Shown here: in pieces, positions 1 through 64,000 of the stretch | Numbering within the stretch: the stretch's first letter is position 1 | Layout of the letters: the number at the start of each line of letters is the position of its first letter | Assembly (NCBI GenBank): GCA_031291305.1 | Contig: JARLJH010000069.1 | Span: 1 to 64,000 of the forward strand | Reading direction: 5' to 3' | DNA: 64,000 bases | Source: Rhodoferax sp. | Lineage (GTDB): Bacteria; Pseudomonadota; Gammaproteobacteria; Burkholderiales; Burkholderiaceae_C | Translations under genes and position numbers: made by a program | The notes under the pieces: model-generated | Told to the model about the DNA's origin: nothing | The model's input: only the letters and a program-made list of their open reading frames with translations | The model's database searches: none

Positions 1-53
1 CCTGATAGAAAAAGAAGCCAAGAGAAACCAAGCCCAAAAACCGGGCACCGTAA

Positions 54-611
54 ACTTCCAGCTTTAACCCGGTCAAGCCACCAGTCAGAAGTTCTCAACT
101 TCCTCCGCCTTCAGGCTCATACCTGGATTGGAAAATACTGCCAGAGCGTTTCACCTGCGAGATCACCGAAACAGTCGCCATGGAAGACACCCAGGCCACG
201 CTGCTGACCTTTGAAAAAATGCGTCATGCAGGCTTTCACGTCTCGATTGATGACTTTGGAACCGGTTATTCCAGCTTGGCCACATTGCAGCGCCTACCTG
301 CTGCCGAACTCAAAATCGATCAAGCCTTCGTCAAGGACCTGGAACACAGTGAGATGTCCCGTTCTATTGTGAGATCGATCGTTCAACTGGCCAAGGCGTG
401 CAACTTGCGCGTCGTCGCCGAGGGGGTGGAAACCACAGGCCAAAGTGACCTCCTGGTTGAAATGGGTTGCGACGACCTGCAGGGCTATCTATTTTCCATG
501 CCCGTGAGCGGAGACGACCTGCAAAAAATGGCGCTGAACCGATTTCCAAGCAACACCGCAGAGTTCCGTGACTCTCTGTACGCCACCAGTTTCATCAACG
601 ACATCACCTGA
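54..611 (+). pseudogene. EAL domain remnant (c-di-GMP phosphodiesterase C-terminal part)
   Basis: This reading frame encodes the C-terminal two thirds of an EAL domain: EITET near the first ATG (180), then SIDDFGTGYSSL, LKIDQAFVKDL and VVAEGVET, all conserved EAL-family motifs. EAL domains hydrolyse cyclic di-GMP. The frame is closed by an in-frame TAA at 51-53, and the stretch between it and EITET does not resemble the usual upstream part of the domain. The EAL signature itself and the first metal-binding residues are therefore missing, and no GGDEF or sensor domain is present. From ATG 180 it would be 143 residues. It is most likely an inactive fragment of a larger signalling protein. A frameshift or rearrangement close to the window edge could also explain it. 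Confidence 0.65.
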
Positions 612-645
612 GGTTTGGGACGCACACCAAACCCTTCCAGAAAAA

Positions 646-1002
646 TCAGCTCAGGAACTTGCGCCAAGTCCCGATGTTGTAGACATCCTGGTAGCCATTC
701 TTCTTAAGCATTCGCTTGGCCATGCCGCTTCGCGTCCCACTGGCACAGCCCACAACAACGGGCACGGACTTGGGTATCTCTGCGAATCGGCTTCCCAGTT
801 CTTGCAACGGTATGTTGATCGTCCCAGGAGCGCTCGCACTGGCAAACTCCCCCACCGATCTCACGTCGATCAAGACAGCTCCGTTTTTCTTAAGCTCGGG
901 CAACATGGCCACAACCTTGCGTGAACTCCACCATTTGTACCCATACCAGGCAAGCAGCGCCAGAAACGGCCAATACTTCTGAAAAATGTCCTGAAAATCC
1001 AT
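646..1002 (-). CDS. Membrane-anchored rhodanese-like protein
   Basis: This is a 118-residue single-domain rhodanese with an N-terminal membrane anchor (residues about 10-22, hydrophobic and Trp/Tyr-rich). The domain shows LIDVRSVGEF, the typical first rhodanese motif, and the active-site loop CASGTRSGMA with a cysteine in the catalytic position near residue 85. Rhodanese domains carry a persulfide on this Cys and act in sulfur transfer; the substrate here is unknown. The domain should face one side of the inner membrane. The gene stands alone, with about 165 bp to the divergent ubiH-like gene. Confidence 0.9.
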   Translation of the reverse strand: MDFQDIFQKYWPFLALLAWYGYKWWSSRKVVAMLPELKKNGAVLIDVRSVGEFASASAPGTINIPLQELGSRFAEIPKSVPVVVGCASGTRSGMAKRMLKKNGYQDVYNIGTWRKFLS

Positions 1003-1167
1003 GTGAGTCCTTGTTGAACAGATTGCGTCAGCGCGTTGAAAAGGGGGTTCGTTTCCATGCCCTCGACTTGGAGGCGCTCTGGCCCCTGGCCAGATGACGT
1101 AGCGTACCCGCCTGGCGAAACCCCGGATTATCTATGAGGCCACCGGGGCACTTCTACAATCGCCGCC

Positions 1168-2289
1168 ATGAAAAATCATTTCGACATCTGCATCTGGGGT
1201 GGAGGCATTGTGGGCCACACCCTGGCCTTGCTTTTGGCGCGCGAACGCCTAAGCGTGGGGCTGGTGGCCAATCCTCCCGTTCAGCCAACTACCAACAGAC
1301 CTGACGTGCGCGCCTACGCACTCAATGCCAAGTCCAAAGCCCTGCTGGAGTCCGTGCGCTGCTGGCCCGACGCGCAGCACGCCACGGCGGTGACACAGAT
1401 GCGGGTGCTGGGGGACGATGGCGGCGAGGTGAATTTCTGCGCCGATGAGCTGAAGGTTTCGGCCCTGACCTGGATTGTCGATGTGCCTCTGCTTGAAGCC
1501 CGGCTGGCCGAAGCCGTGCGTTTTCAACCGCAGATTGAGGTGCTAGACAGCCCCCGTCCGGCCAGCCTTACTGTGATCAGCGAAGGCAAAGGCAGCCGTA
1601 CCCGAGAAGAACTAGGGGTGGAATTTGACGTGGCACGCTACCCGCAACGCGCCATCGCCACACGCCTGACCACAGAACAGCCCCATGGCCAGACCGCCCG
1701 CCAATGGTTCACCGAGGGTGAAATCCTGGCCTTTTTGCCGCTGGACGGTGAGCAAGGGCACACCGTGGGCATCGTCTGGTCCGTTAAGGAAAACCGTGTC
1801 GATGACCTGATGACTGCCAGCGAGGAAGATTTTTGTGCCGAGCTGGCACAAGTCAGCCAACACTGTCTGGGTGAGCTGAAGCTGTCCAGTGAGCGTGTCG
1901 CCTGGCCACTGCAAGCGGCACAGGCCAGCCGATGGATGGGCACCACACCTGAGGGCCAGGCCTGGGCACTGGCGGGTGATGCAGCCCACGCGGTACATCC
2001 GCTGGCTGGGCAAGGGCTGAACCTGGGTCTGGGCGATGCGGCCGAGTTGGCCCGCATTCTGCAAGGCAAAGCCTACTGGCGCCCCGTCAACGATCACAAA
2101 CTGCTGCGCCAGTATGAACGTGCGCGCCGCGCCGAGGTCAATGCCACCGCGCTGGCCATGGATGGCCTGCAACAGTTATTCTTCACCAACAACCCCACCT
2201 GGCAAGCGCTGCGCAATTGGGGCATGAACGGTTTTGAGCGTAGTGGTCTGGCCAAGCAATGGGCCGCACGCTACGCCATGGGGCTTTGA
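1168..2289 (+). CDS. UbiH/UbiF-family FAD-dependent monooxygenase
   Basis: This 373-residue flavoprotein belongs to the UbiH/UbiF/COQ6 group, which hydroxylates the aromatic ring of ubiquinone precursors. The N-terminus carries the dinucleotide-binding GGGIVGHTLA motif (about residues 9-20), and the second FAD motif GDAAHAVHPLAGQGLNLGL sits at about 270-288; both are typical of the family. The length fits. The next gene, dsbC, begins just after the stop with its own ribosome-binding site, so the two may be cotranscribed. Which ring position it hydroxylates cannot be told from sequence alone, so I leave the symbol blank. Confidence 0.88.
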   Translation: MKNHFDICIWGGGIVGHTLALLLARERLSVGLVANPPVQPTTNRPDVRAYALNAKSKALLESVRCWPDAQHATAVTQMRVLGDDGGEVNFCADELKVSALTWIVDVPLLEARLAEAVRFQPQIEVLDSPRPASLTVISEGKGSRTREELGVEFDVARYPQRAIATRLTTEQPHGQTARQWFTEGEILAFLPLDGEQGHTVGIVWSVKENRVDDLMTASEEDFCAELAQVSQHCLGELKLSSERVAWPLQAAQASRWMGTTPEGQAWALAGDAAHAVHPLAGQGLNLGLGDAAELARILQGKAYWRPVNDHKLLRQYERARRAEVNATALAMDGLQQLFFTNNPTWQALRNWGMNGFERSGLAKQWAARYAMGL

Positions 2290-2300
2290 TTTTTAACAGG

Positions 2301-3035
2301 ATGACGATGAAACCAACCACCACCTCCTTGCTTGCCTGCGCTGTGCTGCTGGCCACCTGCACTTTCTCCAGCACCTTCGCACAGGATGCAACCATTCGCA
2401 AAAATCTTGGCGAGCGTATTCCGCAACTGGGCAAGATTGACGAAATCAGCAAGACGCCGGTACCTGGGATTTACGAAATTCGCGTCAATGGCACGGACGT
2501 TCTCTACACCGATGCACAGGGCGACTATCTGATCCAGGGCAACCTGATCGACACCAAGCAGCGCCGCAACCTGACTGAGGAACGCGTGGACAAACTCACT
2601 GCCATCCAGTTCGACACCTTGCCGGTCAAGGACTCCTTTCCCATCGTACGCGGCAACGGCAAGCGCAAGATGGCCGTGTTTGAAGACCCAAACTGCGGCT
2701 ACTGCAAGCGCTTTGAGGCCAACCTGCAAAAGGTGGACAACGTCACCGTCTATCTGTACCTATACCCGGTGCTCGGCCCGGGCTCGGTGGAAAAGGCAAA
2801 AACCATCTGGTGTGCCAAGGACAAGGCCAAATCCTTCCAAGACTGGATGCTCAACGAAGTCGAACCGACGGCGGCCAAATGTGACACCGCTGCGGTGGAA
2901 CGCAACCTGCAGCTCGGCAAAAAATACAAGGTTACCGGTACTCCAACCCTGGTGTTTGCCGATGGCTCGCGGGTGCCTGGCGCCATCGGTGCCGACCAGG
3001 TGGAGCAACGACTGGCGCAGGCCGCCAGCAAATGA
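2301..3035 (+). CDS. dsbC: Thiol:disulfide interchange protein DsbC
   Basis: This 244-residue periplasmic disulfide isomerase begins with a signal peptide (positively charged start, hydrophobic stretch LLACAVLLATCTF, cleavage probably near FAQD). An N-terminal dimerisation region is followed by a thioredoxin fold with the active site CGYC at residues 132-135 and the cis-Pro segment TGTPTLVF. DsbC reshuffles wrong disulfides in exported proteins. I chose ATG 2301, preceded by AACAGG, because longer forms lack a site and would spoil the signal peptide. ATG 2307 is an alternative. The gene overlaps the downstream M61 peptidase gene by four bases (ATGA), which indicates translational coupling. 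Confidence 0.92.
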   Translation: MTMKPTTTSLLACAVLLATCTFSSTFAQDATIRKNLGERIPQLGKIDEISKTPVPGIYEIRVNGTDVLYTDAQGDYLIQGNLIDTKQRRNLTEERVDKLTAIQFDTLPVKDSFPIVRGNGKRKMAVFEDPNCGYCKRFEANLQKVDNVTVYLYLYPVLGPGSVEKAKTIWCAKDKAKSFQDWMLNEVEPTAAKCDTAAVERNLQLGKKYKVTGTPTLVFADGSRVPGAIGADQVEQRLAQAASK

Positions 3036-4870
3036 CCCGACCAGTCGCCCGGCGCACCGCGCCAGCCGCGTTGAGCTACCAGGTGCAGGCGCATGACCTG
3101 CACGCCCACCTGTTTAGCGTAACACTCACCATCGCCCGCCCACGGGCACAGCAACACGTCAGCCTACCGGTGTGGATTGCTGGGAGCTACCTGGTGCGCG
3201 AGTTTTCCAAACATCTGCAAGGACTGCAGGCGTACCAAGGCAAGGCGGCCCTGGCCATCACCCAACTCGACAAATGCACCTGGCAATTGGCATGTCAGCC
3301 CGACAAGCCATTGGTACTGAGCTACGAGGTGTACGCCTTTGACAATTCGGTGCGCACTGCCTGGCTGGACACCCAACGCGGTTTTTTCAACGGCACCAGC
3401 CTGTGCCTGCGCGTGCACGGGCTGGAAGACCAGCAGCACCGTCTGACACTGCGTGATGCGGGGTTGCCCAAAAACTGGCAGGTGGCGACCGCGCTGCGTC
3501 CTGAAAAAGTCAATCAAAAAGAATTTGGCCATTACCTGGCTGCGGATTACGACGAACTGGTGGACTCGCCCGTCGAGATGGGCGACTTCTGGCGCGGCGC
3601 CTTCAAGGCCGGTGGCATTGAGCACCAATTTGTCGTCGCTGGCGCACCCGCGAGTTTTGATGGCGCGCGCCTACTGGCCGACACCCAGGCCATTTGCGAA
3701 GCCGAGATCGCCTTCTGGCACGGCCAAGCGGCCAAAGGTAAAGCGACCCAGGGCAAAAATCGCCCGCCGCATGACCGCTACGTGTTCATGCTCAATGCCG
3801 TGGGTAACAGTTATGGCGGACTGGAGCATCGCCACAGCACCGCACTGATTTGCAAGCGTGCCGACTTGCCGCGCAGCGGCCAAAGCAAATCGCTTGGCGC
3901 CACCGACGGCTACACCACCCTGCTGGGGCTGATCAGCCACGAGTACTTTCACACCTGGAACGTCAAGCGCCTGCGCCCGGCAGAATTTTCCCGCTATGAC
4001 TACACGCAGGAGAACTACACCGAACTGCTGTGGTTCTTTGAAGGCTTCACGAGCTATTACGACGATTTGCTGCTGCGCCGTGCCGGGCTGATCGACAACG
4101 CCACCTACTTGGCGATGCTCACCAAAACCATCAACGCCGTGCAGCAATCCCCAGGCCGCCAAGTGCAAAGCGTGGCGCAAGCCAGTTTTGATGCCTGGGT
4201 CAAGTACTACCGGCAGGACGAGAACACCGCCAACGCCACCATTAGCTACTACACCAAGGGTTCTCTGGTGGCGCTGTGCCTGGACTTGAGCCTGCGCCAA
4301 GAGGGAAAGACCAGTCTGGATGCCGTGATGCGCGCCCTGTGGCAACGCTGCCAGGGCGGCCCGATGACCGAGGCCGACTTGTTGGCGGTGCTGCAAGAAC
4401 TCTCCGGCGAGTCCTTTGCCGAGCGGCTGGCTGCCTGGGTGCACAGCACAGCCGAGCTACCGCTACAAGCCCTGCTGACCCAGCATGGTGTGAACTTTGA
4501 GCGAGAAACGGCGGAGCTGGCCGACCAGTTGGGCGTGAAGGTCACCGAGTCAAGCGGCATTCGCATCAAAACCGTGCTGCGCAATTCTGCGGCGGAAAAA
4601 GCCGGGTTTGCGGCCGGCGATGAATGGTTGGGCCTGAAAGCCGATACAGGCAGAGGGCACGACACACACGGCTGGCGCCTGAGCAAACTCGACGATGTGC
4701 CGCTGGTCCTGAGCAATGCCAAAAGCTTTCAGGCGCTGGTAGCGCGTGATCAGCGCCTGCTGACGCTTCAGGTGAGCTTGCCCGATGCCGTGAAACAGAT
4801 CAAACTCTCGGCCAGGGAAACAGCCCGCATTGATGTTTGGCTGGGATCGGCAAAACAGCAAAAAATGTAG
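3032..4870 (+). CDS. M61 family peptidase with PDZ domain
   Basis: This 612-residue metallopeptidase of family M61 (glycyl aminopeptidase type) has the zinc-binding HEYFH at residues 303-307, inside SHEYFHTWNVKRLRP. The segment WFFEGFTSYYDDL about 30 residues later supplies the third zinc ligand (Glu). A PDZ-like domain follows near 500-590 (IRIKTVLRNSAAEKAGFAAGDEWLGL). The family is aminopeptidase-like with a preference for Gly/Ala, but natural substrates are poorly known. No signal peptide is obvious, so it is probably cytoplasmic. The gene overlaps dsbC by 4 bp. A dispersed repeat copy begins right at its stop codon. Confidence 0.9.
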   Translation: MTRPVARRTAPAALSYQVQAHDLHAHLFSVTLTIARPRAQQHVSLPVWIAGSYLVREFSKHLQGLQAYQGKAALAITQLDKCTWQLACQPDKPLVLSYEVYAFDNSVRTAWLDTQRGFFNGTSLCLRVHGLEDQQHRLTLRDAGLPKNWQVATALRPEKVNQKEFGHYLAADYDELVDSPVEMGDFWRGAFKAGGIEHQFVVAGAPASFDGARLLADTQAICEAEIAFWHGQAAKGKATQGKNRPPHDRYVFMLNAVGNSYGGLEHRHSTALICKRADLPRSGQSKSLGATDGYTTLLGLISHEYFHTWNVKRLRPAEFSRYDYTQENYTELLWFFEGFTSYYDDLLLRRAGLIDNATYLAMLTKTINAVQQSPGRQVQSVAQASFDAWVKYYRQDENTANATISYYTKGSLVALCLDLSLRQEGKTSLDAVMRALWQRCQGGPMTEADLLAVLQELSGESFAERLAAWVHSTAELPLQALLTQHGVNFERETAELADQLGVKVTESSGIRIKTVLRNSAAEKAGFAAGDEWLGLKADTGRGHDTHGWRLSKLDDVPLVLSNAKSFQALVARDQRLLTLQVSLPDAVKQIKLSARETARIDVWLGSAKQQKM

Positions 4871-4920
4871 CTATAAGTCCTTTATCAACAAGGGATAGAG
4901 GCCAATTTCTTATATAACTC
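4867..4920 (+). repeat. Dispersed AGCTAT/GAGGCC repeat, copy A
   Basis: This is a copy of a short element found nine times in the window. It reads TAGCTATAAGTCC, then a small inverted repeat (TCCTT/AAGGGA), then GATAGAGGCCAATTTC and an AT-rich end TTATATAA. It lies between the M61 peptidase stop and the enoyl-CoA hydratase gene. It could form a small hairpin in the transcript. Confidence 0.75.
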
Positions 4921-4943
4921 TGATTGTCTTTCAAGGAGCCATC

Positions 4944-5723
4944 ATGCCGTTTGAACTCATCACCGTCCGCACCGAAGCCGACAAAATTGGCATCATCACC
5001 CTGAACCGCCCCAAGCAGCTCAACGCGCTGAACGATGCGCTCATGACCGAGCTGGGTACGGCACTCAAAGCCTTTGATGCCGACGAAGCCATCGCCTGCA
5101 TGATCCTCACCGGCAGCGAAAAAGCCTTTGCGGCTGGCGCTGACATTGGTGGCATGGCCAGCTACAGCTTTGCAGACGTCTACAAGGGCGACTTCATCAC
5201 CCGCAACTGGGAAACCATTCGCAGCATCCGTAAACCCGTGATTGCTGCCGTGAGCGGCTTTGCGCTGGGTGGCGGCTGCGAGCTGGCGATGATGTGCGAC
5301 TTCATCATCGCCGCTGACAACGCCCGCTTCGGCCAGCCCGAGATCAAGCTCGGCATCATCCCCGGCGCCGGTGGCACGCAGCGCCTGCCGCGCGCCGTCG
5401 GCAAAGCCAAGGCCATGGACATGGCGCTCACCGGCCGCATGATGGATGCGGTGGAGGCTGAGCGCGCTGGTCTGGTCAGCCGCGTGGTGCCACTGGACAA
5501 ACTGATGGACGAGGCACTGGGTGCGGCATTGACGATCAGCGAGTACTCGCAAATCGCCGTCATGGCCGCCAAGGAATCGGTCAACCGCGCGTTTGAAGGC
5601 AGCTTGAGCGACGGCGTGATGTTCGAGCGCCGTCTATTTCACGCTCTGTTTGCCACGGCCGACCAGAAAGAAGGCATGGACGCATTTGTCAACAAACGCA
5701 AAGCCGTCTTCACCCATCAGTAA
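4944..5723 (+). CDS. Enoyl-CoA hydratase (crotonase family)
   Basis: This 259-residue crotonase hydrates trans-2-enoyl-CoA in fatty-acid or aromatic-acid beta-oxidation. The oxyanion-hole segments are visible: [11 protein letters not shown] (about residues 55-66) and [13 protein letters not shown] (about 108-120). The second catalytic Glu lies in the [20 protein letters not shown] block, the arrangement of true hydratases rather than isomerases. The start ATG follows AAGGAG. The gene stands alone, between a dispersed repeat and a tRNA, so the substrate is not shown by context. It is distinct from the second crotonase at 56,947. Confidence 0.9.
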
Positions 5724-5761
5724 GTCGCACAAGGTGGGCGCCCAGCGCCGTTTCTTCCCGC

Positions 5762-5767
5762 TATAAT
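5762..5767 (+). promoter_or_regulatory. -10 box of tRNA-Met promoter
   Basis: TATAAT, an exact sigma-70 -10 box, lies 11 bases before the 5' end of the mature tRNA. No clear -35 box is visible at the right spacing, as is common for strong stable-RNA promoters. Confidence 0.6.
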
Positions 5768-5778
5768 CTGCCTCCGTT

Positions 5779-5855
5779 GGTGATATAGCTCAGCTGGTTA
5801 GAGCGCAGCATTCATAATGCTGATGTCGGTGGTTCAAATCCACCTATCACCACCA
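5779..5855 (+). tRNA. tRNA-Met (anticodon CAT)
   Basis: The sequence folds into a full cloverleaf: acceptor arms GGTGATA/TATCACC, D-arm AGCTCAGCTGGTTAGAGC, anticodon stem CAGCA/TGCTG with loop TTCATAA (anticodon CAT), T-arm with GGTTCAAATCC, discriminator A and an encoded CCA (5,853-5,855). It lacks the features of initiator tRNA (the first acceptor pair G-C is matched). CAT could also belong to the lysidine-modified tRNA-Ile2, but the acceptor and arms look more like elongator Met. Confidence 0.93.
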
Positions 5856-5879
5856 AGATTCGTTCTTTAGCACTTTCAG

Positions 5880-5912
5880 AACCCGCACGCCCACCAGCCT
5901 TGCGGGTTTTTT
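5880..5912 (+). terminator. Intrinsic terminator after tRNA-Met
   Basis: An inverted repeat AACCCGCA...TGCGGGTT with a loop of about 12 bases is followed by TTTTTT, the classic Rho-independent form, 25 bases after the tRNA. Confidence 0.8.
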
Positions 5913-5962
5913 GTTGCCTCAAACCGAATCAATGGCGTTGCTCGGCATCGGAGGTATTGGGC

Positions 5963-6634
5963 GTGTCTGAAAGAAAAAATGTTTTGAGCGTCACATTCTG
6001 GCTGGGTGCGTCCGTTGTGGCCGCATCTTGTAGCGCCCTGTGGTTCAGCAGGCATGGAATGCGTCCCGCTTGGGGGCTTAGCCAGCAAACCTTCCTGCCG
6101 TTATGGATGCACCTTGTGCTCCCATCGATATGGCCTACCTGGGCCATCTACCTGGTCAGCATGCCGTTGACCATGGCTTTTGTTTACTTGGGCTGGCGCT
6201 ACCTTCACAGTAGAAAAAACAGCTACGGGCGATTCAAGGAACTGCCGTTTCTGGGCGCAGTCTGGCACTGGAACAGCCTGTCTGACCTGCCGCACGCTTT
6301 GAAACCCGTCTGCCCAAGCTGCCAGAGCCTGCTGGTCTATGAAGAACTGGGTGGGCGATTTGGCAACCAACCACAATCCGTGGTGCTTCACTGTGAGAAA
6401 TGCGAGTCGATCCTGACCGAACAACCCGGAACCTGGAAGTCTCTGCAAGCCAGAACCGCGCGCGAAATTAACCGGCTGATCCACACGGGTGAATGGCGAC
6501 AACATGTGCCAACTCATCGAAGCCGTTGGCGCATTCGCCGCAGTGGCCAACCGACCAGCATGCCTGCGCCTGCGGCGTCGGTGCCATCCGGGTCAAATCA
6601 CAGCCCCAGCGCAACCCAGGCATCTGATTCATGA
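5963..6634 (+). CDS. Uncharacterised membrane protein with zinc ribbon
   Basis: I do not recognise this protein (about 223 residues from GTG 5,963, chosen for the GGAGG eight bases upstream; an ATG further upstream would run through the terminator). It has two predicted membrane segments (about residues 10-28 and 55-80), then a cytoplasmic-looking part with CPSC...CEKC, two Cys pairs about 35 residues apart that suggest a zinc ribbon. A Ser/Pro-rich tail closes it. Its stop overlaps the start of the TolC-like gene by 4 bp (ATGA), so it is translationally coupled to the efflux operon and may be an accessory component. Confidence 0.6.
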   Translation: MSERKNVLSVTFWLGASVVAASCSALWFSRHGMRPAWGLSQQTFLPLWMHLVLPSIWPTWAIYLVSMPLTMAFVYLGWRYLHSRKNSYGRFKELPFLGAVWHWNSLSDLPHALKPVCPSCQSLLVYEELGGRFGNQPQSVVLHCEKCESILTEQPGTWKSLQARTAREINRLIHTGEWRQHVPTHRSRWRIRRSGQPTSMPAPAASVPSGSNHSPSATQASDS

Positions 6635-8031
6635 AACCCTCTTTATGTGCCTTGTGCGCCGGGCTATTCATGAGCTTATGCGCCACGTCACAGGCTCAAA
6701 CCCGAGTTGGGTTGACGTTTGAATCAGCCTGGGAGCGTGTCAGATCTGGATCCGACCAACTTGCAGCAGCCCAGGCTGGAGTAGACAGCAAAAACCTGCT
6801 TTCTCAAGGGCTCCAGGGCCTGGGAGGCCCGGTGGTGCAACTGAGCGCCGCTGCGTATAGCTACAACCTGAACCTGGACCTCAATCTGGACCCCGTGAAC
6901 AAAGGCCTGGCACAGATCGGGCAAATGTTGCCTGCTTCACTGCAAGCCATAGCCGCCGGTCTGCAGTTTCCGTCCAGATACAGTTACAACCAGTCAGACA
7001 GCGGTATTGCCAAGGCAGCCTCCTTTGTGTGGCCGCTCTACACCGGGGGCGTGACCGATGCCGTGCGCGGTTTCGTACATGCACAAGGGGACGAAGCCCG
7101 TGCCGATGCTGATAAAACAGGTCAAACGCTGGTGACACAACTGGTGCAACGTTATTTCGGCGCTCAACTCAGTACCCAGGCGGCCAACTTGCGTCAGGCG
7201 GCGCTGGATGACATCGCCCAGCACGACGCAGCCACCGTCAAGATGCTGGCTGCGGGATTGATCTCGCGGGTCGAACGCTTGCAGGCACAAGTCGCTTATG
7301 AAGAGGCCAAACGCCAGGCCCAGAAGGCTCAGAGCGATGCCGAACTGGCCGCCGTGGCATTGGCGCGAACACTCAAGTCAGCCACCCCGGTGGCACCGAC
7401 CACGCCCTTGTTTGTAATGACTCACCCGATCGAACCGCTGACCTATTTCCTGTCGGAGGCGCTGAACCGGCACCCAGGTTTGGCCAAAGTAATGGCCAAA
7501 CAAGCGCAAGCCGAGCAGTTGCATCAGGGTCAGGAAGGTTTGCGCAAACCACAGGTCTTTGCCTTTGGCATGCACGAACTCCAGACAGGTCAGGCCAATT
7601 GGGTTGCCGGGGTTGGCGTCACCTGGACGCTTTTTGACGCCGTGGACCGCGACATGTTGGCGGCGGCATCAAACAAACAAATTGAGCAAGCCAAGCTCAC
7701 CGAGCTGCAGGCGCGCAACGACATCAGTTTGCTGGTCGAGAAAAACTGGCGCACGGTAGAGCAGGCTCGGCGTCAGTTCTTGGCCACCGAACCCGGTGTG
7801 ACACTGGCCAAAGAGGTTCTGCGTCTGCGCCGGGCGGCCTTGCGCGAAGGGACAGGCACCGTGCTAGAGCTGATGGATGCCGACGTCAATCTGGTCAAGG
7901 TTGAAACCGAACGGGCCCAAGTGGCCTACGACTATGTGTTGGCACTGGCCAGTTTGTTGGAGAGCTGTGGCTTGTCGGACGAGTTCAACAGCTATGTCAG
8001 CCGCGCCGACGTAACGATGGATGGATCATGA
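6631..8031 (+). CDS. TolC-family outer membrane efflux protein
   Basis: This 466-residue outer-membrane factor of the TolC family has a signal peptide ending near SQAQT, followed by long alternating coiled-coil segments rich in Ala, Gln and Leu, with conserved ends such as TLFDAVDRDMLAAASNKQIEQAKL and LRRAALREGTGTVLELMDADVNLV. Such proteins form trimeric channels across the outer membrane and periplasm. It is the first recognisable member of a four-gene export operon: its stop overlaps the start of the adaptor gene by 4 bp and its own start overlaps the upstream membrane-protein gene. Confidence 0.9.
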   Translation: MKPSLCALCAGLFMSLCATSQAQTRVGLTFESAWERVRSGSDQLAAAQAGVDSKNLLSQGLQGLGGPVVQLSAAAYSYNLNLDLNLDPVNKGLAQIGQMLPASLQAIAAGLQFPSRYSYNQSDSGIAKAASFVWPLYTGGVTDAVRGFVHAQGDEARADADKTGQTLVTQLVQRYFGAQLSTQAANLRQAALDDIAQHDAATVKMLAAGLISRVERLQAQVAYEEAKRQAQKAQSDAELAAVALARTLKSATPVAPTTPLFVMTHPIEPLTYFLSEALNRHPGLAKVMAKQAQAEQLHQGQEGLRKPQVFAFGMHELQTGQANWVAGVGVTWTLFDAVDRDMLAAASNKQIEQAKLTELQARNDISLLVEKNWRTVEQARRQFLATEPGVTLAKEVLRLRRAALREGTGTVLELMDADVNLVKVETERAQVAYDYVLALASLLESCGLSDEFNSYVSRADVTMDGS

Positions 8032-9011
8032 CAAAACAACAAGCGGTAAAAAATGGGGCCATGGGCTTGGCCGGTGTGGCACTGGTTCTACTACTGGCTT
8101 ATGGCCTATGGAAAGCCAGCCAGCCGGCACCCGAGGTGTTTCAAGGGCAGATGGAAGCGCATGAAACCGACATCGCGCCCAAAGTGACGGCGCGAATTGC
8201 ACAGGTCCTGGTCAAAGAAGGTGACCAGGTGAGCGTGGGCAGCACGCTGATGCGAACCAACAGCCCGGAAGTGACCGCCAAACTGGCCCAAGCCACCGGT
8301 GCCCAACAGGCCGCCCAGGCGCTGTCCGACAAGGCGCAGAACGGCGCTCGCCCTCAGGAAATCGAGATGGCGCGGCTGCAATGGCAGCGGGCACAGTCGG
8401 CGGCTGAGCTGGCGCAGATCTCATTCAAACGCGTGGACGGCCTGGCCAAAGACGGTTTGATCGCAGCCCAAAAACGTGATGAGGCCTACGCCAATTTCAC
8501 CACCTCGCGCGACCAGGCGCTGACCGCCAAAGCCCAGTACGAACTGGCCCGTGCGGGAGCGCGTGTGGAAGACAAGGCCGCCGCCAACGCGCAGGTGCAG
8601 CAGGTGAGCGGTGTGGTGGCCGAAGTGCAGGCCGCCCAGGATGAGACCGAATTAAATAGCCCGGTGGCAGGTGAGGTGGCCAAGGTGTTGGCCAAAGTCG
8701 GTGAGTTGTCTGTCCAAGGGGTGGCGGTGGTCACCGTGGTGGACTTGAACGACCAGTGGGTGGTGCTCAACGTGCGCGAAGACCGTTTGCAGCGTTTTGC
8801 CATCGACACCGAGTTTGAGGCGGTGTTACCGGCGCTGGGAAACCGCCAAGTGCGATTCAAGGTGTTTTACACCGCCGTGTTACCCGATTTCGCCACCTGG
8901 CGCGCCACCCGCGCCGGGCAAGGCTTTGATGCGCGAACCTTCGAAGTCAAGGCCAGACCACTGGCGCGCATCGAGGGCGCCCGTCCCGGCATGAGTGTGC
9001 TGGTGCAGTGA
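8028..9011 (+). CDS. HlyD-family periplasmic adaptor (membrane fusion protein)
   Basis: This 327-residue adaptor has one N-terminal membrane segment (about residues 12-28), a split biotinyl-lipoyl domain (HETDIAPKVTARIAQVLVKEGDQVSVG, then LNSPVAGEVAKVLAKVGELS), a helical hairpin between the halves and a beta-barrel end. Such proteins link an inner-membrane transporter to a TolC channel; here the partners are the flanking genes. It resembles the YhiI/HlyD adaptors that pair with ABC-2 permeases. Gene overlaps on the 5' side (ATGA) suggest a fixed stoichiometry. Confidence 0.9.
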   Translation: MTKQQAVKNGAMGLAGVALVLLLAYGLWKASQPAPEVFQGQMEAHETDIAPKVTARIAQVLVKEGDQVSVGSTLMRTNSPEVTAKLAQATGAQQAAQALSDKAQNGARPQEIEMARLQWQRAQSAAELAQISFKRVDGLAKDGLIAAQKRDEAYANFTTSRDQALTAKAQYELARAGARVEDKAAANAQVQQVSGVVAEVQAAQDETELNSPVAGEVAKVLAKVGELSVQGVAVVTVVDLNDQWVVLNVREDRLQRFAIDTEFEAVLPALGNRQVRFKVFYTAVLPDFATWRATRAGQGFDARTFEVKARPLARIEGARPGMSVLVQ

Positions 9012-9033
9012 ACCAGCTGCTAAGTACCGTGGC

Positions 9034-10221
9034 ATGACTGCGTTCTGGCACCCATTTGTCAGCAGCGCCCGGCGCGAGGTGAGGCGTTTACGAGCCAGCC
9101 CGTGGGATTTGGCCATGATCTCTTGGGTGCCGCTGCTGGCCTGCGCTGTGATGGGCTGGATTTTTTCTGCGGGCTTGCCGCAGCAATTGCCGATCGGCCT
9201 GATGGACCAGGACCATTCGGCGCTGTCACGCCAGCTGGCACGTTTTCTTGATGCCACCCCGGGTTTAAAGCTGACGGCCAGTTACGACGACACGGTGCAG
9301 GCCACACAAGCGCTGCGCCGCACTGATGTGTATGCGGTGGTGAGTATCCCGGCAGACTTTTCACGTCAGGTCAAACTCGGCCAGGCGGCCCAGGTCACAT
9401 TGCTGCACAACGCGCAACTGGGCACCCACTCGGGCCTGATCCAGCGCGATGTGCGCACCGCCGTGGCCACCCTCTCGGCCGGGGTGGAGATGAGCGCACG
9501 CAACAAACGTGGCCAACCCGCGCTGTTAACGCGGGTGGCGATGGAGCCGATTCAGACGCAAATGGAGACACTCTTCAATGTCTCACTCAATTACGAACAA
9601 TTTCTGGGGGCGGCCCTGATTCCGGCCTTGTTGCACATTCTGGCCATGACTGCCGGAGCCTGGTCGGTCGGGCGCGAGTTGCGCGATGCCACGCTGGGCC
9701 AGTGGTTGGGAGATACCCCGAGTCTGACTGGTGCAGTTGCCGCCTTGTTCGGCAAGCTGAGTTGGCCGTTTCTCAGCCTGGGCTTGGTGGCCACGGCCAG
9801 TTTGGTGGGACTCACCTGGGGGCGTGGTTGGCATCCGGGTGGCTCGCTGGTGTGGGTGATGCTGGCACTCATCGGCCTGCAGGCCTTGTCGCTGGTGATG
9901 GGCGCGGTGGTCGCGGCGGGCACGCTGTCGTTGCGTCTCGCGCTGTCGGCCACGGGCTTCATCACGGCGCCGGCGTTTGCCTTCAGCGGCGTTGGATTTC
10001 CGCTGCAGTCCATGCCGCTGCTGGCCAGAGGCTGGGCCGAACTATTGCCTTACACCCACTACATGCGGCTGCAAATAGAGCAACTGCAGATGGCCGCGCC
10101 ACTGCGCTACAGCATCAATAGCATGGTCGGGCTATGGCTCGCCACCGGGCTCCTGGCTGGGTTGACTGCGTTGTTGTTGGTGCGTGCTGCGCATCACCCT
10201 CAATCCTGGGGGATCCGCTGA
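9034..10221 (+). CDS. ABC-2 type permease, first copy
   Basis: This 395-residue inner-membrane permease of the ABC-2/YhhJ type has one N-terminal membrane helix, a large periplasmic part (about residues 45-190) starting LPIGLMDQDHSALSRQLARF, a typical motif of this class, and five or six C-terminal helices. ATG 9,034 is preferred to an upstream ATG inside hlyD because the family begins close to the first helix. The gene overlaps the second permease by one base. The pair probably forms a heterodimeric export channel. No ATP-binding subunit is encoded beside it. Confidence 0.87.
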   Translation: MTAFWHPFVSSARREVRRLRASPWDLAMISWVPLLACAVMGWIFSAGLPQQLPIGLMDQDHSALSRQLARFLDATPGLKLTASYDDTVQATQALRRTDVYAVVSIPADFSRQVKLGQAAQVTLLHNAQLGTHSGLIQRDVRTAVATLSAGVEMSARNKRGQPALLTRVAMEPIQTQMETLFNVSLNYEQFLGAALIPALLHILAMTAGAWSVGRELRDATLGQWLGDTPSLTGAVAALFGKLSWPFLSLGLVATASLVGLTWGRGWHPGGSLVWVMLALIGLQALSLVMGAVVAAGTLSLRLALSATGFITAPAFAFSGVGFPLQSMPLLARGWAELLPYTHYMRLQIEQLQMAAPLRYSINSMVGLWLATGLLAGLTALLLVRAAHHPQSWGIR

Positions 10222-11351
10222 TGACTGCTGTACGCAGACTGTTGCAGGCCTGGCTGGCCACACTCAAAACCATCGTCTGCGACACCGGTGTGCTGCTCAT
10301 CATGGGCCTGGCACCGCTGATTTATGGTTTTTTTTACCCCTGGCCCTACAGCACCCAAGCCGTGACACGGGTACCGGTGGCGGTGGTGGACCTGGACCAC
10401 AGCAACCTGTCGCGCCAGATCACACGTTATGCCCAAGCCAGCCCGCGCATCGAGGTACAGCTGATCACCGGTGACGAACATGTGGCACAACAAGCCCTGT
10501 GGGCGGGTCAGATTGAAGGCTTCGCGCTGTTGCCGCGTGACCTCAAACGCGACGTGTTGCGGGGTAGCCCCGCCATCGTCACGGTGCAGGCCAACGGTAG
10601 CTATGCATTGTTGAACAAAGCGGTGTTATACGGGTTTTCCGAGTCGGTCGGCACGGTGTCTGCCGGGATCGAGATAGCCAAGCTGGAGGTAGCGGGGCAA
10701 AGCGCCTTGCAGGCCCAGGCCAGCCGCAGCCCGATCAACACCCAGACAGTGGCCTTGTTCAACCCCACCGAAGGCTATGGCAGTTATGTGGTGCCCGCAG
10801 TGGCCTTGCTGATCTTGCAACAAACCCTGCTGATGGGTGTGGGCATGCTGGTCGGCCTGTGGAGCGAGACCGGCCAACAACGCGCCGACGCCGCCACCTG
10901 GCTGGGGCGATTGCTGGCGTTTTGCACCGTAGGTTGGGCCAACGGCTTGTTGTACTTTGGCTGGATTTTCTGGCTGCAAGATTTCCCGCGTGGTGGTAAT
11001 CCCGTTGGCGCGTTGGTACTGCTGGCCTGCTACGTCCCGGCGATTTGTGGCATAGGGGCTCTGCTGGGGATCTGGTTTACCGACCGCGAACGCGCCTTAC
11101 AGATCCTGCTGTTCACATCCCTGCCCGTCATTTTTGTCTCAGGGTTTTCGTGGCCGAGTGAATCCCTGCCACCGTTATTGCACAGCCTGCGCTGGCTGTT
11201 CCCGAGTACTGCGGGGATTCAGGCCTCGCTCAAACTCAACCAGATGGGTGCGCCGCTGGCCGATGTGGCCAACCTGCTGGCGCTGTTATGTCTGCTGGCA
11301 CTGCTGAGCGTCGGCTGGCTGCTATGGCTGACACGCCTGCGCAAGCCCTGA
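10221..11351 (+). CDS. ABC-2 type permease, second copy
   Basis: This 376-residue permease resembles the preceding one: an N-terminal helix (LIMGLAPLIYGFFYPW), the motif VAVVDLDHSNLSRQITRY at the start of the periplasmic domain, and a C-terminal helical bundle ending ALLSVGWLLWLTRL. ATG 10,221 shares its A with the stop of the first permease gene (TGATG), so the two are translationally coupled. This is the last gene of the operon; the next gene is on the other strand. Substrate unknown; such systems export drugs, lipids or other amphiphiles. Confidence 0.87.
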   Translation: MTAVRRLLQAWLATLKTIVCDTGVLLIMGLAPLIYGFFYPWPYSTQAVTRVPVAVVDLDHSNLSRQITRYAQASPRIEVQLITGDEHVAQQALWAGQIEGFALLPRDLKRDVLRGSPAIVTVQANGSYALLNKAVLYGFSESVGTVSAGIEIAKLEVAGQSALQAQASRSPINTQTVALFNPTEGYGSYVVPAVALLILQQTLLMGVGMLVGLWSETGQQRADAATWLGRLLAFCTVGWANGLLYFGWIFWLQDFPRGGNPVGALVLLACYVPAICGIGALLGIWFTDRERALQILLFTSLPVIFVSGFSWPSESLPPLLHSLRWLFPSTAGIQASLKLNQMGAPLADVANLLALLCLLALLSVGWLLWLTRLRKP

Positions 11352-11410
11352 ACAGCGTTGCCCGCCAGCCAGGTCAACGACATGGCGTCTGCGCAATCGC
11401 CCGGATGAAA

Positions 11411-11728
11411 TTACTCGTGATTGCTGTCGGCTTGCTCTACAGGCGTGCGCGCAGAGCGGACACCGGGTTTGGCAAGCAATTCCAGGTAAAAAGCCTCCGC
11501 GCCATCCCGCGCTGCCGCGTCAATCAAGGCGGTGATGTTGGCGACATGCACCGCCTCAGCGCTGTCCTGGCTGCGACCAAAGCGGCAGTCGAAGTCCCAG
11601 AAATCGACGCCTTCGGGCAAAGCTTTGTTGCGCTCGCGCTTCATGTACTGGCGGATCTCATGTTTGGTGGCTTCCAACACACGGTCGCGGTTTTTGCCTT
11701 CGATGTTGATTTTGAATGTCTTTTTCAC
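11411..11728 (-). CDS. DUF6172 family protein
   Basis: This small 105-residue soluble protein has a conserved core MKKTFKINIEGKNRDRVLEA and IRQYMKRERNKALP, followed by a Trp/Phe-rich DFWDFDCRFG segment, matching what I recall as DUF6172. No function is known for the family. The length is normal and no membrane segment or signal peptide is present. It sits alone and convergent with the efflux operon, divergent from rhlE. The 194-residue open frame on the opposite strand is its shadow. Confidence 0.75.
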   Translation of the reverse strand: MKKTFKINIEGKNRDRVLEATKHEIRQYMKRERNKALPEGVDFWDFDCRFGRSQDSAEAVHVANITALIDAAARDGAEAFYLELLAKPGVRSARTPVEQADSNHE

Positions 11729-11918
11729 GGTGTCCTTTGCATCAATCTGAACCTTGTCACCCCCTGGCTAAAGCCGTTGCGCGCAAGATTCGCAGGAGGC
11801 CGATTATGCGGCCAGCCTCCAAATCATTCACCATCAACCTTGCCGCTTGTGTTACACCTGCGCCCTTGCTGACGTGTCGCTCTGCGCCCCGTTTGACCCC
11901 TTGACCTTTGAAAACACC

Positions 11919-13202
11919 ATGACTTTCTCCACTCTGGGCCTCTCGCCCGCGCTGCTGGCCGCCGTTCGCCACCTGGGCCACAGCAACCCGACACCGATCC
12001 AGCAAAGCGCCATCGCGCCAGCCCTGGCTGGACAGGATGTGCTGGGCTCGGCACAGACCGGTTCCGGCAAAACCCTGGCCTTTGCCTTGCCGCTGTTACA
12101 GCGGCTGCAACCCAACACCAGCCGGGTGCGGCCGGCACAAGCGCTGGTGCTGGTGCCCACGCGCGAACTGGCCACACAGGTCGGCGAGGTGCTGCAGGCG
12201 TTGGCGCAACAGCTGCCGCAGCGCGTCAAGGTGTCGATCTTTTTTGGCGGCGTCTCGATCAATCCGCAGATGATGGGTTTGCGTGGCGGCACTGACGTCG
12301 TGGTAGCCACGCCGGGGCGGCTACTGGACCTGATCGCCCACAACGCGCTCAAGCTCGATCAAGTGCACCTGCTGGTGCTGGACGAAGCTGACCGCATGCT
12401 CGACCTGGGCTTTGCCGAAGAATTGGCGCAGCTACTGGCCCTGCTGCCAACGCAACGGCAAAACCTGTTTTTCTCGGCCACCTTCAACCCAGCCGTCCAA
12501 GCCTTGGCGCAAACGCTGCTGGTGGATGCCGTGCGGGTCGAAGTGGATGCCGACCAGCAGCAACCGGTGGAGATCATTCAACGGGCCATCACTGTGGACC
12601 CACCTAAACGCACCCAACTGCTGCGCCACTTGATCAAACAACACGCCTGGGCGCGCTCCTTGGTGTTTGTGGCGACCAAATTCGCCGCCGAAATCGTGGC
12701 CGACAAACTGCGCAAGGGTGGCTTGACCGCCGAGCCCTTTCACGGCGAACTCAGCCAGGGCAAGCGCACCCAGGTGTTGACCGACTTCAAGGCCGAGCGC
12801 TTGCAAGTGGTGGTGGCCACCGATGTGGCGGCGCGTGGGCTGGACATTGCCGGGCTGCCAGTGGTGGTGAACTTCGATTTGCCGCGCTCCACCCAGGACT
12901 ACACGCACCGCATTGGCCGCACCGGCCGTGCGGGGGAACCAGGACTGGCCGTGAGTTTTGTCAGTGCTACCACGCAGGCACACTGGCGGTTGATTGAAAA
13001 GCGCCAGCAGGTCAAACTTGCGCTTGAGAGCGTGCCTGGTTTTGAAGCGCAAGAGGTCGCTCCACCTGCTTCCGCCTCGCCCGATGCCCCCGCAGGAACG
13101 CGGAGTGGCGGCGTCAAAGGCCTGCGACCGAGCAAGAAGGACAAGCTTCGCGCAGCAGCCGCCCTGCAGACAGCGCAAGCAGCGCCCACCGGCAAAGCCT
13201 AA
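11919..13202 (+). CDS. rhlE: DEAD-box ATP-dependent RNA helicase RhlE
   Basis: This 427-residue RNA helicase has all core motifs in order: Q motif (NPTPIQQSAI), motif I AQTGSGKT, Ia PTRELA, motif II DEAD, motif III SAT, and motif VI HRIGRTGRAG. The short C-terminal tail is basic and Ala-rich (RPSKKDKLRAAAAL). RhlE-type helicases remodel RNA in ribosome assembly and mRNA decay. The start was chosen at MTFSTLGLSPALLAAV because the family begins just before the F-x-x-L-G-L motif. An upstream extension lacks homology. Confidence 0.92.
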   Translation: MTFSTLGLSPALLAAVRHLGHSNPTPIQQSAIAPALAGQDVLGSAQTGSGKTLAFALPLLQRLQPNTSRVRPAQALVLVPTRELATQVGEVLQALAQQLPQRVKVSIFFGGVSINPQMMGLRGGTDVVVATPGRLLDLIAHNALKLDQVHLLVLDEADRMLDLGFAEELAQLLALLPTQRQNLFFSATFNPAVQALAQTLLVDAVRVEVDADQQQPVEIIQRAITVDPPKRTQLLRHLIKQHAWARSLVFVATKFAAEIVADKLRKGGLTAEPFHGELSQGKRTQVLTDFKAERLQVVVATDVAARGLDIAGLPVVVNFDLPRSTQDYTHRIGRTGRAGEPGLAVSFVSATTQAHWRLIEKRQQVKLALESVPGFEAQEVAPPASASPDAPAGTRSGGVKGLRPSKKDKLRAAAALQTAQAAPTGKA

Positions 13203-13230
13203 AATTCACGCTTTCACTTTCAGCCTCTGG

Positions 13231-13695
13231 ATGAACACCATGAACCGCTGCTTCACTTCTCTTAAAACGCCCGCGCTTGTGCTGGCCTTCTTTCTGGCGA
13301 GCGCCGCTTGCCTGTCGCCGTCGGTTTCACAGGCGCAAACCGAGGTCCGGCAGTTTCCCGATTCGGCACTGCGCGGCATGCTGGAGGTCACGACACCGCC
13401 GCAGATTCTGATCAACGGGCAGGCCGAGCGCCTGTCACCCGGCGCACGCATCAAGGCCCAAAACAACCTGATTGTGATGTCGGGTACCCTGGTGGGCCAG
13501 AGCCTATTGGTCAACTATGTGCGCAACCAGCAGGGACTGATTCAGGATGTCTGGATCTTGACTGCGGCAGAGGCGCAACAAAAACGCAAGGGCATGGACA
13601 GTACCAACATCGTGTTCGCGTCCGACGCCGACAAGCCAAAAACTGACGACGGCAAAACGCCGTTTGACCAGCTGCCCACATTTCCACAGCAGTAG
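13231..13695 (+). CDS. Putative exported protein of unknown function
   Basis: I do not recognise a named family for this 154-residue protein. It has a signal peptide (MNTMNRCFTSLKTPALVLAFF..., cleavage near SQAQT). The mature part has a beta-rich core (MLEVTTPPQILINGQAERLS, then NNLIVMSGTLVGQSLLVNYV) and a hydrophilic, charged end. It is probably periplasmic. ATG 13,231 or 13,240 could be the start. It follows rhlE in the same direction with a short gap. Confidence 0.7.
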   Translation: MNTMNRCFTSLKTPALVLAFFLASAACLSPSVSQAQTEVRQFPDSALRGMLEVTTPPQILINGQAERLSPGARIKAQNNLIVMSGTLVGQSLLVNYVRNQQGLIQDVWILTAAEAQQKRKGMDSTNIVFASDADKPKTDDGKTPFDQLPTFPQQ

Positions 13696-13774
13696 ATAGC
13701 TAACGCGAACAGGGCACAAAGCGGCCCAGCAAGCGCGTAGCCTACGCCTGACCGGCTGCATTCAGGCCGTTCAC

Positions 13775-13828
13775 GTTTTATAAGAAATTAGCCCCTAGAC
13801 CTCTAATTTCCTAGGAAATATGCTACGT
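13775..13828 (-). repeat. Dispersed AGCTAT/GAGGCC repeat, copy B
   Basis: On the minus strand this reads as a diverged copy: GCATATTTCC, a small inverted repeat around TCCTAGGA, GGGGCTAATTTCTTATAA. It lies in the gap before miaB. Confidence 0.6.
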
Positions 13829-13857
13829 TATTTAAAGCAACCATCCTCTTATTGATC

Positions 13858-15222
13858 ATGACCAAAAAAGTATTCATCAAAACCTACGGCTGCCAGATGA
13901 ACGAGTACGACTCGGACAAGATGAGCGATGTGCTCGGGGCCGCGCAAGGCTACGAGCCCACCGACAACGTTGAGGAAGCCGATCTGATTTTGTTCAACAC
14001 CTGCTCGGTGCGTGAAAAAGCGCAAGAGAAAGTGTTCTCAGACCTGGGCCGCGTCAAACACCTGAAGAAAAAGGGCGCACTGATCGGTGTCGGCGGCTGC
14101 GTGGCCAGCCAAGAGGGTGAGGCAATCATCGCCCGCGCCCCTTATGTGGACGTGGTGTTTGGCCCGCAGACCCTGCACCGCCTGCCGCAGATGCTCGACG
14201 AGCGGGCACGGCTGAACCGCTCGCAGGTGGACATCAGCTTTCCCGAGATCGAAAAGTTCGACCACATGCCTGCGGCCCGCGTTGAAGGCGCCAGCGCTTT
14301 TGTGAGCATCATGGAAGGCTGCTCCAAATACTGTAGCTATTGCGTGGTGCCCTACACGCGTGGCGAAGAAGTGCACCGCCCGTTTGAAGATGTGTTGGTG
14401 GAAGTGGCCGGGTTGGCCGACCAGGGCGTGAAAGAGATCACCTTGCTGGGCCAGAACGTGAACGCCTGGCGCGCCAAGATGATCAGCAACGCAGGCGCTG
14501 CGGGCGACACTGGCGAGATGGCCGACTTTGCCACGCTGCTGGAATACGTGTCGGACATCCCTGGCATCGAGCGCATCCGCTACGTCACCAGCCACCCCAA
14601 CGAGTTCACGCCGTCGTTGATTGCCGCCTACGACAAGCTACCCAAACTGGTGAGCCACCTGCACTTGCCAGTGCAACACGGCAGCGACCGCATTTTGATG
14701 GCTATGAAGCGCGGCTACACCGCTATGGAATACAAGAGCACGGTGCGCAAACTGCGCGCCATTCGCCCGAACATGGCACTCAGCAGCGACTTCATTGTTG
14801 GTTTCCCCGGCGAGACCGAGGACGACCATGCCAAGCTGATGAAGCTGATGGATGACGTGGGCTTTGACAACAGCTTCAGCTTCATCTTCAGTCCGCGCCC
14901 CGGCACACCTGCGGCCAATCTGCACGACGAGACCACGCACGACATCAAGCTGCGCCGCCTGCAGCAGGTGCAAGCCAACATCAATGGCAACATGGCACGC
15001 ATCAGTGCCAGCCTGGTGGGCACCGTACAGCGCATCCTGGTAGAAGGCGCGTCCAAGCGCGACGGCGGCGAACTGATGGGCCGCACAGAGTGCAACCGGG
15101 TGGTGAATTTTGTTGGTCAGCCAAGCCTCATTGGGCAGATGGCGGATGTCCAAATCACCGAAACCCGCACCTTCACCCTTCGTGCAGAGGTCGTGACGAC
15201 CAATTCCACGGCCAGCCAGTAG
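13858..15222 (+). CDS. miaB: tRNA-2-methylthio-N6-dimethylallyladenosine synthase MiaB
   Basis: This 454-residue radical-SAM methylthiotransferase shows the N-terminal UPF0004 domain ([17 protein letters not shown], with further cluster-binding Cys in [10 protein letters not shown] and GGCVAS), the radical-SAM motif CSKYCSYC near residue 157 and a C-terminal TRAM domain. It adds the methylthio group at C2 of i6A37 in tRNAs reading UNN codons. Two [4Fe-4S] clusters are expected. ATG 13,858 is preferred over an in-frame TTG six bases upstream. Length and motifs are normal. Confidence 0.96.
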
Positions 15223-15230
15223 CTATAACT

Positions 15231-15285
15231 AATGAAGCTATAAGTCCTTTGTAATCGCGGGCTAGAGCCAAAAATGACGAACATC
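15231..15285 (+). repeat. Dispersed AGCTAT/GAGGCC repeat, copy C
   Basis: AGCTATAAGTCCTTT, then GCGGGCTAGAGCCAAAAATG, directly after miaB. A second AGCTATAA half-copy lies just upstream (15,221), so this looks like a partly doubled element. Confidence 0.7.
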
Positions 15286-15488
15286 CCCGTTCTGCCAGAA
15301 GGTTGGTCTTCGCCTTCATTTAGGCGCTTGCATGCAAAAGACGACCGACGGCCACCAAAGCACATCGCCAGCTATAGAATTTACTGCAAGCATGTCTGCC
15401 AGGCCTCGCCCGAAAGACACGTGCACATCGCAAGAGGTGGCATCTACTGAACACCTCTCTATTTTCGAAGCCCTGGGGAAATCGTAAC

Positions 15489-16379
15489 GTGGTACACAGG
15501 AAATCGTGCTGGCTGAATGCATTTGCCGTCTGGCAGTTTAGTTTGACCTGCGCGCTGGGGCTGGGACTTTTCACGTCAGCAAGTGCAGACCCTATCGCTG
15601 TGCCGGATGCATCCCAAAAGGCTGAAGCCCAGGCCAGCGGACCACCGCCTGCGGCCATCGCCGAGATTACTGATGAAGAACTGCCCAGCTGGAAAAGGTT
15701 CGCGGCCATTCCAACTGCCGGACAGGCCTCTTCCACGCCAGCGCCCTCCGTACAAAACTTATCCGCACCTGACTCTTCCAATGCAGCAGAGCACCAGCAA
15801 CAATCGCTGCCTGTTGGCCCGTTGACGACGCAGCTCCCCAGAGCGCCCGCACTTCAGAACAGTGCTGATGCCGAACCGGATTTGAGCAAGTCGATCCACG
15901 AAGCAATCAAGGAGAGTGTTCGCCCCGCATATAACCAGTTGGTCGAATCAGGGGTGATCGAGACTTGGCACGACGTGAAAGCCAGCCTTGGGTTGGGTAA
16001 AAACCAATGGAGTGACCGTGACAGTGCCGAAGGCGCAGCCAAAACACCCAGCCAGTGGAATTCATCTGGCGATGCTTCACCGTACCCTGTTCAGCCGCCC
16101 AGGACCGCAGCACAAGCGCAGATGGATCGCGAACTGGCTGCCATGATGCGAGAAAAACTGATTGACCAAGTGACGCCCTGGCTGATCGGTTTGGTAGTTC
16201 TTTACATCGTGGGTTATCTGATCAAACTGGTGGTCCACTACTTTCGCTGGAAATCAGCCCAGCGTATCGCCCGTGCGCAACGCCAGGCTTTGCGCCGTAC
16301 CCGCACTGGCGGCAGCACGCGCATTGACCGCACCCGTTCTCCATCCAGCTCGCCGTCTGAATCCAAAGAAACGGTGTGA
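15489..16379 (+). CDS. Putative exported protein with C-terminal membrane anchor
   Basis: I do not recognise this 296-residue protein. It starts with a signal-like segment (residues about 10-33), continues with a low-complexity Pro/Ala/Ser-rich region (about 35-150), and ends with a membrane helix near 238-258 (WLIGLVVLYIVGYLIKLVV) followed by a basic Arg/Ser tail of about 35 residues. The start is GTG 15,489; no ATG is in frame nearby, so the start is uncertain. The arrangement suggests an envelope protein with a long periplasmic linker. It is convergent with ffh. Confidence 0.6.
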   Translation: MVHRKSCWLNAFAVWQFSLTCALGLGLFTSASADPIAVPDASQKAEAQASGPPPAAIAEITDEELPSWKRFAAIPTAGQASSTPAPSVQNLSAPDSSNAAEHQQQSLPVGPLTTQLPRAPALQNSADAEPDLSKSIHEAIKESVRPAYNQLVESGVIETWHDVKASLGLGKNQWSDRDSAEGAAKTPSQWNSSGDASPYPVQPPRTAAQAQMDRELAAMMREKLIDQVTPWLIGLVVLYIVGYLIKLVVHYFRWKSAQRIARAQRQALRRTRTGGSTRIDRTRSPSSSPSESKETV

Positions 16380-16409
16380 ACCGGCAAGGCTCTGTTAGCA
16401 GCAGACGGT

Positions 16410-17783
16410 TTAAAACGGCATCTTGGGCATGCCACCCATACCCTTCATGCCCCCCAGGCGCTTCATCATTTTCATCATGCCGCCGCCCTTCATCTTTTTC
16501 ATCATGTCCTGCATTTGCTCGAATTCCTTGAGCATGCGGTTAACTTCCTGCACCTGAACCCCGGCACCGTCGGCAATGCGGCGCTTGCGGGTGGCTTTGA
16601 TGATTTCGGGCTTGGCGCGCTCTTTCGGCGTCATGCTATGGATGATGCCTTCCTTGCGTTTGATGTCTTTCTCAACACGCCCCATATCGACCTGACCAGC
16701 CTTGGCGGCCATGGCCGTAGGCAGCTTATCCATCAGGCTGGACAGACCACCCATTTGTCGCATCTGCTGAATCTGGCTCAGAAAATCATTCAGATCAAAG
16801 CTGGCGCCACTCTTGACCTTGGCGGCGAGTTTTTGCGCCTGCGCGATGTCCACACCCGCCGTCACCTGCTCGACCAGCGCCAGGATGTCGCCCATGCCGA
16901 GCACGCGCCCGGCATGCCGCTCGGCATCAAACACCTCCAGACCGTCGAGTTTTTCGCTGGTACCGGCAAACTTGATGGGCGCGCCGGTGATCTGACGCAC
17001 GGAGAGCGCCGCACCGCCGCGGGAATCACCGTCGAGCTTGGTCAGGATGATGCCGGTCAGCGGCAAAGCCTCCTTGAAGGCTTTGGCCGTGTTGATGGCG
17101 TCCTGCCCTTGCATGGCGTCCACCACAAACAGGGTTTCTACCGGAGCGATGGCAGCGTGCAGCTCGCGAATCTCACGCATCAGCGCCTCATCGATAGCCA
17201 AGCGACCGGCCGTGTCCACCAACAACACATCGAAGTAATGCTTTTTGGCATAGTCCAGTGCGGCAAGGGCGATGTCCACTGGCTTTTGCTCCGGTGAACT
17301 CGGAAACCATTCGGCACCCGCCTGCTTGGTGACCGTTTTGAGCTGCTCAATGGCTGCCGGGCGGTACACGTCGCCAGAGACGGTGAGCACCTTCTTGCCG
17401 CGTTTTTCCATCAGGTGCTTGGCCAGCTTGGCGGTGGTGGTGGTTTTACCAGCCCCTTGCAAGCCAGCCATCAAAATCACTGCGGGTGGCTGGGCGGCCA
17501 GATTGATGTCAGCCACACCGTCGCCCATGGTCAGAGCAAGTTCCCTGTTGACGATGGCCACCAACGCCTGGCCTGGCGTGAGCGAGCCGAGAACATCTTG
17601 ACCCAGCGCCTTTTCCTTCACACGGGCAATGAAGTCGCGTACCACCGGCAGAGCCACGTCGGCTTCCAGCAGGGCCATGCGGACTTCGCGCAGCATGTCG
17701 GCCACATTCGCCTCGGTAATGCGCGCCTGGCCACGTATTTCTTTGACGAGGCGGGATAGTTTGTCGGTGAGAGCGGAAGCCAT
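16410..17783 (-). CDS. ffh: Signal recognition particle protein Ffh
   Basis: This 457-residue SRP GTPase has the N domain (SALTDKLSRLVKEIRGQ), the G domain with GLQGAGKTTT (G1), DTAGR (G3) and TKLDGD (G4), and a Met-rich M domain ending MMKMMKRLGGMKGMGGMPKM that binds 4.5S RNA and signal sequences. It targets inner-membrane proteins together with FtsY. ATG 17,783 was chosen because the frame continues upstream without homology into the divergent gene. Confidence 0.96.
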   Translation of the reverse strand: MASALTDKLSRLVKEIRGQARITEANVADMLREVRMALLEADVALPVVRDFIARVKEKALGQDVLGSLTPGQALVAIVNRELALTMGDGVADINLAAQPPAVILMAGLQGAGKTTTTAKLAKHLMEKRGKKVLTVSGDVYRPAAIEQLKTVTKQAGAEWFPSSPEQKPVDIALAALDYAKKHYFDVLLVDTAGRLAIDEALMREIRELHAAIAPVETLFVVDAMQGQDAINTAKAFKEALPLTGIILTKLDGDSRGGAALSVRQITGAPIKFAGTSEKLDGLEVFDAERHAGRVLGMGDILALVEQVTAGVDIAQAQKLAAKVKSGASFDLNDFLSQIQQMRQMGGLSSLMDKLPTAMAAKAGQVDMGRVEKDIKRKEGIIHSMTPKERAKPEIIKATRKRRIADGAGVQVQEVNRMLKEFEQMQDMMKKMKGGGMMKMMKRLGGMKGMGGMPKMPF

Positions 17784-17859
17784 ATGGGATGAGTCCGGCA
17801 AGCGGAACCTGGGTTGTAGCCATGAAAAATGGCCGGTGACAAAACGGTAAACTGTGGGC

Positions 17860-18666
17860 ATGATTTTACCCAGTGCTTCACCTCTGACGCTGACACTGTC
17901 CCTGGCGGCATCGGTGGCGTATGCGGTATCTGCCACCGGTACCTCACGTGCCAACCAGACGCTGCCGCGTGTAGCCGTGTGGTTGGCTTGGTCATTGCAC
18001 GGCCTTTTGATCGCCTGGGGTTTATGGGGTGGGGCGCGGCCACTGTTCGGGTTTGCACCCGCGCTGTCCATCACCGCCTGGCTCGTCGGCCTGGTCTATG
18101 CCATTGAGAACTTCGTGTTTCCGAAACTCAAGACACCTTGGGTTTTATCGGGTGCCGGGGCAGCCGTGGTGCTGCTGACGCTGCTATTCCCAGGGGAGCC
18201 ACTCAGCCCCAACCTGTCTGCCTGGCTGCCACTGCATTGGGCGTTGGGTCTTGCGTCATACGGGTTGTTTGCAGTGGCCGTGGTTCATGCCTGGATGATG
18301 ACGCGCGCCGAGGCCCGCATCCGCAGCGCAGCAGATGGATTTACCGGCATGCCATTGCTGACCATGGAGCGTCTGACGTTCCGCTTCGTCAACGTTGGCT
18401 TCATATTGCTGACGGCGACACTGATCGCCGGCTTTTTCTTTGGCAACTTCTTGTATGGCACAGCACACGCCCTCAAGTGGGACCACAAAACCATCTTCTC
18501 AATACTGTCCTGGTTGACTTTCGGTGTATTACTGATCGGACGCGCACGCTTCGGTTGGCGTGGTCGTAAGGCGGTGCGAGTGCTGTACTTCGGCAGCGGC
18601 CTGCTGCTACTGGCGTATGTCGGATCACGCTTTGTGCTTGAAGTGGTGCTAGGGCGCTCCTTGTGA
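17860..18666 (+). CDS. YpjD/CcsA-type cytochrome c assembly protein
   Basis: This 268-residue polytopic protein of the cytochrome c assembly (CcsA/CcmC/HemX) superfamily has about eight membrane segments. The family's Trp-rich haem-handling motif is only weakly seen; LHWALGLASYGLFAVAVVHAW and HALKWDHKTIFSILSWLTFG hold the conserved His residues. It is likely YpjD-type rather than a true CcmC, since no ccm genes are nearby. ATG 17,860 is preferred over GTG 17,854. It is divergent from ffh, a pairing common in Burkholderiales, and overlaps the next gene by 4 bp. Confidence 0.85.
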   Translation: MILPSASPLTLTLSLAASVAYAVSATGTSRANQTLPRVAVWLAWSLHGLLIAWGLWGGARPLFGFAPALSITAWLVGLVYAIENFVFPKLKTPWVLSGAGAAVVLLTLLFPGEPLSPNLSAWLPLHWALGLASYGLFAVAVVHAWMMTRAEARIRSAADGFTGMPLLTMERLTFRFVNVGFILLTATLIAGFFFGNFLYGTAHALKWDHKTIFSILSWLTFGVLLIGRARFGWRGRKAVRVLYFGSGLLLLAYVGSRFVLEVVLGRSL

Positions 18667-18887
18667 AAGCCTTGTTGATCCTGGTGGCGGTGCTGATCAG
18701 CGTCTGGCTGTGGCGCAATCGACGGGACTCGGGAGCTTCAGTCTCAACTAAGCAGCCTGCCGAGCCCAAGCCACAGGACATGGTGCGTTGCCATCACTGT
18801 GGCATGCACATTCCTGGCAATGAGGCCGTCGTAGGCAAACAAGGCAGCTACTGCAGTGCAGAACACCAGCGCCTTTCAGAGTCCTAA
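18663..18887 (+). CDS. PP0621 family small membrane protein
   Basis: This 74-residue protein has one N-terminal membrane helix (ALLILVAVLISVWLW), a short charged linker, and a C-terminal Cys/His motif (MVRCHHCGMHIP ... GSYCSAEHQ) resembling a small zinc-binding treble-clef. It matches PP0621-type proteins, whose function is unknown. Its start overlaps the upstream gene (ATGA-like, at GTG 18,663), so the two are probably cotranslated. The PilS-type kinase gene follows 15 bases downstream. Confidence 0.8.
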   Translation: MKALLILVAVLISVWLWRNRRDSGASVSTKQPAEPKPQDMVRCHHCGMHIPGNEAVVGKQGSYCSAEHQRLSES

Positions 18888-18902
18888 ACAGCTTTACCGC
18901 CA

Positions 18903-20600
18903 GTGACTTCCGTCTGGCCATTGCCCCAACCCAAGACAGACGAGACTGAACTGGGAGATCAGCCCCAGGAGTTTGAGCGCTTATGGCGCGGATTCATGAC
19001 GGCGCGTGCCACGCTGGGGCTGATGCTGAGCATTTTTCAGGGCAGCATTCTGGCATTGACGCCACAGTCAAGTAGTGCGCCGTTGATCATTTGCCTGGCT
19101 TACTTTGTGGCCGCACTCGCCGTTCGCCTCACGGAGCGGCCTCAACAGCTACGACCGACTTTTGATGCCCAATGGCTGCGCACAGTGGGTGTCGATGTGC
19201 TGGCCTTTGCCACCTTGCAGATGCTGCAAGGTTTTGCCATTGACTACACGCCACTGTTTGCCTTGTCGGTATTGATGGTCAGCGTGCTTGGTTCAATGAT
19301 GTTGGCCATGGCTACTGCAGCCAGTATTACCTTGCTTCTGTTTGTGCACGCGCTTTGGCTATTTGTACGACCCGGCAGCGACGTCAATGCAAATTTTCTG
19401 CAGGCAGCCCTTACAGGCACTGGTTTTTTCGCTATTTCGTTTATAGCAAGCCAACTAGCAACCCGCCTGGCCAGTGTCGAGTTGCGAGCGCAGCGCAACC
19501 AGTTAGCGGCCACGGAACAACGCCAGGTGAACGAGTTGGTGATCAAGACGCTGACTGATGGTGTGCTGGTGGTTGATGAGCTTGGCAAAGTGCGCTCAGC
19601 CAACCCGGCAGCGTATCTGCTGCTGGATGCACCAGCACAGAACACCGAACTGGACCTGAGCCAACGCCCAGGGTGCAGGGCACTGATGGAATTGATTGGT
19701 ATCAGTTTTTCCAGCCAGAAGCAGCAGCAGGCCGACATCACCATCGACCGTAGAGGGCACAGCCCACGCAGGTTGCGGGTGCGTACCCAGCTCACAGGCT
19801 CACCGCAGCGTGACATTCTGGGACTGTGCGTGGTGTTCATGCAGGACCAGCGCGAGATACAGGCCCGTATCCGCTCCGAGAAGCTCGCTGGCATGGGCCG
19901 CATGTCAGCAGCGGTGGCGCATGAAATACGCAACCCCCTGGCGGCCATCACCCAAGCCAACGCCTTGCTGACTGAAGAATTGAGTGACCCCGCGCAGCAG
20001 CGACTGGCGCACATGGTGGGGCAAAACGCCATTCGACTGGAAAACATCGTCAAGGATGTGTTGCACCTGGCGCAAGCAGGTGTATCCGGCGCGGACGACT
20101 CGACCCAGCCGCTAGACTTGAGCGAAAACACCACTCGCATCTGCCGTGACTGGAGCATCCAGCACCATGCAGCAACTGGCATCATGATAAATTTGACAGA
20201 CGATGTGCCATCTGTCCGGTTTGATGCAGAACACCTGCGTCGTGTTTTGATCAACCTGCTGGACAATGCAAACCGTTACGCCAGCCACCGTCCGGGCTGC
20301 ATCCAGGTGTGCGTGGAAGCGACCAGCACTGATCGCCCTAAACGCAGGGTAGCTCTGCGTGTTTGGAGCGACGGTCAAGTGTTGGACGCCTCCGTGGAGC
20401 AACATTTGTTTGAACCCTTTTTTTCGTCGGAAAGTCGCTCCAGCGGGTTGGGGCTGTATATTTGTCGTGAGCTGTGTGAAAGCCATGGCGCCAGCATTTC
20501 GTATGACCGCAGCGACCGATGGTTGGCAGACCAACTCGTATCCGGCAATGAATTCAGCGTCACTTTCAAGTTCGCACCAGACCCGCTCACCACATCATGA
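18903..20600 (+). CDS. pilS: PilS-type sensor histidine kinase
   Basis: This 565-residue kinase has six membrane segments in the first 190 residues, a PAS-like domain (about 215-310), a HisKA domain with the phosphoacceptor His340 in AAVAHEIRNPLAAI, and a HATPase domain with the N box (INLLDNANRYA) and G box (SSGLGLYICREL). PilS senses pilin in the membrane and phosphorylates PilR to activate type IV pilus genes. The start is GTG 18,903. It overlaps pilR by 4 bp. The name rests on architecture and the partner; no pilus genes are in the window. Confidence 0.85.
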   Translation: MTSVWPLPQPKTDETELGDQPQEFERLWRGFMTARATLGLMLSIFQGSILALTPQSSSAPLIICLAYFVAALAVRLTERPQQLRPTFDAQWLRTVGVDVLAFATLQMLQGFAIDYTPLFALSVLMVSVLGSMMLAMATAASITLLLFVHALWLFVRPGSDVNANFLQAALTGTGFFAISFIASQLATRLASVELRAQRNQLAATEQRQVNELVIKTLTDGVLVVDELGKVRSANPAAYLLLDAPAQNTELDLSQRPGCRALMELIGISFSSQKQQQADITIDRRGHSPRRLRVRTQLTGSPQRDILGLCVVFMQDQREIQARIRSEKLAGMGRMSAAVAHEIRNPLAAITQANALLTEELSDPAQQRLAHMVGQNAIRLENIVKDVLHLAQAGVSGADDSTQPLDLSENTTRICRDWSIQHHAATGIMINLTDDVPSVRFDAEHLRRVLINLLDNANRYASHRPGCIQVCVEATSTDRPKRRVALRVWSDGQVLDASVEQHLFEPFFSSESRSSGLGLYICRELCESHGASISYDRSDRWLADQLVSGNEFSVTFKFAPDPLTTS

Positions 20601-22081
20601 ACGCATCAGCCAACCATGTCCGAATTTTGGTCGTCGATGACGAGCCCGACCTGCGCACGCTATATGAGTTGACGCTGCTGCGCGAAGGGCATCGGGTTGA
20701 AACCGCTGAAAACTTGCAACAAGCCAGATCGCTCATGGAGGCTCATCGCTTTGACGTGATGATCACCGATATGCGTCTGCCAGATGGTTCGGGCATGTCA
20801 CTGCTCAACGACATCAAGGCCCAAGGCCGGGAAGAGCGAGGTATTGTCATCACAGCCTACGGATCGGCACAAAATGCGGTTGAGGCGCTCAAGGCAGGTG
20901 CCTTTGACTACCTGACCAAACCGGTTGACCTGAAACAATTTCGCGCCGTAGTGGCTTCGGCGGTACGCAGTGTGACTGAGGCCACGGTTGGTGACAATGC
21001 CGATCAGGGCAAACGCGCACCGGGCGCGGTCACGGGAGCTTTGGGGCAACGTGCACTGGATCGACTGATTGGACTGTCGGACTGCATGCAGCAAATCAAG
21101 ACACGTATCCTGAAAGTTGCTACCAGCATGGCCCCGGTCATGGTCACTGGCGAGTCCGGAACCGGCAAAGAATTGGTTGCCTATGCCATCCATGCAAACA
21201 GCCATCGCGTCAAAGGCCCATGGGTCGCGGTGAACTGCGGCGCCATCCCCGAGACGCTGCTGGAGGCCGAATTTTTTGGTGCCCGCAAAGGTGCCTACAC
21301 CGGCGCGACGCAAGACCGCGAGGGGTTCTTTCAGGCGGCACGCGGCGGCACCCTGTTCCTTGATGAGATTGGCGACTTGCCGCTTGCCATGCAGTCCAAA
21401 CTGCTACGCGCCATTCAGGAGCGACGCATCCGCCCCTTGGGGTCAAACCAGGAAGAGGTCGTGGATGTGCGCATTGTGAGCGCCACCCACAAGAACCTTG
21501 CTCAGGAAGTCCAGAACGGCAATTTTCGGCAGGATCTGTTTTTTCGACTTAATGTGATCGACTTGGTGATAGCACCACTGCGCGAGCGTGCGCAAGACCT
21601 GCCAGATCTCTGCCATGCCCTACTGACACGAATTGCACAAGAGTCTGATGTGCCGATACCCACCCTGCGTGAAGACGTATTGCAGGAGCTCGCTGCCCTG
21701 CCCCTGCCAGGCAATGTGCGTGAACTGGAAAACCTGTTGTACCGCGCCGTTGCATTGGGGGACGGCTTGAATTTGCAGCTTGAGCAGCCCATGCACACCG
21801 CGCCTATAGTCAACGATACGAAACTGGATGCACCAGAATTCGATTCAGTCCAGTCCGCCGCTCTAAATCAAGCCACACCGGAAACTTCACCCTGCGACCT
21901 GCAAACAGCGCTGGACCAGCTGGAGCGATCCTTATTGTTGCAAGCGCTACATGCGACCCAGTTCAACCGTACAGCAGCAGCGGCACGTCTGGGCCTGAAT
22001 TTGCGTCAGATGCGCTACCGAATGGCACGCCTGAAAATCGAAGCACCCCATGCAGACGAGATCCAGGATGAGTCAAACTGA
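20597..22081 (+). CDS. pilR: PilR-type sigma-54 response regulator
   Basis: This 494-residue NtrC-family regulator has a receiver domain with the phosphoacceptor Asp58 (MITDMRLPDG), an AAA+ domain with Walker A GESGTGKE, the sigma-54 contact loop GAYTGA (the usual GAFTGA with a conservative change) and FLDEIGDLP, and a C-terminal Fis-type helix-turn-helix (FNRTAAAARLGLNLRQMRYRM). It should activate sigma-54 promoters when phosphorylated by the upstream kinase. The gene overlaps the ampD start at its 3' end. Confidence 0.88.
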   Translation: MNASANHVRILVVDDEPDLRTLYELTLLREGHRVETAENLQQARSLMEAHRFDVMITDMRLPDGSGMSLLNDIKAQGREERGIVITAYGSAQNAVEALKAGAFDYLTKPVDLKQFRAVVASAVRSVTEATVGDNADQGKRAPGAVTGALGQRALDRLIGLSDCMQQIKTRILKVATSMAPVMVTGESGTGKELVAYAIHANSHRVKGPWVAVNCGAIPETLLEAEFFGARKGAYTGATQDREGFFQAARGGTLFLDEIGDLPLAMQSKLLRAIQERRIRPLGSNQEEVVDVRIVSATHKNLAQEVQNGNFRQDLFFRLNVIDLVIAPLRERAQDLPDLCHALLTRIAQESDVPIPTLREDVLQELAALPLPGNVRELENLLYRAVALGDGLNLQLEQPMHTAPIVNDTKLDAPEFDSVQSAALNQATPETSPCDLQTALDQLERSLLLQALHATQFNRTAAAARLGLNLRQMRYRMARLKIEAPHADEIQDESN

Positions 22082-22676
22082 AACACACGCCAAAGTCGCT
22101 GGCGATACCTTATGGCGAAATGGCTGGTACCGGTTTGCAGCGCAATTGCCGTCTCCCAACTTTGGCCCACGCCCACGACACTGTCACATTGATTTGATCG
22201 TGCTGCACTCCATCAGTCTGCCACCAGGTCAGTATGGTGGCCATGAGGTACAAGACCTATTTACCAACCAGCTGGACTGGCAAGCCGACCCGTATTTTCA
22301 GAGCATCCAAGGCATCACAGTGTCCTCGCACTTTTACATTCGGCGACAGGGCGAGCTCATCCAGTTTGTCAGTTGCGATGATCGCGCCTGGCATGCGGGC
22401 ACATCAAACTACCGTGGCCGTAGCAACTGCAACGACGACAGCATTGGCATTGAGTTTGAGGGGCTGGAAGGCGAGCGTTTTGAACCCGCGCAGTACGCCA
22501 CCCTGAACGCCTTGTGTGCTGGCATCATGCAACGTTATCCAATTGAACATCTGGCCGGACACGAGCACATTGCACCGCAGCGCAAGCACGACCCAGGCAA
22601 AGGATTCGACTGGTTGTGTGTGCAAAATTCGCTGGCTCTGCATCACCGTTATTTACCCAGCTCCGTGCAACTCTGA
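22068..22676 (+). CDS. ampD: 1,6-anhydro-N-acetylmuramyl-L-alanine amidase AmpD
   Basis: This 202-residue cytoplasmic zinc amidase splits the peptide from anhydro-MurNAc during peptidoglycan recycling. Zinc ligands are visible: His in HIDLIVLHSI, a His in the LAGHEHIAPQRKHDPG segment, and the Asp in KHDPGKGFDW. SVSSHFYIRRQGELIQFV and NDDSIGIEFEG are typical of the family. ATG 22,068 follows CCAGGA inside pilR. It pairs functionally with anmK (39,591) and mpl (28,947) in this window. Confidence 0.94.
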   Translation: MSQTETHAKVAGDTLWRNGWYRFAAQLPSPNFGPRPRHCHIDLIVLHSISLPPGQYGGHEVQDLFTNQLDWQADPYFQSIQGITVSSHFYIRRQGELIQFVSCDDRAWHAGTSNYRGRSNCNDDSIGIEFEGLEGERFEPAQYATLNALCAGIMQRYPIEHLAGHEHIAPQRKHDPGKGFDWLCVQNSLALHHRYLPSSVQL

Positions 22677-23069
22677 ACATTTCGGTGCACTGACGTGTCA
22701 TTGACGCAAAACTTTGCTCACTTACCTCCTAATTGCGCCTTGAATGTCTTTTCATTTCCTGTCTGAACTCTCATAATTCACAGATTGGAAAATACTATGC
22801 TGTCACGTGACGAAAGCGTTACGCCCATTATTCGGTCGCCCATCTTGCCGCGATTACCAGATCCGCTTTTAGCCAGACGTCATGCTGCTCCCGCTAAAGG
22901 ACGCATTCGCGCCTCCTGGCCCAAATCCCTTTTCACAAGTCCAATTCGAAATCCAGTTTTTGGTGGGCCTGTGTGTTCCCATTCAAGGCGTTGGGACCAA
23001 CCCGACGACATGAATCGCTTTATGCCAAATCATTGACATAAAGTGCTTTCCACCTCGACCCAGGAGAAG
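22677..23069. other. Intergenic stretch with one doubtful small reading frame
   Basis: About 390 bp separate ampD from the histone-like gene. The only plausible coding frame is 22,797-23,036 on the plus strand (79 residues from MLSRDESVTPIIRSP, basic and Pro-rich), preceded by a weak TTGGAAA. I see no family resemblance and no decisive codon signal. The last 70 bases probably carry the promoter and leader of the histone-like gene. Confidence 0.4.
22797..23036 (+). CDS. Doubtful small basic protein
   Basis: This is a possible 79-residue protein, Arg/Pro-rich, starting MLSRDESVTPIIRSPILPR. It has no recognisable domain, signal peptide or membrane segment, and only a weak ribosome-binding site. 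It could be a real gene or chance. Confidence 0.25.
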   Translation: MLSRDESVTPIIRSPILPRLPDPLLARRHAAPAKGRIRASWPKSLFTSPIRNPVFGGPVCSHSRRWDQPDDMNRFMPNH

Positions 23070-23603
23070 ATGATGGCAACTGCAAAAAAAACAGCCGCAA
23101 AAAAAGTGGCTCCAGCACCCAAGGCCGCTGTGGCCAAAACACCTGCGCCAGCCAAGAAAGCTGCCGCTGTGAAAACTGCGGCTCCCGCCAAGAAGGCGGC
23201 AACACCAGCGACCAAAGCGCCTGCTAAGAAAGCGGCAACACCAGCAAAAACTGCACCCGCTAAGTCATCGGCAGCATCCGTCAAAAATACAGCGGTAGCT
23301 CCCAAGGCTGCTCCCGTTAAAAAAGCAGTTGTTGCGACGAAGGTTACGCCATCCAAAAAGGCTGCTGCAGTAGCGCCTAAGGTTGCCCCGATTAAAAAAA
23401 CAGTCGCTGCGACGAAGACCACACCAGCCAAAAAGGCACCGGTTCCTGCCAAGAAAGTAGCTGCAGAGAAGAAATCTGTGGCTACCCCGGCGAAGAAAGC
23501 CACCGTACCCACCAAGGCCGCAGCACCCAAAGCTACCCCTGCTTCCAAAACCAAGCTGAACCCACAGGCTGCGTGGCCGTTTCCGACAGGCACGAAACCC
23601 TGA
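23070..23603 (+). CDS. Histone H1-like Lys/Ala/Pro-rich protein
   Basis: This 177-residue low-complexity basic protein consists almost entirely of PAKKAA-like repeats (AKKTAAKKVAPAPKAAVAKT and so on) and ends WPFPTGTKP. Such proteins resemble the tail of eukaryotic histone H1 and bacterial nucleoid proteins (AlgP/Hc1-like), and bind DNA without sequence specificity. The start ATG follows CAGGAGAAG. An intrinsic terminator follows 23 bases after the stop, so it is a single-gene unit. Repeat number often differs between strains. Confidence 0.85.
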   Translation: MMATAKKTAAKKVAPAPKAAVAKTPAPAKKAAAVKTAAPAKKAATPATKAPAKKAATPAKTAPAKSSAASVKNTAVAPKAAPVKKAVVATKVTPSKKAAAVAPKVAPIKKTVAATKTTPAKKAPVPAKKVAAEKKSVATPAKKATVPTKAAAPKATPASKTKLNPQAAWPFPTGTKP

Positions 23604-23626
23604 AGCTCATCGAGAACAAGGTCACC

Positions 23627-23669
23627 AGCCCGCTGCCTTCATGCAGCGGGCTTCTTCGTGTTTTAGGGG
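23627..23669 (+). terminator. Intrinsic terminator of histone-like gene
   Basis: The perfect ten-pair stem AGCCCGCTGC/GCAGCGGGCT with loop CTTCAT is followed by TTCTTCGTGTTTT. It also stands at the 3' end of the convergent DUF3426 gene. Confidence 0.8.
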
Positions 23670-24847
23670 TAAAAAGCAAGCAACCGGTAGCCGACAAAAG
23701 ATGCGTCCGAAGCTTTTGGCGTGATACGCAGATTGACCGTCACCGGCAACTCAGAGCTGGCCGCCAAACGGTCTGACGCTGCAACCTGCTCTGATGGCAA
23801 CAACACACGACGAACCACCACGCGATCCTGTATATCTGTCAGGGTCAACTCGACACTGGGCCAAGCCAATATGACACTGGCTGCATTTTTGAGCGTAAAA
23901 CTCAGCCGATAGCGCCCATCTCCCAGTTTGCTGAAAGCTGCCGCATCAATTGAGATGGACTCGATCTGTTGCCATGGCTTGACCAAACAATGTAAGGGTA
24001 TGCAGATAGTCTCCAGCGCCGGTTTCCATGGCGGCTGCGCGGCAGCCAGCCGGTCATGATCCTGATAAATCCACTGCGCTCCAAGCGTAAGAGTGAGTAA
24101 CACGACCAGACTCACCTGCGCGAATCGAGCAAAAGGGTGGCGCCGCACCGAAGTCTGTCCGGCGTCGCGCATGAAAGTTACCGGCGTAGATGAGGCGAGC
24201 GGCTCAGTCGCTTCCACCTCCTGATCGGGTGCCAACCCAGACACTGCTGGCTGCTGTTGCGCTGGTTCGTGGTCTGGCTGCGCGTCGACGTCGGTTTGCA
24301 AAGCAAGCGCATCAGGCTCCAAGATGGCCAGACTGTGCGGCGCCCACTCTGGCGGGACTGGAGTCGCGTCTTCAAGACTGCCCTCACTTTGACCACGATC
24401 CAAATCTATCTCAGAGCCAGGCCCTGTGGGCAGACTGACAGCTGGCACAAGTTCCAAAGACAGTCCAGGTTCTGCTTGGGGTACATGTGAGGATTCTGTT
24501 ATCAGCTCGGGTGAAGATGCTGGTCTTGGCTCGGACTCCACCGCAGGCAGATCCCCAAACTGCGGGTCTGTCTGTTCTGCTTGTACGGACTGCTCTAACC
24601 GCAGGTCGCGGACAAATGCTGACTGATCAATGTCATTCGATTCCGCCGTTGTCTCCAACTGTGGCTTTGGGGACGAATCAACGACCAGATTTTCAGGCGG
24701 CTCTGTCGACACCTCCATCAGATGCTGCGAAGCATCAAATATCTCGCCGCACTGCCCACATTTGACCCAACCTTGAGAAATTCGCAACTGATCTGGCACA
24801 ACCTTGTATAAGGTTGAGCAAGCAGGGCAGCGTGTCAGGAGACTCAT
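23663..24847 (-). CDS. Zinc-ribbon and DUF3426 domain protein
   Basis: This 394-residue inner-membrane protein has an N-terminal MJ0042-type zinc ribbon (RCPACSTLYKV ... VKCGQCGEIFDA, Cys pairs at about 8/11 and 29/32). A long acidic, Gln/Glu/Pro-rich linker (about 45-225) follows, then one membrane helix near 240-262 and a C-terminal DUF3426 domain (LSFTLKNAASVILAWPSVELTLTD). Function unknown. It lies directly downstream of prmA, a conserved order in Burkholderiales, and is probably in the same operon. Confidence 0.85.
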   Translation of the reverse strand: MSLLTRCPACSTLYKVVPDQLRISQGWVKCGQCGEIFDASQHLMEVSTEPPENLVVDSSPKPQLETTAESNDIDQSAFVRDLRLEQSVQAEQTDPQFGDLPAVESEPRPASSPELITESSHVPQAEPGLSLELVPAVSLPTGPGSEIDLDRGQSEGSLEDATPVPPEWAPHSLAILEPDALALQTDVDAQPDHEPAQQQPAVSGLAPDQEVEATEPLASSTPVTFMRDAGQTSVRRHPFARFAQVSLVVLLTLTLGAQWIYQDHDRLAAAQPPWKPALETICIPLHCLVKPWQQIESISIDAAAFSKLGDGRYRLSFTLKNAASVILAWPSVELTLTDIQDRVVVRRVLLPSEQVAASDRLAASSELPVTVNLRITPKASDASFVGYRLLAFYP

Positions 24848-24884
24848 AAAACGGTTGGTATGACTGCCGTTGAGTCGAGCCGCG

Positions 24885-25772
24885 TCAACGCCGGGCAGTC
24901 ATCAATATCCAGCCGTCCTCCTGGTCGACAACGCTCAGCTCTGCATAGGGCGCATAGGCGGCCTTGAGCTCATCCGCTTGGCGCTCCAGAATACCTGCAA
25001 GCACCAGGTGCCCACCCTCGGCCACGCGCGACCACAACAGCGGCGCCAGTACCTTCAAAGGTGTCGCCAAAATATTCGCCAGCACGGTCTGGTAGGCGCC
25101 GGACGCCAGATCAGACATGCCAGCGTGCAAGACCACCTGATTGGACTGCGCGTTCAGGCGGGTAGCCTCAATGGCTGCAGCATCGATATCGATAGCATCA
25201 ATGTCTACCGCACCGAACTTGGCGGCCCCAACAGCCAAAATGCCGGAACCGCACCCATAGTCCAGCACCCTTGATAGTTCAGCACCACCCTCGTGACGGG
25301 CAATCCAGCGCAAGCACATACGCGTGGTAGGGTGCGTGCCGGTGCCAAAAGCCAGACCAGGATCAAGCCGAATCACCACCCGCGCTGCAGCCGGAGGCTC
25401 GTGCCAAGTCGGAACGATCCAGAAATCTGAGGTGATTCCGACAGGCGTAAATTGCGACTGCGTCAGACGAACCCAGTCTTGCTCTGGCACCTCATCGATA
25501 CCCAAGACTTCACAGCCAACAAAAAAATCCTGAACCTGCAAAAGTTGCAACGCGCTTTGCGCCTGGGCTTGCTCATGAAACAGCGCCAGCACCCGCGAGC
25601 GTTGCCAACCGTCCTTGGGCGGCGGCATGCCTGGCTCGCCAAACAGGGCTTGTTCAGCGTCGGTTTGGGCATCCGCATCCTCCACGCTGACGCTCAGAGC
25701 ATCCAGCGCGTCCAGCGCATCACTCAGAGACTCAACCCGTTGCTCCGGGCACATCAATTTCAACTCAAACAT
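24885..25772 (-). CDS. prmA: Ribosomal protein L11 methyltransferase PrmA
   Basis: This 295-residue SAM-dependent methyltransferase trimethylates Lys and the N-terminus of ribosomal protein L11. The N-terminal substrate-recognition domain is followed by a hinge and a Rossmann-like domain with PGLAFGTGTHPTTRMCL and VLDYGCGSGILAVGA (SAM site) and NILATPL (the NPPY-equivalent motif). The start follows the accC stop by a few bases, so it is probably cotranscribed with accB-accC. Length is normal. Confidence 0.95.
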   Translation of the reverse strand: MFELKLMCPEQRVESLSDALDALDALSVSVEDADAQTDAEQALFGEPGMPPPKDGWQRSRVLALFHEQAQAQSALQLLQVQDFFVGCEVLGIDEVPEQDWVRLTQSQFTPVGITSDFWIVPTWHEPPAAARVVIRLDPGLAFGTGTHPTTRMCLRWIARHEGGAELSRVLDYGCGSGILAVGAAKFGAVDIDAIDIDAAAIEATRLNAQSNQVVLHAGMSDLASGAYQTVLANILATPLKVLAPLLWSRVAEGGHLVLAGILERQADELKAAYAPYAELSVVDQEDGWILMTARR

Positions 25773-25784
25773 GCACAGCCTTCT

Positions 25785-27134
25785 TCAGCGAGCGTGATCA
25801 GCCAGCCACCCTTCAAGGTAATGAATATTGGTCCCCCCCTCCATGAACTTGGCATCAATCATCAGTTCACGATGCAGGGCAATGTTAGTGTTGATACCCT
25901 CCACGACCATCTCGCCCAAAGCAGTACGCATGCGAGCCAACGCCTGCTCCCGGGTATCACCATGCGCGATGATTTTGCCGATCATTGAGTCGTAATTTGG
26001 CGGTACAACATAATTGGTATAGATATGCGAATCTACTCGGATGCCTGGTCCGCCCGGTGGGTGCCACATGCTGATTCGGCCAGGCGATGGAACGAACTTG
26101 AAGGAGTCCTCGGCATTGAGGCGACATTCGATGGCGTGACCGCGAATCTGTATCTGACGCTGGGTAAACGGTAATTTTTCACCCGCTGCAACCATGATCT
26201 GCGTCCTGACAATATCAATGCCTGTCGTCATTTCAGTCACTGGATGCTCCACCTGCACACGGGTGTTCATCTCAATGAAGTAAAACTCACCATCTTCGTA
26301 CAGGAATTCAAACGTGCCTGCACCACGATATCCAATGCGTTTGCAGGCTGCTACACAGCGCTCGCCGATGCGTTCGATGATCTTGCGGGGAATCCCCGGT
26401 GCAGGGGCCTCCTCAATCACCTTCTGGTGGCGCCGCTGCATCGAACAGTCACGCTCACCCAGATAGACAGCGTTCTTGTACTTGTCAGCAATGATCTGGA
26501 TTTCAACGTGTCGAGGGTTCTGGAGAAACTTCTCCATGTACACCGCCGGGTTGTTGAAGGCCGCACCCGCCTCATTCTTGGTCATGGCCACGGCATTGAT
26601 CAGCGCAGCCTCGGTGTGTACCACACGCATACCGCGCCCACCGCCGCCACCTGCAGCCTTGATGATCACCGGGTAACCAACGGCCTTGGCCATGCGCCTG
26701 ATCTGCGCCGGGTCATCGGGCAACTCCCCTTCCGAACCAGGTACGCAGGGAACACCCGCCTTGATCATGGCCTGCTTGGCAGACACCTTGTCACCCATGA
26801 TACGGATCGACTCCGGTGTGGGCCCAATGAATTGGAAACCGCTGCGTTCGACGCGCTCGGCAAAGTCGGCGTTTTCACTCAAAAAACCATAACCGGGGTG
26901 AATCGCCTCCGCATCGGTGACCTCTGCAGCTGAAATGATGGCAGGCATATTCAAATAGCTCAATCCCGACGGAGCAGGCCCGATACATACCGCTTCTTCG
27001 GCCAACTTGATGTATTTGGCTTCGCGATCAGCCTCCGAATAAACCATGACCGCCTTGATGCCCATTTCGCGACAGGCCCGCTGAATTCGCAAAGCTATTT
27101 CGCCACGATTCGCAATCAGAATTTTCTTAAACAT
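25785..27134 (-). CDS. accC: Acetyl-CoA carboxylase biotin carboxylase subunit AccC
   Basis: This 449-residue ATP-grasp biotin carboxylase starts [16 protein letters not shown]. It has the ATP-binding glycine loop [12 protein letters not shown] (near 160-170), the catalytic block [17 protein letters not shown] and the biotin-carboxylase C-terminal domain (IECRLNAED). It carboxylates the biotin of AccB as the first step of malonyl-CoA formation. It lies 15 bp after accB. A separate, biotin-carrying carboxylase (liu alpha subunit) lies at 54,162. Confidence 0.96.
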
Positions 27135-27149
27135 GGGTGATGCCCGACC

Positions 27150-27602
27150 TCATTCAATAATGAACAGCGGCTGGCCGTATTCGACGGCCTGACCGTTTTC
27201 AGCCAGGATGCGCTTGATGTTGCCCGACTTGTCCGCTTCAATTTCATTGAGAATCTTCATGGCCTCGATAATGCACAAGGTATCACCCTCCTTGACTGCA
27301 TCGCCGATCTCCACAAAAGACTTGGAACCAGGCGACGCTGACCGGTAAAACGTGCCCACCATGGGCGACTTGGTGACATGACCCGTCTCCGCCACTGCAG
27401 TGGGTTCGTTGGACTCAGCAACCACGACAGGTGCCGTAGCAGCGACCGAAACGACAGGCGCCATGGCCTGGCTATACTGAGGAACCATCACGCCGCCACC
27501 TTTGACGATACGGACTTTGCCTTCGGCTTCGGTAATTTCCAGTTCCGAGACATTTGACTCTGACACCAGGTCAATCAGGGTTTTGAGCTTTCTAAGGTCC
27601 AT
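27150..27602 (-). CDS. accB: Acetyl-CoA carboxylase biotin carboxyl carrier protein AccB
   Basis: This 150-residue carrier protein has an N-terminal segment ([23 protein letters not shown]) typical of AccB, a Pro/Ala/Val-rich linker and the C-terminal biotinyl domain with the thumb region and [12 protein letters not shown]. The biotinylated Lys is in AMKI, where the more usual AMKM is replaced by a variant common in this group. It is the first gene of accB-accC-prmA. The gap upstream of it (27,603-27,723) is AT-rich and probably holds the operon promoter. Confidence 0.95.
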
Positions 27603-27723
27603 GAGTTCTCCAACGAGCGACGAGGAAATTCAGACTGAACAGACTTCAATTTCTACTAACGAATAGCAAATTGCATTCAATTCAATCTAAAAAACAATAT
27701 TTTACAGCCAGGAAATCCCAGCA

Positions 27724-28272
27724 TCAGGCAACATCCATCCCTCTCAAAGCTTCCAGATCGCTGGGTGACAGCCGACCTATTTTACGGTGCCGAATTTCAC
27801 CCTCAGGACCGAATACCACGGTGAACGGCAATCCACCACTTAAATTACCAAGTGATCGACTCAAGTCTGTACCCGCCGCCCCTGCCAAGGCAACAGGGAA
27901 AGATAAAGGATTTTCAACCAGGAACCGTTTAACAGAACTTGGCTGGTCCACCGCCAACCCCACAACTTGCCAACTTTTAGCTTTATTTTCCAGAAAGAAA
28001 GCATTTAGTAATGGCAACTCAGCAATACACGGCGGGCACCAGGTGGCCCAGAAGTTGAGTACCAGCGGTTTACCCCTGAATGCCGACATGCTCAGCATGG
28101 AACCATCAAGCTGACCAAACCGCTGCTGCCAGAAGGCAGTCTCAACAACTCCGCGCTCCCCACTTGCCCCAGACGGGCTGCGCAACGCATAGGCGGTACC
28201 TCCCGCCACAACGGCAACACCCGCTGCTGCCAGCCATGTTCGACGCGAACTGCCTGCCTGCTGCGCACTCAA
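27724..28272 (-). CDS. TlpA/ResA-like thioredoxin-fold protein
   Basis: This 182-residue exported thioredoxin-fold protein has an N-terminal basic segment and hydrophobic stretch (SSRRTWLAAAGVAVVAGGTAYAL), which act as signal or anchor, and the redox site CPPC in NFWATWCPPCIAEL (about residues 77-80). The cis-Pro region is GGLPFTVVFGPEG. TlpA/ResA proteins keep periplasmic cysteines reduced, for example for cytochrome c maturation. Its start overlaps the stop of the upstream gene by 4 bp. Confidence 0.9.
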   Translation of the reverse strand: MSAQQAGSSRRTWLAAAGVAVVAGGTAYALRSPSGASGERGVVETAFWQQRFGQLDGSMLSMSAFRGKPLVLNFWATWCPPCIAELPLLNAFFLENKAKSWQVVGLAVDQPSSVKRFLVENPLSFPVALAGAAGTDLSRSLGNLSGGLPFTVVFGPEGEIRHRKIGRLSPSDLEALRGMDVA

Positions 28273-28862
28273 GCCAGTACCTCGCCCAGCAAGCGACGCA
28301 GAGCCCGAATGTCACCACGCGGCGCCCGACCTCTGTTATCTGGCAAGAGCGCGCCGCGCACATCATCGCAGTCATAAATCATCAAATGCACACCAACCTC
28401 CTCTTTCAAATCTGCACAAAACGCATGAATACTCAGTGCATCCACAACCTCACCATGGAACCCGTTGACGCTGCGTGGCACATAGCTGACTTTTTTGTCA
28501 ATCAAGGCAATTTCCGCCGATTTGCAATCATCGCAAAACAATTGCAAGTAAATATCAGACAAGCGTGTTGCCGTGCCATGCCACACTGCCCCCCCCAAAT
28601 GCGGGCGAAATTCCTGTAGCCGCTCCATCCAGAGAAGTGCCAGGCGGCGCAACGCCAGCAGTTCCTGCGGTTGCGAGTCACCACAAAATACCTTAATGTA
28701 GTCACGCACCGCATCCTCTACTAGCTCATTGCCAGGCAATGCCGTACGGCCGCTTAACCCCAACGTTTTCACAGCACGTCGCTTGGCCGGTCCATACTCG
28801 AGCCCCTCTTCGATCACCCAACGGGCAGCCTGCGTGGCGATCTCGATCTGCAAATCATTCAT
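28269..28862 (-). CDS. Conserved hypothetical protein beside mpl
   Basis: This 197-residue soluble protein has N-terminal LQIEIATQAARWVIEEGLEYGPAKRRAVKTL, which resembles an unnamed Burkholderiales family often found next to mpl, and a central part with several Cys (LFCDDCKSAEIAL, HAFCADLKEEV). I cannot assign a function. ATG 28,862 was chosen because the longer frame enters the divergent mpl promoter. It overlaps the tlpA-like gene, so the two form an operon. Confidence 0.75.
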   Translation of the reverse strand: MNDLQIEIATQAARWVIEEGLEYGPAKRRAVKTLGLSGRTALPGNELVEDAVRDYIKVFCGDSQPQELLALRRLALLWMERLQEFRPHLGGAVWHGTATRLSDIYLQLFCDDCKSAEIALIDKKVSYVPRSVNGFHGEVVDALSIHAFCADLKEEVGVHLMIYDCDDVRGALLPDNRGRAPRGDIRALRRLLGEVLA

Positions 28863-28946
28863 AGAGCGCGGATTTTGCCCTGATTCAGGCCACCACCGAA
28901 CTGTAAGGGCGCCCGGACAACTTGGCGCGCTCTCTAAAATCAGGCG

Positions 28947-30359
28947 ATGCACATTCATATTCTGGGTATTTGCGGCACCTTCATGGGAGGACTGGCTGCG
29001 CTGGCACGAGAGGCCGGTCATCGGGTTACGGGTTGCGATGCGGGCGTTTATCCGCCGATGAGCGACCAACTTCGCGCCTTGGGCATTGATCTGATGGAAG
29101 GCTTTGGCGTCGACCAGTTGGACCTCAAGCCCGACGTGTTTGTGGTGGGCAACGTGGTAAGTCGCACCCGGCTGAGCAACGGCAGCCCCAAATTTGCGTT
29201 GATGGAAGCCATTCTGGACGCTGGCTTACCCTACACCAGCGGCCCACAGTGGCTCAGCGAACATATTTTGCAAGGGCGCCACGTGCTCGCCATTGCAGGA
29301 ACACATGGCAAAACCACCACCACAGCCATGACAAGTTGGATTTTGGAATACGCTGGCCTGCAACCTGGCTTTCTGGTCGGTGGCGTACCCTTGAATTTTG
29401 GTATTTCTGCACGCTTGGGTCAGGGCAAGTCCTTTGTCATTGAGGCTGACGAATATGACACAGCTTTTTTCGACAAACGTAGCAAGTTTGTGCATTACCG
29501 CCCGCGTACCGCTGTCTTGAATAATCTGGAATTCGACCACGCTGACATCTTTGACGACCTGTCGGCCATCGAGCGCCAATTTCACCATCTGGTGCGCACT
29601 GTACCTGGCGCGGGACCACACGGCAGTGGTCGCATTGTCGTCAATGGGCTCGAAGAAAGCCTGGCGCGCGTGCTACACATGGGGTGCTGGAGTGAGGTCC
29701 GCAGCTTTGGTGCGGCGGTAAGCGATTTCACCGCGAACGGGCCTGCGCATGACTTTGACGTCTTGCACCAAGGCCGGGTTGCCGGACATGTAACCTGGAA
29801 CCTGACCGGCATTCACAACCAGCTCAATGCGCTGGCAGCCATCGCCGCTGCCGAGCACTTGGGCGTGCCGGTTGATCAGGCGACGCTGGCCTTATGCAGT
29901 TTCGAGAACGTCAAGCGCCGCATGGAGGTGCGTGGTTCAGTGGTTGTCGGGCATGGCGCGTCACGCGGCCCGGTCACCGTTTATGACGACTTTGCACATC
30001 ATCCCACCGCTATCCGTACAACGCTGGACGGCTTGCGTAGCAGCTTGAAAGCAGGGGAACGGATTCTGGCTGTGTTCGAGCCGCGCTCCAACACCATGAA
30101 ACTGGGCACCATGAAGGCTTTGCTGCCATGGAGTCTGGAAAACGCTGATCTGGCCTTCTGCCACAGCGCCGGGCTGGGCTGGGACGCCGCGAATGCACTA
30201 GCGCCAATGAGTGACAGGGCGCTGGTGAGTGATCAGCTGAACACCCTGGTGACGGCAGTCACAGACGTGGCGCGGGCCGGTGACCACATCGTCTGCATGA
30301 GCAACGGCAGCTTTGGTGGTGTGCATGCCAAGCTGCTAGAGACACTACACAATAAATAG
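28947..30359 (+). CDS. mpl: UDP-MurNAc:tripeptide ligase Mpl
   Basis: This 470-residue Mur-ligase-family enzyme reattaches the recycled tripeptide L-Ala-gamma-D-Glu-mDAP to UDP-MurNAc. It starts HIHILGICGTFMGGLAALAREAGH, the Rossmann-like UDP-binding domain, with the ATP loop AIAGTHGKTTTTAM near residue 115 and the C-terminal domain with VYDDFAHHPTAI. It uses the product of AmpD, encoded 7 kb away. Length and motifs are normal. A dispersed repeat copy begins at its stop codon. Confidence 0.95.
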   Translation: MHIHILGICGTFMGGLAALAREAGHRVTGCDAGVYPPMSDQLRALGIDLMEGFGVDQLDLKPDVFVVGNVVSRTRLSNGSPKFALMEAILDAGLPYTSGPQWLSEHILQGRHVLAIAGTHGKTTTTAMTSWILEYAGLQPGFLVGGVPLNFGISARLGQGKSFVIEADEYDTAFFDKRSKFVHYRPRTAVLNNLEFDHADIFDDLSAIERQFHHLVRTVPGAGPHGSGRIVVNGLEESLARVLHMGCWSEVRSFGAAVSDFTANGPAHDFDVLHQGRVAGHVTWNLTGIHNQLNALAAIAAAEHLGVPVDQATLALCSFENVKRRMEVRGSVVVGHGASRGPVTVYDDFAHHPTAIRTTLDGLRSSLKAGERILAVFEPRSNTMKLGTMKALLPWSLENADLAFCHSAGLGWDAANALAPMSDRALVSDQLNTLVTAVTDVARAGDHIVCMSNGSFGGVHAKLLETLHNK

Positions 30360-30414
30360 CTGCATGTCCTTTCGTTGCCTGGGCTAGAGGCCAATAAGTC
30401 ATATAACTCTTGGC
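30356..30414 (+). repeat. Dispersed AGCTAT/GAGGCC repeat, copy D
   Basis: ATAGCTGCATGTCCTTT, then CCTGGGCTAGAGGCCAATAA and an ATATAA end, placed exactly at the mpl stop codon and before the convergent aroG. Confidence 0.75.
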
Positions 30415-30456
30415 CACCGCCGCAGATTCAGAGGTCATCAACAGCGCAGCTTGGCT

Positions 30457-31599
30457 TTACCGCACCCGGCGCGCCTTGACCGCCTGCGAGAGCACCTCAA
30501 GCACTTGCAGGGAGTCATCCCAACCCAGGCAGGCATCGGTGATGCTCTGGCCATAGATCAACTTGTCGGTCTTGTCCTTGCCGGGTGAAAACTTCTGTGC
30601 GCCAGCGTTGAGGTGGCTTTCAACCATCACGCCAAACACCTGCCGCGAGCCACCAGCGATCTGCGCCGCAATATCGCGCGCGACGTCGATTTGCTTCTCA
30701 TGCTGCTTGCTGCTGTTGGCATGGCTGCAATCGACCATCAGCGTGGCGGGAAGTTTGGACTTTTCCAGTTCGGCACAGGCTGCAGCCACGCTAGCCGCAT
30801 CGTAGTTGGGCGCTTTGCCACCGCGCAGGATGACGTGGCAATCCTTGTTGCCCTTGGTCTGCACAATCGCCACCTGGCCGTTCTTGTGAACCGACAAAAA
30901 GTGATGCCCGCCCGCGGCGGCGTGGATCGCGTCGGTGGCGATGCGGATATTGCCATCCGTGCCATTTTTGAAGCCAATCGGTGCCGACAGGCCCGAGGCC
31001 AGTTCACGGTGCACCTGGCTTTCGGTCGTGCGTGCGCCAATCGCGCCCCAACTGATCAAATCACCCAGGTATTGCGGAGAAATCACGTCCAGAAATTCGC
31101 TGCCAGCGGGCAAGCCCAAGCGGTTGATCTCGATGAGCAACTGGCGCGCGATGCGCAGGCCTTCGTCAATGCGGAAGGATTCGTCCAGGTACGGATCGTT
31201 GATCAGCCCCTTCCAGCCGACCGTGGTGCGGGGTTTTTCGAAATACACGCGCATCACGATTTCCAGTGAATCGGCGTATTTCTCGCGCTGTGCCTTGAGC
31301 TTCCTGGCGTAGTCCATCGCCGCCGCCGGGTCGTGAATGGAGCATGGGCCAATCACCACCAGCAACCGGTCATCCTTGCCGACCATGATCTGGTGGATGT
31401 TGCGCCGGGTGGCGCTGATCATCTTCTCGACCGGTGTACCGTGAATCGGGAAAAACCGGATCAGATGTTCTGGAGGAGGCAGCACGGTGATGTCCTTGAT
31501 GCGTTCGTTGTCGGTTTCACCGGTTCGATCAGTGGCGTTTACATTCAAAGAATTGGCCCAGGCATCCTGGTCGGGCGAAACAACGGTTTTGGCATTCAT
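30457..31599 (-). CDS. aroG: 3-deoxy-7-phosphoheptulonate (DAHP) synthase, class I
   Basis: This 380-residue enzyme joins phosphoenolpyruvate and erythrose 4-phosphate, the first step of the shikimate pathway. Seen: LLVVIGPCSIHDPAAAMDYA, MRVYFEKPRTTVGWKGL, GARTTESQVHRELASGLSAPIGFKN and MVDCSHANSSKQ, all characteristic of the AroF/AroG/AroH family. The allosteric specificity cannot be told from this alone. The start follows AAGGAAACC. Immediately upstream lie an aromatic-residue-rich leader peptide and a transcription attenuator, which suggest control by aromatic amino acid supply. The gene symbol is given for the family. Confidence 0.93.
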   Translation of the reverse strand: MNAKTVVSPDQDAWANSLNVNATDRTGETDNERIKDITVLPPPEHLIRFFPIHGTPVEKMISATRRNIHQIMVGKDDRLLVVIGPCSIHDPAAAMDYARKLKAQREKYADSLEIVMRVYFEKPRTTVGWKGLINDPYLDESFRIDEGLRIARQLLIEINRLGLPAGSEFLDVISPQYLGDLISWGAIGARTTESQVHRELASGLSAPIGFKNGTDGNIRIATDAIHAAAGGHHFLSVHKNGQVAIVQTKGNKDCHVILRGGKAPNYDAASVAAACAELEKSKLPATLMVDCSHANSSKQHEKQIDVARDIAAQIAGGSRQVFGVMVESHLNAGAQKFSPGKDKTDKLIYGQSITDACLGWDDSLQVLEVLSQAVKARRVR

Positions 31600-31631
31600 G
31601 AAAGGTTTCCTTGCAGGGTTGACATCAAAAA

Positions 31632-31718
31632 CACAAAAAAAAACCGCCGGTGGTGCCGGCGGTTTTTGAGGAATCAGGACGTTTTTTTTGGGTACGTTCA
31701 GAACTCTCTACCGCCAGC
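31632..31718 (-). promoter_or_regulatory. Transcription attenuator upstream of aroG
   Basis: On the minus strand, an intrinsic terminator hairpin (CCGCCGG, loop CACCA, CCGGCGG, then nine T; 31,635-31,667) stands between the leader peptide and aroG. Its 5' arm ACCGCCGGC (31,663-31,655) can instead pair over nine bases, one of them G-U, with GCTGGCGGT (31,718-31,710), which lies inside the leader peptide just after the aromatic codons. This gives the two mutually exclusive folds of ribosome-mediated attenuation: stalling at the aromatic codons leaves the antiterminator free, while translation to the stop masks it and lets the terminator form. Confidence 0.8.
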
Positions 31719-31766
31719 GGCGCTTGAGAACCAAAAGTAGCTAAAGAAGAAGTTCACTGATTTCAT
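31698..31766 (-). CDS. aroG leader peptide (aromatic-rich attenuation peptide)
   Basis: This short frame of 22 codons starts MKSVN and continues FFFSYFWF, that is five Phe, one Tyr and one Trp in eight codons, before a small-residue end (SSAAGGREF). The stop codon lies about 30 bases before the terminator hairpin. It is too short to have another function and matches the layout of known attenuator peptides such as E. coli PheL. No good ribosome-binding site precedes it (the 5' side is CCCTCCC). TACATT about seven bases upstream may be a -10 box, so the transcript could start at or very near the ATG. Confidence 0.75.
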   Translation of the reverse strand: MKSVNFFFSYFWFSSAAGGREF

Positions 31767-31828
31767 GGGAGGGAAATGTAGCACAGTCGATTCGCGGAAA
31801 ACTGACACTGCGCCAAGACAGAGCCTGT

Positions 31829-33289
31829 TCAGGCGGTGCCGCCGACGGTCAGGCCATCGAGCCGCAAGGTGGGTTGACCGACGCCAACTGGCACGCTTTG
31901 CCCCTCTTTGCCGCAGGTGCCGACACCGCTGTCGAGCTTCATATCGTTGCCGATCATGCTCACGCGTTTGAGGCACTCGGGGCCACTTCCCACCAGCGTG
32001 GCCCCTTTCACCGGGTACTGGATCTTGCCGTTTTCCACCCAGTACGCCTGACTGGCCGAGAACACGAACTTGCCCGAGGTGATATCCACCTGACCACCGC
32101 CAAAGTTAGTGGCGTACAAACCTTTTTTGATACTGGCAACGATTTCCTCTGGTGGTTTGTCGCCGCCCAGCATGTAGGTGTTGGTCATACGTGGGATTGG
32201 CACATGGGCGTAGCTTTCACGCCGACCATTGCCGGTGGGCTTCACACCCATCAGACGCGCGTTCATGGCGTCCTGGATGTAGCCTTTGAGAATACCGTCT
32301 TCGATCAGCACATTGCGACCGCTGGTGTTGCCCTCGTCGTCCACATTGAGCGAGCCGCGACGGTCGGTAATCGTGCCGTCATCCAACACCGTCACCCCCT
32401 TTGCTGCCACACGCTGACCAATGCGACCACTGAAGGCGCTTGAGCCCTTGCGGTTGAAATCGCCTTCGAGTCCGTGACCAATGGCCTCATGCAGCAAGAT
32501 GCCGGGCCAGCCTGGGCCCAGCACCACAGTCATTTCACCGGCGGGTGCGGGGCGTGCTTCCAGATTGGTGAGCGCAGCCGTCACGGCTTCATCAACGTAG
32601 CGCTCGATCAAGGCATCGTCAAAATAGGCAAAGCCAAAACGGCCACCACCGCCGGCCGACCCAACCTCGCGACGGCCCTTTTGCTCAGCAATCACGGTCA
32701 CGCTCAGGCGAACCAGCGGGCGCACATCAGCTGCAAGGGTGCCATCGGCGCGGGCGACCAGCACCACATCGTGTTCAGCCGCCAGGCCGGCCATCACCTG
32801 AGCCACACGCAGGTCTTTGGCGCGCGCCAGTTTCTCCACCTTTTCCAGCAAAGCCACTTTGGCCGTGCTGTCCAGGCTGGCAATCGGATCCAAGCCGCCG
32901 TACAACGAACGCGAAGACGCTATTTTTTTAGCAGCTACTCGCGCTTTCTTGTCCTGGGCTGCAGCCGAAATTGATCTAACAGTGTTGGCTGCATCCATGA
33001 GCGATGCCTCTGAAATATCATCCGAGTAGGCGAACGCCGTTTTCTCGCCGCTGACCGCCCGCACACCCACACCCTGGTCAATGGAAAATGAGCCCGTTTT
33101 GACAATCCCCTCCTCCAGGCTCCAGCCCTCACTGCGGGTGTATTGGAAATACAGATCAGCCTCATCGACCTGATGCGCCTTGATGGCAGCCAGAGCCCGG
33201 CTCAGGTGCGCCTCATTCAGACCAAAAGGGGTTAACAGGAGGGACTTGGCAACGCCAAGGCGTTCAATGGTGGGTTCACGTGAAATCAT
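31829..33289 (-). CDS. tldD: Metalloprotease TldD
   Basis: This 486-residue protein is the TldD subunit of the TldD-TldE protease, which trims unfolded peptides and processes modified peptides such as microcin B17. The zinc motif HEAIGHGLEGD (HExxxH) is present near residue 263, with the conserved end GGDKPPEEIVASIKKGLYATNFGGGQVD and the C-terminal SMIGNDMKLDSGVGTCGKEGQ. Length is normal. The partner TldE is not in the window. It is transcribed towards the aroG leader, about 60 bases away. Confidence 0.95.
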   Translation of the reverse strand: MISREPTIERLGVAKSLLLTPFGLNEAHLSRALAAIKAHQVDEADLYFQYTRSEGWSLEEGIVKTGSFSIDQGVGVRAVSGEKTAFAYSDDISEASLMDAANTVRSISAAAQDKKARVAAKKIASSRSLYGGLDPIASLDSTAKVALLEKVEKLARAKDLRVAQVMAGLAAEHDVVLVARADGTLAADVRPLVRLSVTVIAEQKGRREVGSAGGGGRFGFAYFDDALIERYVDEAVTAALTNLEARPAPAGEMTVVLGPGWPGILLHEAIGHGLEGDFNRKGSSAFSGRIGQRVAAKGVTVLDDGTITDRRGSLNVDDEGNTSGRNVLIEDGILKGYIQDAMNARLMGVKPTGNGRRESYAHVPIPRMTNTYMLGGDKPPEEIVASIKKGLYATNFGGGQVDITSGKFVFSASQAYWVENGKIQYPVKGATLVGSGPECLKRVSMIGNDMKLDSGVGTCGKEGQSVPVGVGQPTLRLDGLTVGGTA

Positions 33290-33399
33290 GTGGCGATTTT
33301 AGGTCGCACAGTGATCCGTACCACTGGCAATGGCTTTGGAGGTCCATCCGGGCAGACTGTCATCCGACGGACAAGCCCTCAATGTTGACCATTGGAATG

Positions 33400-34489
33400 G
33401 ATAGACCGTGCTACAACCCGCGTATGCTCAGCACCAGGCGGCGGGCTTGAACGCCAATCTGGGTGGTCGAGACCAAATGGCACTGGAGGTCGAGCGGCAA
33501 ATCGTGCACTGGATACGTGATCTTTTCCAGTTCCCTGACACCGCCTCAGGACTGTTTGTCACCGGTTCATCCACAGCCAACCTCATGGGTGTGCTGGTGG
33601 TGCGCACCAAGGCCTTGAGTACGGATTCCCTCCTCAGTGGCATCAGCCGGTCAACGAACATGGCCAGATGGACACCTGGGCCATGACACCGCGGATCTTG
33701 GCAGACAAATCCACAGGCCTGAAGCCGTTTCTGGTGATTGGCACCGCAGGCACGGTCAACACCAGTGCCATGGACGACCTAGCCAGCATCGCCGCCATCG
33801 CCCGCCAGCATGGCCCGTGATTTCATGTGGACGACGCGCTAGGCGCCCTGGGCATGCTATCGCCAACTATTGCGCCTCTGCTCAAAGGCATTGAACGGGC
33901 CGACTCCTTGGCGCTGGACTTTCACAAATGGGGGCAAGTTCCATACGACGCAATCTTTTTCATGGTGCGCGACGGCGCCGCGCAATCCGACACGTTTGCC
34001 TCACCAAGCGCCTATCTGGCACGCCACACGCGTGGTCTGGGCGGTGGCTCACCGTGGCCTTGCGACCTAGGTGTTGACTTGTCGTGCAGTTTTCGCGCCC
34101 TGAAAACCTGGTTCACCCCGATGTGTTACGGCACCGATCAGTTGGGTGCTGTGATGGAGCACACCTGCACACTGGCACAAACCATGAAACAACAGCTCCA
34201 AATCTACCCCGAACTGGAGCTGATGGCCCCCGTCGCACTCAACATCGTTTGTTTTCGCCACCGCTGCGATAACGTCAACTGGGTCAACGCCGATGAGATC
34301 AACGCCGAGATCGTGGCGGATTTGCACGAATCTGGCATCACCGGGCCTTCAGTCAGTCAGATCCACGGTCATACCGTCATTCGCGCCACCGTCGTCAATC
34401 ACCGCACCACGGAGTGTGACATCGATGCCCTGCTAAACGCTGCACAAGCCATGGGCCGTGCACGTTGCGAGCCACACTCTGCCGACTGA
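33400..34489 (+). pseudogene. Broken PLP-dependent decarboxylase (group II)
   Basis: Three stretches match one aromatic/acidic amino-acid decarboxylase of the PLP type: LNANLGGRDQMALEVERQIVHW ... LFVTGSSTANLMG (33,408-33,620), KPFLVIGTAGTVNTSAMDD (33,720-33,780) and LALDFHKWGQVPYDA with the PLP-binding Lys in HKW (33,911 onward) to the C-terminus. They are in different frames or interrupted: about 60 residues are missing after 33,650, a TGA at 33,819-33,821 replaces the Trp codon before FHVDDA, and the N-terminal about 80 residues are absent. The gene is dead. The last part is still open for 220 residues and looks only lightly decayed, so loss was recent. Confidence 0.88.
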
Positions 34490-34534
34490 ATTGACTGGCT
34501 GGCGTCACCAGTCTGACACGAGACAACGTGCAGA

Positions 34535-34921
34535 CTACGCTTGTTTGCGGATGATCGCGCCGGTGACCCGGTCGATGGACCGGGCGATCTGCAGCATGGC
34601 CTCGGAGGGAAATTGCAACAGAGTTTCGCCCGTTTGCTGATTGACCATTTTGACCACCGTGATATCTGTGCTTTTATCCACAGAAAACTGCAATTCATTT
34701 GAGGTTTTCGCCTTCAGCACTTTGTTGGCCTGCTCCACCGCCTGCTGCAATTCAACGGCCGTCGGTGTCTGCGTCTGTTTGCTTTCAGCAGACACCACAG
34801 TGGCGTTGGCGGCAAGCGTTACATCCGAGTCAGACGAAGAACTTTTGAGCGGAGCCACGCGCGCAACCGACGCTGGGGTAGTCACACTGACAATTGACTG
34901 AAGATTAGAGGTGATGTTCAT
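34535..34921 (-). CDS. flaG: Flagellar protein FlaG
   Basis: This 128-residue protein has the C-terminal FlaG domain (LQFSVDKSTDITVVKMVNQQ, LLQFPSEAMLQIARSIDR) after a Ser/Thr/Val-rich N-terminal part. FlaG influences flagellar filament length in Pseudomonas and Campylobacter. It is alone: no other flagellar gene is in the window, although FlaG genes normally stand beside fliC and fliD. A good AAGGAG precedes the ATG, and a sigma-28 promoter lies 31 bases upstream. Confidence 0.88.
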   Translation of the reverse strand: MNITSNLQSIVSVTTPASVARVAPLKSSSSDSDVTLAANATVVSAESKQTQTPTAVELQQAVEQANKVLKAKTSNELQFSVDKSTDITVVKMVNQQTGETLLQFPSEAMLQIARSIDRVTGAIIRKQA

Positions 34922-34952
34922 GGTCGCGGACTCCTTCAGGGGATTACCTTCC

Positions 34953-34979
34953 CTATCGGCATTTCATGAAACAACTTGA
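34953..34979 (-). promoter_or_regulatory. Sigma-28 (FliA) promoter of flaG
   Basis: On the minus strand TCAAGTTG, 11 bases, GCCGATAG matches the known FliA consensus (TCAAG or TAAAGTTT, N11, GCCGATAA) at nearly every position. It lies 31 bases before the flaG start, the right distance for a short leader. Confidence 0.7.
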
Positions 34980-34992
34980 ATAGCAAACTAAA

Positions 34993-35028
34993 CTATCAAT
35001 AAGGATAGCCCTCCGCCCTTATTGATAG
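34993..35028. repeat. Inverted repeat between flaG and rodA
   Basis: A perfect 12-base inverted repeat, CTATCAATAAGG ... CCTTATTGATAG, with a 12-base centre (ATAGCCCTCCGC). It is AT-rich and has a TTTAG tail only on the minus strand, so it could be a weak rodA terminator or a protein-binding site. Confidence 0.5.
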
Positions 35029-35099
35029 GGACGAATTGGCCATCATGCATTCACCCCATTCCCCCTAAACCTCCCCACGCCCAGGGTTGCCAGACCGCG

Positions 35100-36254
35100 T
35101 CAAGACTGCATCAGACGATGCGACTTGGCAATCGACATCAAAATCCCCAGCCCCAATCCAAGCGTCACCATGGCTGTTCCGCCATAGCTGATGAAAGGCA
35201 AGGGCACGCCCACCACCGGCAAAATACCACTGACCATGCCCATGTTCACAAAAGCGTAACTAAAGAAAATCATCGCCATAGCTCCCGCTAGCAAACGCGT
35301 AAACATGGTGGGTGCCTCCAGCGCAATAACCAACGCCCGCAGTACCAAAAAGAGAAAAGCGGCAATCAGCAGCAGATTGCCAACCAATCCGTATTCTTCA
35401 GAAAATGCAGCAAAAATAAAATCGGTAGTGCGCTCCGGGATGAATTCGAGGTGGGTTTGCGTGCCCTGCATGAACCCCTTGCCCCACACGCCGCCCGAGC
35501 CGATGGCAATCATGCCCTGAATGATGTGAAACCCTTTGCCCAGCGGGTCACGCGAGGGGTCAAGCAAGGTACACACGCGTTGCTGCTGGTAATCGCGCAG
35601 CAGCGGCCAGTTCACGCCGTCTGCGCATAAACGGGGTTCAAACACCACCAGCAAGGTGACACCGATCAGCCCCACGAGCAGCGGCGGCGCCACCAGCTTC
35701 CAACTCAATCCTGCAAAAAAAATCACCGACAAACCCGCTGCCAGCACCAGCAGCGCGGTACCCAGGTCAGGTTGCTTCATGATCAGTCCCACCGGCACCG
35801 CCAGCAGAACACCCGCCACCATAAAGTCCAGCGGGCGCAGTTGCCCTTCACGCTTTTGGAACCACCAAGCCAGCATCAAAGGCATGGCAATCTTGAGAAT
35901 CTCACTGGGCTGGATGATCACCCCCACATTGAGCCAGCGCGTGGCGCCCTTTTTGGTAACACCCAAAAGGGCCACAGCCACAAGTGCCATGACACCCAGA
36001 GCGTAAAGCGGCACGGCAAGAGTCATCAGTCGCTGCGGCGGTATTTGGGCCACGACAAACATGATGAAGCCAGCAATCAGCATGTTGCGTGCATGGTCAT
36101 CAAAGCGGCTGCCATTGTCATAACCCGAGGAATACATGGTGAGCAAGCCTGCGCAGACCAGCAAAAACACGGCAAAAGCCAAAAATCCATCAAAGCCACT
36201 CACCCAGGGCGAGAGGCGACGCAACAACGAGGGACGTTCAAAAACATGGGACAT
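35100..36254 (-). CDS. rodA: Rod shape-determining peptidoglycan glycosyltransferase RodA
   Basis: This 384-residue SEDS-family glycan polymerase has ten membrane helices. Seen: GATRWLNVGVIIQPSEILKIAMPLMLAWW, then KQPDLGTALLVLAAG with the conserved Asp, ERTTDFIFAAFSEEYGLVG and GVPLPFISYGGTAMV. RodA polymerises glycan strands for cylinder growth with PBP2. Length fits. ATG 36,254 was chosen over 36,290 because the family begins shortly before the first helix. It is alone; mreBCD and mrdA are not in the window. Confidence 0.95.
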   Translation of the reverse strand: MSHVFERPSLLRRLSPWVSGFDGFLAFAVFLLVCAGLLTMYSSGYDNGSRFDDHARNMLIAGFIMFVVAQIPPQRLMTLAVPLYALGVMALVAVALLGVTKKGATRWLNVGVIIQPSEILKIAMPLMLAWWFQKREGQLRPLDFMVAGVLLAVPVGLIMKQPDLGTALLVLAAGLSVIFFAGLSWKLVAPPLLVGLIGVTLLVVFEPRLCADGVNWPLLRDYQQQRVCTLLDPSRDPLGKGFHIIQGMIAIGSGGVWGKGFMQGTQTHLEFIPERTTDFIFAAFSEEYGLVGNLLLIAAFLFLVLRALVIALEAPTMFTRLLAGAMAMIFFSYAFVNMGMVSGILPVVGVPLPFISYGGTAMVTLGLGLGILMSIAKSHRLMQS

Positions 36255-36282
36255 GGGCGTGATTATCCCGTGCCCAGAGCTT

Positions 36283-36741
36283 TCAGACACTCATGCGTAG
36301 CGGTATCGTCACCGGCCCATCGTTGACCAGATGCACCTGCATGTCAGCCCCAAATTCACCGGTTTGCACCAGCGAATGCGTTTTGCGTGCCTGAGCCACC
36401 ACGTAATCAAACCATCGCCTGCCTTCATCGGGAGGCGATGCACCGGTAAAACCGGGGCGGTTGCCGCCAGATGTGTCAGCTGCAAGCGTGAACTGGCTGA
36501 TCAAGAGTAGGCCACCGGGGTGGCCTTGACCATCCATGTCCTGCACGCTGTGGTTCATTTTTCCCGCATTGTCACTAAAGATGCGTAGCTTAAGTATTTT
36601 CGCCAGCATCTGGTCACCAACCGCCGCAGTGTCGCCACGCTCGACACACAGCAGCACCAGCAGACCGGCATCGATCGCGCCGATCACCTGCCCGGCCACT
36701 TCGACACGGGCCGATCGCACCCTTTGTAACAGAGCCATCAT
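36283..36741 (-). CDS. dtd: D-aminoacyl-tRNA deacylase Dtd
   Basis: This 152-residue enzyme removes D-amino acids and glycine mischarged on tRNAs. Seen: [13 protein letters not shown], the SQFTLAAD motif (SQxT signature) and the [10 protein letters not shown] segment with the Gly-cisPro proofreading motif. Alternative starts are 36,738 and the longer 36,846. I prefer 36,741, which aligns with the family start. It follows tyrS on the same strand at 43 bases, a sensible pairing with tyrosyl-tRNA synthetase. Confidence 0.93.
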
Positions 36742-36784
36742 GAACGACGCACCTTCGTCAGATGAACAGATTTGCCTGACCGTG

Positions 36785-38029
36785 TCAAGCCAAGGTGACA
36801 CGTGCAAACTTACGCTTGCCAACTTGCAGCACATAGGTGCCAGCACCCAGCTTCAAGCCCTTGTCGCTAACCACGCTGGTATCGATACGCACGCCACCGC
36901 CATCAATCAAACGGTTGCCTTCGCCACTGGAAGCCGCCAGCCCAGCCGATTTCAACAGCGCGCCAATGCCTAGCGCAGCCCCTCCCTCACCCAGCGGCAG
37001 ACTGATCTCGGCGATCTCGTCTGGAATGCCACCCTTGCTGCGATTGATGAAGTCCTGCTCGGCGGCATCTGCTGCCGCCGCATTGTGGAAACGGGCGGTA
37101 ATCTCCTTGGCCAGTGCCACTTTGGCATCCTTGGGGTTGCGACCAGCGGCCACTTCAGCTTTGAGCACGGCGATATTGGCCTCACTCTTGAAGCTCAACA
37201 ACGTATACCAGCGCCACATCAGCACGTCGGAAATGCTCAACACCTTGGCGAACATGGTGTTGGCATCCTCGCTGATACCGATGTAGTTATTCTTGCTCTT
37301 GGACATCTTTTCGACACCATCCAGTCCTTCAAGCAATGGCATGGTCAGGATGCACTGCGGCTCCTGGCTGTATTCAGCCTGAAGATGGCGGCCTACCAAC
37401 AGGTTGAATTTCTGGTCGGTGCCACCGAGTTCCAAGTCGCTCTTCAAAGCCACCGAGTCGTAGCCCTGCATCAGCGGATACAAAAACTCGTGCAAAGAAA
37501 TCGATGCGCCTGCGTGATAGCGGTCATGAAAGTCGTTGCGTTCCATCATGCGTGCCACCGTGTACTTGGCCGCCAACTGAATCATGCCTCGCGCACCCAG
37601 CGCATCGCACCATTCGCTGTTGTAACGGATCTCTGTCTTGGACGGATCCAGCACCATGGATGCTTGGCGGTAATACGTCTGGGCGTTGATGTCAATCTGC
37701 TCGCGGCTCAGTGGTGGACGTGTGGTGTTACGTCCAGACGGGTCACCAATCAGCGTGGTGAAGTCGCCAATCAAAAAAATGACCGTGTGCCCCAGATCCT
37801 GCAGCTGGCGCATTTTGTTCAACACCACAGTGTGGCCGATGTGAATATCGGGCGCAGTCGGGTCCAAGCCCAGCTTGATGCGTAGCGGCGTGCCGGTCGC
37901 TTCAGAACGCACCAGTTTTTTGACCCAGTCGTCTTGCGGGATTAACTCTTCGCAACCGCGCAAGGTCACCGCCAAGGCTTCGCGGACGCGGTCAGAAGCA
38001 GAGAATTCAGGTGTTTTGGATTCGGTCAT
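36785..38029 (-). CDS. tyrS: Tyrosyl-tRNA synthetase TyrS
   Basis: This 414-residue class I synthetase has the HIGH-type motif [10 protein letters not shown] (about residues 51-60), the KMSKS loop ([11 protein letters not shown], near 245) and a C-terminal S4-like RNA-binding domain ending [15 protein letters not shown]. It charges tRNA-Tyr. All motifs are intact. Dtd follows, so the two probably form an operon. Confidence 0.95.
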
Positions 38030-38169
38030 AAGGGTTTTCCCGCCCCCATCCTGAGGATGCGGGTTTATACTCGTTTGCTGTTTTAAAACGTGATTTTAAG
38101 TGGGTGTTTTTCGGGATTTAAGCAGCTTGTGTTGCGCGCAATCCACGACCGCCAACAGAGGACCTTCCC

Positions 38170-39540
38170 GTGATCAACACCGCACTGAATCGTGGCCAAG
38201 CCCTGCTTCTGACATCCGTCACCACGCTGGCCAAATACCCCAAACACCTGACCACCATTGTTGCCGCAACGCTGCTTGCCGGTGGCGGCGGCGCCTGGGC
38301 GTTGGCATCTTTGGGGCCGGATGTCTCCCAACTACCCGTGCGAATGGTGCTAGAAGCCGTACAGCCCCTGCCGCAAGTGGCTGACGCTGACGCGGGCGTG
38401 CGAAGTTTGAATCTTTATCGCTCCGACATCACTCGCGACACCGACTCCGCCGATACCCTGCTCAAGCGTCTGGGCGTGGACGACCCGCAGGCTGCCCAGT
38501 TTTTGCGCACCGATCCGCTGGCGTGGCAATCCCTGTTCTCGCGCAGTGGCCGCAATGTCACCGCCGAAACCAATGATACGCATCAGCTCACCAAGCTCAG
38601 TGCACGTTGGAGCCCGGACGATGGGCCAAACTTCAAACGCTTGGTGATTGAACGTGATGCCAACGGCTTCACAGCGCACCTGGAATCCGCCCCGTTGGTA
38701 GCCTCAACACGACTAGCCAGTGGCATCATCCAGTCATCCCTGTTTGCAGCCACCGACGAGGCAGGCTTGCACGACAACATCGCGATACAAATGGCCGAGA
38801 TGTTTTCAGGCGATATCGACTTCCGGCGCGCTTTACGCAAGAACGACCACTTCAGCGTGGTCTATGAAGTACTGGAAGGTGATGGTGAACCCTTACGCAC
38901 CGGGCGCGTGCTAAGCGCTGAATTCGTCAATGCGGGCAAGGTGTTTCAGGCGATGTGGTTTCAGCCACCGGGCACTGGTAGCAATGGTCAAATCAATGCC
39001 GGCGGATACTACTCACTGGACGGTCAGAGCTTGCGCCGTGCGTTCCTGAGTTCACCAGTGGCATTTTCCCGAGTGACAAGTGGTTTTTCGATGCGATTTC
39101 ATCCCATCCTCAAACTTTGGAAGCGCCATCTGGGCACCGACTTTGCCGCGCCTACCGGCACCCCCGCTCGCACGGTGGGTGACGGTGTGGTGGAGTTTGC
39201 TGGTGTGCAAAATGGTTACGGCAACGTGATCTTCATCCAGCACAGAAACCACACCGAGACCGTTTACGCGCACCTGAGCAAGGTCCTGGTTAACCGTGGC
39301 CAAAACGTGACCCAAGGTCAAACCATTGGTTTGGTCGGTGCCACGGGCTGGGCGACCGGGCCACATCTGCATTTTGAGGTGCGCGTCAATGGTGTGCAAC
39401 AGGACCCCATGAAGATGGCCCAAAGCAGCGAGACCGTTCCGGTGCCCGCCGCTGCCATGCCTCTGTTCAAACGGGTTGCCAGCAATTTCAAGGCTGAGCT
39501 GCAGGCCGCCGCCCGCATGCAACCCACGCGATTTGAGTAA
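38170..39540 (+). CDS. M23 family metallopeptidase
   Basis: This 456-residue envelope endopeptidase has an N-terminal membrane segment or signal (about 22-42) and a C-terminal LytM/M23 domain (about 300-415) with the zinc ligands: the first His and the Asp of HLGTDFAA, and HLHFEV (second ligand set) after GATGWATGP. It should cut peptidoglycan cross-bridges, for example to make room for growth. It is divergent from tyrS and followed by anmK on the same strand with 50 bases between. The middle region (about 150-290) resembles the domain found in OapA/NlpD relatives. Confidence 0.92.
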   Translation: MINTALNRGQALLLTSVTTLAKYPKHLTTIVAATLLAGGGGAWALASLGPDVSQLPVRMVLEAVQPLPQVADADAGVRSLNLYRSDITRDTDSADTLLKRLGVDDPQAAQFLRTDPLAWQSLFSRSGRNVTAETNDTHQLTKLSARWSPDDGPNFKRLVIERDANGFTAHLESAPLVASTRLASGIIQSSLFAATDEAGLHDNIAIQMAEMFSGDIDFRRALRKNDHFSVVYEVLEGDGEPLRTGRVLSAEFVNAGKVFQAMWFQPPGTGSNGQINAGGYYSLDGQSLRRAFLSSPVAFSRVTSGFSMRFHPILKLWKRHLGTDFAAPTGTPARTVGDGVVEFAGVQNGYGNVIFIQHRNHTETVYAHLSKVLVNRGQNVTQGQTIGLVGATGWATGPHLHFEVRVNGVQQDPMKMAQSSETVPVPAAAMPLFKRVASNFKAELQAAARMQPTRFE

Positions 39541-39590
39541 CAACGCGGACGCCCTACGGATCTGACGGCACAGGGCCTGGAGAGCTTGCC

Positions 39591-40727
39591 ATGGCAGAGT
39601 ATTACATCGGGTTGATGTCAGGCACCTCTCTCGACGGTGTAGATGGCGTACTGGTTGATTTTTCCGGGTCAACCTTGCAGGTGCTTGCACAAGCATCCAT
39701 GCCGTTTGATGCGGTGTTCAAAGCCGAGCTGCTGGCGCTCAACAGTCCTTCACACAACGAACTACACCGCGCCGCGCAGGTCGGCAATCAGATTGCGGCT
39801 GCCTACGCCCAAGTGGCCTCTGATCTATGCCAGCAGGCAAACAGCCTGGGCGTGGACGCTGTAGACATCCTTGCCATCGGTGCGCATGGGCAAACCGTTC
39901 GCCATCAGCCGCATCGGGTATCTGACGCGGCGCATGGCGCAGGCTACACCTTGCAGCTTGGCAACCCAGCCCTGTTGGCCGAGTTGACCGGCATCACCGT
40001 GGTGGCCGACTTTCGTAGCCGTGATGTGGCGGCTGGTGGCCAGGGCGCACCGTTGGTTCCAGCGTTTCATCGGCATGTTTTCGCTCAGGCCGACGCGATG
40101 GTGGCAGTGCTGAACCTCGGAGGCATCGCCAATCTGAGTGTGCTGCCGGCCAATGCTGCCAGTCCAGTGCTGGGTTTTGACTGTGGCCCAGGTAACGTTT
40201 TGATGGATGCCTGGTGCCTAAAGCATACCGGTCAACCTTATGACACCGCAGGTGCCTGGGCGGCCAGTGGGCGATGTCTGCCTGACTTGCTAACCTTACT
40301 GCAAAGCGAACCCTACTTCGTCCAGCCCCCCCCAAAAAGCACCGGCAGGGATTTATTCAGCCTGACCTGGCTGACGGACAAGCTGCGAGATTTCAGTGCT
40401 GCACGCCCGCAGGACATTCAAAATACTTTGACAGAATTGACTGCTAGCTCCTGCGTACAAAGCGTTACCAGCTACGCAAACGATAGTAAATCGTTGGTGG
40501 TATCTGGCGGTGGCGCCTTCAATGATTACCTGATGCAGCGCCTGCAGGAGGGTTTACCGGGTGTATTGGTGAGCACATCAGACCAGCACGGCTTGCCGCC
40601 ACTGGAGGTGGAAGCCGCAGCCTTTGCCTGGCTGGCTCGACAGACCATGCGCCATTTGCCCGGCAATTTACCCAGTGTTACCGGGGCGGCTGGCCTGCGG
40701 ATTCTGGGCGCAATTTATCCTGCCTGA
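39591..40727 (+). CDS. anmK: Anhydro-N-acetylmuramic acid kinase AnmK
   Basis: This 378-residue kinase opens and phosphorylates anhydro-MurNAc to MurNAc-6-phosphate in peptidoglycan recycling. Seen: YIGLMSGTSLDGVDGVLVD, AIGAHGQTVRHQP, TVVADFRSRDVAAGGQGAPLVPAFHR, LNLGGIANLSV and GFDCGPGNVLMDAW, all family marks. It is probably cotranscribed with the upstream M23 peptidase gene. A strong hairpin follows it. Confidence 0.95.
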   Translation: MAEYYIGLMSGTSLDGVDGVLVDFSGSTLQVLAQASMPFDAVFKAELLALNSPSHNELHRAAQVGNQIAAAYAQVASDLCQQANSLGVDAVDILAIGAHGQTVRHQPHRVSDAAHGAGYTLQLGNPALLAELTGITVVADFRSRDVAAGGQGAPLVPAFHRHVFAQADAMVAVLNLGGIANLSVLPANAASPVLGFDCGPGNVLMDAWCLKHTGQPYDTAGAWAASGRCLPDLLTLLQSEPYFVQPPPKSTGRDLFSLTWLTDKLRDFSAARPQDIQNTLTELTASSCVQSVTSYANDSKSLVVSGGGAFNDYLMQRLQEGLPGVLVSTSDQHGLPPLEVEAAAFAWLARQTMRHLPGNLPSVTGAAGLRILGAIYPA

Positions 40728-40740
40728 AAACACCAGACGT

Positions 40741-40770
40741 AAAAAAGCCGCCTCGTGAGGCGGCTTTTTT
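40741..40770. terminator. Bidirectional intrinsic terminator
   Basis: The 11-base stem GCCGCCTCGTGAGGCGGC flanked by A6 and T6 lies between the convergent anmK and erpA genes and works on both strands. Confidence 0.9.
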
Positions 40771-40782
40771 ACGAAACAAGGC

Positions 40783-41148
40783 TCAGGTCGAAAAACTCGA
40801 CCCACAGCCACAGGTGCTGGTGGCATTGGGGTTCTTGATAACAAATTGGGCCCCTTGCAGGTCTTCCTTGTAATCAATCTCGGCGCCCACAAGATACTGA
40901 TAGCTCATGGCATCAATCAACAGCGACACGCCATTTTTGGTCATGGTGGTGTCATCTTCATTGGTGATTTCGTCAAAAGTGAAGCCGTATTGGAAACCCG
41001 AGCACCCACCACCCTGCACAAAAACACGCAGTTTCAGGTCTGGGTTTCCCTCTTCAGCAATCAGTTCAGCCACCTTGGCGGCAGCACTATCGGTGAACAA
41101 AATCGGTGCTGGCATTTCGGTTTGAATAGCTTCGGCTACGACACTCAT
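40783..41148 (-). CDS. erpA: Iron-sulfur cluster insertion protein ErpA
   Basis: This 121-residue A-type Fe-S carrier has the three conserved cysteines ([14 protein letters not shown] and CGCGSSFS at the C-terminus). It delivers clusters to apoproteins such as IspG/IspH. ATG 41,148 follows GGAGAC and gives the family start [11 protein letters not shown]. Confidence 0.94.
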
Positions 41149-41205
41149 ACAAGTCTCCAATCGGTTGAATCAGGCAATGCTACAACAAGTTGATCTCGAG
41201 AAGGC

Positions 41206-41616
41206 TCACAAGTTATTTGCCGCTAGTTTCAGTGTGGGTTTTTCTTCCAACGGCAACTGTGCGCCCTCAACCATGGGGCACAAACGGCCATCCACCATGG
41301 CGCCCTGATGCATTTCCAGCATCTTGTAGGTGACATCACCGGTAATGCGTGCCTTGGGCTGCAACTCCAGCATCACACGCGCATGTACCGGGCCGCACAC
41401 CTGACCATTCACAATGACATGGTCTGCGTGAACTGCGCCGGTGACCAGAGCTGACTCGGAAATAACCAGAATACTGGGGCGGTCCGACACGCTGGTGATG
41501 CTGCCCCTGAGTTCGCCATCCACGCGCAGACCGTCGGTAAAGCTGAAGTTACCATCAATCAGACAGCCTTGGGCAATCAGACTCTTGATGGGAGGTTGTT
41601 TTTTCTTGTCAAACAT
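41206..41616 (-). CDS. Bactofilin
   Basis: This 136-residue protein is mostly one beta-helix bactofilin domain: repeating short strands (GCLIDGNFSFTDGLRVDGELRGS, VHADHVIVNGQVCGPVHARVMLELQPKARITGDVTYKMLEM). Bactofilins polymerise into filaments at the cell envelope and shape cells or anchor proteins. The tail LEEKPTLKLAANNL is short and polar. It lies downstream of the DUF6776 gene on the same strand. Confidence 0.92.
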   Translation of the reverse strand: MFDKKKQPPIKSLIAQGCLIDGNFSFTDGLRVDGELRGSITSVSDRPSILVISESALVTGAVHADHVIVNGQVCGPVHARVMLELQPKARITGDVTYKMLEMHQGAMVDGRLCPMVEGAQLPLEEKPTLKLAANNL

Positions 41617-41626
41617 GAATCGCCTT

Positions 41627-42364
41627 TCAGTTGATTTTGATGGTTTGCTGGGCCCGAACCGTTTGCCCTTCGAACGCTTTGACCGTCACGGTTTTGATCA
41701 CCGTCTTATCCGGTGGCTGGTAGACACCCTCGACTCTGCCATATTGCTTGATTTTGACCGCTATAGCCCCGCTGGACGGGCTACCGGACCAGGCTTTGCC
41801 GTTGGACAGTCCCGAAAATACCAGTTCCAGACGCCCCTCAAATTCAACCGGATTCTTCACCCCTTGAATCAGCAGAACCTGCCACTTGATCTCTCCAGAT
41901 GGCAGCACCTCGGTCTGAAACCCGCGAACGGCCAGCGTATCTGCACCAGGGCCCGTGGCGGGAATCAACTTTTCAAAAAAACCCAGATCATTTTTGAGTT
42001 GCTGGTTTTCAAGCACCAATTGACGCGAGTCCTCAATCAGTTTCTCCTGCGCAGTTTTGCTGGCCGTCAGAACAGTATCTACCGTATTGGCCACGGATTG
42101 TGCCTTGTCGCGCTCGACCGTCAATATCTGTACCTGAGCTTTCAGGGCGTCGTTCTCGAGCCGCACCTGCTGCAACTGCTCTTTGCTGCCATGGTCCAGT
42201 CCGGCAATGTCCTTGCCAAGCTCAAAAGCCCACAAGGCAATGGCTGCACAAAACCCTGCCACGATCGCCAATACCGCCCAGCGAAACGGCCAAGGCAAAG
42301 CGCTACGCACCGCCATGCGCGGTGCGCTAACAGTGAGGCGGCGCATAAGCAGTTTCAGTCGCAT
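41627..42364 (-). CDS. DUF6776 family membrane protein
   Basis: This 245-residue protein has one membrane helix near residues 25-50 (WAVLAIVAGFCAAIALWAF), a coiled coil (about 60-125: EQLQQVRLENDALKAQVQILTVERDKAQS), and a C-terminal beta-rich domain (about 145-245). The layout matches DUF6776 proteins found beside bactofilin genes in Burkholderiales, where they may anchor the filament to the inner membrane. Alternative start at 42,391. It is 10 bases from the bactofilin gene, so both are likely one operon. Confidence 0.8.
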   Translation of the reverse strand: MRLKLLMRRLTVSAPRMAVRSALPWPFRWAVLAIVAGFCAAIALWAFELGKDIAGLDHGSKEQLQQVRLENDALKAQVQILTVERDKAQSVANTVDTVLTASKTAQEKLIEDSRQLVLENQQLKNDLGFFEKLIPATGPGADTLAVRGFQTEVLPSGEIKWQVLLIQGVKNPVEFEGRLELVFSGLSNGKAWSGSPSSGAIAVKIKQYGRVEGVYQPPDKTVIKTVTVKAFEGQTVRAQQTIKIN

Positions 42365-42390
42365 CAGGTGTTTCCCGACATCAAAATGCA

Positions 42391-42424
42391 AACAGCCGCC
42401 AGAACTTGCATCCAGGCGGCTGTT
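42391..42424 (-). terminator. Intrinsic terminator of rplM-rpsI
   Basis: AACAGCCGCC ... GGCGGCTGTT with a 14-base loop ends just after rpsI on the minus strand. The T-rich tail is short (TTTGCATTTTG), so it may be only a partial terminator. Confidence 0.6.
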
Positions 42425-42439
42425 TTGGGCAAAGCAAGA

Positions 42440-42832
42440 TTAACGCTTGGAGAACTGCTTGCGACGGCGAGCACCGTGCAAACCGACCTTCTTACGTTCG
42501 ACTTCACGGGCATCGCGGGTGACGAAGCCAGCTTTGCTCAGTTCAGACTTGAGCGTTGCATCGTAGTCGATCAGGGCACGGGTGATGCCGTGACGCACTG
42601 CGCCAGCCTGACCAGACTCACCACCACCTGCAACATTGACCATGACGTCAAAGGTTTCAGCGTGGTTGGTCAGCAGCAGGGGCTGCTTGCAAATCATGAT
42701 GGACGTTGCACGACCAAAGAAGTTTTCAATGGCTTTGCCATTCACCACGATTTGGCCGGAGCCTTTTTTCAGAAATACACGGGCGACGCTCGATTTGCGA
42801 CGGCCGGTACCATTGTTCCATTCACCAATCAT
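42440..42832 (-). CDS. rpsI: 30S ribosomal protein S9
   Basis: This 130-residue basic protein shows [40 protein letters not shown] and the Arg/Lys-rich C-terminus [17 protein letters not shown] that reaches into the ribosomal P site. It is the second gene of rplM-rpsI. Confidence 0.97.
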
Positions 42833-42842
42833 CAAAAGCTCC

Positions 42843-43271
42843 TTAAAGAACCAACACTTTGGGTTGCTGGGCAGTGTGCGGGTGCTCTGCACCACCGTAC
42901 ACCTTGAGCTTCTTGATCATGGCGTAGCCAAGCGGCCCCTTGGGCAGCATGCCCTTGACGGCTTTTTCCAAAGCGCGGCCGGGGAATTTGGCTTGCATGT
43001 CACGGAAGTTGGTAGAACTGATGCCACCGGGAAAACCGGAGTGGCTGTAATACATTTTGTCCAAAGACTTGGCACCGGTCACGCGCAGTTGTGCTGCGTT
43101 GGTCACGATGATGAAGTCGCCGGTATCGACGTGAGGCGTGTAAATGGCCTTGTGTTTGCCGCGCAAACGGAGAGCAACTTCGCTGGCTACTCGTCCGAGG
43201 ACCTTGTCGGTCGCGTCAATCACAAACCACTCGTGCACGACCTCAGCGGGTTTTGCGCTGAAAGTTGACAT
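42843..43271 (-). CDS. rplM: 50S ribosomal protein L13
   Basis: This 142-residue protein has [36 protein letters not shown] and the C-terminal [16 protein letters not shown], all L13 signatures. It is the first gene of rplM-rpsI, with ten bases to rpsI. Confidence 0.97.
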
Positions 43272-43339
43272 GAGATTTCTCTTTAAAAAGGGATGGTTTG
43301 GCGGGCTCTTTTCTACGGTCGGCGTTCCTCTGATGGGAA

Positions 43340-43404
43340 TCTCTTAGGTAGGTGTTCTGGCTTCGCCGCGGAGCCACAAAAGCGCTGCGAAGCCAAGCAT
43401 TATA
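43340..43404 (-). promoter_or_regulatory. rplM promoter and leader hairpin
   Basis: A TATAAT box (minus strand, 43,404-43,399) precedes an about 130-base leader of rplM. The leader begins with an inverted repeat GGCTTCG/CGAAGCC (43,394-43,388 and 43,365-43,359). Known: in E. coli L13 binds its own mRNA leader. The hairpin may have that role here. Confidence 0.4.
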
Positions 43405-43437
43405 CAAATTTCATGACCAACGCGGTAACATCAACGG

Positions 43438-44451
43438 ATGTTCAGTTATCGCCACGCCTTTCATGCCGGCAACCATGCCGATGTCCTCAAGCACACTGCC
43501 CTACTGGCGGTGCTGCGCCACATGATCCAAAAGGACACGGCGCTCAATGTGTTTGACACCCACGCCGGGGCGGGACTGTACCGGCTGGACGGCGATTACG
43601 CGCAAACCAGCGGCGAAGCAGCCGATGGTTATCTGAAATTGTTGGCTGCCATCACACCAACGACTTCAATAGAAAATAAGCCTATACCCCCCGCCAATCA
43701 AGGGCATTCAGCTATGGATAGTGCAGCATTAAAGCCTGCCGCACCCACGAAAATCGTCAAAAAACCACCCCAAAGCGGCCCGCTGGCACCGGCCCTGCAG
43801 GACTACCTGGACATGGTCGCCAGTTTCAACAAAGCGGGCAGCCACAAGGTGTACCCAGGCTCGCCTTTCATCATTCATCACCTGCTGCAAGAGCGTGACC
43901 GCGATCGGCTGAAGCTGTTTGAGATTCACCCCACGGATGCCAAAACATTGGGTGCCAACATTGCCCAGTTAAACGCCGGGCGATCAATTGCGGTGCTGCA
44001 GGAAGACGGCTTTGAGGGCCTGAAGAAGTTTTTACCGCCGCCGTCGCGTCGCGCCCTGGTGTTGTGCGACCCGAGCTACGAGATCAAGAGCGATTACCCG
44101 CGCGTGGTGGAGATGATGACTGACGCGGTGAAGCGTTTTGCCACCGGCACCTACATGGTGTGGTACCCGATCATTCCGCGCCCCGAGGCGCACGACCTGC
44201 CGCGCAAGCTCAAAACCCTGGCCAACCGCGAAAAATTGCCCTGGCTCAACGCCACACTGACCGTCAAGTCCAGCAAGCTCGGGCACGACGACGCGGGAGA
44301 TGTGGTGCGCCCCGGTCTACCCGCCAGTGGCGTGTTTGTGATCAACCCGCCGCACACGCTCAAAGCGTCACTCACTGCGGCGCTGGGTCAGGCTGCGCAA
44401 TTCCTGGCACAGGGCAAACACAAGGCGTTTGAGGTGGAGTCGGGGGGATAG
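43438..44451 (+). CDS. rlmJ: 23S rRNA (adenine-2030-N6)-methyltransferase RlmJ
   Basis: This 337-residue methyltransferase has the family start FSYRHAFHAGNHADVLKHT, the SAM site FDTHAGAGLY near residues 39-48 and the catalytic NPPHTL in place of the usual NPP(W/Y). It methylates A2030 in 23S rRNA. The E. coli enzyme is about 280 residues; here about 45 extra residues (roughly 73-118) sit between conserved blocks, and this insert contains a copy of the dispersed repeat. The insertion seems compatible with function, since the frame is kept. Confidence 0.9.
   Translation: MFSYRHAFHAGNHADVLKHTALLAVLRHMIQKDTALNVFDTHAGAGLYRLDGDYAQTSGEAADGYLKLLAAITPTTSIENKPIPPANQGHSAMDSAALKPAAPTKIVKKPPQSGPLAPALQDYLDMVASFNKAGSHKVYPGSPFIIHHLLQERDRDRLKLFEIHPTDAKTLGANIAQLNAGRSIAVLQEDGFEGLKKFLPPPSRRALVLCDPSYEIKSDYPRVVEMMTDAVKRFATGTYMVWYPIIPRPEAHDLPRKLKTLANREKLPWLNATLTVKSSKLGHDDAGDVVRPGLPASGVFVINPPHTLKASLTAALGQAAQFLAQGKHKAFEVESGG
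43664..43722 (-). repeat. Dispersed repeat copy E, inside rlmJ
   Basis: On the minus strand: TAGCTGAATGCCC, then GGGGGGTATAGGCTTATTTTC, matching copy A in order and spacing. It falls inside the coding sequence of rlmJ and coincides with the extra segment of the protein. Confidence 0.7.
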
Positions 44452-44467
44452 TGTTCCCCGTTCGCAG

Positions 44468-45088
44468 TTATCGGCCCACTTGGTCTGTTGCGCCCCACGT
44501 GTTTTCAAACCACGGGTCGGCGTCCAAGTAGGCTTTGAGCATGGGCAATGCATCGAAGCCCCAGAACAATTTGCCGTCGACCTCGAAAGTTGGCACGCCA
44601 AACACGCCGCTGGCAACGGCATCATCTGTGTTCGCCCTGAGTTGAGCCTTGGTCAGACCGTCGTTGGCATCCCGCGGCAGGGCCAACTGCGCCGTCAAGG
44701 CCTGCAGGCGTTCGGTATCGGCCACGTCCTGCCCACCTTGCCAGACATGGCGGAAGATGGTTTCACACACATAACGGTTGGGCAAGCCTGATTCGCTGCA
44801 CGCCAGCGCCAGGCGCAGCAACCCAAGCGGGTTGAATGGGTGTTGCGCAGGTAGTTGCAGATCGACCCCGTTTTGCCGCGCCAGCCACAGCACGTGGCGG
44901 TACGTCCACTCGCGTTTGCCGGGAATTTCCGCGGGGCCCAGTTGACCGTGGTGCTTGAGCAAGGCGGCAAACAACACCGGTTTGTAGCTGACGCTGTAAC
45001 TTTGTCCCATCAGCGCCTCTGGCATTTTTTCAAACGCCAGCCAGGCGTAGGGTGAAATGAAATCGAGATAAAAAGTAATGTGCTTCAT
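44468..45088 (-). CDS. DsbA-family 2-hydroxychromene-2-carboxylate isomerase-like protein
   Basis: This 206-residue thioredoxin-fold protein of the GST-kappa/HCCA isomerase group starts ITFYLDFISPYAWLAF, where SPY replaces the CxxC of true DsbA. It has the family block TKAQLRANTDDAVASGVFGVPTFEVDGKLFWGFDAL. HCCA isomerases act in naphthalene breakdown, but members also occur as general glutathione-dependent isomerases; no naphthalene genes are near. It overlaps the DUF1289 gene by 4 bp. Confidence 0.88.
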   Translation of the reverse strand: MKHITFYLDFISPYAWLAFEKMPEALMGQSYSVSYKPVLFAALLKHHGQLGPAEIPGKREWTYRHVLWLARQNGVDLQLPAQHPFNPLGLLRLALACSESGLPNRYVCETIFRHVWQGGQDVADTERLQALTAQLALPRDANDGLTKAQLRANTDDAVASGVFGVPTFEVDGKLFWGFDALPMLKAYLDADPWFENTWGATDQVGR

Positions 45089-45336
45089 GCCAAATACCGC
45101 GCCAGGCGCGCCTCAATGTCTGACCAGATACTGCGTTTGAACGCATCGTCTGCATTGCCCCAGAGCCGGATTTCATCAATCGTGCGCAAGCAACCCTGGC
45201 ACAACGCCGCCTCCTCGTCCATCTGGCACACCGACATGCAGGGCGACGGCACAGGTTGTGAATGATTTTGCCCATTGGCCCTTATTTGACAGGCACTGGC
45301 AGCTAGAAAACTCATAGCTTTTGCGTTGAGTGTCAT
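45085..45336 (-). CDS. DUF1289 family protein
   Basis: This 83-residue protein has the DUF1289 motif PCMSVCQMDEE...CQGCLRTIDEIRLW, with four Cys likely binding a metal. The N-terminal part before it is weakly conserved and overlaps an AGCTA-type repeat fragment. ATG 45,336 overlaps the ybaK stop (ATGA), and its own stop overlaps the next gene, so three genes are coupled. Confidence 0.82.
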   Translation of the reverse strand: MTLNAKAMSFLAASACQIRANGQNHSQPVPSPCMSVCQMDEEAALCQGCLRTIDEIRLWGNADDAFKRSIWSDIEARLARYLA

Positions 45337-45848
45337 GTGCCACCCTGTTCCGTCACATCGGCTATCGGCGCGCCCGTGAGTTGCACCAGATTCTCCGGAT
45401 GCAGCTTGAACACCCCGTGCGGATGACCCGCGGCAGCCCATATTTCCTCAAAGCGCAGCAGGTCGCGATCAATCAAAGTCACCGGAGGCAGGACATGCCC
45501 CACTGGCGACACGCCACCAATCGAGAACCCGGTGGAGGCTTTGACAAACTCTGCATCGGCACGGCCGAGCTTTTGTCCGTCTGCGCACACCAGCGCCTGC
45601 ACCTTTTTTTCATCGACCCGCCGGTCGCCCGATGTGATGACCAGCACTGCGGCAGCGTCTGGCTTGCGTTTGAAGATGATGCTTTTGGCAATCTGCCCCA
45701 ATGAGATACCCAACGCATCAGCGGCCTGCTGGGCGGTGCGGGCCGCGTCGTCGAGCATTTTGGGCGCGTGAGGGTGGCCCTTGTCGCGCAGCACCTGGGC
45801 GACGCGCTGCACGCCTTCAGGCAGGGGTTTGGCAGGTGCGTGGCTCAT
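45333..45848 (-). CDS. ybaK: YbaK/EbsC-type aminoacyl-tRNA deacylase
   Basis: This 171-residue editing domain protein hydrolyses Cys-tRNA-Pro and related mischarged tRNAs. Seen: AKSIIFKRKPDAAAVLVITSGDRRVDEKKV and the conserved Lys-rich helix, plus VGHVLPPVTLIDRDLLRF near the end. It is joined by overlaps to HMG-CoA lyase upstream and DUF1289 downstream. Confidence 0.88.
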   Translation of the reverse strand: MSHAPAKPLPEGVQRVAQVLRDKGHPHAPKMLDDAARTAQQAADALGISLGQIAKSIIFKRKPDAAAVLVITSGDRRVDEKKVQALVCADGQKLGRADAEFVKASTGFSIGGVSPVGHVLPPVTLIDRDLLRFEEIWAAAGHPHGVFKLHPENLVQLTGAPIADVTEQGGT

Positions 45849-46756
45849 GATGACGAGCGCTTGTTGAACAGCGCCTTGCCAGCGCGGGCGTTGGTGGGGC
45901 GCCCCAGATAGTCACTGATGAACTGGCCCGCGTCGATCAGCTTGTCCAGGTCAATCCCTGTGTCGATGCCCATGCCGTGCAGCATGTAGACCACGTCCTC
46001 AGTCGCTACGTTTCCGGTAGCTCCTTTGGCATATGGGCAGCCGCCCAGACCCGCTACAGATGCATCAAATTGCCAGACACCCATTTGCAGGCAGATCAAG
46101 GTATTGGCCAAGGCTTGGCCGTAGGTGTCGTGAAAATGACCCGATATGTCGTTGATATCAAAGTGCTTCAAAGTAGCCTCGACCGCGCGCTGCACCTTCA
46201 GCGGTGTGCCCACACCAATGGTGTCGGCCACCCCCACATGCTGTACACCAATGCCTTTCATCAGCCCCGCCAGGTAGCTGACGCGCTCTGGCGCAATGTC
46301 GCCCTCGTACGGGCAGCCAACGGTGCAGCTCATCGCGCCACGCACATAGATGCCCGCCGCACGCGCAGCCGCCACCACGGGCGCAAAACGCTCGATGCTC
46401 TCGGCAATGCTGCAGTTGATGTTCTTCTGGCTGAACGCCTCGCTGGCCGCGCCAAACACCACAATCTCATCGGGTTTGGACAGCAGCGCCGCTTCAAAAC
46501 CTTTCAGGTTGGGCGTCAGCACCGAATAACGCACGCCGGGTTTGCGGTTGATTCCAGCCATGACCTCGGTGTTGTCGGCCATCTGCGGCACCCACTTGGG
46601 GCTGACGAAACTGGTGACTTCAATCTCGGTCAGACCAGCGGCCTGCAGCCGATGCACCAGTTCGATCTTGACCGCCGCTGGCACGGTTTGTTTTTCATTC
46701 TGCAAGCCGTCGCGCGGGCCGACTTCAACGAGTTTGACTTTGGAGGGGAGATTCAA
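45845..46756 (-). CDS. Hydroxymethylglutaryl-CoA lyase
   Basis: This 303-residue TIM-barrel enzyme cleaves HMG-CoA into acetyl-CoA and acetoacetate, the last step of leucine catabolism. Seen: VEVGPRDGLQNEK with metal-binding Asp, SFVSPKWVPQMAD, the GCPYEGD and HFHDTYGQALAN metal-ligand motifs, and the active-site Cys loop GGCPYAKGATGNVATED. It pairs in function with the liu cluster at 54,162-61,200, though it sits in the ybaK operon. Also called mvaB or liuE. Confidence 0.93.
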   Translation of the reverse strand: MNLPSKVKLVEVGPRDGLQNEKQTVPAAVKIELVHRLQAAGLTEIEVTSFVSPKWVPQMADNTEVMAGINRKPGVRYSVLTPNLKGFEAALLSKPDEIVVFGAASEAFSQKNINCSIAESIERFAPVVAAARAAGIYVRGAMSCTVGCPYEGDIAPERVSYLAGLMKGIGVQHVGVADTIGVGTPLKVQRAVEATLKHFDINDISGHFHDTYGQALANTLICLQMGVWQFDASVAGLGGCPYAKGATGNVATEDVVYMLHGMGIDTGIDLDKLIDAGQFISDYLGRPTNARAGKALFNKRSSS

Positions 46757-46842
46757 GCGTTGCTCCTATTGGCTTTGATCTGGTTTGATGGGCAAGAATG
46801 CCACAATTCAGCTGAACAGGCGACTCAAGGTGCCTTTTTTTG

Positions 46843-47784
46843 TCAATAACCGCTCCCCACGTTAACGATGCCTGATAGCGGCTCGCCACGCTGCATGGCC
46901 GATATCTTGTCGGCGATCTGCGCGATGCTTTCACTGCGCAAGGTCCGCGCCGAAGTGTGCGGGGTGATCGTCACCTTGGGGTGCTGCCAGAACGGATGAT
47001 CTGGCGGCAGCGGCTCGGTGCGGAACACGTCAAGCGTCGCGCCAGCCAAGTGGCCGCTGTGGATCAGCGCCAGCAAATCATCGTCCACCAGATGTGCACC
47101 GCGCGCCACATTGATGACATAGCCGCCTGGCTGCAGTCGGCCCAAGGTGTCGCGGTTCAAGATGTTGGTGGTGTCAGGCGTGAGCGGCAGCAGGTTCACC
47201 AGCATGCGGCTGCTGGCCAGAAAATCATTGAACTGCGCCGCACCGCTGAAGCCGTGCACACCTTCCAGCACCTTGGGCGAGCGGCTCCAGCCATTGACGG
47301 GAAATTCAAAGTGCTGCAAAGCCTGCGCCACGCGCGCGCCCAGCACCCCCAGCCCCATCACCCCCACGGGGAAATCACTGCGCTGGCGCGGCTTGTAAAA
47401 CGTCCAACGCCCGGCACGGGCGTCTTCTGCATAGGCGTTGAGATCACGAAAGTGGCGGATCACGGCTTGGCAGACGTATTCAGCCATCTGCACCGCCATG
47501 CCCGCGTCCTCCAGTCGCACCACAACGGCCTGCGGCGGCAGGCGCAGTTTCATCAGCGCATCAACCCCGGCGCCGATATTGAACACGCCCTTGAGTTGCG
47601 ATTGCTCGTCAAAAAAAGCCTGTGGCGGCGCCCAGACCACGGCGTAGTCGGCAGCGGGTACACCGGGCTGCCAAACCGATACTTCAGCCAGCGGCAAAGC
47701 CGCGCGAAGACCTGTCAGCCAGGGTTCGGGGTCGGTGTTGGTACAGCAAAAGCTGATGCGAATGGGGGAAATGTCTGCTTTCAA
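46843..47784 (-). CDS. ghrA: Glyoxylate/hydroxypyruvate reductase A
   Basis: This 313-residue D-2-hydroxyacid dehydrogenase lacks a clear GxGxxG as such but has GVMGLGVLGARVAQAL (NAD(P) site, near 145), then LVNLLPLTPDTTNILN, NVARGAHLVDDDLLALIHSGHLAGATLDVFRTEPLPPDHPFW with the catalytic Arg, Glu and His, and HTSARTL. The short N-terminal domain is that of GhrA. It reduces glyoxylate and hydroxypyruvate. A dispersed repeat copy lies just upstream. Confidence 0.9.
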   Translation of the reverse strand: MKADISPIRISFCCTNTDPEPWLTGLRAALPLAEVSVWQPGVPAADYAVVWAPPQAFFDEQSQLKGVFNIGAGVDALMKLRLPPQAVVVRLEDAGMAVQMAEYVCQAVIRHFRDLNAYAEDARAGRWTFYKPRQRSDFPVGVMGLGVLGARVAQALQHFEFPVNGWSRSPKVLEGVHGFSGAAQFNDFLASSRMLVNLLPLTPDTTNILNRDTLGRLQPGGYVINVARGAHLVDDDLLALIHSGHLAGATLDVFRTEPLPPDHPFWQHPKVTITPHTSARTLRSESIAQIADKISAMQRGEPLSGIVNVGSGY

Positions 47785-47788
47785 GTTT

Positions 47789-47832
47789 GTAGCTAGTAGC
47801 CAATAATATACGTGGGCTAGAGGCCAAATGTG
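47789..47832 (+). repeat. Dispersed AGCTAT/GAGGCC repeat, copy F
   Basis: GTAGCTAGTAGCC, then ACGTGGGCTAGAGGCCAAATG, a shortened copy upstream of ghrA. Confidence 0.65.
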
Positions 47833-47863
47833 CCCACAACTTTACAGACTGGGTCCACGACAC

Positions 47864-48256
47864 TCATTCAGGTTCATGGCAGGCGACACACAGTTTATTG
47901 CCATCCGGATCACGGAAATAGGCCCCGTAGTAATGTGCGTGGTACTCCGGGCGCAGCCCCGGTTCGCCTTCAGAGGTGCCGCCGTTTTGCAGGGCCACTT
48001 CATGCGCCTGCCGAACCATGAGCCGAGTAGCGGCCATAAACGCCACCATGGTGCCATTGCCCGGCGAGGGTGCCTGACCATTGTGGGGATGTGCAATCAC
48101 AAACAAAGGCCGCGCCACCGGCTGAGACTGCCAGCCCGCCCAGGGCCGATCTCGCTCGCAAAAGCGCTGCTGGACGCCCAGCACGCGCATCAGCGGCTCG
48201 TAAAACGCCAGGGCGCGGTCGAAGTCTGTGATGCCTACGAAGATGTGGGAAAACAT
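47864..48256 (-). CDS. VOC family protein (glyoxalase/dioxygenase fold)
   Basis: This 130-residue protein starts MFSHIFVGITDFDRALAFYEPLM, the first beta-alpha-beta-beta-beta unit with a His metal ligand, and ends EYHAHYYGAYFRDPDGNKLCVACHEPE, the second unit with the Glu. VOC proteins act on small substrates or bind drugs; substrate unknown. Its first 72 codons and the preceding about 35 bases recur at 49,998-50,255, beyond the xre-azlCD cassette. Confidence 0.88.
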   Translation of the reverse strand: MFSHIFVGITDFDRALAFYEPLMRVLGVQQRFCERDRPWAGWQSQPVARPLFVIAHPHNGQAPSPGNGTMVAFMAATRLMVRQAHEVALQNGGTSEGEPGLRPEYHAHYYGAYFRDPDGNKLCVACHEPE

Positions 48257-48296
48257 CTGGAGAGCCTTTCTAAAAAAAAGTACCTAGCAATTGAAG
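48047..48296. repeat. Direct repeat copy 1 (VOC gene 5' part)
   Basis: This segment holds the first about 70 codons of the VOC gene and its upstream region. It recurs with about 85-90 % identity by eye at 50,006-50,255 in the same orientation, flanking the xre-azlCD cassette. Confidence 0.85.
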
Positions 48297-48340
48297 GAGG
48301 CGTCGCGTCCCAGCAAAAGCCGAACAGCATTTTTCATCAA

Positions 48341-48910
48341 CTACGGGTACTCAACAATCAGAATTGCCCGAGTATCGGGTTCGTTCGCTTCGTAAGAATG
48401 TGCCACGTCACCAGCATAAGAGGCGTAGTCTCCAGGTAGAAGTTCAATTGTTTTCCCGACAGGTCCCAGACGAGCTTTACCGCTTGTCAGGATGACATGC
48501 TCAACCGTACCGGCGGCATGGGGGACAGAGGTTTTTGTGATACCGGGCTCAAAATGGATGCGATAAATGTCCCGGCGTACACGCTGCGGGCACACGGACA
48601 GCAAAACCGCCTCATAAGCAGCATCCGCGGCTCGCGCAATCATCCCTTCAGAAGCACGAACAACTTGCACCTGCACGGTCTGAGGATCAAGCAATCGACT
48701 GAATGGCACGTTTAGCCCCATTGCAAGGGCCCACAGGCTCTCCAATGATGGGTTTCCAACGCCCGCTTCAAGCTGAGAAAGCGTGGATTTGGCAACGCCA
48801 GATTTACGGGCAAGTTCTGAAATCGATAACCCAACCTGTTCGCGCTCGCGCCTCAACGCGGCAGCAATGGCGGGTAATGGTCCTGTGTGCGTGTCTTTTG
48901 CAATCTTCAT
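48341..48910 (-). CDS. XRE-cupin transcriptional regulator
   Basis: This 189-residue regulator has an N-terminal XRE-type helix-turn-helix (LRREREQVGLSISELARKSGVAKSTLSQLEAG, about residues 18-50) and a C-terminal cupin domain (FEPGITKTSVPHAAGTVEHVILTSGKARLG) that may bind a ligand. Such proteins often regulate the adjacent transporter. It is divergent from azlC, with a perfect palindrome between the two starts, and so probably controls azlCD and itself. Confidence 0.9.
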   Translation of the reverse strand: MKIAKDTHTGPLPAIAAALRREREQVGLSISELARKSGVAKSTLSQLEAGVGNPSLESLWALAMGLNVPFSRLLDPQTVQVQVVRASEGMIARAADAAYEAVLLSVCPQRVRRDIYRIHFEPGITKTSVPHAAGTVEHVILTSGKARLGPVGKTIELLPGDYASYAGDVAHSYEANEPDTRAILIVEYP

Positions 48911-48960
48911 TATAAAAAACGATCGTTTCGTTTGACAAACATCGTGATGTTGTTCATTAT
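48909..48960. promoter_or_regulatory. Divergent promoters and palindromic operator for xre and azlC
   Basis: The plus strand has TTGACA (48,932-48,937), 17 bases and CATTAT (48,955-48,960), a near-consensus sigma-70 promoter. On the minus strand TTGTCA (48,938-48,933), 18 bases and TATAAT (48,914-48,909) overlap it. The perfect palindrome AAACGATCGTTT (48,917-48,928) sits in the spacer of the xre promoter and directly upstream of the azlC -35 box, a fitting site for the XRE regulator. Confidence 0.7.
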
Positions 48961-48967
48961 CTCGAAC

Positions 48968-49672
48968 ATGCGTTCTTTATTCAAAACAATCACCAATGCA
49001 ACTCTACGTGACGTCGGGCTCGTTTGCTTGGCCGACGGCATCGTTGGCATCTCGTTTGGTGCCATTTCGGTATCCGGTGGACTTCCCCCATGGTTTCCAA
49101 TTGCGCTTTCCCTGCTGGTTTTTGCTGGCGGTGCTCAATTTGCCACAGTGGGCGTTCTTTTGGCAGGAGGAGATCCTCTGACCGCTGCGGCAACCGGATT
49201 AGCGTTAAACGGGCGACTCGTGGCCTACGGGTTTACGGTGTCTGAGGTACTTGGTCAGGGCCGGATAGCACGCTTGCTCGGTTCGCATTTCATTCTGGAC
49301 GAGTCAGTCGCATTCGCCATGAAGCAAACAGAACCCGATGCCAAACGAGCTGCATTCTGGGCTAGCGGAATCATGATCTTTGTGGTGTGGAACCTTGCTG
49401 TCTTGGCTGGTGCTCTGGCTGGTAAATCCATCGGTAACGCAAGCAGCTTTGGTCTTGATGCTGCCTTCCCGGCCTTATTGTTTGCCCTCGTACTACCAGC
49501 ACTGTCCAACAAGACAACCCGTCACCATGCATTGGGGGGGTGCTTGGTGGCGACCATTAGCACGCAGTTGATGGCCCCCGGGTTGTCTGTGTTGGCAGCG
49601 CTGCTGGTTCTTGTGCCGTCAGCGTGGCGGTCACGCATACATCAACTCCATTCAACGAAGACACCAAGTTAA
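48968..49672 (+). CDS. azlC: AzlC-family branched-chain amino acid exporter subunit
   Basis: This 234-residue inner-membrane protein has the AzlC block SFGAISVSGGLPPWFPIALSLLVFAGGAQFATVGVL, about seven membrane helices, and a basic end. With AzlD it exports branched-chain amino acids or analogues. I chose ATG 48,968; the promoter predicts a transcript start at about 48,967, so this would be a leaderless mRNA. An in-frame ATG at 48,947 lies upstream of that start. AzlD follows 5 bases after the stop. Confidence 0.87.
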   Translation: MRSLFKTITNATLRDVGLVCLADGIVGISFGAISVSGGLPPWFPIALSLLVFAGGAQFATVGVLLAGGDPLTAAATGLALNGRLVAYGFTVSEVLGQGRIARLLGSHFILDESVAFAMKQTEPDAKRAAFWASGIMIFVVWNLAVLAGALAGKSIGNASSFGLDAAFPALLFALVLPALSNKTTRHHALGGCLVATISTQLMAPGLSVLAALLVLVPSAWRSRIHQLHSTKTPS

Positions 49673-49677
49673 GAACC

Positions 49678-49983
49678 ATGTATCAAACCCTTTGGATGCT
49701 TGCCGTTGGCACTTTTTGTCTTCGGTTGGCGGGACCATTTTTTGCGGGGAAACTCACCTTGACGACCAGCTTGCAATCCCTGCTTTCAGAGGCAGCCATC
49801 GTGCTCCTTTGTGCACTTGCTGCAGTGTCCAGCGTCTTGGATGGAGCCCAATTTGCCGGTTGGGCACGCCCCATCGGGGTTCTTGTGGGCATTGTTTTAA
49901 CCCTGAGAAGAGCACCGTTCCCAGTCATCGTCGTTACCTCTGCCTGTGTCACGGCTGGATTGCGCTACTTGGGACTTTCCTGA
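49678..49983 (+). CDS. azlD: AzlD-family transporter subunit
   Basis: This 101-residue small membrane protein has three or four helices: WMLAVGTFCLRLAGPFFAG, EAAIVLLCALAAVS and FPVIVVTSACVTAGLRYLGL. It is the partner of AzlC in a two-subunit exporter. It starts at ATG 49,678, five bases after the azlC stop. Its stop is followed within 15 bases by the second copy of the VOC repeat. Confidence 0.87.
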   Translation: MYQTLWMLAVGTFCLRLAGPFFAGKLTLTTSLQSLLSEAAIVLLCALAAVSSVLDGAQFAGWARPIGVLVGIVLTLRRAPFPVIVVTSACVTAGLRYLGLS

Positions 49984-49997
49984 GAATCGGCTGCGAC

Positions 49998-50217
49998 CGC
50001 ATGCCACCAAGGTGCCATTGCCCGGTGCGCGTGCCTGACCATTGTGCGGATGCGCGATAACGAACAAAGGCCACGCCACCGGCTGCGACTGCCAGCCCGC
50101 CCAAGGCCGATCACGCTCGCAAAAACGCTGCTAAATGCCCAACACATCCATCAGCGGCTCGTAGAACGCCAGGGCGCAGTCGAAGTCTGTGATGCCTGCG
50201 AATACGTGTGAAAACAT
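49998..50217 (-). pseudogene. Truncated duplicate of the VOC gene
   Basis: On the minus strand it begins MFSHVFAGITDFDCALAFYEPLMDVLG and then a TAG (50,133-50,131) where the intact gene has CAG. The frame resumes after the stop (RFCERDRPWAGWQSQPVA, HPHNGQA, GNGTLVA) and ends at about codon 74 next to azlD. Only the first part of the gene is present, so it is a dead remnant that marks one edge of the xre-azlCD cassette. Confidence 0.88.
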
Positions 50218-50255
50218 CTGGTGAGGTTTTCTGAAAATAGTGCCTAGCGATTGAC
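50006..50255. repeat. Direct repeat copy 2 (VOC gene 5' part)
   Basis: Partner of the repeat at 48,047-48,296, in the same orientation, separated from it by about 1.7 kb. Confidence 0.85.
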
Positions 50256-50267
50256 GGTTGAAGCTCC

Positions 50268-50945
50268 TCATTTGAATGTTTGCTTTGCATAGTGAGGAAT
50301 GAGGTACACCCCTTGCAACAGATGTTCGCAAACATCGATAGCCAGCATAAGCTGATCCGATTTATGCGGTTTGACTTCATGTGCGGCATCGTTGCCGAGG
50401 GTCCGTATTTTGTGCAAGATAGTTGCCCCATCCGCAGTGAGCACCCCAACAGTGATTAGGGCATCAATCTTTTCATACAGATTGTGCCCAGTGGCTTGCT
50501 TATCCTTACAGATAGTTTCGACCAATGCACGGATACCGATTCCTGCCAACACTGGCTGGTCGTTGTTCATCGCCTTTATGGTTTCTTCGTAGATGCGTTG
50601 CACAGTTGGAGGGAGCAGGTGAATGTCCTTGACTGGGGTGCGCCCCTCGTTTCGGCTGGGATACAACGTTACTGATTCGACACACTCCAAGTGATCATCG
50701 ACAAAGTCATAGTCTTCCGAATTTGTACTAATGATGCGGAACGACGTGGTTTCGCACCCTTGGCATTGGACTATCTGGTGATGTATGTCATATTGAACCG
50801 AGTTCTCGCCATACCAGTCTTCGCCGTCGAGATCGGCTGAGGCAAGAACTTTGTGTTTCGTTGACCGCTTGCACTCGGTGCATGGAACGTCCACTACGGT
50901 ACCAGCAGTCTTATTGACATTGAGGGTGCGAATGTTCTGTGGCAT
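50268..50945 (-). CDS. DUF4145 domain protein
   Basis: This 225-residue protein has an N-terminal zinc-ribbon-like region (VPCTECKRSTKHKV and VQCQGCETTSFRI, four Cys) and a helical C-terminal DUF4145 domain (GIGIRALVETICKDKQATGHNLYEKIDAL ... LGNDAAHEVKPH). DUF4145 occurs alone or fused to restriction-type nucleases and may bind nucleic acid or act in defence, but no function is proven. It lies at the edge of the duplicated region, alone. Confidence 0.85.
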   Translation of the reverse strand: MPQNIRTLNVNKTAGTVVDVPCTECKRSTKHKVLASADLDGEDWYGENSVQYDIHHQIVQCQGCETTSFRIISTNSEDYDFVDDHLECVESVTLYPSRNEGRTPVKDIHLLPPTVQRIYEETIKAMNNDQPVLAGIGIRALVETICKDKQATGHNLYEKIDALITVGVLTADGATILHKIRTLGNDAAHEVKPHKSDQLMLAIDVCEHLLQGVYLIPHYAKQTFK

Positions 50946-53528
<2,583 letters not shown>

Positions 53529-53546
53529 GTCGGTGGCTTAAAGAGG

Positions 53547-53568
53547 GCCTTGGCCTGCGGGCCAAGGC
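53547..53568 (+). terminator. Possible terminator hairpin after katG
   Basis: The perfect stem GCCTTGGCC/GGCCAAGGC with loop TGCG lies 19 bases after katG. No T tract follows, so it may only protect the 3' end. Confidence 0.45.
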
Positions 53569-53617
53569 TTGCGATGTCCCATCGGAATGACCGATTTACA
53601 CGTCGAATGCAAGCGAC

Positions 53618-54100
53618 CTATTCGCGCCCAGTGTTTCGCTCCATCCGTGGGCCAATGACAGAAAACCCGTTGTTCAAATAGAAGTCAACCGTAGACTGCC
53701 ACCGTGGTAAGCCTGGTGCACCGACCTCCAGTACGGACCAGCCCTTCTCTACAGCAAACTTGTCTGCCGCCGTCAAGAGCATTGCGCCAATGTCCTTGCT
53801 TCTGAATTCAGGCAGCACATAAAGCTCCGAAATTTCCCCAAAAACGCCACCGGCATAGATGGCCGCACATTCATTCAAGACGATCACGCCAACCGGCCTA
53901 TCTTCCCTCTTTGCCAGCATGGCCCACACTTTGGTTGCATCGCCGAGCAGCTCGACGGCCGCAGCGACGTAGGTTGCCTCTGCAAAGTTGTGCGCTTGCT
54001 CCGGAAACAGCTCTCGCAACAGCGCGCAAACAAATATGCCGACTTGCGGATGTTCATGGGCGTCAGCCAAAGAGATGACGATGTCGGAGGAGTTTTTCAT
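53618..54100 (-). CDS. GNAT family N-acetyltransferase
   Basis: This 160-residue protein has the GNAT fold: EISELYVLPEFRSKDIGAMLLTAADKFAVEKG holds motif A (the acetyl-CoA binding R/Q-x-x-G-x-G/A is RSKDIGA), and LEVGAPGLPRWQSTVDFYLNNGFSVIGPRM is motif B. Substrate unknown. ATG 54,100 is preferred over an upstream start at 54,154 that would run into an unconserved extension. It is convergent with katG. Confidence 0.87.
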   Translation of the reverse strand: MKNSSDIVISLADAHEHPQVGIFVCALLRELFPEQAHNFAEATYVAAAVELLGDATKVWAMLAKREDRPVGVIVLNECAAIYAGGVFGEISELYVLPEFRSKDIGAMLLTAADKFAVEKGWSVLEVGAPGLPRWQSTVDFYLNNGFSVIGPRMERNTGRE

Positions 54101-54161
54101 GCAGCACCTGTCATTAGATGTTGGTCCGTTTTGGACTCTAGACATGGCTTCCAAATTTGAC

Positions 54162-56201
54162 TCACGCCGCTTCGCTGCTTAGCCTCAGCAACTCTGCCCC
54201 TTCCACCACCTGATCGCCCGGCGCGTAGAGCAGTTCGGCCACCACACCGTCCATCGGCGCGGCGATGGTGTGCTCCATCTTCATCGCATCCATCACCGCC
54301 AGCGGCTGACCTTTTTTGACCACATCACCAGCTTGCACGGCAAACGACACCACTTTGCCCGGCATGGGCGCGGTCAGGCGGCCGCCCTCGGCGGGTGCTT
54401 CACCGGCGTGCAGCAGCAAATCCACTGCAATGATTTGTGTAGCACCTTGCGCAGTATGGATGTGGGCTACCTCGCCTTTTCGATACACATTCACCAACGC
54501 ACGCTGGCCAGCGAATTGCAGGTCAATGCCTTGCCCCGTGGCTGCAAAGCTCAGCACGCCAGCGGCGTCACCCACCTTGAACGACAGCGCACCGTCGTGC
54601 AAATAGGTCAGCCCCGCCCGCACATGTTCACCGCCAAATTCAAATTCGAAGCGGCGGGTGAACACACCGTGGCTGCGCCAGCCGTCGGTGCGACTGAACG
54701 GATCGGCGGTTTGCGTGGCGCGCTCGTCCAGCAGGGTTTGCGCCACGTCTGCAGCGGCAGCCAGCGCCAGACCGACGCGCTCCTGGTTGAACAGCACGGC
54801 GGCTTCGCGCGGGATCAGCGCAGTGTCGAGCTGGGCGTTGGCAAACGAGTCGCTGTGCACAACATGGCGCAAGAACTGCACGTTGGTGGTCAGGCCGACG
54901 ATGTGGGTTGCGGCCAGCGCCGCATCCAGCCGTGCCAGCGCCTGTTCGCGCGTGTCGCCATGCACGATGAGCTTGGCCACCATCGAGTCGTAAAACGGGC
55001 TGATGACATCGCCTTCGCGCACGCCGTCGTCAAAGCGCACGCTCTGGGCATCACGTGCGCGGCTGCCGTCGGGTGAGTTGACCGGCGGTTGGAACGACAC
55101 ATGCGCGGGCTTGCGGTAGACATCAAGCGTGCCGGTGGCAGGCAGGAAGTTGTTGTCGGGGTTCTCGGCGCAGATACGCGCTTCGATGGCGTGGCCGGTG
55201 ATCTTGAGCTGATCCTGGCGCATCGGCAGCGGTTCGCCACTGGCGACGCGCAGTTGCCACTCCACCAGATCCTGGCCGGTGATGGCCTCGGTCACCGGGT
55301 GTTCAACTTGCAGGCGGGTGTTCATTTCCATGAAGAAGAATGACATGCTGCCATCGGGTTTCTGTTCGACGATGAATTCCACCGTGCCCGCACCCACGTA
55401 GTTCACCGCACGCGCCGCAGCCACGGCGGCGTTGCCCATCTGCTGGCGCATCTCGGGCGTCATGCCCGGCGCGGGCGCTTCCTCCAGTACCTTCTGGTGG
55501 CGGCGCTGCACCGAGCAGTCGCGCTCAAACAAATACACATAGTTGCCCAGCGTGTCGCCAAACACCTGAATTTCGATGTGGCGCGGGCGCTGCACGTATT
55601 TCTCGATCAGCACTGCGTCACTGCCAAAGCTGTTGATGGCTTCGCGCTTGCACGATTCCAGCGCGGCCATGAAGTCTTCTGCCTTGTCCACCGCGCGCAT
55701 GCCCTTGCCGCCGCCGCCCGCGCTGGCCTTGATCAGCACCGGGTAACCGATGGCATCCGCCTCGCGCTGCAGCAGCGCCGCCCCTTGGGCTGCACCGTGG
55801 TAACCGGGTACCAGCGGTACACCGGCGCGCTCCATCAACTGTTTCGATTCCGCTTTCAAGCCCATGGCCTGAATGGCGGATGCGGGAGGTCCGATGAAGA
55901 CCAGTCCGGCGGCCACGCAGGCCTTGGCAAAGTCTTCGTTTTCGCTCAAAAAGCCGTAGCCGGGGTGAATGGCCTGCGCGCCGGTAGTCTTGGCCGCGTC
56001 GATGATGGTTTCCCAGCGCAGGTAGCTGTCTTTGGGAGCGCTTGAGCCGATGTGCACCGACTCATCGCAAGCGGCCACGTGTTTGGCACTGGCGTCCGCG
56101 TCGGAATACACGGCCACGGTCTGGATGCCCATACGGCGAGCGGTGGCGGCGACTCTGCAAGCGATCTCGCCACGATTGGCGATCAAGATTTTTGTAAACA
56201 T
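54162..56201 (-). CDS. Methylcrotonyl-CoA carboxylase biotin-containing alpha subunit
   Basis: This 679-residue biotin-dependent carboxylase subunit has a biotin carboxylase domain ([51 protein letters not shown]), a middle linker (about 460-600) and a C-terminal biotinyl domain with DAMKMEHTIAAP. With the beta subunit at 57,730 it carboxylates 3-methylcrotonyl-CoA in leucine catabolism (liuD/mccA). A propionyl-CoA or geranyl-CoA carboxylase cannot be excluded from this subunit alone, but the gene neighbours support the liu pathway. Confidence 0.9.
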   Translation of the reverse strand: MFTKILIANRGEIACRVAATARRMGIQTVAVYSDADASAKHVAACDESVHIGSSAPKDSYLRWETIIDAAKTTGAQAIHPGYGFLSENEDFAKACVAAGLVFIGPPASAIQAMGLKAESKQLMERAGVPLVPGYHGAAQGAALLQREADAIGYPVLIKASAGGGGKGMRAVDKAEDFMAALESCKREAINSFGSDAVLIEKYVQRPRHIEIQVFGDTLGNYVYLFERDCSVQRRHQKVLEEAPAPGMTPEMRQQMGNAAVAAARAVNYVGAGTVEFIVEQKPDGSMSFFFMEMNTRLQVEHPVTEAITGQDLVEWQLRVASGEPLPMRQDQLKITGHAIEARICAENPDNNFLPATGTLDVYRKPAHVSFQPPVNSPDGSRARDAQSVRFDDGVREGDVISPFYDSMVAKLIVHGDTREQALARLDAALAATHIVGLTTNVQFLRHVVHSDSFANAQLDTALIPREAAVLFNQERVGLALAAAADVAQTLLDERATQTADPFSRTDGWRSHGVFTRRFEFEFGGEHVRAGLTYLHDGALSFKVGDAAGVLSFAATGQGIDLQFAGQRALVNVYRKGEVAHIHTAQGATQIIAVDLLLHAGEAPAEGGRLTAPMPGKVVSFAVQAGDVVKKGQPLAVMDAMKMEHTIAAPMDGVVAELLYAPGDQVVEGAELLRLSSEAA

Positions 56202-56921
56202 TCAAACCACCTTCTGGGAACTGGAAAAGAAAGCCGACATGCGGCGAAAAAAGGCACGCAAAAACCGGAACAGCGTCACGGTCACCACCCACATCAGCAC
56301 CACGGTGACAGCCAGCACGACACCAAACACCATCGGGTGGGCAGTGGCCAACCAGACGGCCCCCACCACCAATCCGTCTTCCAGAAGGCTGGCAAAGATA
56401 TTGGAAAACGGTTCGGGCGAGGTGTTGATGGCGGCGCGCGTGGTGGTTTTGGCTGCCTGACTGGTAGCGGCCAGCGAGCCGCCCATCAGCGCCGCCGCCA
56501 TGGCCATGGTGTTGCTGTCCGCACCCAAGGCGCCAGCGGCCAAGGCCGCTCCGGCAGGAATGCGGATCACGCTGTGGACGAGGTCCCACAACGAGTCCAG
56601 ACCCGAAATCTTGTCGGCAAAAAATTCAAGAAAAAGCATGAAGCCACTGGCGGCCAGCATGGCCGGGTGCTGCAACACGGTCAAACCTGCGGGCAAGGCA
56701 ATCCAACCCAAAGCGCCCGCTGAACCCACCAGAAAAACCGCTGCATACAGCCGAAACCCACTGGCCCACCCCAGCGCCGCGGCCAGCGCCAGCAAGCCAG
56801 GCATGTCCATTTTGGCGGCGGCATCGCTCACCACGGGCAGCACCTGGGTGCCTGCACGCTCGCCAATCTGCATGCCCAGCGACTGCAGCCAGTCCATCAG
56901 CTGTTGCCAGATCAGTTCCAT
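56202..56921 (-). CDS. DUF4126 family membrane protein
   Basis: This 239-residue inner-membrane protein has five or six helices and the DUF4126 block LAAALGWASGFRLYAAVFLVGSAGALGW. Function unknown. It lies inside the liu cluster, with its TGA followed at once by the ATG of the carboxylase alpha gene (TGAATG), so it is cotranscribed. ATG 56,921 chosen because the upstream part overlaps the hydratase gene without homology. Confidence 0.8.
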   Translation of the reverse strand: MELIWQQLMDWLQSLGMQIGERAGTQVLPVVSDAAAKMDMPGLLALAAALGWASGFRLYAAVFLVGSAGALGWIALPAGLTVLQHPAMLAASGFMLFLEFFADKISGLDSLWDLVHSVIRIPAGAALAAGALGADSNTMAMAAALMGGSLAATSQAAKTTTRAAINTSPEPFSNIFASLLEDGLVVGAVWLATAHPMVFGVVLAVTVVLMWVVTVTLFRFLRAFFRRMSAFFSSSQKVV

Positions 56922-56946
56922 GCTCTCTGCCACCTTGCCCAGACGC

Positions 56947-57726
56947 TCATACCAGCCAGGACGGCTTACGTTTGCCCAGAAATGCCTGCACGCCTTCTTT
57001 GCCTTCGGCGCTGGCACGGATGCTGGCGATGCCGTCCACAGTGCGGCCGATCAGTCCCGCGTCAATGTCTTTGCCTGCGACGTCATGCAGCAGGGCTTTG
57101 CACTCCTTGACCGCGTTCGGGCTGGCAGTCACCAGCGCCTGGGTGATCTCGGTCAGCTTGTCATCAAGTTGCTCTGCGGCGACCACCGCGTGCACAAAAC
57201 CAAGGCGCAAGGCCTCTACCGCATCAAAGCGTTCAGCCGTCAAAAAGTAGCGGTGTGCGGCGCGCGCACCCATGGCACGAATCACATAAGGACTGATGGT
57301 GGCCGGATACAGGCCGAGCTTGACTTCGCTCAGACAGTAATTGGCCGTGTCAACACTCACCGCCATGTCGCACGCCGCCACCAGGCCCATGCCACCCGCA
57401 TACACATCGCCCTGGATGCGCGCCACGGTCGGTTTGGGGCAGGTGTAGATCACGCGCAGCATCTCGGCCAACTGCGCGGCATCGGCCAGGTTTTCGGCAT
57501 GGGTGTAGTCGGCCATGCGCCGCATCCAGTTCAGGTCGGCACCGGCGCAAAAGGCCGGGCCTTCTGCCGCCAACACAATAGCGCGAACCTGAGGGTCTTG
57601 CCCAAGCTGGGTGAAGGCGGCGGTGAGCTCAAGAATCACCTCGTCGTTGAAGGCATTGCGAACCTCGGGACGATTCAGGGTGACCGTGGCAATAGCGCCG
57701 GACAGTGAGATTTGCAGCGACTTCAT
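56947..57726 (-). CDS. Methylglutaconyl-CoA hydratase (crotonase family)
   Basis: This 259-residue crotonase (liuC/AtuE-type) hydrates 3-methylglutaconyl-CoA to HMG-CoA. Seen: NRPEVRNAFNDEVILEL, the oxyanion hole PAFCAGADLNWMRRM and YAGGMGLVAACDMAVS, and the EVKLGLYPATISPYV block with SPYV in place of the usual PGAGGTQ, typical of methylglutaconyl-CoA hydratases. The gene lies directly downstream of the carboxylase beta gene, 3 bases apart. Confidence 0.88.
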   Translation of the reverse strand: MKSLQISLSGAIATVTLNRPEVRNAFNDEVILELTAAFTQLGQDPQVRAIVLAAEGPAFCAGADLNWMRRMADYTHAENLADAAQLAEMLRVIYTCPKPTVARIQGDVYAGGMGLVAACDMAVSVDTANYCLSEVKLGLYPATISPYVIRAMGARAAHRYFLTAERFDAVEALRLGFVHAVVAAEQLDDKLTEITQALVTASPNAVKECKALLHDVAGKDIDAGLIGRTVDGIASIRASAEGKEGVQAFLGKRKPSWLV

Positions 57727-57729
57727 GGC

Positions 57730-59352
<1,623 letters not shown>

Positions 59353-59472
59353 GGTGTGGGCTCAGGTGTTATTCCATTTTCAGATCGATTCGACACTAGG
59401 CGCGAAGCCGCAGACAGTACAAAGGTACGGCAAGGCTAAGCAACAACGTGTCGGATGGATCTGGACATGGAA

Positions 59473-61200
59473 TCAGGCGGTTTTTTCTTCGGCCAGCCCG
59501 AGCTGGTCTTTCATCTCGTCACGGATGCGGAACTTCTGAATCTTGCCAGTCACGGTCATCGGGAAGCCCGGCACAAAGCGGATGTATCGCGGCACCTTGT
59601 AGTGGGCGATCTGCCCCTTGCAAAAGGCGCGAATATCGTCTTCGGTTGCGCTCTGGCCGGGCCGCAGCACAATCCAGGCGCACAGTTCTTCGCCGTAGCG
59701 CTTGTCCGGCAAACCGACCACCTGCACGTCCTGCACGGCGGGATGGCGATAGAGAAATTCCTCGATCTCGCGCGGGTAGATGTTTTCGCCGCCGCGGATC
59801 ACCATGTCCTTGATGCGACCCACGATGTTGACGTAGCCGCCGCTGTCCATGGTGGCCAGGTCGCCGGTGTGCATCCAGCCAGCGGCGTCAATCGCCTCTT
59901 GCGTGCGCGGCGCGTCGTCCCAATACCCATGCATGACCGAGTAGCCGCGTGTGCACAGCTCACCCGAGACACCGGGTGCAACGACGTCGCCACTCTCGGG
60001 GTCGATGATCTTCACCTCCAGATGCGGCTGCACCAGACCCACGGTAGAGACGCGCTTGTCCACCGGCGTGTCAATCGAACTCTGGCAACTTACTGGGCTG
60101 GTCTCGGTCATGCCGTAGGCAATGGTGACCTGGCTCAGGTGCATGTCGGTCATGACGCGTTTCATCACCTCGCTGGGGCACGGCGAGCCGGCCATGATGC
60201 CGGTGCGCAGCGTTGACAGGTCAAATTCCCGGAAGCGCGGGTGGTCCAACTCGGCGATGAACATGGTCGGCACTCCGTGCAGCCCGGTGCAGCGCTCGTC
60301 CTGCACGGCTTGCAACACGGTCAGCGGATCAAAGCCGTCGTTGGGATAAACAATCGCCGAACCGTGGGTGAAACAAGCCAGATTGCCCAGCACCATGCCA
60401 AAGCAGTGGTACAGCGGCACCGGGATGCACAGGCGGTCATCAGGCGTCAGGCGCATGGCCTCGCCAACGAAGAAGCCGTTGTTCAGAATGTTGCGATGCG
60501 TCAGCGTGGCACCTTTCGGGAAGCCCGTGGTGCCGCTGGTGAACTGGATGTTGATCGGGTCGGTGCCTTTGAGCGTGGCGGCAATCTGGCCCAGGCGCGG
60601 ATCGTCCGGGTTGCCGCTGGCCAGCAGGTCCGTGAAGCGTTGCATGCCGGGCTGCTCATCGCCCTGCCCGGCCACGTCGATCCAGACCACACTTCGCAGG
60701 TGCGGCAGCCGCCCCGACGCCAGACTGCCGGACTGGGCGTGTTCCCACTCCGGCGCCAGTTCGCGCAGCATGGCCAGATAGTCGCTGGTCTTGAAGCTGG
60801 CCATGCTCACCAGCGCCTTGCAAGCCACCTTGTTCAGAGCGTATTCCACCTCGGCCACGCGGTACGCCGGGTTGATGTTGACCAGAATCAGCCCCACCTT
60901 GGCGGTGGCCAGTTGCACCAGGACCCACTCGGCATTGTTGTGCGACCAGATGCCGACACGGTCGCCCGGCACCAGCCCCAAACCCAGCAACGCGCTGGCC
61001 AGGCGGTCGGCCTCACGCCGCAGTTCACGGTAGCTGTAGCGGCGCTGCTGGTGCACGCTGACCAGCGCCTCACGATCGGGTTGGCGCGTCACCATGGCGT
61101 CAAAAAAGGCGCCAATAGGTTCCTCGATCAACGGCACCGTGGTGTCACCCTGCGCCATGCTGCGGGTCAATAGCGTTTCTGACATTGGTTCTGCACTCAT
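59473..61200 (-). CDS. Acyl-CoA synthetase (AMP-forming)
   Basis: This 575-residue AMP-forming synthetase has the P-loop-like [22 protein letters not shown], the YGMTETSPV motif, the hinge [39 protein letters not shown] and the catalytic Lys region [14 protein letters not shown]. It activates a carboxylic acid; as first gene of the liu cluster it may activate isovalerate or a medium-chain acid. ATG 61,200 follows AAGGAGACA. It is divergent from the AraC regulator. Confidence 0.9.
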
Positions 61201-61325
61201 GTTTGTCTCCTTGTCATGGCCAGCGCGCATCGGGGCGCCGACGTCGTGCAAGCATAGTCCTGTTAGCCCCTTGGCAACGGCCACCATGGTTGCAAATCAC
61301 GCCAAGTAGAGGCACACTTAACAGC

Positions 61326-62342
61326 ATGCCAACCCTGCTTGCACCCGCCTTGACACCCATCGCCTTCGTGCAATCCATTGTGCTGGCTTATGAACGCAGG
61401 GGGCTCGACCCAGTCGATACGCTGAAACAGGCACAAATCCCGCCAGATACCTTGAAAGATCCGGCAGCCCGCATCACCGCCTTGCAGTTCGAGCGGCTCT
61501 CGGGTGCGGCGATGCAAGAACTAGATGACGAAGGCTTGGGCTGGTTCAGCCGTCGGCTGCCCTGGGGCAGCTACGGCATGCTGGCACGTGCCTCCATCAG
61601 TGCGCCCAACCTGGGCGTGGCCTTGCAGCGCTGGTGCCGCCACCATGGGCTGATCGCCGACGACATCACCCTCAGCCTGTCGGTCAGCGGCCAGACGGCC
61701 ACGCTGACCATCTCCGAGCACCGCGACCTGGGCGCGCTGCGCGAGTTCTGCCTGGTGTCGGTGCTGCGCAATTTTCATGGGCTGGCCTGCTGGTTCATAG
61801 ACTCGCGCATCCCGCTCACAGGTGCGCAGTTTCCGTTTGCAGCGCCAGCGCACCAGGATGTTTATCAAGTGCTTTTTTCGGCTCCAGCCCTTTATTCATC
61901 AGGGCAAGCAGCTATTCAATTCGATGCAAGCTACCTGAGCCTGCCGCTGCGCCGCGACGAGGCCGCCTTGCGGCAGATGCTGCAACGCGCCCTGCCGCTG
62001 ACGGTGCTGCAATACCGCCGCGACCGCCTGCTGGTGCAGCGCGTGCGCCAGGCGCTGGCCAGCCAGAGCACCACCATCCACAATGCCGACGATCTGGCGG
62101 CGCTGCTCAACATCTCCCCGCGCACCCTGCACCGGCAGCTCAAGGACGAAGGCGCGTCACTGCAAACACTCAAAGACGAGGTGCGCCAAGCCCGCGCCAC
62201 CAACCTGCTGCTGCGCACCACGCGCCCGATCAAGCAAGTGGCGCTGGCGGCGGGGTTTCAGAATGACAAGAGTTTTATCCGGGCATTCAAGGGGTGGACG
62301 GGACAGTCGCCGACGGTATTCCGGCAGGCCGGGCCAAGCTGA
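61326..62342 (+). CDS. AraC family transcriptional regulator
   Basis: This 338-residue regulator has an N-terminal ligand-binding region of the Arabinose_bd/OruR type (LAYERRGLDPVDTLKQAQIPPDTLKDP) and a C-terminal AraC helix-turn-helix pair (about 240-335: NADDLAALLNISPRTLHRQLKDEGASLQTLKDEVR, VALAAGFQNDKSFIRAFKGWTGQSPTVFRQ). Being divergent from the acyl-CoA synthetase it probably controls the liu cluster. A dispersed repeat copy is read as part of the coding sequence near residues 180-197. Its 3' end is duplicated downstream. Confidence 0.88.
   Translation: MPTLLAPALTPIAFVQSIVLAYERRGLDPVDTLKQAQIPPDTLKDPAARITALQFERLSGAAMQELDDEGLGWFSRRLPWGSYGMLARASISAPNLGVALQRWCRHHGLIADDITLSLSVSGQTATLTISEHRDLGALREFCLVSVLRNFHGLACWFIDSRIPLTGAQFPFAAPAHQDVYQVLFSAPALYSSGQAAIQFDASYLSLPLRRDEAALRQMLQRALPLTVLQYRRDRLLVQRVRQALASQSTTIHNADDLAALLNISPRTLHRQLKDEGASLQTLKDEVRQARATNLLLRTTRPIKQVALAAGFQNDKSFIRAFKGWTGQSPTVFRQAGPS
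61866..61917 (-). repeat. Dispersed repeat copy H, inside the AraC gene
   Basis: On the minus strand ATAGCTGCTTGCCC, then AAGGGCTGGAGCCGAAAAAAG, matching the family order. It is read as part of the AraC regulator (LFSAPALYSSGQAAIQF) without disturbing the frame. Confidence 0.65.
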
Positions 62343-62596
62343 GTCCGGCTGACTCGGACATGCCCGAGCGGATGGATTTGATCGTGCACCGCTCCAACAA
62401 ACGATGGCCAACCGGCCTTTTTCTGCTACCACAAATCGCCAGCCACGCAACCCACAAATTTTGTGGATAACTTTGTGTACCATCACCAGAACAACCCGCC
62501 AAAGCCTTGTCTGGCGCGGCCTGCAACGGGGTGCCTCAGAAATAGGCAGCGCTATTGGCAGTCGAAAAAAAAGATCAAAATCAGGTGACGGCAAGC
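62290..62596. repeat. Tandem duplication, unit 1
   Basis: This unit holds the last 50 bases of the AraC gene, a spacer, and a 172-bp block (62,425-62,596) ending with the last bases of a HAD-like gene. It contains CACAAATTTTGTG, an inverted repeat, and TGTGGATAA (62,462-62,470), which is a perfect DnaA box on the minus strand. Confidence 0.8.
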
Positions 62597-62603
62597 TATT
62601 TTC

Positions 62604-62884
62604 GAGGTGGGCGGGGCAGTTGTCAGCCGTATTCTGGCAAACCGGGCCGGGAAGATCGCTCCATCAACGGTCTGGAACAAACCTGTCAACACTGATTGAC
62701 GGACTCCGTTGTGCTACCACAAACGGCAAGTCAGCCAACCCACAAATTTTGTGGATAACTTTGTGTACCAGTAACGGAACAACCCGCCAAAGCCTTGTCT
62801 GGCGCGGCTTGCAACGGGGTGCCTCAGAAATAGGCAGCGCCATCGACAGCCGAAAAAAAATTAACAAATCAGGCGACGGCAAGC
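62604..62884. repeat. Tandem duplication, unit 2
   Basis: It begins with a diverged copy of the AraC gene 3' end (62,604-62,653) and contains the 172-bp block again (62,713-62,884), whose end is the living 3' end of the HAD gene. The DnaA-box-like TGTGGATAA recurs at 62,750-62,758. No gene is seen between 62,343 and 62,868. Confidence 0.8.
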
Positions 62885-63528
62885 AGGCCTGGCAGTTCGG
62901 CCATGCTGGAAAACAAGCGTTGCGCCCCGACCTGCAACAAAGCCGCACCGGCAGCTGGTTGCGGACAATAGGCCCAGACGGTGGCTCCTGCAGCCACCCC
63001 GGCGGTGACGCCAACCGTGGTGTCTTCGATCACCAGGCAGTCTGAGCCCGCAAGCCCCAACTGCCGGGCAGCGGCCAGGTAAACGTCGGGCGCAGGTTTG
63101 GAGCGGGGCATCTCATGGCCGCTGAACACACGCCCGACAAAGAAGTCCATCAAGTCCACCTGGGTTAACTGCATTTCCACCTTGAAACGATCCGCCCCGG
63201 AGGCGCAGGCAATGCGGCCCTGGGTCAGCGAATGGGCCGCCTGCACCGCCGCCATGGCACCCGGGATGATCTCCAAGCCGTCCATCAAAGCCTCGTTGCG
63301 GCGCTGATAGAAGGCTTGCAGCCAGTCGCCTGAGAAGGGCTTGCCGGTGTGCGCCTCAATCGCAGCACGTTCCTCGCGCACGGTTTTGCCGATAAAGCGC
63401 CGCATGCACTCAGCCAGCGTCATGGCCCAGCCGATTTCTTCGAGCATGTCGCGTAACACACCGCAGGTGATGGCTTCGCTGTCCACCAGCACGCCGTCGC
63501 AGTCAAACAGAATTGCTTTAAATTTCAT
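62869..63528 (-). CDS. HAD family hydrolase
   Basis: This 219-residue phosphatase of the beta-phosphoglucomutase/phosphoglycolate type has DCDGVLVDSE (motif I with the nucleophile Asp), CASGADRFKVE (motif II), a Lys in RSKPAPDVYLAA (motif III) and CLVIEDTTVGVTAG (motif IV). The helical cap lies between motifs I and II. Substrate unknown. Its stop codon lies inside unit 2 of the tandem duplication. Confidence 0.92.
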   Translation of the reverse strand: MKFKAILFDCDGVLVDSEAITCGVLRDMLEEIGWAMTLAECMRRFIGKTVREERAAIEAHTGKPFSGDWLQAFYQRRNEALMDGLEIIPGAMAAVQAAHSLTQGRIACASGADRFKVEMQLTQVDLMDFFVGRVFSGHEMPRSKPAPDVYLAAARQLGLAGSDCLVIEDTTVGVTAGVAAGATVWAYCPQPAAGAALLQVGAQRLFSSMAELPGLLAVA

Positions 63529-63580
63529 AGCATATTATTGAGTTTATACGGGGGCTAAGAGCCTATTTTTCATATACATC
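63528..63580 (+). repeat. Dispersed AGCTAT/GAGGCC repeat, copy I
   Basis: ATAGCATATTATTG, then ACGGGGGCTAAGAGCCTATTTTTC and ATATA, filling the gap between the HAD gene and the patatin-like gene. Confidence 0.6.
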
Positions 63581-64000
63581 AAGGCACAACCGTCGCCCCA
63601 CCCATCGACTTCACCAGTGCATTGAACTCAGGCGATGCCAGCAAAATGCTGCGCCCAGCATCGATCAAGCTGCTGACTTCGGCAGGGGCTATGGAAAACG
63701 CGGTGGGAATCTGCAGCAAATAGCGCCGCCCAACGTCATCAGGCGCATCGCGCAAGTTGACGTTGATGACATGAATTTGCGCATCCGGCGCAAACGGGTC
63801 GTTACCACCGCCTGACATAGCGCGACGCAACTCGCGTCTCCAGGCTTGCGCGGTATCGTTAAGCAGCGCCAGCGTCTCTTGCGTGGCACGCGCACCCGTA
63901 CCAAACAACAATGCATCAATAACCTGCGCCGTGCTAGGCACTTTGTCACTGGTGTCGATGCGCTCTGACGGGTCTCTCTCGGCGTTAATGGCAATGATCA
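63579..64000 (-). CDS. Patatin-like phospholipase, C-terminal part
   Basis: The reading frame enters from the window edge (IIAINAERDPSERIDTSDKVPSTAQVIDALL at 64,000-63,915) and ends at 63,579. The visible part, about 140 residues, resembles the C-terminal half of patatin-like phospholipases: HVINVNLRDAPDDVGRRYLLQIPTAFSIAPAEVSSLIDAGRSILLASPEF. The catalytic Gly-x-Ser and Asp-Gly motifs must lie outside the window. GTG 63,941 is internal, not a start. Confidence 0.7.
   Translation of the reverse strand, partial: IIAINAERDPSERIDTSDKVPSTAQVIDALLFGTGARATQETLALLNDTAQAWRRELRRAMSGGGNDPFAPDAQIHVINVNLRDAPDDVGRRYLLQIPTAFSIAPAEVSSLIDAGRSILLASPEFNALVKSMGGATVVP

Follow-up and report, generated by a model that had tools for sequence, protein, structure and literature searches.

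A candidate ribosome-mediated attenuator with an aromatic leader peptide precedes the DAHP synthase gene aroG in Comamonadaceae and other Burkholderiales

The pheL-pheA and pheST attenuators of Escherichia coli work with alternative stems, the aroR-aroF attenuator of Corynebacterium glutamicum reportedly goes back to an original study by Neshat et al. from 2014, and in the attenuator prediction for aroA-tyrA of Vibrio we take aroA to be the DAHP (3-deoxy-7-phosphoheptulonate) synthase gene. The C. glutamicum case is the nearest known system, i.e. a leader with aromatic codons precedes a DAHP synthase operon and stalling raises transcription; this aroR leader contains Phe-Tyr-Phe and is reported to answer to Phe, not to Tyr, and Trp is not named in the account of it given there (PMC11802643). 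The two E. coli attenuators are likewise leader-based and answer to charged Phe-tRNA, but their target genes differ from the one considered here; for the DAHP synthase genes of E. coli the same account names repressors as the regulators (PMC11802643). In Sinorhizobium meliloti the RNA of the trpL leader ORF begins at the ATG and is subject to attenuation, which provides a precedent for a leaderless start, there, however, for Trp, before trpE(G) and in an alphaproteobacterium (PMC7298713). Within the Gammaproteobacteria, a DAHP synthase attenuator has been predicted for Shewanella aroF, listed as 'Attenuator sensing tyr-tRNA' (PMC2659441 Table 3), and a further attenuator for Vibrio aroA-tyrA (PMC1173090 Table 7); both are predictions in other orders, and their likeness to the present locus is one of description and not of compared leader sequences. 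The locus described here differs from that of C. glutamicum, an actinobacterium, in that it belongs to another phylum, combines Phe, Tyr, and Trp codons in one block and probably has a leaderless start. We found no description of this leader among openly accessible papers as judged from titles and abstracts, and the word aroG is absent from the main text of a survey of premature terminators (PMC2965389); the leader may have been predicted before, e.g. in a subscription journal or in the web database of attenuators cited in PMC1173090.

The window, i.e. the whole stretch of 64,000 nucleotides of Rhodoferax sp. that was analysed, carries on its minus strand, as read directly from the sequence, an extended -10 element, 8 nt, a 22-codon leader frame, a G+C-rich hairpin followed by nine T, an AAGGA motif, and aroG (Table 1). 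An earlier note, made from the letters alone, had described the aromatic frame, the pairing arm at its end and the hairpin with its T-run, all at coordinates that we could confirm, and had named the downstream gene as DAHP synthase, in agreement with a score of its product far above the cut-off of TIGR00034 (539 vs. 173 bits). With NF006723 (AroG) the product reaches 546.9 bits, slightly below the cut-off of 568. The leader frame has seven aromatic codons within codons 6-13, followed by Phe22. None of the Rfam covariance models matches positions 29000-34500 of the window at E values up to 1, and no NCBIfam family matches the 22-residue peptide at E values up to 1, where very short models could escape detection.

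Table 1. Features of the aroG leader region in the window (all on the minus strand)
Feature	Position	Strand	Basis or remark
Extended -10 promoter element TGTGCTACATT (predicted)	31775..31785	-	hexamer TACATT at 31780-31775; 8 nt 5' of the leader ATG
Leader ORF MKSVNFFFSYFWFSSAAGGREF	31698..31766	-	22 codons + TGA; direct reading and translation
Predicted transcription start	A of the leader's ATG, or up to about 2 nt away	-	from the position of the -10 element
Codons 10-13 (Tyr-Phe-Trp-Phe), proposed stall window	31728..31739	-	FW[FIYS] conservation and spacing to element 2
Element 1 (UUCUC), anti-antiterminator 5' arm	31726..31730	-	codons 13-14; pairs with GAGAG
GAGAG, anti-antiterminator 3' arm	31704..31708	-	within the end of the leader frame
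Element 2 GCUGGCGGU (DNA GCTGGCGGT), antiterminator 5' arm	31710..31718	-	pairs with element 3
Element 3 ACCGCCGGC, arm common to antiterminator and terminator	31655..31663	-	sequence reading, pairing counts
Element 4 CCGGCGGT + nine T, 3' arm of the terminator with its U-tract	31635..31650	-	3' arm from 31650; T-run 31643-31635
AAGGA, SD-like site of aroG	31608..31612	-	3' of the terminator; sequence reading
aroG, DAHP synthase, 380 aa	30457..31599	-	profile matches

The arrangement is conserved. In a family sample of 120 genomes, one per genus, 119 had an AroG match; eight genomes with a weaker best match (E 1e-150 or worse) were left out, and the 111 orthologs with upstream DNA (L001-L111) show 74-100% identity. 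An aromatic leader and a terminator lie 5' of aroG in 110 of these 111, and in the remaining one the contig stops between leader and gene, with the terminator alone being visible. Carriers include Polaromonas, Variovorax, Acidovorax, Comamonas, Hydrogenophaga, Ramlibacter, Xylophilus, Limnohabitans, Rhizobacter, Ideonella, and others, which suggests a placement of the window in or close to Comamonadaceae. The family leaders share a core of roughly [FY]-[FY]-F-x-Y-F-W-F-S, followed by a stretch encoding GGCGG and GAGAG. Inspection of the sequences upstream of 18 second-paralog DAHP synthases (L112-L129; 58-64% identity), sampled from many paralog matches, revealed no such leader, only 136 nt of upstream DNA being available for L113 (64% identity, from one of the eight weaker genomes). 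A strict caller, which demands a frame with at least five aromatic codons, an exact 7-bp hairpin and a T-run, is positive for 84 of the 110 family leaders, for none on the reverse strand, for a mean of 0.0 in base shuffles and for 0 of the 17 paralog upstream regions long enough for scoring. Its 26 misses, which we accepted by inspection of the sequence, are due to the hairpin rule alone in 24 cases, to hairpin and length in one and to the aromatic count in one. The automatic choice of arms is doubtful for L032, L039, L081, and L099, each of which has a G+C-rich hairpin with a T-run in its sequence. Start codons were picked by hand for L009, L014, L032, L042, L075, L100, L102, and L108, with L042 and L100 lying outside the pattern search; L058, the start of which is not settled, was kept in the counts of codon content and promoters and left out of alignment and geometry. 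The single-sequence fold of the window's leader is unremarkable (z -1.42; 20 of 200 shuffles fold equally well), and thus it is conservation, not folding energy, that carries the case.

The lack of a normal ribosome-binding site at the leader, already pointed out in the earlier note, extends to the family, where SD-like bases precede 1 of 110 leader starts vs. 34 of 44 aroG starts; the explanation that we propose for it was not given in that note. A TANNNT hexamer ends 6-10 nt 5' of the ATG in 103 of the 110 leaders (at 7 nt in 64 and at 8 nt in 25) and is preceded by TGn in 99, the other seven having no -10 element at a leaderless distance. Upstream background windows contain TANNNT at this spacing in 0.7% and TGn in 0.0% of cases. 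The spacing of σ70 promoters puts the transcription start on or beside the A of such an ATG. The conserved extended -10 element directly 5' of the ATG thus points to a leaderless start, which would account for the missing ribosome-binding site, and judging from this promoter position the transcript of the leader ORF is probably leaderless in this family. The motif alone is uninformative, as the combination of extended -10 element and ATG occurs nine times in the genome of the window vs. eight times in a reversed control; what makes it informative is its constant position 5' of the leader. Outside the family, the hexamer lies 6-9 nt 5' of the start in 17 of 60 distinct leaders and SD-like bases are found in 2 of 60, i.e. 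the absence of an SD sequence is general, whereas a clear predicted leaderless promoter is confined to part of the order. If leaderless loading is true, the first ribosome would be on the RNA once the 5' end exits the polymerase, which would replace a ribosome-binding site and aid coupling. For Campylobacter, an account of leaderless mRNAs also covers putative leader peptides, the latter not being described as leaderless there (PMC3847290).

Mutually exclusive antiterminator and terminator folds had been proposed in the earlier note, and both the pairing counts and the folds in relatives support them. Pairing was counted in an alignment of 52 of 104 leaders (every second one; L032, L039, L058, L081, L099, and L105 were left out of the 110), and in this as in all pairing and covariation counts related genomes contribute more than once. 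The antiterminator, i.e. CCGGCGG of element 2 with CCGCCGG of element 3, is paired in 81.8% of the alignment cells as compared with 18-53% in slid registers; the terminator is paired in 95.2% and UUCUC:GAGAG in 96.9%, with double-sided changes at two pairs of the latter. RNAalifold, with no structure supplied, returns exactly two stems, UUCUC:GAGAG and the terminator. UUCUC:GAGAG, which overlaps the control codons, is the anti-antiterminator that completes the four-element scheme.

Covariation is modest. Six cells of the antiterminator are changed on both sides, a value reached by 0 of 500 shuffles, but its number of double-sided pairs is attained in 101 of the 500 shuffles and its number of pair types in 356, neither of them thus being higher than in shuffled alignments. 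Compared with the true register, a +3 slide of the antiterminator has more double-sided pairs (4 vs. 2) and cells (12 vs. 6) at an equal covariation score, and in the count that covers UUCUC:GAGAG and the terminator more double-sided pairs are again found at a +3 slide (4 vs. 3), while a +2 slide scores higher for covariation (0.063 vs. 0.058). The true register is distinguished by the cells paired, to which covariation adds only a little; the alignment of relatives suggested in the earlier note was thus strongly positive for aromatic codons and stems and only modestly so for covariation. In some rows, MAFFT seems to place element 2 one base off. In a count anchored on elements 2 and 3, one pair between them is G-C in 91, A-T in 6, and G-T in 2 of 99 family rows, 10 of 109 rows being unanchored. 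Six of the 52 aligned leaders have a U in element 3, five of them with the matching A in element 2, and their terminator retains a U-G pair; here it was thus the antiterminator whose full strength was preserved. A neighbouring pair is C-G in 76 of 99 family rows, with 15 having no standard pair; outside the family, T-A takes its place in 25 of 56 rows, C-G occurs in 7, and 21 have no standard pair. In L105, which is not part of the alignment, the terminator arms read CCGCTGG/CCAGCGG instead of CCGCCGG/CCGGCGG, i.e. a C-to-T change in element 3 is accompanied by a matching A in both opposing arms, element 2 being AGCGG.

The sequence thus contains the features by which ribosome-mediated attenuators are recognized: an ORF rich in aromatic codons, a predicted intrinsic terminator between leader and aroG, an exclusive antiterminator that shares the 5' arm of the terminator, and an anti-antiterminator that overlaps the control codons. 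The architecture of ribosome-mediated attenuation, as put forward in the earlier note, is supported by the conservation before aroG, by the stems and by the paralog control, and from this sequence evidence we put the probability that leader-peptide transcription attenuation controls aroG at about 0.88. In the mechanism that we propose, transcription would begin on the A of the leader AUG or right next to it, and the leaderless message would be loaded by a ribosome that trails the polymerase. With ample charged Phe-, Tyr-, and Trp-tRNA this ribosome would reach the UGA and cover element 2 or, alternatively, it would leave and UUCUC:GAGAG would form; under these conditions elements 3 and 4 would form the terminator, leaving aroG untranscribed. 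If one of the three tRNAs is short, the ribosome would stall on codons 10-13 and cover UUCUC, and element 2 would be free to pair with the emerging element 3, so that the polymerase may read into aroG. In this scheme, the site at which transcription starts, the stalling of the ribosome, the effect of each amino acid and the altered expression of aroG are inferred.

The geometry of the leader is consistent with this scheme. A ribosome extends about 10 nt beyond its A-site codon. In the window (+1 being the A of the ATG) the Trp codon occupies nt 34-36, element 1 nt 37-41, element 2 nt 49-57, and the stop codon nt 67-69. Judging from the footprint, a ribosome stalled on Tyr10, Phe11 or Trp12, and just about on Phe13, would mask element 1 without reaching element 2. 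With a ribosome on Phe codons 6-8 most or all of element 1 would stay accessible, and one at the stop codon would mask element 2. In 87 of 93 measurable leaders, 10-13 nt separate the Trp codon from element 2, which suits a footprint of about 10 nt; the element 2 pattern used for this count may begin 3 nt early (L002, L005). When folded with a ribosome on Trp and the 3' arm of the terminator not yet made, 88 of 92 leaders form a helix of at least 6 bp between elements 2 and 3; upstream-shuffled controls do so in 36%, which shows that G+C-rich arms pair readily by chance. For the window, this fold has a 9-bp helix between elements 2 and 3 (-22.6 kcal/mol) and also appears with the ribosome on Phe8 or Phe6, or absent. 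Thus, energies alone do not select codons 10-13, and it is the footprint argument that does so. In the full RNA the terminator is formed in 85 of 92 leaders, i.e. the complete terminator outcompetes the antiterminator, and the switch must therefore be kinetic, as in known attenuators, with the order of events being decisive.

Joint sensing of all three aromatic amino acids, as suggested in the earlier note, is a prediction from codon content and ribosome geometry. Phe, Tyr, and Trp codons are all present in 101 of the 110 family leaders (Phe in 110, Tyr in 108, Trp in 103), and nine lack Tyr or Trp. FW[FIYS] is found in 97 of the 110, with Tyr as the preceding residue in 76 of the 97, and the codons found at positions -6 to -4 relative to Trp are for the most part those of Phe or Tyr, with both third bases in use, as expected under coding constraint. 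The Phe codon that follows Trp is TTC in 83 of 97, because element 1 lies there. Among 60 leaders from outside the family, 28 have all three amino acids, 28 Phe and Tyr only, three Phe only, and one Phe and Trp; with 31 of 60 lacking Trp, sensing of Trp is not universal. It is possible, if somewhat unlikely, that the same attenuator responds to limitation of Phe only, or of Phe and Tyr, the Trp and Tyr codons contributing little. Phe codons dominate, leaders without Trp exist within the family, too (7 of 110), and the C. glutamicum aroF operon is described as unaffected by Tyr despite its Phe-Tyr-Phe leader (PMC11802643). The presence of Trp and Tyr in nearly all family leaders and the near-fixed distance of Trp from element 2 are, however, hard to square with idle codons. 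That Phe, Tyr, and Trp each elicit a response of their own has, in our view, an even chance of being correct, and we give the same evens to the fuller reading, i.e. an old Burkholderiales attenuator with a leaderless ORF that carries Tyr-Phe-Trp-Phe at the unmasking position, so that a shortage of any one of the three would open DAHP synthase expression. Apart from these considerations, the Phe codon preceding Trp (31736-31734 in the window) is TTT in 91 of 97 leaders, both Phe codons occurring elsewhere in the block. The leaders prefer TTT overall (302 TTT vs. 189 TTC; 82 vs. 55 in L001-L030), whereas the aroG genes of L001-L030 prefer TTC (61 TTT vs. 194 TTC); perhaps this reflects a codon choice that slows decoding, or RNA structure.

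Other readings of the locus give the peptide, the RNA or the hairpin a different role. In an arrest mechanism like that of TnaC the aromatic peptide would itself stall the ribosome during its synthesis, in response to a free amino acid, and the peptide end (GGRE, SVPGG) is indeed common to many family members. This end is accounted for by the RNA arms that it encodes, little but the aromatic character persists across the order (MSAKFYFYFFWHLKPLADREG, MYSRASSYFWYYFSKPQAVKG, and others), and a stall at high ligand concentration would lead to read-through in excess, i.e. the wrong sign for a biosynthetic gene, so that we regard arrest as very improbable. The variability of the peptide outside the aromatic block also argues against an additional action of the short RNA or the peptide in trans, as known for rnTrpL/peTrpL of S. 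meliloti, where the trpL RNA, too, extends from the ATG of the leader ORF to the attenuator (PMC7298713); we consider such an action improbable. It is finally conceivable that the hairpin is the terminator of the upstream gene, that the frame arose by chance and that aroG is uncontrolled. The upstream gene, presumably tldD-like judging from its sequence, lies on the same strand and ends at 31829, about 60 nt 5' of the leader. Yet the leader is conserved 5' of aroG as one unit with its promoter and the two alternative stems, and reverse-strand and shuffled controls have none, which makes this the most improbable of the readings. Ribosome-mediated attenuation is clearly the strongest explanation.

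Related leaders are found 5' of aroG in other families of Burkholderiales, e.g. MSAKFYFYFFWHLKPLADREG and near variants in Burkholderia, Caballeronia, and Paraburkholderia, and leaders of type MHSSVFFTGYFYFSNSNPKAVE in Massilia, Rugamonas, and Janthinobacterium; a MAG labelled Bordetella also has a leader. The strict caller is positive for 55 of 79 aroG loci outside the family (80 were taken, one being too short). The outside-family set of 60 distinct peptides of 66 was picked by script and may contain errors, with L259 being clearly wrong; L176, L177, L179, L180, L182, L186, L188, L198, L205, L207, and L208 had been excluded beforehand. We saw no convincing leader upstream of aroG in three Polynucleobacter, two of three Cupriavidus, Thauera, Rhodocyclus, and Azoarcus, among others. 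In L161, L162, and L164 (Polynucleobacter) as well as L167 and L168 (Cupriavidus) the aroG upstream of which no aromatic leader was found is about 75% identical to that of the window, suggesting either loss or copies that moved without a leader.

A covariance model built from 52 family leaders matches in at least 60 of 250 sampled genomes of the order, a lower bound due to stricter filters, and in 4 of 185 genomes of a class-wide draw, two of them outside the order. In the genome of the window it finds only the site itself and a weak image on the reverse strand (E 1.5). Fifty of 51 inspected match sites outside the window lie beside aroG (29 of 29, 19 of 20, and 2 of 2 in the three sets of sites) and one, L241, beside a leuA-like gene. 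The two loci L261 and L262 (G528, G376), from the same class and from one family outside the order, have aroG with an aromatic leader of type MNAARASFYFWYYFPKPLAEEG, which suggests either a wider range or transfer. L241 (G114:C1:2437783-2437914, minus strand) is a second, weak model match (E 0.006) in another genus, with the frame MSNFSISLLLDVRHGQVW, the element TGTGCTACATT closely 5' of the ATG and a terminator-like hairpin, followed by the gene that we take to be leuA-like from its sequence; it looks like a leaderless leucine leader. No leader was seen upstream of leuA in the genome of the window.

The class of mechanism is a textbook one, which limits the surprise, and the leader family is unmatched in the Rfam and NCBIfam libraries that we searched. 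If our reading is true, the locus would provide a natural attenuator with multiple inputs as well as a conserved instance of leaderless translation that serves a well-defined purpose. Comamonadaceae and other Burkholderiales are a large and much-used group, and the locus would have practical bearing on the engineering of aromatic compounds there. The aroG gene of Comamonadaceae and other Burkholderiales would then be under the control of a translational sensor that reads three amino acids at once.
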